From a virus: DNA of 22,338 nt. The translations under genes were made by a program, and so were the position numbers. Location: positions 1-22,338 of the IMG/VR virus record IMGVR_UViG_3300009128_000147; one strand, given 5' to 3'. Positions 1 through 22,338 of the stretch are shown here, piece by piece (position 1 is the first letter of the stretch; every line of letters starts with the position of its first letter). Below the pieces are notes generated by a model that was not told the origin of the DNA, did no database searches, and worked only from the letters and a program-made list of their open reading frames with translations.

Positions 1-207
1 ACTGGCTATCGCAGTTGCATTATCCGCGAGCCTGATGGGAGCATTAAGCGGTCTTATTCTTGCGGAGATAGTCCTTTAGGAAATATTGAGACAGGATTCA
101 AACTATTCGATGAGCCAAAAGTATGCATTACAGATGCATGTGTAAGTTCTGCTGATAGTAAAATACCTAAGAGAAAATCAAATTGTAAATTACCATTATG
201 GAAATAG
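1..207 (+). CDS. C-terminal end of a radical SAM protein (5' truncated by window edge)
   Basis: Frame 1 is open from the first base to a TAG at 205-207 and gives the last 68 residues of a protein that starts outside the window. The translation has a cysteine-rich tail: RSCIIREPDGSIKRSYSCGD, then a PLGNI segment, then VCITDACVSSADSKIPKRK with a further Cys near the end. A strand with DGS followed by a Cys, then G-N-I and a final CxxxC, is the usual look of the SPASM/twitch tail that holds an auxiliary iron-sulfur cluster in radical SAM enzymes. The next gene starts inside it with a 10-nt overlap and is itself a radical SAM gene, so this is probably the first visible member of a row of four. 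The catalytic CxxxCxxC part is not in view, so substrate and subfamily cannot be given. Confidence 0.6.
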   Translation, partial: TGYRSCIIREPDGSIKRSYSCGDSPLGNIETGFKLFDEPKVCITDACVSSADSKIPKRKSNCKLPLWK

Positions 208-1400
208 ACAACAAAGTTTTTTGTGCCCTTCCTTTTACATATGTCTATGTTGATTCTCTCAACGAATATAAGTTATGTAGTGATGCGAGATTAAGTTCAA
301 AAATCAATACAAATGATAAATCTATTTTAGAATATTTTAATTCGGAATATCTAAATGAAATTAGATTTGATATGATAAGAGGTGAATTAACAGAAAAAAT
401 ACGAGGCACATGTATTCATTGTATAGAACGTGAAGAACTAAATTCTTGGTCGAGAAGAGAAACAAAAATAAATAAAAACATTATTAAACAATTTAAAAAT
501 AATAAATTTTTAAGACCAACTTCTGATACAATAAAATTGAAATTTGGCAATCTTTGTAATTTGAAATGTTTGACATGTGGTCCTTATTCATCTTCTAGAT
601 GGGCACAAGAAAGAAATGACAAAAAAGAAATGACGGTTTTTAAAGAATTGAAAGATAGTATTAGTAAAGCAAGTTTTGAGAAATATGGTAAATTATATCA
701 AGAATCATTCGATTATGAATTTGTACTGGATATGAATTCGATTACATATAATTTTAATGAAAAATTTTATAAGGAGTTAATAACATTAATTCCTAATATA
801 AGGCGCATAATTATTTCTGGTGGAGAACCTTTTATCAATGATGAATTTTATGAGTTTATTCAATGGATAATAAAAAATAGATTTGCTGAACGTATACATC
901 TTGTCGTTTTTTCTAATATGTCAAAACTTGTGAAAAATTTTAGAGCAATTTATGACAAATTTCAGTCTTTTACTATCAATGTATCTTTAGATGGTGTTTT
1001 TAAAAAAGATGAGTATATACGAAGAGGAACTAATTTTGTAGAAAAAACAAAAAATATCGAGCAATTAATTTCGTTTTTTAATCTTGAATTTTGTTCAACA
1101 ATGTCTATTTTAAACGTCGGATATCAATCTGAAATAACAAATTTTTGTCTAAAATATAGAAAGAAACCTAGTTTTTTTAATGTTTTAGTTGAGCCATTTT
1201 ATCTTCAAATAAATAATTTACCAAATGATATTGTAGAAATTTATAAAGAAAGAAATGAAACTCATAGATTGTTCGATTCAAGTTTAAAAGAACATGAACA
1301 TTTCAAATTAGGTATAAAATACTTAAAAAAATATGATATTATTCACAATACAAATTTATTAGAAGAGTGGCCAGAATTTGAAAGATACTATAATGATTGA
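198..1400 (+). CDS. Radical SAM protein with N-terminal twitch domain
   Basis: This 400-residue protein has the architecture of the N-terminal-twitch radical SAM family. An N-terminal segment (FCALPF near residue 9, Cys in KLCSDAR near 27, CIHC near 72-75, then an SRRE block) precedes the radical SAM core. The core has the cluster-binding C120-NLK-C124-LT-C127, which binds a [4Fe-4S] cluster and S-adenosylmethionine, and S207-GGEP, a typical SAM-contacting motif. A later strand reads INVSLDG, also usual for the barrel. Family members perform radical chemistry on peptides or small molecules; the substrate here is unknown. The ATG at 198 lies inside the end of the preceding radical SAM gene and gives the complete N-terminal FCxxPF motif. 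The second twitch position has a single Cys where many relatives have CC. Family call is confident; function is open. Confidence 0.85.
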   Translation: MEIDNKVFCALPFTYVYVDSLNEYKLCSDARLSSKINTNDKSILEYFNSEYLNEIRFDMIRGELTEKIRGTCIHCIEREELNSWSRRETKINKNIIKQFKNNKFLRPTSDTIKLKFGNLCNLKCLTCGPYSSSRWAQERNDKKEMTVFKELKDSISKASFEKYGKLYQESFDYEFVLDMNSITYNFNEKFYKELITLIPNIRRIIISGGEPFINDEFYEFIQWIIKNRFAERIHLVVFSNMSKLVKNFRAIYDKFQSFTINVSLDGVFKKDEYIRRGTNFVEKTKNIEQLISFFNLEFCSTMSILNVGYQSEITNFCLKYRKKPSFFNVLVEPFYLQINNLPNDIVEIYKERNETHRLFDSSLKEHEHFKLGIKYLKKYDIIHNTNLLEEWPEFERYYND

Positions 1401-2706
1401 ACCTTCGAAAGACAATACGTTTTGTTATTATCCATTTTATGCTATAGTTTTTAAATTGTATGACAAAAATGATTTAAAAGCGGTTGCTCCTTGTTGTATG
1501 ATGCATGACACTCGTGATAAGCAAACAGAGGAGTTTCATTCAATCTTAACAAAGAACGAATTAAAAGGGTTGTCTCCACAAGAAATATTTCATCATGAAA
1601 AATTCAACAAATTGCGTAGCAATTTGTTGAATAATATAAGAGATGAAAGATGTTCAACTTGTTGGAATTTAGAAGACAAAGGTATAATGTCTCATAGACT
1701 TTATACTAGATGGCAATTCCCTGAAAAATTTAATACAGATTTAAAAGAAGTTGACATATCTTTATCCAATAAATGCAATTTAGCATGTAGAATGTGCAAT
1801 ACAGGATCTTCACATCAAATATGGGAAGATGTAGACAAACTTAAAAAAAATAATAAAATGTCTTTATTTGATGATGCTTCAAATAATTCAATTAAATCTC
1901 ACAATTTACCTCAAAATGTAAAAAACAACCACCTTATAAAATGGATTTATAATAATACGGATAAAATTAAAGTATTTAAAGCATCAGGAGGTGAACCCTT
2001 ATATGATAATAATATTCTAAATCTTTTAAGAAAATTTGTAAAAGACGGTAATAGTAAAGACACAGAGTTGGTTTTGCATACAAATGCAATGTTAATTACA
2101 GATGAAATAATAGATTTGATGAATCAATTTAGAATACAAAGACATTCTTTTAGTATTGATGGGGTTGATTCGATATATGATTATATAAGACATAACGCAA
2201 ATTTTACTATGTTGGAAAAAAACATAAAAAAATGGTTTAAGAAATCTACTAATGTTTATGCTTTAAATATTAATCTTGTATTATCCGCCTTAAATATCGG
2301 TAATGTTGTTGATTTTTTAGAATGGACATCTTTGATGTTTCATGATAAGATACGTTGTAATATTTTTATGTCGGAAGTGAGACCTCATGGTAGAGGTATA
2401 GATATTGCAAACCTACCAAATGATTATTTAATGAAAGTCAAAAAAGATATTACAGAGTTTCAAACTAAATTTGAAACATTCAGAACTAAAAAATATGATT
2501 ATATGCATAAAGGTAATTATTTTCATTATGAAATTGACAAAGTGATTTCATTAATAGACCATTCCCTCAATTATAAAAATAAAAATATAAAAAACTTATA
2601 TAATGAAATAGCACTTTTGGATGAAACCAGAAATCAAACTTATAAAGATTTTTTGAATTCAGATTTGATAGATATTTTAGATGATTATGGACGAACGATC
2701 AATTAA
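1393..2706 (+). CDS. Radical SAM protein with N-terminal twitch domain (second copy)
   Basis: A 437-residue protein related in layout to the preceding gene. The N-terminal region has FCYYPF, VAPCCMMHD and, near residues 90-95, CSTC followed by SHR, which is the canonical twitch cysteine set. The radical SAM core has C128-NLA-C132-RM-C135 and S198-GGEP, followed by FSIDGVDSIYDYIR. The ATG at 1393 is chosen over an upstream TTG at 1378 because it still gives the whole twitch motif. It overlaps the upstream stop (ATGATTGA, 8 nt), which suggests translational coupling. It is clearly homologous to its neighbour yet diverged along its whole length, so the pair is an old duplication or two independently acquired members. 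Substrate unknown; no small precursor-peptide gene is visible nearby. Confidence 0.86.
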   Translation: MIEPSKDNTFCYYPFYAIVFKLYDKNDLKAVAPCCMMHDTRDKQTEEFHSILTKNELKGLSPQEIFHHEKFNKLRSNLLNNIRDERCSTCWNLEDKGIMSHRLYTRWQFPEKFNTDLKEVDISLSNKCNLACRMCNTGSSHQIWEDVDKLKKNNKMSLFDDASNNSIKSHNLPQNVKNNHLIKWIYNNTDKIKVFKASGGEPLYDNNILNLLRKFVKDGNSKDTELVLHTNAMLITDEIIDLMNQFRIQRHSFSIDGVDSIYDYIRHNANFTMLEKNIKKWFKKSTNVYALNINLVLSALNIGNVVDFLEWTSLMFHDKIRCNIFMSEVRPHGRGIDIANLPNDYLMKVKKDITEFQTKFETFRTKKYDYMHKGNYFHYEIDKVISLIDHSLNYKNKNIKNLYNEIALLDETRNQTYKDFLNSDLIDILDDYGRTIN

Positions 2707-3640
2707 AAAAATTATAGAAGATTATACTTTAAGAGAGTTACAGCAATATTCATCTTTAATACTATTTAATTTTGATGCTACAAATAATTTTATTAAACAA
2801 TTTAAAGCAGATCATAACAGTCTCCAGTTTTATAAAAATGTCATTTTTTGGTATATAAAAAAATATAATGCCTTTCCAGAAAATATTTTGACATTTGATT
2901 TTCCTTTAAATGATGGTGGTTTGGGGGATAGATTTATTATGACTACTATTCTTTTGTACACCATTAATTCTTTTGGACATGCAATAGATGTTCAAATTAA
3001 TTTATATACTAAACCAAATCCAAACTCGCAGGTAAAAAAAGAGTTAATATTATCTGCCAATAATTTTTATGACGTTATCGAATTTTTTAATTGTAAACCA
3101 ATCAAACATAAAATAATAACTAACAAAAAAAATAATTATAAACGGTTTGAAGAATGTGATAGAAATAATTTTTATAAAAATAAAATCTATTTAAAATCTC
3201 ATGATCAATTTTGGGAAGATGGTAAATATTGGCCGATAAATTTTGAACCAAAAACTAAAACGATAATTACATTTATGTTCTATATGATTAATGATGATGG
3301 GTCTTTTGTTGAACATAATGCTGATGAATACACATCAATAACTTTTGAAATGCTGAAAAAGTTTGAAAAGGCTAAAAGTAAATTTTCAAACCTAACTTTT
3401 GTAAGATTGGAGGATGTAAATTATGAAAGAAATGTTGAGTTATTATCAAGAAGTCATTTTTTTATATCATCGGAAGGTATGTGGACACACCTATCAAGAG
3501 CAATGAAAATTGATACGATAGCATTTACAAAACTAGAAGAATTCAAAAATGAATTTAATAATCAAGGACATTTTTGCTCTGGTAATTTTGATGATTGTTT
3601 AAATGTCTTAAAAACAAAATGTATAAATCTACTGAAATAA
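2681..3640 (+). CDS. GT9-like (heptosyltransferase-fold) glycosyltransferase, putative
   Basis: A 319-residue protein. Residues 79-84 (GGLGDR) match the glycine-rich first loop of the GT9 / ADP-heptose:LPS heptosyltransferase group. A C-terminal segment (FFISSEGMWTHLSRAMKIDTIAFT) matches the donor-side loop of that group, usually written S-x-D-S-G-x-x-H-L-A. In the usual motif an Asp precedes Ser-Gly; here it is S-S-E-G, so catalysis or donor choice may differ. About 70 residues precede the first motif and match nothing I recognise. The start at 2681 (a second in-frame ATG lies at 2687) overlaps the radical SAM gene by 26 nt. The same fold recurs at the C-terminus of the 1407-residue protein encoded at 17261-21484. 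Sugar and acceptor unknown; a non-catalytic GT-B protein is possible. Confidence 0.55.
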   Translation: MIMDERSIKKIIEDYTLRELQQYSSLILFNFDATNNFIKQFKADHNSLQFYKNVIFWYIKKYNAFPENILTFDFPLNDGGLGDRFIMTTILLYTINSFGHAIDVQINLYTKPNPNSQVKKELILSANNFYDVIEFFNCKPIKHKIITNKKNNYKRFEECDRNNFYKNKIYLKSHDQFWEDGKYWPINFEPKTKTIITFMFYMINDDGSFVEHNADEYTSITFEMLKKFEKAKSKFSNLTFVRLEDVNYERNVELLSRSHFFISSEGMWTHLSRAMKIDTIAFTKLEEFKNEFNNQGHFCSGNFDDCLNVLKTKCINLLK

Positions 3641-4662
3641 CTCACGTTCATTTTGAACCAACTCAGAGGTGTCAAGCATTATGTCCGATGTGTGATAGAA
3701 CAAATAATCCTCACATCAAAAATGCTGAACTTTCCTTAGATCAATTCAAGCAAATAATAGATTCTGATTTTGCAAAGCAATTAAATAGTTTTCTCATGTG
3801 CGGAAATCATGGTGATCCTATGGTTGCAAAAGATACGCTTGACATGTATGAATGGTTAAGATATAATAATTCTGATCTCTATCTACATATGACAACAAAT
3901 GGAGGTGGTCGATCAAATGATTGGTGGAAAAATCTTGCAAAAATTTTTGGAAAAAACGGTAAGGTTACTTTTTCAGTTGATGGACTTGAAGATACAAATC
4001 ATCTATATAGAGTTAATGTTGATTGGAAAAGAGTTGAAAATTCAATGGACGTTTATACACAAGCAGGAGGAAAAGGTCTTTGGGTTTTTTTAATATTCGA
4101 ACATAATGAACATCAAGTAGAAGAAGCAGAACGTATGGCAAAACTATTTGGTCTTGAATTTATAAAGAAAAAAACAGGCAGATGGGTACAATCATACAAA
4201 GGAAATAAAATAGACAAAAAGGAAACATCTAAAGGTAATGAGATTAAACCACCGAGCAAAAAAGAATATCAGAACAAGAGTGTAAATGATTACGAAAAGT
4301 TAATAAACAACCATGGAGATTTTAATTCATATCTTGATGCTACAGAAATAGTATGTAAATCCTTACAAACGAGAGAAATATATATTTCAGCAGAAGGATT
4401 AGTAACTCCTTGTTGTTGGACGGCTGGTAAACTTTACAAATCTTATGAACGTTTGGGACAAAATCAAATGTGGTCATATCTCAATAATGAGTTACAAACT
4501 ATTAATGCCTTACATAATCCTTTGCGAAAAATTATAGAGGGAAGTTTTTTTCAAAATATAGAAAAATCATGGAATATTTCAAGTTGTTCGAATGGTAAAT
4601 CAAAAGTTTGTGCAGAAAAATGTGGAACAGGATTTGATGCATTTGGTGATCAATGGAGATAA
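3619..4662 (+). CDS. Radical SAM/SPASM domain protein
   Basis: A 347-residue protein. The radical SAM motif is at the very N-terminus, C18-QAL-C22-PM-C25, preceded by a HVHFEPTQR strand. A barrel strand FSVDGLED follows. The C-terminal part has the SPASM signature: ISAEGLVTPCCW (C265, C266), then C323, C331 and C335 in the last 25 residues, ending CGTGFDAFGDQWR. SPASM proteins carry extra iron-sulfur clusters and often modify peptides, although others act on sugars or nucleosides. The ATG at 3619 overlaps the previous gene by 22 nt; an upstream TTG at 3595 would add eight residues with no family resemblance. Unlike the first two radical SAM genes it has no N-terminal twitch, so it is a different subfamily. 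Target unknown. Confidence 0.85.
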   Translation: MYKSTEITHVHFEPTQRCQALCPMCDRTNNPHIKNAELSLDQFKQIIDSDFAKQLNSFLMCGNHGDPMVAKDTLDMYEWLRYNNSDLYLHMTTNGGGRSNDWWKNLAKIFGKNGKVTFSVDGLEDTNHLYRVNVDWKRVENSMDVYTQAGGKGLWVFLIFEHNEHQVEEAERMAKLFGLEFIKKKTGRWVQSYKGNKIDKKETSKGNEIKPPSKKEYQNKSVNDYEKLINNHGDFNSYLDATEIVCKSLQTREIYISAEGLVTPCCWTAGKLYKSYERLGQNQMWSYLNNELQTINALHNPLRKIIEGSFFQNIEKSWNISSCSNGKSKVCAEKCGTGFDAFGDQWR

Positions 4663-4663
4663 A

Positions 4664-5566
4664 ATGTCAATACATTTATATTCAGATAGTTTTGGTGAAT
4701 GCACTTGGGAAAAAGGTCATTGGCCATTTGAATTAGCAAAAATGCAAAAACAAAAATTGCTTAGTAATGGTGCAGGTGGAACAGGACCTAATTGGAGTTT
4801 AAAAAAATTAATTCGTGACTACGAGAGCAACAAAATAAGAAAGTTTGATACTGTTATTGTATTGCTTTCCGATCAAAAAAGAATGGAATTTCCATGGTTA
4901 GAACACGAGGGTGTATCGGCAGATGGTATGTTTCTATTAGCAGAAGAAATACGAAAAGATTCGCAATTACACATCCAGTTAAAAGGCGGAGAAATAACCA
5001 AAGACTCTTCTGATGAAGAAATACAAGAACATTTCAATCTCTTGCATCCACTCTTTAACAACATAGTTCAAGTAGTCATCGACGATAAAACAAGATTTTT
5101 TAAACATGAGAATGAAATAAAAACAGTCGCAAATACTCTCGGTCCAATGTTTCTTTATGAAAACGTAAAAAATATAACATTTTTACACTTATTGTCTAAA
5201 CAAAATAAAAAAATAAAATTTCTTGTATTTACCTGTTTTAGTTTAAATCATTATACGTCAAAGTGTAAAAATTTCAATATAGAATCTACAGGATTATTAG
5301 ATAAACTGGATTTTGAAAATTTGAATTCGCCTAATTTTTATTATGTGAGAACTCCAATATCTTTTATGGTAGGAATAATAAGGACGAAGGCAGCATTATA
5401 TAATCATATGACCGAAAAACAAAATATAAATTTTGCTAAATTTTGTAATGATATTTTAAATAATGATGATCCAGACACAAGTTGGTTTGCATATGAATAT
5501 TATGATGATCCTTTTGCTGAAGATTTTGGTGATGAACCGCCTCCTCCTACTTTTATCTATGAGTAA
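4664..5566 (+). CDS. SGNH/GDSL-like hydrolase or acyl-transfer protein (copy 1)
   Basis: A 300-residue protein. The N-terminus LYSDSFGE (Ser9) corresponds to SGNH block I (GDS) with Ser in place of Gly. NGAGGTGPNWS (35-45) would be block II, and LLSDQKRMEF (about 68-76) occupies the place of block III. A late YNHMTEKQN segment could supply the catalytic His of block V, but a clear DxxH is absent, so activity is uncertain. The family includes esterases and O-acetyl-glycan modifying enzymes. The start is fixed by a good Shine-Dalgarno (GGAG ending seven bases before the ATG) and by lying one base after the preceding stop; a longer frame from 4592 would overlap the SPASM gene by 71 nt. The C-terminus is acidic and Pro-rich (DEPPPPTFIYE). 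The last codons sit in an 18-bp repeat shared with the next gene. Confidence 0.6.
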   Translation: MSIHLYSDSFGECTWEKGHWPFELAKMQKQKLLSNGAGGTGPNWSLKKLIRDYESNKIRKFDTVIVLLSDQKRMEFPWLEHEGVSADGMFLLAEEIRKDSQLHIQLKGGEITKDSSDEEIQEHFNLLHPLFNNIVQVVIDDKTRFFKHENEIKTVANTLGPMFLYENVKNITFLHLLSKQNKKIKFLVFTCFSLNHYTSKCKNFNIESTGLLDKLDFENLNSPNFYYVRTPISFMVGIIRTKAALYNHMTEKQNINFAKFCNDILNNDDPDTSWFAYEYYDDPFAEDFGDEPPPPTFIYE

Positions 5567-5569
5567 AAT
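5552..5569 (+). repeat. 18-bp gene-junction repeat, copy A
   Basis: TTTATCTATGAGTAAAAT is identical to 6317-6334. Here it encodes the end of SGNH copy 1 (FIYE, stop) and contains ATGAGTAAAATTAA, which reads MSKI-stop. That looks like the remnant of the start of the gene that now begins at 6324. Confidence 0.8.
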
Positions 5570-5572
5570 TAA

Positions 5573-6331
5573 ATGACAATTTTTATTTTTGGAGATAGTT
5601 TTTCATGTCGATATGACGATTGTTATTATGATGGTGAGATAGATGATTTGTGGTATGATATTGTAATGAGAGAGATGAGAGAAAATGTTGTCAATACATC
5701 AGAAGGCGGAAAAGGCCCATATTCATCATTTAAATTTTTTTATGAACATGTTGAACAAAATAATATAAAAGAGGGTGATAAAATTATTTTTATGTTATCT
5801 TCTCAATATAGATTACCGTTTAAATTCTTGGATGATAAAGATTTAGGATATGATTATATAGATTATTTTTTGAATAATGAATTGATATTTCCAAAAGAAA
5901 TAGAATTGTATATTGAGAATTTTTCTTACGATATCATATCAACATATGACACCCTCAAAGAGGAAATAGATAGGGCAAATATAAAAAACTTATATTTTTT
6001 AAAAACATTTTCAAATTTAAAAAAAATAAAAACAATTTGTTTTCGTTGTTTCGAATATAAAAAATATGATCATTATGAATTATCGAGTCTTAATGATGAT
6101 TATTTCAATCTCAATTCAAATATTTTATGGAATGTATCTTTATGTGAAAATGAGTTGAGGCATAATTCGGATACAATGAATAATCAAAGAGCAAATCATT
6201 TATCGTATTGTAATCATAAAATATTGTCGAATATTATTTTAAATTTTTTTAGTAATAGATCTCTTTTGGAAGAATTTCATAAAAATATTTTTAAAAAACA
6301 AAAATCAAAAGAACAGTTTATCTATGAGTAA
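5573..6331 (+). CDS. SGNH/GDSL-like protein (copy 2)
   Basis: A 252-residue paralogue of the preceding gene. Block I is canonical here, IFGDSFS (Ser9). It is followed by NTSEGGKGPYSSF (block II-like) and MLSSQYRLPFKFL, which aligns with LLSDQKRMEFPWL of copy 1. NHLSYCNHKIL near the C-terminus aligns with the NHM segment of copy 1 and may hold the catalytic His. Both copies end in FIYE, and the DNA coding this end plus the start of the next gene is an 18-bp exact repeat. It begins 6 nt after copy 1 and overlaps the next gene by 8 nt. A role in adding or removing acyl groups on a glycan fits the glycosyltransferase neighbours, but this is inference. Confidence 0.6.
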   Translation: MTIFIFGDSFSCRYDDCYYDGEIDDLWYDIVMREMRENVVNTSEGGKGPYSSFKFFYEHVEQNNIKEGDKIIFMLSSQYRLPFKFLDDKDLGYDYIDYFLNNELIFPKEIELYIENFSYDIISTYDTLKEEIDRANIKNLYFLKTFSNLKKIKTICFRCFEYKKYDHYELSSLNDDYFNLNSNILWNVSLCENELRHNSDTMNNQRANHLSYCNHKILSNIILNFFSNRSLLEEFHKNIFKKQKSKEQFIYE

Positions 6332-6334
6332 AAT
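6317..6334 (+). repeat. 18-bp gene-junction repeat, copy B
   Basis: This is the second copy of TTTATCTATGAGTAAAAT. Here ATGAGTAAAAT is the functional start (MSKIK) of the glycosyltransferase gene at 6324 and overlaps the FIYE end of SGNH copy 2. The two copies bracket SGNH copy 2, consistent with insertion or tandem duplication at this junction. Confidence 0.8.
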
Positions 6335-7049
6335 AAAAATTAATTGTCTTAAATGGGGCTCTCTTTATGGGCCCGAATATGTGAATAGATCATATGGTGG
6401 ATTGTTACGTCATTGTAGAGTACCATTTCTTTTTACGTGTTACACGGATAATTCAGACGGTATAAATTCAAATATTGAGGTTAGGGATATTCAAGAATTA
6501 AGACCTTATGATACAAAAAGAGTATTTACATATGAAAAATTAATGTTAATTGACAAAGATGAATATGATAAAAATTTGTGGATAGATTTAGATTTATTAG
6601 TACATGATGATATGACCGAAGTTATCACGAGACCTCACAATAATATAACTTTCATATGGAATTATTGGAATGATTACGAAAGATTGAGTTTGTTTAATTT
6701 TGGTCGTGGTGTATCTTGCCATACAAACTCATCGTTTGTTGCTTGGGATAAAGGCACTGCAACATGGCTTTTAGATTATACTCATAAACATTGGGAAAAA
6801 ATTGAATGGACTTATAAAAGTTTAGACAAATATTTGTTTTATCAGCATTTTAGAAAAAACAAATTAAATTTGTGGGAAGATGGAATATTCTCAAATTTCA
6901 ACAAGCAGGGATATGAACTGAGAAATAAGGCAACTCTTTTTAATACATCTCATTTGTATAATAATAAAAATATGCATGATGTTAAACATTTTGAATTGCA
7001 TGAATCATCAGCAAAGGATCTATGGATAAGTTACTCGAATGGATTATAA
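6324..7049 (+). CDS. Small DxD glycosyltransferase (paralogue 1 of 3)
   Basis: A 241-residue protein with a GT-A-like pattern: an N-terminal strand (INCLKWGSLYG), a KRVFTYEKLMLI segment, then LWIDLDLLVHDD, in which D88-L-D90 is the expected metal and nucleotide-sugar binding DxD. HFELHE near the C-terminus could be the second metal-binding spot. No signal peptide or membrane segment is visible, so it should act in the cytoplasm. The genes at 8219 and 8749 have the same ~190-240 residue size and the same (F/I)DLD-type motif followed by a conserved aromatic W segment. The ATG lies in the 18-bp repeat and overlaps the preceding gene by 8 nt. Donor and acceptor unknown. Confidence 0.65.
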   Translation: MSKIKINCLKWGSLYGPEYVNRSYGGLLRHCRVPFLFTCYTDNSDGINSNIEVRDIQELRPYDTKRVFTYEKLMLIDKDEYDKNLWIDLDLLVHDDMTEVITRPHNNITFIWNYWNDYERLSLFNFGRGVSCHTNSSFVAWDKGTATWLLDYTHKHWEKIEWTYKSLDKYLFYQHFRKNKLNLWEDGIFSNFNKQGYELRNKATLFNTSHLYNNKNMHDVKHFELHESSAKDLWISYSNGL

Positions 7050-7444
7050 ATCATGATGAGGTTACACTTCTCTGTTGCCCTAGTTTTTTGTTATTAAAAA
7101 AAATAAGAGGGCTAGGTATTGACGTAGAGTGTATTAATTATGATATAAATTTTAGAGATATACCTACAATCACATGTAAAGACTTTGTATTTGATGATGT
7201 GACATTTTCAAAAGATTGTGTAGTGAATTATAATTGTGAAAAAACTTTCCCTGTTGGTAAAATGAAAAAAGGTTTGACATTAATTCTAAAAGGTGATGAT
7301 AAAGAGCATAATGGAGATTGTAATCCAATAAAATCTGTTGAACAATTAATAGAACAGAATAATATAACAAACGTTTTTGACTCGTTTATTGTTCCGAGTA
7401 GAAATAAAAAATATAATCAATATTGCGTTTATGGATCAAATTAA
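7022..7444 (+). CDS. Methyltransferase-like protein lacking the SAM-binding loop
   Basis: A 140-residue protein that aligns with the second half of the next gene. DEVTLLCCPSFLLLKKI here corresponds to DEVHIDIIGSWFGFPLIEL there; INYDIN to LYDIDEN; CVVNYNCEKTF to IVINTSSEHM; and SVEQLIEQNNITNVF to NVEELIDKNHINRVL. The glycine-containing loop that binds S-adenosylmethionine (IGSWFGFP in the neighbour) is replaced by CCPSFLL, so it is unlikely to be an ordinary SAM methyltransferase. It may be a regulatory partner or a decaying duplicate, but the frame is intact and it has a fair Shine-Dalgarno (AAGGA just before the ATG). It overlaps the upstream gene by 28 nt and the downstream one by 14 nt. 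Confidence 0.55.
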   Translation: MDKLLEWIINHDEVTLLCCPSFLLLKKIRGLGIDVECINYDINFRDIPTITCKDFVFDDVTFSKDCVVNYNCEKTFPVGKMKKGLTLILKGDDKEHNGDCNPIKSVEQLIEQNNITNVFDSFIVPSRNKKYNQYCVYGSN

Positions 7445-8225
7445 AAATTGGCGTCAGAATAAAAATAAAATCAGTGATCATAAAATTAAAATAGGAGAAT
7501 TGAATGGGGTCATTGGTGAACATAACATCGAAATCGGATTAATCCGTGATAAAATTGGTCAAGTTAGGGATGAAATAGGTGTTGAGAAAGAACATATTTC
7601 AATTTGTGAGAACAAAAATAGAGAGACACCATATTATTGGGTAAGTCAGTGGGTTAATAATAATATACCATCTTATTATCAAAGTTTTGAGGATTCTGTT
7701 TCACAAGGGCAATATGATTCAAAACTTTGGCTAATAAAAAAATTAAAAAATATCAAATTATACACTGATGAAGTACACATCGATATTATAGGATCATGGT
7801 TTGGGTTTCCATTAATAGAGTTGTTATCTGGTATTTTTAAGATAAAACAAATTGATTTGTATGACATAGATGAGAATTGTCATAAAGTGGTTGCTCAATA
7901 TATAAATCATTTCGATCCTGCTTTTAAAATTGCTCAATATGGAGATTATTTTGAAAGAACTGATTTACGTAGAAGGCATATTGTCATTAATACTTCTTCC
8001 GAACATATGTCGGATATTGTGTCGATGAGAAAATATTATAAAGATTATCCTGATTCTCCTATTTTAGCAATACAATCAAATAATTATTTTACGTTAGACG
8101 ATCATATTAATTGCGTAAATAATGTTGAAGAATTGATTGATAAAAATCATATTAATCGAGTATTATATAAAGGCACTCAAAAGTTGCCGTTATACGATAG
8201 ATACATGGTTATAGGGCAATGGTAG
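7431..8225 (+). CDS. SAM-dependent methyltransferase-like protein with N-terminal heptad coiled coil
   Basis: A 264-residue protein in two parts. Residues about 14-56 form an uninterrupted heptad array with Ile-Gly at 21, 28, 35, 42 and 49, probably a coiled coil for oligomerisation. From about residue 105 the class I methyltransferase pattern begins: HIDIIGSWFGFP (motif I, SAM loop), LYDIDEN (acidic end of strand 2), then HIVINTSSEHM (motif IV region). The ATG at 7431 is preferred; an upstream TTG at 7377 would overlap the previous gene by 68 nt and add residues with no resemblance to anything. It overlaps the next gene by 7 nt. Substrate unknown; sugar or protein methylation fits the neighbourhood. 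Confidence 0.65.
   Translation: MDQIKNWRQNKNKISDHKIKIGELNGVIGEHNIEIGLIRDKIGQVRDEIGVEKEHISICENKNRETPYYWVSQWVNNNIPSYYQSFEDSVSQGQYDSKLWLIKKLKNIKLYTDEVHIDIIGSWFGFPLIELLSGIFKIKQIDLYDIDENCHKVVAQYINHFDPAFKIAQYGDYFERTDLRRRHIVINTSSEHMSDIVSMRKYYKDYPDSPILAIQSNNYFTLDDHINCVNNVEELIDKNHINRVLYKGTQKLPLYDRYMVIGQW
7491..7598 (+). repeat. Heptad (21-bp) repeat tract coding I-G-x5
   Basis: Five consecutive seven-residue units each begin Ile-Gly (IGELNGV, IGEHNIE, IGLIRDK, IGQVRDE, IGVEKEH) and are followed by a further Ile at the next heptad. At the DNA level the 21-bp units are only loosely similar, so the pattern is kept by selection on protein or is an old slippage expansion. Confidence 0.75.
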
Positions 8226-8779
8226 ATTTTGTTTTTGTGCGAACAGGCGACAAATATGAAGAGTGGTATGAAAAAAATTTAATTTACATGGCAGAGAAGT
8301 TTGGTAAATTAAAAATTGATAATATCATTGCCATAAGAGAGGGTGAAGGTGCAGTATACGATAAATTAAAAATGTTTGATATCTGCACGGAGAATAAATT
8401 TTATATTTATTTTGATTTGGATGTTGTTATAAAAGGTGATGTCAATCATCTTATACGTGATAATTTTACAACTTTATATGCTTGGTGGAGAGACAGATTA
8501 CACACACCTTTCAACTCATCAATTATGTCATGGTATGGGGATCATTCTTATATTTACGATGATTTTTATAATGATGAAGATTATAGCAGAGTGAAATACT
8601 GGAGAGGTATTGACGAATATCTTTATAATGAATGTGAAGTACAATTGTATGAAAGAACCTGTTGGTCATTCATGTATTCTACTGAAATAATGCATTATCC
8701 AGTTTGTTTATTTAATCATAATTTTCACACTATGATGAGAAAGATACCATGGACACAAGAGTATTTGCTATTAGAATAG
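8219..8779 (+). CDS. Small DxD glycosyltransferase (paralogue 2 of 3)
   Basis: A 186-residue protein with FVFVRTGDKY at the N-terminus, a VYDKLKMFDI segment before the motif, and YIYFDLDVVIKGD with D66-L-D68 as the DxD. AWWRDRLHTPFNSSIMSW then follows, matching SWWRDTAKSGLSYSVNGG in the next gene. A HNFHTMM stretch near the end may provide a metal-binding His. It is the shortest of the three paralogues, near the lower limit for a GT-A fold, but the core motifs are present. It overlaps the genes on both sides (7 and 31 nt). Specificity unknown. Confidence 0.62.
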   Translation: MVDFVFVRTGDKYEEWYEKNLIYMAEKFGKLKIDNIIAIREGEGAVYDKLKMFDICTENKFYIYFDLDVVIKGDVNHLIRDNFTTLYAWWRDRLHTPFNSSIMSWYGDHSYIYDDFYNDEDYSRVKYWRGIDEYLYNECEVQLYERTCWSFMYSTEIMHYPVCLFNHNFHTMMRKIPWTQEYLLLE

Positions 8780-9405
8780 GTGAGAAATTTGGACAAGATG
8801 TAGAAAATTACATCAATTCTAAATTACCAAATGTCACATGGATACGTGATGAATTAGATGGTGTGAGATTGCAGTGGAATAAAATGCGAGTTATGAATAT
8901 GGATATTGATGAACCGGTTGTTGTGATTGATATTGATTTAGAATTTATAAATGATTATATGGATGCTATAAATTATCCAATAGAACGAGGTCAATTTCTT
9001 TCAGCAAAATCATGGTGGAGAGACACCGCAAAATCTGGACTTTCATATTCTGTGAACGGTGGATTTTTTAAATATTATCCAAAAGATTGTAAATATATTT
9101 ACGAAAAATTCATGAAAGACAAATTATATTGGCAGAGATTTTATATAGATAATGGCACTACTGTAGGTCCAGTAAATGGTGAACAATATTTTGTAGAAGA
9201 TTCGGTTAAGGAAAGGCTAGAATTAAAATTTTTACCAGAGACTTGGTTTACTAAAAGTGTGAAGAATCCGACAAAAGAGTGGTGGGCAAGAATGAATACA
9301 TTATATCCAGGTGACTGGTTATATCTAGATGGTTATAACCCAGACATAAAAATAATACATCAAATGTTTGGTGGAAAATTTATCAATTTACCTACACGGT
9401 CCTGA
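8749..9405 (+). CDS. Small DxD glycosyltransferase (paralogue 3 of 3), last gene of the left operon
   Basis: A 218-residue protein with RVFAIRIGEKF at the start, WNKMRVMNMD before the motif, VVIDIDLEFIND with D61-I-D63, then SAKSWWRDTAKSGLSYSVNGGFFKYY. The C-terminal IKIIHQMFGGK has a His where GT-A enzymes often place a metal or product ligand. It is the last plus-strand gene before the minus-strand virion genes, and its stop overlaps the end of the convergent gene by 14 nt. No terminator hairpin is visible at the junction. The substrate cannot be read from the sequence. Confidence 0.62.
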   Translation: MDTRVFAIRIGEKFGQDVENYINSKLPNVTWIRDELDGVRLQWNKMRVMNMDIDEPVVVIDIDLEFINDYMDAINYPIERGQFLSAKSWWRDTAKSGLSYSVNGGFFKYYPKDCKYIYEKFMKDKLYWQRFYIDNGTTVGPVNGEQYFVEDSVKERLELKFLPETWFTKSVKNPTKEWWARMNTLYPGDWLYLDGYNPDIKIIHQMFGGKFINLPTRS

Positions 9406-10531
9406 TTGCACCTGATGGAACATATGCAGTAAAATAGTGAGTTGTATTTGTTGTTATAGCACCAGATCCATATCGAGCCTTATAATATGTTCCAGATGTG
9501 GTTCCAATACCCTCACCCCAAACACCTTGTTCAGAACTATCTGTATAAACAGTATCTAATAAAGTTCCTTGATTTCTGTCATAAGTATTGCTTGGCGCAG
9601 AAGTTTCAAATTTATATCTTGGAAACCCATAATCTCCAGAAACACCATCAAAAGATGCACTTCTTTTCCATGCTGGTAAAAGTATATTAGTTATAATATA
9701 TGCATAATCATTTGTGGCTATATCTACTTGTTCTAAATAATTATTACCAGAATTCCAAAGCATGAATTTTGATGTTTCAGAACCTCTTGGTGTTGCTTCA
9801 TCAAATGATGAATTTTGTGTTCTGATGTATAATTTATTTGTTGCAACAACTGATGAACCTCCACCGCCTGTGTCAGGACTACCTGTATCAAATGACATTA
9901 TGGTGTTTTGATGAAACGTGCCTAAGTCAGTATAATCACCACCAGGACTTGAAGTAGCGACTGATAAAAGTCCAACCCCATCATCATTCATCATATTATA
10001 ATTTGCGTGAGCAATAATCGTATCAAGCAAATTGGCATCAACACCTTCTATTTGTAAAGCAGATGATGCGGTATCCCATTTAACATATGTGTTTACATTT
10101 CTAATTGTAGGAGTCGGTTCAGGGGGTGGAGTTGCATTTAACCACTCTTCATAATAAAATGATTGTCTGACGGATTCTGATGTATCGAAATCCGCCTCTG
10201 TAGGACCAGTAAAAGTATCATCATCATCTCCATAATTATCATGAGCATTATTTGATTTAGACGTATAAACTGCATTTTTTCTTTTATCTGTAAGAGTTTG
10301 GATATAATTATAATCTGCACTAGATGCTGATCCACTACCTGCTCTATACATTGCACCAAAACCATTAGTTGAAGTGGCTGAACCATCTCTGTCGGCGGTA
10401 CCTGTATAAGTAGCGGATAAATCGGATGCCCATGCTTTACGTAAATGATAAGATAATAATTCAAGATCACTATCCGACATTTCTTTAAGATAACCTGATG
10501 AATCCCATCTTATCGGTCTATTTACTGCCAT
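9392..10531 (-). CDS. Putative virion fibre/appendage protein (paralogue of the 11346-13103 product)
   Basis: A 379-residue protein rich in Ser, Thr, Asn, Gly, Asp and Tyr, with few Cys and no enzyme motif. The N-terminus (MAVNRPIRWDSSGYLKEMSD) resembles structural proteins of marine T4-like phages as I remember them; this needs a search. Three blocks are shared with the gene at 11346-13103: MSDSDLELLSYHL near residue 18, NNAHDNYGDDDDTF near 94-107, and SGTYYKARYGSGA near the C-terminus. There is a Pro-rich hinge (PPPEPTPT) near 135 and a Gly run (GGGGSS) near 220. It is the distal gene of a three-gene minus-strand set with 3- and 10-nt gaps, presumably expressed late from the promoter at 13245-13238. 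The exact virion position is not determinable. Confidence 0.6.
   Translation of the reverse strand: MAVNRPIRWDSSGYLKEMSDSDLELLSYHLRKAWASDLSATYTGTADRDGSATSTNGFGAMYRAGSGSASSADYNYIQTLTDKRKNAVYTSKSNNAHDNYGDDDDTFTGPTEADFDTSESVRQSFYYEEWLNATPPPEPTPTIRNVNTYVKWDTASSALQIEGVDANLLDTIIAHANYNMMNDDGVGLLSVATSSPGGDYTDLGTFHQNTIMSFDTGSPDTGGGGSSVVATNKLYIRTQNSSFDEATPRGSETSKFMLWNSGNNYLEQVDIATNDYAYIITNILLPAWKRSASFDGVSGDYGFPRYKFETSAPSNTYDRNQGTLLDTVYTDSSEQGVWGEGIGTTSGTYYKARYGSGAITTNTTHYFTAYVPSGAIRTV
10215..10240 (-). repeat. 26-bp exact repeat in fibre paralogue (copy A)
   Basis: This is identical over 26 bp to 12766-12791 and encodes the DNYGDDDDT block. It is the longest exact match I noticed between the two paralogous genes, in the same orientation, and could serve for recombination between them. 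Confidence 0.8.
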
Positions 10532-10534
10532 TTT

Positions 10535-11335
10535 TTATTCTTCATTAATTTTATTCGGTTCATTATCGAGAAGGGTTTGATAGGTCGCACACACTTCACA
10601 AATAGATTTTGATTTTCTTATTTTGGATCTTAATTCTCTGTTTTCAGATTCTTGCACCACTTCTTGTTCAAAAATATCTAATTTAAATTTAAATAAATCT
10701 TCGGTAGTTGCTTCTGAAAGAAGTTCCCAAACACTCCTTGGTTCAACATTTTCATTTTCTTGATTGAAATTTGAATTATCTTCAACTTCTTCATCGGGAT
10801 CTTTATTCATTTTCCATTCTTCAAAAAGTCTTTGTTCTTCAGGATCATAATGTTTTTTGAAAGCATCGTATCTTTTATTCTCTTCATCTAATTTAACCAA
10901 AAATCGTTCTGTCTCTCTACTAATCATTTCTACATCATTAAAAGGGGATTTTAGAAAGGCTTCTGTTATTGGTGAAATGTGAATATTATCATTCTCATAT
11001 GCTTCTTTTGAATTTCTATACTGAATAAGGTCTAAATGTAATTGTGTTCCATTAAACGATTCTAAATGTATCATTGGATCGTGTGTTTTTTGTCCTAATA
11101 CGGAATCAGCCCATCTAGCCGTGTTTATTCTTATATAATCCTTTGGCCATACAAATTCTGTATTGTTAGGGTCTGCATATTCATTATCATTTATTAAGTT
11201 ACCAACTGCTGAGGCATCATATTCATAACCTAATACCTCATTTAATACTTTAATTTGTTCAGTCTGATCAAGTTTTGATGGATCATCAGTGGATGCTTGA
11301 CCATCATTAATATTTGTAGTTTGTTCTGTTTCCAT
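10535..11335 (-). CDS. Acidic protein of unknown function with C-terminal coiled coil and CxxC
   Basis: A 266-residue, strongly acidic protein that I do not recognise. It is Glu/Asp/Asn-rich. Residues about 140-185 are highly charged and probably helical; about 195-240 form a likely coiled coil ending in CEVC, the only cysteines. The N-terminal 25 residues are polar and low in complexity. The start is supported by a good Shine-Dalgarno on the minus strand (AAGGA, three bases before the ATG). It sits between two paralogous putative fibre genes with 10- and 3-nt gaps, so it could be a fibre chaperone, assembly factor or connector; this is inference from position. The paired cysteines could bind metal or be redox-active. 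Confidence 0.6.
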   Translation of the reverse strand: METEQTTNINDGQASTDDPSKLDQTEQIKVLNEVLGYEYDASAVGNLINDNEYADPNNTEFVWPKDYIRINTARWADSVLGQKTHDPMIHLESFNGTQLHLDLIQYRNSKEAYENDNIHISPITEAFLKSPFNDVEMISRETERFLVKLDEENKRYDAFKKHYDPEEQRLFEEWKMNKDPDEEVEDNSNFNQENENVEPRSVWELLSEATTEDLFKFKLDIFEQEVVQESENRELRSKIRKSKSICEVCATYQTLLDNEPNKINEE

Positions 11336-11345
11336 AAATCCTTTT

Positions 11346-13103
11346 TTATATATCTACGTCTGAGACTAGGTAATAAGTATCTGTTACATAACCACTGGCG
11401 GCCCCTGCACCTCTGACTTTATAATAGGTTCCTGATGTATCAGGTTCATTAGGATCCTCAAAATACAGACCAGGACCAAAAACTTTATTCGTAACGTTTG
11501 TGCCTCCTCTGACTGAATTGGAAAATATTCCATGATCAAATTGAGAAGAACCTACTGATGTGGCTAAACTATAAATCGGATAATATCTACCTAAAGTGTA
11601 TAATCTATATAGTACATTTTGAATATAGTTTTTTAGATAGTGATCTCTTCTCCTTCCTAATACTGCACCATCCTCATAAGATGTGGTGCCGTAATAGACA
11701 TTCCAATTCCATCTATTATCATAATCCTCTAAATAAGGTAACTCCATCTCGATCAATCGGTTCATTCTTTCACATTTATAAACAGTGTTTGTATTAAAAC
11801 TTGACGTTGCCGTATATTTTTGATTTGCATAAAGATAAATATGTCCATCTGCTGAATTACCACTAGGTGCTAGTGTGGCATTACGAGTTTGATATTGCCA
11901 TCTATCTGTTACTTCATCAGGTGTCAATACATTTACAGTTCTAGCACTACCTTCAAAAGATGAGGCGCTTGGACTCGAATTGTTATAATTAGAAGAAACG
12001 TATATTGAACCTCCATTTGCGTGGGCAGGTTTAAAATAAAAATATTTTCCAATACCATTATAATCACCAGTAGCAAAATATTCTCTTACGTCACCACTAT
12101 TAGTTCCTTCTAATGCTGAGCCCGAATGTGCAGTAATTTTCCATCTGGATAATCTGGTAGGTCTTGCCGAGGTACTATCACCAAAACCGTCTCCTGAAAA
12201 TTTAACAAAATCTCCATATACGTTAGCAGAATTCCTAGTTATATTTTTTATCCAAAGGTTCCAAATATATCTGGTTGAGTATGCATTTAAATCATAAAAA
12301 TGATTATGACCGTCAACTGTACTCACGACATCTGAAAACGCATAATAATAATAAGTTTGTTCTTGTCCCATTACCTCTCTTACAGGATACCATCCATTTC
12401 CTGGCCAACTTGTCGCTATTTTATATTGACCAAAATTTTTATCATTATCCGTGCTCCTAATTCTAGCATTTACATATTTAAAGATTGCTTCATATATTTT
12501 TTGTACGTCTTTTTCTATCTTAACCGTACCATCAGTAGTTGCGGTTAAATGCCCATAGTCTCTTATCATTTCTGCTGGTGACCAAGCATTCACAGAAACG
12601 CTATCAGTACCGTTCCAACCTCTTATGGTGTTGTAATAATCACCATTAGTTGTTAATGTTTGACCAGAAAATCCAGGAGTAGATGTAGTATAACTCGCAT
12701 AATGACGTTGTGATAGGTAATAATGTTGTTGATTTACTATTGAAATGTCAGCAGGATCATCAAAGGTATCATCATCATCTCCATAATTATCCCATGCATT
12801 CTGTGTTTTGGATGTTGTCGTAGCGTTATATCTTGTATCAGTCACCTGAAAAGACTGAACACTCGATGTAACACCTCTATTTAATGTGGACATTATAAGT
12901 GCACCATAAGGTGCATTAGAATAATATCCCACCCAAGAAGAGTACCAACTTCGAAAATCAGCAGTAGTAAGTTTCAAAGTGAACCATTCTTGAAGTTTAT
13001 GGGCAACAACTTCTAATTCACTATCAGTCATTCTTTTTAAACCGTTGCTCATAGCTTTGAGCATTCTACTTGTGGCGTCCGTATTTGTATAAGATACTGT
13101 CAT
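11346..13103 (-). CDS. Putative virion fibre/appendage protein, large paralogue
   Basis: A 585-residue protein, Tyr/Asn/Ser/Thr/Gly-rich, with no enzyme motif. It shares with the 9392-10531 product an N-terminal block (KRMTDSELEVVAHKLQEWF, residues 24-42), QNAWDNYGDDDDTF (101-114) and a C-terminal SGTYYKVRGAGA segment. The middle is longer and diverged, as expected for host-recognition or appendage proteins. The start at 13103 gives MTVSYTNTDAT and has GGA six bases upstream. A longer frame to 13178 is rejected because its extra codons are the antisense of the tmRNA T-arm. As first gene of the minus-strand set it lies about 130 nt downstream of the start predicted from the late promoter at 13245-13238. 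Abundant Ser/Thr/Asn make it a candidate acceptor for the neighbouring glycosyltransferases (inference). Confidence 0.62.
   Translation of the reverse strand: MTVSYTNTDATSRMLKAMSNGLKRMTDSELEVVAHKLQEWFTLKLTTADFRSWYSSWVGYYSNAPYGALIMSTLNRGVTSSVQSFQVTDTRYNATTTSKTQNAWDNYGDDDDTFDDPADISIVNQQHYYLSQRHYASYTTSTPGFSGQTLTTNGDYYNTIRGWNGTDSVSVNAWSPAEMIRDYGHLTATTDGTVKIEKDVQKIYEAIFKYVNARIRSTDNDKNFGQYKIATSWPGNGWYPVREVMGQEQTYYYYAFSDVVSTVDGHNHFYDLNAYSTRYIWNLWIKNITRNSANVYGDFVKFSGDGFGDSTSARPTRLSRWKITAHSGSALEGTNSGDVREYFATGDYNGIGKYFYFKPAHANGGSIYVSSNYNNSSPSASSFEGSARTVNVLTPDEVTDRWQYQTRNATLAPSGNSADGHIYLYANQKYTATSSFNTNTVYKCERMNRLIEMELPYLEDYDNRWNWNVYYGTTSYEDGAVLGRRRDHYLKNYIQNVLYRLYTLGRYYPIYSLATSVGSSQFDHGIFSNSVRGGTNVTNKVFGPGLYFEDPNEPDTSGTYYKVRGAGAASGYVTDTYYLVSDVDI
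12766..12791 (-). repeat. 26-bp exact repeat in fibre paralogue (copy B)
   Basis: This is the partner of 10215-10240, coding the same DNYGDDDDT block in the large paralogue. Conservation at the nucleotide level in otherwise diverged genes suggests recent exchange or strong constraint. Confidence 0.8.
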
Positions 13104-13123
13104 TATAATCCATAAAAAGGTTG

Positions 13124-13131
13124 TATAAATA
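13124..13131 (+). promoter_or_regulatory. T4-type late promoter for the tmRNA
   Basis: This is an exact TATAAATA octamer. By T4 spacing transcription would begin near 13137, eight bases before the first helix of the tmRNA acceptor piece. Reading the window I found only one other exact copy, on the minus strand 107 bp away. Gene 33, a T4 late-transcription factor, is encoded in the same window. Confidence 0.55.
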
Positions 13132-13137
13132 TATATG

Positions 13138-13196
13138 TCAATGATTCTGCAGAATATCAGAACAGGACGTGGGTTCAATTCCCACCACCTCCACCA
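13138..13196 (+). ncRNA. ssrA: tmRNA acceptor piece
   Basis: This stretch carries the 5' strand of the long-range helix (13145-13151), the T-arm (stem 13169-13173 with 13181-13185) and the 3' acceptor strand ending in ACCA at 13193-13196. In isolation it mimics the 3' half of a tRNA gene, but there is no anticodon arm upstream. Confidence 0.9.
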
Positions 13197-13206
13197 ACGA
13201 GATCAC

Positions 13207-13299
13207 ATGAATGATTCAAGCAATGTGTTCCTTTGGGTATTTATATTAACACTTATATTAGGTTTTTATTATTTATTAGAAGTTTTTCTGCTTATTTAA
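13207..13299 (+). CDS. Possible 30-residue membrane microprotein inside the tmRNA intervening segment
   Basis: The 105-nt segment between the two tmRNA pieces (13197-13301) contains ATG at 13207, 30 sense codons and TAA at 13297-13299, ending two bases before the first G of the coding piece. The peptide begins MNDSSN and continues with about 24 hydrophobic residues (VFLWVFILTLILGFYYLLEV and beyond), a plausible single membrane helix. GAG lies five bases before the ATG, a weak Shine-Dalgarno. It could be real, perhaps made only from unprocessed precursor, or a chance frame in AT-rich sequence, which tends to encode hydrophobic residues. It resembles no known protein that I can name. Confidence 0.3.
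   Translation: MNDSSNVFLWVFILTLILGFYYLLEVFLLI
13238..13245 (-). promoter_or_regulatory. T4-type late promoter for the minus-strand virion genes
   Basis: The minus strand reads TATAAATA from 13245 to 13238. By T4 spacing the start would be near 13232, giving a ~130-nt leader before the ATG at 13103. That leader is the antisense of the tmRNA acceptor piece, and the promoter itself lies in the tmRNA intervening segment. Confidence 0.6.
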
Positions 13300-13301
13300 T
13301 T

Positions 13302-13476
13302 GGGGGTGTTCGGATTCGACTGACTGTGACTATGCAGAGGAGACACATCACTTGACAGATGTAAAAATGTCTGCTATAATAATCGCAAACAATAACGATT
13401 ATACCTCAGCACAAGTGGCTTTAGCCGCTTAATTGCTACGGGCTTTTCTGGTTGTGCCTGGGAACAGAAACAACCA
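13302..13476 (+). ncRNA. ssrA: tmRNA coding piece with two pseudoknots
   Basis: The 5' end is GGGGGTGTTCGGATTCGAC. The first pseudoknot has stem 1 ACATC (13345-13349) with GATGT (13358-13362), stem 2 GACA (13354-13357) with TGTC (13368-13371), and an AAAAA crossing loop (13363-13367). The tag frame follows TAATC, the usual context before the resume GCA. The second pseudoknot has stem 1 CGGGC (13439-13443) with GCCTG (13456-13460), stem 2 TGGTTGT (13449-13455) with ACAACCA (13470-13476), no base between the stems, and loop GGAACAGAA. Both have standard H-type geometry. Confidence 0.9.
13385..13432 (+). other. tmRNA proteolysis-tag reading frame
   Basis: The resume codon GCA at 13385 opens 15 codons, ANNNDYTSAQVALAA, then TAA at 13430-13432. 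With the alanine from the charged tmRNA the appended tag would be A-ANNNDYTSAQVALAA. The terminal ALAA is the ClpXP recognition end known from bacterial tags. AANN near the start and QVALAA at the end resemble alphaproteobacterial tags as I recall them. Confidence 0.92.
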
Positions 13477-13498
13477 ATAACATACAAAATTTAAAATT

Positions 13499-16207
13499 AT
13501 GCAAAAACTTCTATATGTGACACCCCATTTATCTACAGGTGGGGCTCCCCAATATCTACTTAGAAAATTAGAATTATTAATAGACGAATATGATGTTCAT
13601 GTAATTGAATTCCAAGATTTTGGAATATTCAGAATACAAAAAGATCAAATCATAGAACTTCTCAAAAAACCATTGATAACTTTAGGTGATGACAAATATG
13701 AGATAATGTCTCATATAAAAAATATAAAACCTGATATCATACATTTTGAAGAAATGCCTGAGTTGTTTAGTATATCAGATGAGTTAACACATTTAATATA
13801 TCATCCAAATAGAAAATATAAAATTTTTGAGACCTCTCATGATTCATCTTTTGAACCAGGAAATAAAAGATTTTTTCCAGACAAATTTTTATTTTGCAGT
13901 GATAATCAACTCATTAAATTTAGATCAGTTGATATACCAGCATGTGTTATAGAGTATCCTGAATACAACTATAAGAGAAACGATAGAGATCAGGGTTTGA
14001 GAACACTAGGTTTAGATCCTAATTTTAAACACGTATTACATGTTGGTCTTTTTACATCAAGAAAAAATCAAGGTGAAATATTTGAATATGCAAGACAACT
14101 TGAGAATGAAAAAATACAATTTCATTTTTTAGGTAATCAGGCACCAAACTTTAAAGATTATTGGGAACCATTGATGAATAATAAACCTCAGAATTGTATT
14201 ATTTGGGGCGAGCGTAAAGACGTTGAGAATTTTTATTCCTGTATGGATTTATTTTTATTTCCTTCAAGAGGTCATGAAGGTGATAAAGAGACAAATCCTC
14301 TTGTTTTAAAGGAGGCGGTTAGTTGGAACATTCCAATACTAATGCATAAAACAGATTCTTATATGGACAAATATGACAAAAAAGCAACTTATTTGTCAAT
14401 TGATACCAAACTCAACTTTCTAAAAATTAAACATGCGTTAGGTCTAACCGAAGGAGATGTGAATTGCTATACTGATTTTGAGGGCGATATATCAAAGCAG
14501 GTAAAAATAAATTTCAATTTTTCAGAAAAGGCATTTAATGCTTTGCATAATAAATTGATCTGTATTTACGATAAAAGAACGAAACTTTGTGTGATGAGAA
14601 GTAAGGTTATGGTGCAAAACATGTTTTGTACACCAAGTCCTCTGGCAAGTCTCGTAGACGGTTTTACTGTAAAAATTTTTGATGCGAAGGAGAGTTATTT
14701 TTCAAATTTAAGAGATTTAAATTTCAATAGAATAGACAAACATCATCTGTTATATGAAAAAAGTTTCTCATTCAATCGTGATATACCAAGCGTAACTGTA
14801 AATGGACAAGAAATAGATGTTGTGGGTATTGATGATGATCCATCATCTTGGTTTACTATGAATGAAGTTTTTATTTCAAAAGTTTACAAAAAACTTGATA
14901 TACGAAAAGATGATGTTGTATTAGATGTTGGAGGCCATTATGGGTTCTTTTCATTATATGCTTTGGATAAAGGTGCAAAAGAAGTTCATGTGCTTGAACC
15001 TTCACACACAAATTATAAAATAATTTCTAAGAATTTAAAAAACTTTGATAATGTAAAAAAATATAATTGTGCTTTGAGTAACGATGTTGGTGAAAAAGAA
15101 TTTTTGCTTGTTGGTCCTAGTAGTACAAATTCGTTTTATGAAAGTTATAATACTCAAAATGAAAATCCAACATCATTAGGACAGACTAAAAAGATTGAAG
15201 TGAATACGATGAGTTTCAATCATTTCATACAAAACAATAACGTAAATAGAATAGATGCAATAAAATTAGATTGTGAAGGTGCTGAGTGGGATATATTTCC
15301 GACCATATCAGACGATTTTTTAAAACATAAAGTAAGAAAAATTAGTGCCGAGTTACACCAATTTAATAATTCGGGTAATTTAGATGATCATTACCACCGA
15401 TGTCAAGAACTTGAAAACAGACTAACAAATTTAGGTTTTGATGTTGAGCGTGAACATATCAAAAGTTCTCAACCAGACGAGAACGGTTTAGGACAGTTAT
15501 GGGCAAAAAGATATCCAAAGATCAAAGTAGTTCACATGTTATGTACCACTGAAGGATCAAGAGAAATTGAGAGTATAAAACATATAACAGAATTATTAAA
15601 TGTCTCTGGTTGGGTTTATGAACAATCTATGAATAAAAGATTTACTGACTTACCACCTGTAGATACTTGTGCTAGACCTGATGTTGTTCAAATGGAGCCT
15701 GGTGATTATAAATTGACTGGTGCCCATTATGGTAATTATATGGCTCATCGTAGAGTATTTGAAGAACACATGACTGATGATTATGATGCTATTTTGTTTT
15801 GTGAGTGTGATGCAATATTTATTAAACCTCCAGAAGAAGTATTCAAAATTATTATTGACAGTTATGATGATTTAATGTATAATGATTTGAATTACATGTC
15901 ATTTGGTAAACGCATACCTGATTGGCATTATGATGAATATGAAGATTTTGGAGTTACAGATAGAATGTCAGAAGCACACTGTTATCTAGTACCAACAAAT
16001 AAAAAATCATATTTTATTGAAAAGTTTGAGAATACTGGTTGGGACACATATGATCTATGGTTAAATTCGTTTGTATTTCCTGATAAAAAATGTGGTATTG
16101 TTAAAGATCCAATATCAATACAGTGTTCGGGCGATTCATATCTTGATAAATCTCATAAAGACGGTACAACATTATTAAAAGAAGGTGATGTGACTTATGA
16201 GTTGTGA
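13499..16207 (+). CDS. Three-domain glycan enzyme: GT4 glycosyltransferase - FkbM methyltransferase - GT-A glycosyltransferase
   Basis: A 902-residue cytoplasmic-looking fusion. Residues 1 to about 350 are a GT-B/GT4-type transferase: YVTPHLSTGGAPQYLLRKLE at the N-terminus, LHVGLFTSRKNQGE before the second Rossmann half, and LFLFPSRGHEGDKETNPLVLKEA at the donor site. About 350-455 is a connecting region I do not recognise. About 455-673 is an FkbM-type methyltransferase with L475-DVGGHYGFF (SAM loop), HVLEPS, and IKLD591-CEGAE596. From 675 on is a GT-A-like domain with LFCECDAIF, where E769-C-D771 stands in for DxD. The ATG is 22 nt after the tmRNA and has no Shine-Dalgarno; the gene may share the tmRNA transcript. 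It overlaps the next gene by 11 nt. Expected role: build and O-methylate an oligosaccharide; identities of the sugars unknown. Confidence 0.78.
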   Translation: MQKLLYVTPHLSTGGAPQYLLRKLELLIDEYDVHVIEFQDFGIFRIQKDQIIELLKKPLITLGDDKYEIMSHIKNIKPDIIHFEEMPELFSISDELTHLIYHPNRKYKIFETSHDSSFEPGNKRFFPDKFLFCSDNQLIKFRSVDIPACVIEYPEYNYKRNDRDQGLRTLGLDPNFKHVLHVGLFTSRKNQGEIFEYARQLENEKIQFHFLGNQAPNFKDYWEPLMNNKPQNCIIWGERKDVENFYSCMDLFLFPSRGHEGDKETNPLVLKEAVSWNIPILMHKTDSYMDKYDKKATYLSIDTKLNFLKIKHALGLTEGDVNCYTDFEGDISKQVKINFNFSEKAFNALHNKLICIYDKRTKLCVMRSKVMVQNMFCTPSPLASLVDGFTVKIFDAKESYFSNLRDLNFNRIDKHHLLYEKSFSFNRDIPSVTVNGQEIDVVGIDDDPSSWFTMNEVFISKVYKKLDIRKDDVVLDVGGHYGFFSLYALDKGAKEVHVLEPSHTNYKIISKNLKNFDNVKKYNCALSNDVGEKEFLLVGPSSTNSFYESYNTQNENPTSLGQTKKIEVNTMSFNHFIQNNNVNRIDAIKLDCEGAEWDIFPTISDDFLKHKVRKISAELHQFNNSGNLDDHYHRCQELENRLTNLGFDVEREHIKSSQPDENGLGQLWAKRYPKIKVVHMLCTTEGSREIESIKHITELLNVSGWVYEQSMNKRFTDLPPVDTCARPDVVQMEPGDYKLTGAHYGNYMAHRRVFEEHMTDDYDAILFCECDAIFIKPPEEVFKIIIDSYDDLMYNDLNYMSFGKRIPDWHYDEYEDFGVTDRMSEAHCYLVPTNKKSYFIEKFENTGWDTYDLWLNSFVFPDKKCGIVKDPISIQCSGDSYLDKSHKDGTTLLKEGDVTYEL

Positions 16208-17264
16208 AGATTCGATAGTATGTATTCATGCACATTTAAGTGATGAAGAAAGAATTAATGTCTGTCTTGAATTTGTTAGAAAAATAAAGTCGTTTGGTTA
16301 TGAGGTAATTGTAACATCTCATACCCAAGCGACAAAAGAATTTCAAGAAGAAGTTGATTATTTTGTTTATGACAAAGACAATATTGTTTTGACGGATGTA
16401 GAGTATCTTGGTTGGATGACATGGTATGCACCGAATTACGATATCACTTCAAAGGAATTTTGTACATATAATACAGTCTTAGCAGTTTACAGATTAATGC
16501 ATATCGGTACGGCTTATGCAAAATTATTAGGTAAATCAAAAATACATTTGTTTGATTATGATGGTTTGTTAGAAAAACCAGATGAATTAATTATTAATGA
16601 GAATAAAATAGATAACGGTTTAGATGGTGTATTTTATTATTGGCAAAATGAAAAAACTGTTGACGATGGTAGAGGATATGATACATCTGTGACAACCAAG
16701 ATGCAAACAACTACACGTTTTATATCTGCTAGGGTCGATTATCTTTTAGAAAGATTTGAAAAATTAAAAAATGTTCAGGATCAAAAAAATATTTTAAATG
16801 AATATAGTTTTTTAGTTGGTGAAGAATTTTTTGCATATGCCTTTGGCTTGACCGCATATAATGGTGATGATAGAAATAGAAATGTAGAACTTTTACCTTT
16901 TGTAGATAATCTTGAACGTATAGGTATGATTCAAGATAGAGTGCATACACATCAAGATTTTTCGTGGGTCGCATTGACGTTATCGGAAAAAGTTGTTAAC
17001 TCTCCAGCAGAACCTGCACCTAATTTTCTTTTTTTAATGAACCCCCATAAAGAAACAAAATTTCAAGTTTTCATAAACAAACAAGAAAAACCTTTTTTTG
17101 AATTTAATGCTGGTAAATATCATTATCATCTTTTACAATTATATGGAGATTCTATAATCGAAGTATATTGTGATGATAAACTTTTTAGAACATATGATTT
17201 ATTTGATCAGTCAATTAAGACACGATTGAAAATTTGCAACTCCCTTTATTTTAAGAATTCATGA
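16197..17264 (+). CDS. Putative GT-A-like glycosyltransferase with C-terminal beta domain
   Basis: A 355-residue protein. The N-terminal half starts VCIHAHLSDEERINVCLEFV, continues GYEVIVTSHTQ and reaches IHLFDYDGLL (D120-Y-D122), a plausible DxD; this order (strand, helix, DxD after a long helix) is what GT-A enzymes show. The last ~90 residues (PNFLFLMNPHKETKFQVFIN onwards) look like a small beta domain. It overlaps the preceding gene by 11 nt and the next by 4 nt (ATGA), so the three glycan genes are coupled. No membrane segment. Family assignment is tentative because only one short motif supports it; its place between two multi-domain transferases is the stronger argument. Confidence 0.5.
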   Translation: MSCEDSIVCIHAHLSDEERINVCLEFVRKIKSFGYEVIVTSHTQATKEFQEEVDYFVYDKDNIVLTDVEYLGWMTWYAPNYDITSKEFCTYNTVLAVYRLMHIGTAYAKLLGKSKIHLFDYDGLLEKPDELIINENKIDNGLDGVFYYWQNEKTVDDGRGYDTSVTTKMQTTTRFISARVDYLLERFEKLKNVQDQKNILNEYSFLVGEEFFAYAFGLTAYNGDDRNRNVELLPFVDNLERIGMIQDRVHTHQDFSWVALTLSEKVVNSPAEPAPNFLFLMNPHKETKFQVFINKQEKPFFEFNAGKYHYHLLQLYGDSIIEVYCDDKLFRTYDLFDQSIKTRLKICNSLYFKNS

Positions 17265-20200
17265 AACCTAAAGTAAGCGTATTAGTTCAAACCTGTGATA
17301 ACTATTCTCATTTTTGGGAAGGTTGGTATGTTATGTTCAATAGGTTTTGGGACTTTGATTTAGATTGGCAGATATATTTCTGTAATGAAGAAAAAGATTT
17401 TCCATATCGAGATGATCGAATAAAACAATTGAAGACAGGTAAAAGCAAGCAATATTGGGGAGTTGAAGAACGAGAATGGATACCTGACTGGTATGGAAAG
17501 CCCAAACAAATAGATGAAGGTTGGAGTGATAGACTTATATACATGTTAGAGAATGTTGATACCGATTACATTTTTTACATGCAAGAAGATCAATGGCCTA
17601 AATTTAAAATTGATAAAGAAATGTTTTCAGATCTTGCTAGTTTTTGTTATTCTTATGATGTTGATGCTTTAAAATTGCATAGAGTTATAAGACTTGATCA
17701 TGTTGTACCTAAACGTGAAACAGACATATACATTAGGAATAAAAGACTTATTCAGTGGGGTCCCGAAAATGATTGGTTAGTCAGTCATCAACCAACTTTG
17801 TGGAAGCGTGAATTTCTTCTTGATTTACAGATCAAAGGTGAAGGGTTCAGAGATAATGAATATGCAGGTACAGATAGATTGAAAGAAAAATATAAAGATA
17901 ATTTTCCAAAGATTTATAGTTATAATCATGATTGGTTCTATGAAAGATCAGCCGCATCTCGTGGTGATTGGGTTGAACCTGTGCAGTGGGAATTTGATGA
18001 AGTTAAACATGAAATAGAAGTAGAGAAAAAATATAATCTTATAAAACCGAAACACGAAACCAAAAGTAAGGGCCTAAAACTTTCGCTTATTACTTCATGT
18101 TTTAATGCTGAAAAGTTTATAGATGAATTAGCCGAAACTGTAATACATCAAAATTATGATAATTGGGAATGGGTTATTGGAGATGATTTTTCTGATGATA
18201 ATACATTTCAAAAATTGTTGGAGTTACAAAATCGTGATCCAAGAATAAGAGTAGCATTTCCAAAGCACAAAAAACAGATGTGGTGGAACCCACAAAAATT
18301 TGCAACTGGTGATATCGTTTGTCATTTAGATGCTGATGATAAATTGCTACCTAATTGCTTTGAAAAGATAAACTATTATTTCAAAATTTTTCCAGAAGTA
18401 GTTTTAATGCACTTTAATGCAAACAAATATTCTGAAAAATTGCCTGTTGGTCCAAAACAGACATTTGAAAATTATAAAGATAATGTCTATATGTCTACTG
18501 ATAACGATTCGTTTTTAGAAGGTTTTGAAAAGTTATGGCATTGTAGAAGTAGTATATTTGGATATTTAAGAATTTTTAGAAATCTACCAGGGCTTGAATT
18601 TCCTGAACATCAAGACAGTGATGCCTGTTCTTCAAATGATGGACAGTGGTTGTTGATGCTTGAAGAACGTGGAAAATGGATGACAATCCCTAGAACACTA
18701 TACATTGCCAGAGAGCATGGTGCATCTGAAAATTTTACGAGATGGAATCAAAGAGGTGAGGCACAACTTGCAATAGATGCTAGAAAACGTAGAAAAGAAT
18801 TTGTTTTAGAATATCCCCGTAATATCAAATATTTTGATGATATTTATGAACTTGCAGAGTCAACATATACAACTTCTCTAAATTGGGCCGATAAAATACA
18901 AACACTATCATTTGTGAATTATGATTATACAGATAATCAAAAAGACAAATCGAGAAAATTATTTTTTGATCATGATATAAGGTTTGATTTTTTTGATCAA
19001 TCGGTCGACTATTATTTTTTTAAAATTCAATTAGAGACTGAACCGGCCTTTGTCAACAATAAAATTCAACAAATAAAAAACAGTAATGCTCAAAACTATG
19101 AGATAGTATTCTTTTGTGAGAATAAAAATTTACATTATAATTTGAGAACTGGTGTTGATAATATTCAATCGATATATGATGTTATTTTAGGAAACGGATA
19201 TCAGTTCAATTTCTTTGAGCAAATGAATCGATATCATATTGTTTCTTTAAAGAATTTCGAAGAGACAAAAATAGAAATAAAAGAAGATTTTAAGATCGAA
19301 AAAATAGAAAATAAGGTTGAGAAAACTGATAACTTAAAAATTATGCAAGTGCATGTGGGGTGTGGTCTTGACATACCACCTAAGAAATATGGTGGACTAG
19401 AAGAAGTAATTTATCATTATATAAGAATGACAGAACATTATGGACATGATGTATCATTAAAATGGTTAGATGATATTACACAAGCAGATCTTGATGAATA
19501 TGATGTGTTTCATGTACATACTGGGGGTTTTGCAGATTTAGTAGTAGATAGGTGCATACCTTACATCTTTACAACTCATGATGTGCATCCTTGGATTAAT
19601 GGAAAGGAATCATGGTATTATCGTGTCAATAACAAATCAATAAAAAATTCATTATTTTCATTAATTCCTTGTGATCATTTAATACCATATTATGACACTC
19701 CTGAAAAATTGAGAAAATTAGATCATGGCGTCGATTCTAATTTCTTTTTTCCAACTAACAATAGAAAAGATAAACCCAGACTTGTTTGTGTAGGCGGTGG
19801 GGATGATCGTAAAGGTTTTCATTTTGCTATTCAGGCGGCACACAAATTGAATATGCCTATTACAATAGTTGGTCCAGATAGCATACATGAAAATTATAAT
19901 GATATTTTTTACAAGGTGTTAAACAGTTGTAAAAAAGATATTGAAATTGTACAGGCAGGAAATGTAGATAAAAATGAACTGAGGAAAATCTTAAATGAAC
20001 ATGATATTATTGTTCATCCTTCATCTATTGAGACTGGACAACCGTGTCTAGCGGTACTTGAAGCAATGGCATGTGGTTTACCATGCGTAGGAACTATGCA
20101 AGATAAGGTAGAAATTCCTGGTTTGGTGGAGTGTACAAGAGAAGTTGATACAATTGTCGAGGGTATAAGAAATATCATTAACGACTATGATGACTATTCT

Positions 20201-21484
20201 AAGAAAGCAAGAGCATTTGCAGTAGAAAGAGATTGGGTTAATATATTTAAACCACTTGAAAAATATTATTACGAGGCAAGAGATTTGAAATCGAGCAAAC
20301 CAAGATCGATGAAAGATCGATTGATATTTGCTTATAACAATACTGACTTTCAGAAAAAGGAATCAATCGTTGAACAAAATCAAATCAATATTAAATTTGA
20401 TCCAAACCCAATTGTAGAAATACTGGGCAATACTGAAAAACAATATGATGTCACATTTAAAAATTTAGAAAATGGTGGTACAGTATATTCAAATGTGATA
20501 GGAAATAATAATTGGTGTGGATCAAATATTCAATATTTCATGCAATGGCACATTATAGTTAAAGAAAAGGATGGACCAATTGTTAAAGATCACAAGATGA
20601 ATTTGAATAATGAATCTGTTTATATTTATTTTGATTCTGGTGCTTTGGGGGATAATTTAGCATGGGTTGGTTCAGTAAATCAATTTCAGCAAAAACACAA
20701 GTGCAAGGTTTATTGTTTCACGTTTTTTAATCATCTGTTTAGAGACAAGTATCCTAATATAGAATTTATTGATGAACACAATACATTCTTGAATAGTGGT
20801 AAATTTACATACAAATATTGGATTGGTTGGCTTACAGATGACATGAGCAAATGTCCTGAGGACACGAAAAAGATCCCGTTACAAAAAGTAAGTTCTTCAA
20901 TTCTAGGACTTGACTATAAGGAAGAACGTGCTAAAATAATGGTTAATGAATTAGAAGCAGATTTACAAAATCCATATGTGTGCATAGGAATGCAATCTAC
21001 GGCACAAGCAAAATACTGGAACTATGAAGGAGGGTGGGATGAAATAATTAAATATCTTAAAGAAAAAAATTATGATGTCGTATGCGTTGATAAACATCAA
21101 ATGTTTGGAGCAGGTAATTTTATGAATTCTGCTCCTGAAGGTGTAATTAATAGACACGAAAGAACATTAGATCAGACAATAGCAACTATAAACGGATGCG
21201 AATTTTTTATGGGTCTTGGATCTGGACTGTCTTGGCTTGCTTGGGCATTAGAAAAACCTGTTGTATTGATTTCAGGATTTAGCGAGCCCTATTCCGAATT
21301 TGATATTGAGTGTGAACGAGTACACAATAACGATGTATGTAATAGTTGTTATAATAGACATAAATTTGATCCTGGTAAATGGGATTGGTGTCCTGACAAT
21401 AACGATTTTATATGCACAAAAAGTATTACGCCAGATATGGTCAAACATTCAATCGATAATATAATCAAAAAATTAAATGCTTAA
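17261..21484 (+). CDS. Four-module giant glycosyltransferase: GT-A-like - GT2 - GT4 - TibC/Aah-like heptosyltransferase
   Basis: A 1407-residue protein, far longer than single-domain relatives (~300-450). Residues 1-265 start MKPKVSVLVQTCDNYSHFW and have FYMQEDQWP, a GT-A-like fold with ED for DxD. Residues 272-525 are GT2: LSLITSCFNAEKFIDELAET, IGDDFSDD, HLD357-ADD360. About 530-690 is an unrecognised region ending in a charged linker. Residues 692-1040 are GT4: VHVGCGLDIPPKKYGGLEEV, VCVGGGDDRKG, E924-TGQPCLAVL-E934. Residues 1048-1405 match the autotransporter O-heptosyltransferase family (TibC/Aah): an N-terminal beta part (YDVTFKN... QYFMQWHI), DSGALGD1131, LGLGSGLSWLAWAL, and a four-cysteine metal finger C1360-x2-C1363-x13-C1377-x7-C1385. 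That family transfers heptose to Ser/Thr of surface proteins. It overlaps neighbours by 4 and 8 nt. Confidence 0.8.
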   Translation: MKPKVSVLVQTCDNYSHFWEGWYVMFNRFWDFDLDWQIYFCNEEKDFPYRDDRIKQLKTGKSKQYWGVEEREWIPDWYGKPKQIDEGWSDRLIYMLENVDTDYIFYMQEDQWPKFKIDKEMFSDLASFCYSYDVDALKLHRVIRLDHVVPKRETDIYIRNKRLIQWGPENDWLVSHQPTLWKREFLLDLQIKGEGFRDNEYAGTDRLKEKYKDNFPKIYSYNHDWFYERSAASRGDWVEPVQWEFDEVKHEIEVEKKYNLIKPKHETKSKGLKLSLITSCFNAEKFIDELAETVIHQNYDNWEWVIGDDFSDDNTFQKLLELQNRDPRIRVAFPKHKKQMWWNPQKFATGDIVCHLDADDKLLPNCFEKINYYFKIFPEVVLMHFNANKYSEKLPVGPKQTFENYKDNVYMSTDNDSFLEGFEKLWHCRSSIFGYLRIFRNLPGLEFPEHQDSDACSSNDGQWLLMLEERGKWMTIPRTLYIAREHGASENFTRWNQRGEAQLAIDARKRRKEFVLEYPRNIKYFDDIYELAESTYTTSLNWADKIQTLSFVNYDYTDNQKDKSRKLFFDHDIRFDFFDQSVDYYFFKIQLETEPAFVNNKIQQIKNSNAQNYEIVFFCENKNLHYNLRTGVDNIQSIYDVILGNGYQFNFFEQMNRYHIVSLKNFEETKIEIKEDFKIEKIENKVEKTDNLKIMQVHVGCGLDIPPKKYGGLEEVIYHYIRMTEHYGHDVSLKWLDDITQADLDEYDVFHVHTGGFADLVVDRCIPYIFTTHDVHPWINGKESWYYRVNNKSIKNSLFSLIPCDHLIPYYDTPEKLRKLDHGVDSNFFFPTNNRKDKPRLVCVGGGDDRKGFHFAIQAAHKLNMPITIVGPDSIHENYNDIFYKVLNSCKKDIEIVQAGNVDKNELRKILNEHDIIVHPSSIETGQPCLAVLEAMACGLPCVGTMQDKVEIPGLVECTREVDTIVEGIRNIINDYDDYSKKARAFAVERDWVNIFKPLEKYYYEARDLKSSKPRSMKDRLIFAYNNTDFQKKESIVEQNQINIKFDPNPIVEILGNTEKQYDVTFKNLENGGTVYSNVIGNNNWCGSNIQYFMQWHIIVKEKDGPIVKDHKMNLNNESVYIYFDSGALGDNLAWVGSVNQFQQKHKCKVYCFTFFNHLFRDKYPNIEFIDEHNTFLNSGKFTYKYWIGWLTDDMSKCPEDTKKIPLQKVSSSILGLDYKEERAKIMVNELEADLQNPYVCIGMQSTAQAKYWNYEGGWDEIIKYLKEKNYDVVCVDKHQMFGAGNFMNSAPEGVINRHERTLDQTIATINGCEFFMGLGSGLSWLAWALEKPVVLISGFSEPYSEFDIECERVHNNDVCNSCYNRHKFDPGKWDWCPDNNDFICTKSITPDMVKHSIDNIIKKLNA

Positions 21485-21701
21485 AATACTATCACCTCAA
21501 GATTTCATAATAACAATTGAGCATATAAGAAGGTCAAAAAATATGACCTATATGGATGCTATTCAATATTATTGTGAACAAAATAATATAGAATTAGAAA
21601 CGATTGGTAAACTTGTTCAAGGTGCTTTAAAGCAAAAAGTAAGAGAAGAAGCCGAAGAATTGCATTTTTTTCCTAAACCAACTCGCATACCTGGACTATG
21701 A
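21477..21701 (+). CDS. 33: Late-transcription accessory protein, T4 gp33-like
   Basis: A 74-residue protein, shorter than T4 gp33 (112 residues) but with its core. FIITIEHIRRSKNMTYMDAI and YYCEQNNIELETIGKLVQGA, followed by LKQKVREEAEEL, correspond to the T4 segment with MSYLEATTAFLEENSIPETQFAKFI and the following helix. In T4, gp33 binds the flap of RNA polymerase and, with the sigma-like gp55 and the sliding clamp, activates late promoters of the TATAAATA type. Two such promoters are present at 13124 and 13245. The adjacent gene is a gene 59 homologue, the same order as in T4. The start overlaps the end of the giant glycosyltransferase gene by 8 nt. Confidence 0.8.
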   Translation: MLKILSPQDFIITIEHIRRSKNMTYMDAIQYYCEQNNIELETIGKLVQGALKQKVREEAEELHFFPKPTRIPGL

Positions 21702-22300
21702 TCAAAGTGGAACCTTACGAATGTTACAAAGAATATGTCGCAATTAAAAAACATTTTCAGTATCCTACATACGATTATTTCAAATATTCAGGAAGAACTC
21801 GTACTTCCAAAGTAACATTTTCAAAAAGAAAAGATCAATATTTTTTCAATAAATTGGCAAGAAATTATAGTGATGATGAAATCACAAAGTTTTTTGTGGC
21901 AAATTTTGTAGATAGTGAAACTTTCTACATTGAAGATGCATTAACAGAACAGGCCGAACTTTTATATAAAGATTGGCGAAAAAGAATTCAAAGTTTGTCA
22001 TATATGTTCAATAATGATATTGATAAACTTTTGAATGAACATCATTTTGATGATTTGTTTAAAGTTGAAAATGGCCAGCATCCCATTTTACTGAAAATGG
22101 GTATTGCTAAATATATTATGATTGAGACTTTTATCATACTTAATGATGTTGTTAATTTTGTGCCGAAATGGAATAAAAGGATTTCAGAAAAAATAATCTG
22201 GCCCGATTATCTCAAAAAAGTGCAAAAGTATTCTCCATTCTTGGAGGTGGATAAGACGAAATTCCGTGATATACTTCGGAAGAAACTTGACATTTTATAA
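21698..22300 (+). CDS. 59: Replicative helicase loader, T4 gp59-like
   Basis: A 200-residue protein (T4 gp59: 217). TFSKRKDQYFFNKLARNYSDDEITKFFVANFV aligns with the T4 region YQKRRDKYFFQKLSEKYKLKELALIFISNLV, and the C-terminal SEKIIWPDYLKKVQKYSPFL with NLVWNNYSIKLKAYRKIL. The protein loads the gp41 helicase onto gp32-coated forked DNA and links recombination intermediates to replication. It is basic and has no enzyme motif, as expected. It starts in an ATGA overlap with gene 33. In T4 the next gene is 32; the window ends 38 bases after this stop, in what looks like that gene's promoter region. Confidence 0.87.
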   Translation: MIKVEPYECYKEYVAIKKHFQYPTYDYFKYSGRTRTSKVTFSKRKDQYFFNKLARNYSDDEITKFFVANFVDSETFYIEDALTEQAELLYKDWRKRIQSLSYMFNNDIDKLLNEHHFDDLFKVENGQHPILLKMGIAKYIMIETFIILNDVVNFVPKWNKRISEKIIWPDYLKKVQKYSPFLEVDKTKFRDILRKKLDIL

Positions 22301-22315
22301 CAATCGTGTTATACT
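22287..22315 (+). promoter_or_regulatory. Sigma70-type promoter reading into the next gene (probably gene 32)
   Basis: TTGACA (22287-22292) is a perfect -35, followed by a 17-base spacer and TATACT (22310-22315) preceded by TGT, an extended -10. The start would be near 22322, beyond the gene 59 stop. It is the best host-type promoter I see in the window. Confidence 0.7.
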
Positions 22316-22338
22316 ATTGTCTATTAACTTAATATTTT

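Follow-up and report, generated by a model that had tools for sequence, protein, structure and literature searches.

The stretch of viral DNA analysed here, called the window throughout, is a virus record of 22,338 nucleotides (22.3 kb), and genes missing from it therefore carry no meaning. It holds a permuted, two-piece tmRNA gene (ssrA) situated in a divergent intergenic region (Table 1). To the left of this region lie three minus-strand genes (13103-9392) that gave no PHROG match and whose layout suggests tail or structural proteins, and to the right lies a glycosyltransferase/methyltransferase cluster (13499-21484), followed by a gp33-type regulator and then by gp59. The gp59 protein is 43% identical to that of Pelagibacter phage HTVC008M and 41% identical to that of Melnitz, the nearest isolates, with cyanophages next. 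The genome is placed among the T4-like phages because a gp33-like regulator is present, and, judging from the core T4 genes (gp33-type and gp59), the phage is T4-like and related to the Kyanoviridae. Radical-SAM proteins and long multi-domain glycosyltransferase genes occur at 198-4662 and 13499-21484, and these are phage surface-glycan or modification cassettes.

Table 1. Positions of the features discussed in the text, with the basis for each.
Feature	Position	Strand	Basis or remark
T4-type late promoter motif TATAAATA	13124..13131	+	predicted start ~13137, where the acceptor piece begins
Permuted (two-piece) tmRNA gene, ssrA	13135..13476	+	RF04321 score and structure read from the sequence
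Acceptor piece	13137..13196	+	RF04321 alignment and reading; 5' end inferred from the promoter position
IVS, predicted to be removed on maturation	13197..13301	+	exactly 105 nt, from the encoded CCA to acceptor-stem G1
30-codon ORF in the IVS	13207..13299	+	ATG 13207 ... TAA 13299; peptide MNDSSNVFLWVFILTLILGFYYLLEVFLLI*
Second TATAAATA, inside the IVS	13238..13245	-	points at the divergent genes 13103-9392
Coding piece	13302..13476	+	acceptor 5' strand GGGGGTG, D-loop region, 3' strand of the inter-piece helix, PK1, tag, PK2
Tag reading frame ANNNDYTSAQVALAA*	13385..13432	+	GCA...TAA, from the RF04321 alignment
gp33-like late promoter regulator	21477..21701	+	phrog_254, E 4.7e-17
gp59-like DNA helicase loader	21698..22300	+	phrog_269, E 2.3e-61

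An Rfam cmscan of the whole window matched the tmRNA_permuted model (RF04321) at 13134-13432 on the plus strand with 100.5 bits (E 7.6e-19) against a gathering cut-off of 47 bits, and the same model scored 87-95 bits on relatives of the locus (94.6 for L046, 88.9 for L042, and 87 for L540). The older beta_tmRNA model aligned across 13077-13482 at 48.5 bits, below its own cut-off of 84, and ARAGORN detected no gene at the tmRNA locus. The acceptor piece, with its T-arm (13169-13185 by sequence reading) and CCA, lies 5' of the coding piece, and the spacer (IVS) lies between them. Reading of the sequence pairs GGGGGTG (13302-13308) with CACCTCC (13186-13192) in an acceptor stem of 7 bp, in which the alanine identity pair G3-U70 is present, and discriminator A73 together with the encoded CCA occupies 13193-13196 (CCA alone 13194-13196). 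The two pieces are linked by a helix of CTGCA (13147-13151) with TGCAG (13333-13337), and this long-range helix is only partly supported because its outermost pairs hold mismatches in the RF04321 alignment. PK1 (ACATC/GATGT with GACA/TGTC) was read by inspection of the sequence only; PK2, in which TTTCTG/CAGAAA is interleaved with TGGTTGT/ACAACCA, ends at 13476, and both of its stems are found again in L046 and L540. The tag frame terminates in a proteolysis signal, ending in ALAA, and the tags ANNDDYTSAQVALAA are conserved in L046 and L063. The window gene is confirmed as a complete circularly permuted two-piece tmRNA. The sequence-only reading had named a permuted ssrA here, and the positive covariance search and the stems and tag bear out its identification, coordinates, and anatomy, just as the late regulator and gp59 downstream bear out its T4-like assignment; its proposal that processing would depend on host RNases follows soundly from what is known of how two-piece tmRNAs mature. 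Its view that a split, permuted tmRNA would be notable in a T4-like phage is out of date, given Melnitz (PMC9004378) and hundreds of metagenomic loci.

The tmRNA of the window belongs to an already known kind, since Melnitz, phage entries in a tmRNA database, and phage S-CAM3 precede it. In 2022, PMC9004378 described Melnitz, a T4-like phage of OM43 (Methylophilales) in which the late coactivator is immediately preceded by a two-piece tmRNA. This rules out calling the present gene the first permuted tmRNA in a T4-like phage, and the paper also reports tmRNAs in 402 phage genomes, with 53 of 133 unique structures in two pieces and 50 of those 53 marine or aquatic. The 2025 database that is the source of RF04321 lists 79 phage tmRNAs (PMC11915505). 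Melnitz (MZ577095-MZ577098), like the phage of the window, is marine and T4-like, and its permuted tmRNA likewise precedes gp33 and gp59, with TATAAATA just upstream of the acceptor piece and an SD-preceded ORF in the IVS. It differs in that gp33 follows within 0.3 kb, whereas ~8 kb of glycan genes intervene in the window; its promoter is of a composite sigma70/late type, whereas that of the window is late only; its IVS ORF is unrelated to the window ORF and continues past G1; and a glutamine riboswitch is reported for it (PMC9004378), for which Rfam gave no match in the window. In one Melnitz record (MZ577097, L089:5026-5478), the SD-preceded ORF MFKWLSKTRLVVITRDYFRERNRKADAKIPKYLSGTRSVYDGG... 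lies unannotated under the SsrA feature, and a cut at G1 would turn this ORF into a non-stop message. Synechococcus phage S-CAM3 (KU686198) is likewise a T4-like marine isolate with a permuted tmRNA, of the cyano type (127 bits), but its IVS has only a few nt and the nested ORF is absent; a CDS deposited as hypothetical protein AOV58949 overlaps this tmRNA (L557:1461-1730). Homing-endonuclease ORFs carried by group I introns of tmRNA genes (PMC11915505) are likewise protein genes within a removed precursor segment. However, those introns are self-splicing and lie in the T-loop, whereas the window has a permuted-gene spacer presumably removed by tRNA-processing enzymes, and, unlike the intron-encoded proteins, the IVS microproteins match no known family.

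Only two copies of the T4-type late promoter motif TATAAATA occur in the window, against 5.7 expected by chance, and both lie in the tmRNA intergenic region. More widely, 59 of 115 phage permuted tmRNA genes have ATAAATA no more than 150 nt upstream (3.9 loci expected), and 42 occurrences fall into one bin, 71-80 nt before the CCA end, from which transcription is predicted to start where the acceptor piece begins. The plus-strand copy in the window stands at the right distance from the predicted gene start for a T4-type late gene. A perfect TTGACA lies 16-18 nt upstream of the late motif in 14 of 54 cases and in none of the shuffles; the pair is a putative composite sigma70/late promoter, which Melnitz has and the window lineage lacks, the sigma70 -35 box being absent ahead of the late motif in the window (3/6 match). 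PMC9004378 states that an early promoter precedes the tmRNA of Melnitz, non-intergenic promoters having been excluded there, and the annotated Melnitz SsrA feature covers the TATAAATA; the late motif would thus refine that statement. On the minus strand, NATAAATA is found in the IVS of the window, L046, L063, and L042, with a divergent upstream gene in all four, and among distinct loci with a classified neighbour a minus-strand motif in the IVS accompanies 4 of 17 divergent vs 3 of 189 co-directional arrangements. A promoter on the opposite strand of the IVS would drive the divergent genes, and its transcripts would be antisense to the acceptor piece. The coding piece itself contains a perfect extended sigma70 consensus (TTGACA-17-TATAAT with TG; 13352-13380, plus strand), matched 12/12 in L046 and L042 as well and visible in L540. 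It might serve the glycan cluster as an early promoter or simply reflect the PK1 and resume-codon sequence; since RNA structure may account for this motif, it is not counted among the promoters here.

The ORF within the IVS appears to be the gene of a tiny membrane protein, a 30-codon single-helix peptide with one TM segment predicted by hydropathy. Relatives of the window lineage were gathered by T-arm pattern, gp59, and the neighbouring glycosyltransferase, and all near-identical loci keep the complete 30-codon ORF. In L046 and L063 (IVS 107 nt), the ORF encodes MNDFNNVFLWVFILSIILGLYFALDFILVS and a near copy of it, respectively, and in L540 (IVS 108 nt), whose glycosyltransferase is 62% identical, it encodes MNDTSNIVMWCLILACIIGGYYILSAILM; all three have the same frame and differ in amino acids at tolerated sites. 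Start, stop, and frame are conserved in the relatives, as is the SD, which reads AGGAG directly after CCA and before the ATG in these relatives, though it is weak (GAGA) in the window itself. No indels are needed to align the ORFs, whose lengths differ by a single codon at the end, and the number of nucleotides after the stop codon varies. Pooled pN/pS, calculated over the only four distinct sequences of the family, is 0.47 in the ORF frame, against 0.81 and 1.94 when the remaining frames are read, a sign of frame-specific purifying selection, and this 0.47 is the weakest value among the ATG-started families. Between the window and L540, 14 of 29 residues are identical at a DNA identity of 51/87, a score reached in 0 of 20000 shuffles, and in the shuffled window IVS an SD-preceded ORF of such length has a P of 0.003 (0.028 for a 30-codon ATG ORF regardless of SD). 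A chance ORF is rejected by these shuffles and by frame-wise pN/pS. The window peptide has no credible Pfam or PHROG match, and neither it nor the MKNPLV peptide of another family matched anything in 50,697 phage records. When the sequence alone was read, the 105-nt segment had been taken as waste and the conserved ORF inside it missed; the putative late promoters, at the 5' end of the gene and on the opposite strand within the IVS, had been overlooked as well.

As far as sequence comparison can tell, the nested-ORF arrangement is a recurrent one across many marine phages. Gapped-pattern scans of viral contigs, together with earlier loci, yielded 338 loci of permuted tmRNAs, among which 226 different IVSs occur, and statistics were calculated on 117 non-redundant phage IVSs. 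An ORF of at least 30 aa with SD and ATG is present in 15 of the 117 (shuffles: mean 0.74, max 4), and an ORF spanning at least 60% of the IVS in 23 (shuffles: mean 2.06, max 6); the majority are without such an ORF. The peptide families are in many cases unrelated to each other and include MKNPLV...YLIFF (38 aa), MFKWL...YLSG (the Melnitz type), MLKWF...YEDLCK, MENLILL...KKDFF, and MKYK...NTII. In-frame pN/pS in families other than that of the window is 0.29, 0.30, 0.33, 0.30, 0.38, and 0.39, with 0.70-1.97 in other frames, and purifying selection specific to the frame is thus seen there too. A hydropathy screen found a membrane-helix-like stretch in 16 of the 23 IVS peptides examined, three members of the window family being among the 16 and L196 being borderline. 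The neighbours of such loci are phage genes, with gp59 near the tmRNA in L304, L213, and L376 and an endolysin in L223 and L342. Three loci with an MKNPLV-type IVS (L332, L340, and L377) carry tandem small ORFs, MIVEFNILGGKDEEPPST... (MTLEELRGYDEEPPS... in L332) plus the MKNPLV peptide.

These frames relate to the coding piece in different ways. In the closed layout, found in the window, MKNPLV, MENLI, and other families, the stop precedes G1, often by 1 nt and in the window by 2 nt, and in the read-through layout the frame starts in the IVS and ends beyond G1 (42 nt past it in the Melnitz type). In the through-frame layout, a single frame runs from the acceptor piece via the IVS into the coding piece, such that no ATG is needed in the IVS; this family has the motif YYTxxEWSR..G.GPLPPERN and an in-frame pN/pS of 0.25-0.50, and the eight IVS lengths observed, from 86 to 170 nt, all equal 3n+2. 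Through-frame loci, in which the frame spans the entire permuted tmRNA gene, are L004, L005, L016, L048, L055, L094, L161, L189, L193, L211, L236, L242, L300, L310, and L349.

The permuted tmRNAs of Alphaproteobacteria, Betaproteobacteria, and Cyanobacteria (RF04321; RF01849-RF01851) share with the window the order of acceptor piece, IVS, and coding piece, as well as the tRNA-like domain, tag, and pseudoknots, but differ in their short IVSs. A bacterial control by DNA pattern returned many unrelated high-GC matches, with a tag in 27 of 79, and a covariance search of alphaproteobacterial genomes was therefore used too. The 106 alphaproteobacterial RF04321 matches, all above the cut-off, have a median span of 217 nt, and only 4 reach 280, against 299 for the window. 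In the alphaproteobacterial loci read, which were the best-scoring ones, a choice favouring short spacers, the IVS measures 3-53 nt, with a single exception of 110 nt, and is thus mostly too short for such an ORF. A sample from the class of an Azoarcus MAG gave few permuted matches. In a small bacterial IVS set (n = 14), there were no SD-preceded ATG ORFs of at least 30 aa and one ORF spanning at least 60% of the IVS (L435). The latter locus looks like a phage contig and lies in a Flavobacteriales MAG (G004; L435, L474) that holds three permuted tmRNAs above the cut-off; these are probably phage contigs binned with the MAG.

Translation of the IVS might instead be regulatory, in that translating the segment, or having a ribosome halt by the RNase P site, would control maturation and the peptide would be dispensable. 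The closed families do place their stop close before G1, at exactly 1 nt in several, and cleavage of the Melnitz-type frame, which crosses G1, would yield a non-stop mRNA; amino-acid-level constraint is nevertheless present in every family tested, which implies that the peptide itself matters, and this explanation is considered unlikely. Less probable again is an ordinary two-piece tmRNA with a non-coding spacer, in which the ORF is a frame that came to be open by chance in AT-rich DNA and has persisted through recent common descent. The 2.8% of window-IVS shuffles with an ATG ORF of that length, the mere four distinct family members, and the tendency of AT-rich DNA to encode a hydrophobic composition would all be compatible with such a frame, but L540 retains start, SD, frame, and nearly half of the residues at its low DNA identity, pN/pS is frame-specific in the window family and about seven further families, and ORFs exceed the shuffles in the 117 IVSs. 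A similarly slim chance is given to the proposal that the phage tmRNA is a decoy or inhibitor of host trans-translation and not a working tmRNA. A tmRNA-like RNA of phage DS6A is reported to inhibit E. coli tmRNA (cited in PMC11915505); that form has no tag frame, whereas the resume codon, full ALAA tag, G3-U70, and PK2 are all kept and conserved here. Conservation of the IVS for what it does as DNA or RNA, for instance through the divergent late promoter or processing signals, and not for protein, agrees with the four NATAAATA-bearing IVSs beside divergent genes, but is highly improbable in view of L540, which has the ORF without NATAAATA and a co-directional upstream gene, of the codon-position pattern and frame dependence, and of through-frame indels that preserve the 3n+2 length.

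The interpretation that we hold with good confidence is that of a late-expressed functional tmRNA whose precursor doubles as a microprotein mRNA, two products thus arising from one precursor RNA. Its computed basis consists of the tmRNA fold and tag, the phage context, the in-frame constraint on the ORF, its recurrence, and the fixed-distance late-promoter motif; from there we infer transcription, processing, charging, tagging, translation, and membrane location. Late transcription would start at ~13137, and host tRNA-processing enzymes would free the acceptor piece with its CCA end and the coding piece starting at G1. Once paired, the two pieces would presumably accept alanine and would add ANNNDYTSAQVALAA, as a proteolysis signal, to proteins whose ribosomes have stalled. 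The spacer of 105 nt would in addition act as a minigene, with ribosome initiation ~10 nt past CCA, a 30-residue single-helix membrane peptide as its product, and a stop 2 nt before the RNase P site. In the window lineage, the same segment would further carry the late-promoter motif for the divergent genes. As a guess, the peptide may be a small membrane effector of late infection, for instance in lysis timing. A wider and doubtful proposal is that phage permuted tmRNA precursors form a general class of dual-output RNAs in which the spacer is a mini-mRNA for late microproteins. Where the frame crosses the RNase P site, as in the Melnitz and MFDRL types, the cut would make a non-stop message and peptide output would be limited by the released tmRNA, a self-limiting switch between peptide and rescue RNA.

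The tmRNA itself is already known in marine T4-like phages, and the IVS ORF is the part for which no earlier report of an ORF in a tmRNA spacer was found in searches of an open-access library; the passages found of PMC9004378 and PMC11915505 do not mention a spacer ORF. Such nested ORFs were apparently overlooked because annotation masks tmRNA genes, and the idea is directly testable because cultured phages, the Melnitz isolates, carry such an ORF. If these ORFs are translated, protein genes would sit inside a part of a structured non-coding RNA that is otherwise thrown away, which would help to explain the long spacers, mostly absent from hosts, in many two-piece tmRNAs of phages. The ORFs would also enlarge the stock of phage microproteins, in many cases by single-helix membrane peptides, and would tie a ribosome-rescue RNA to late phage expression.
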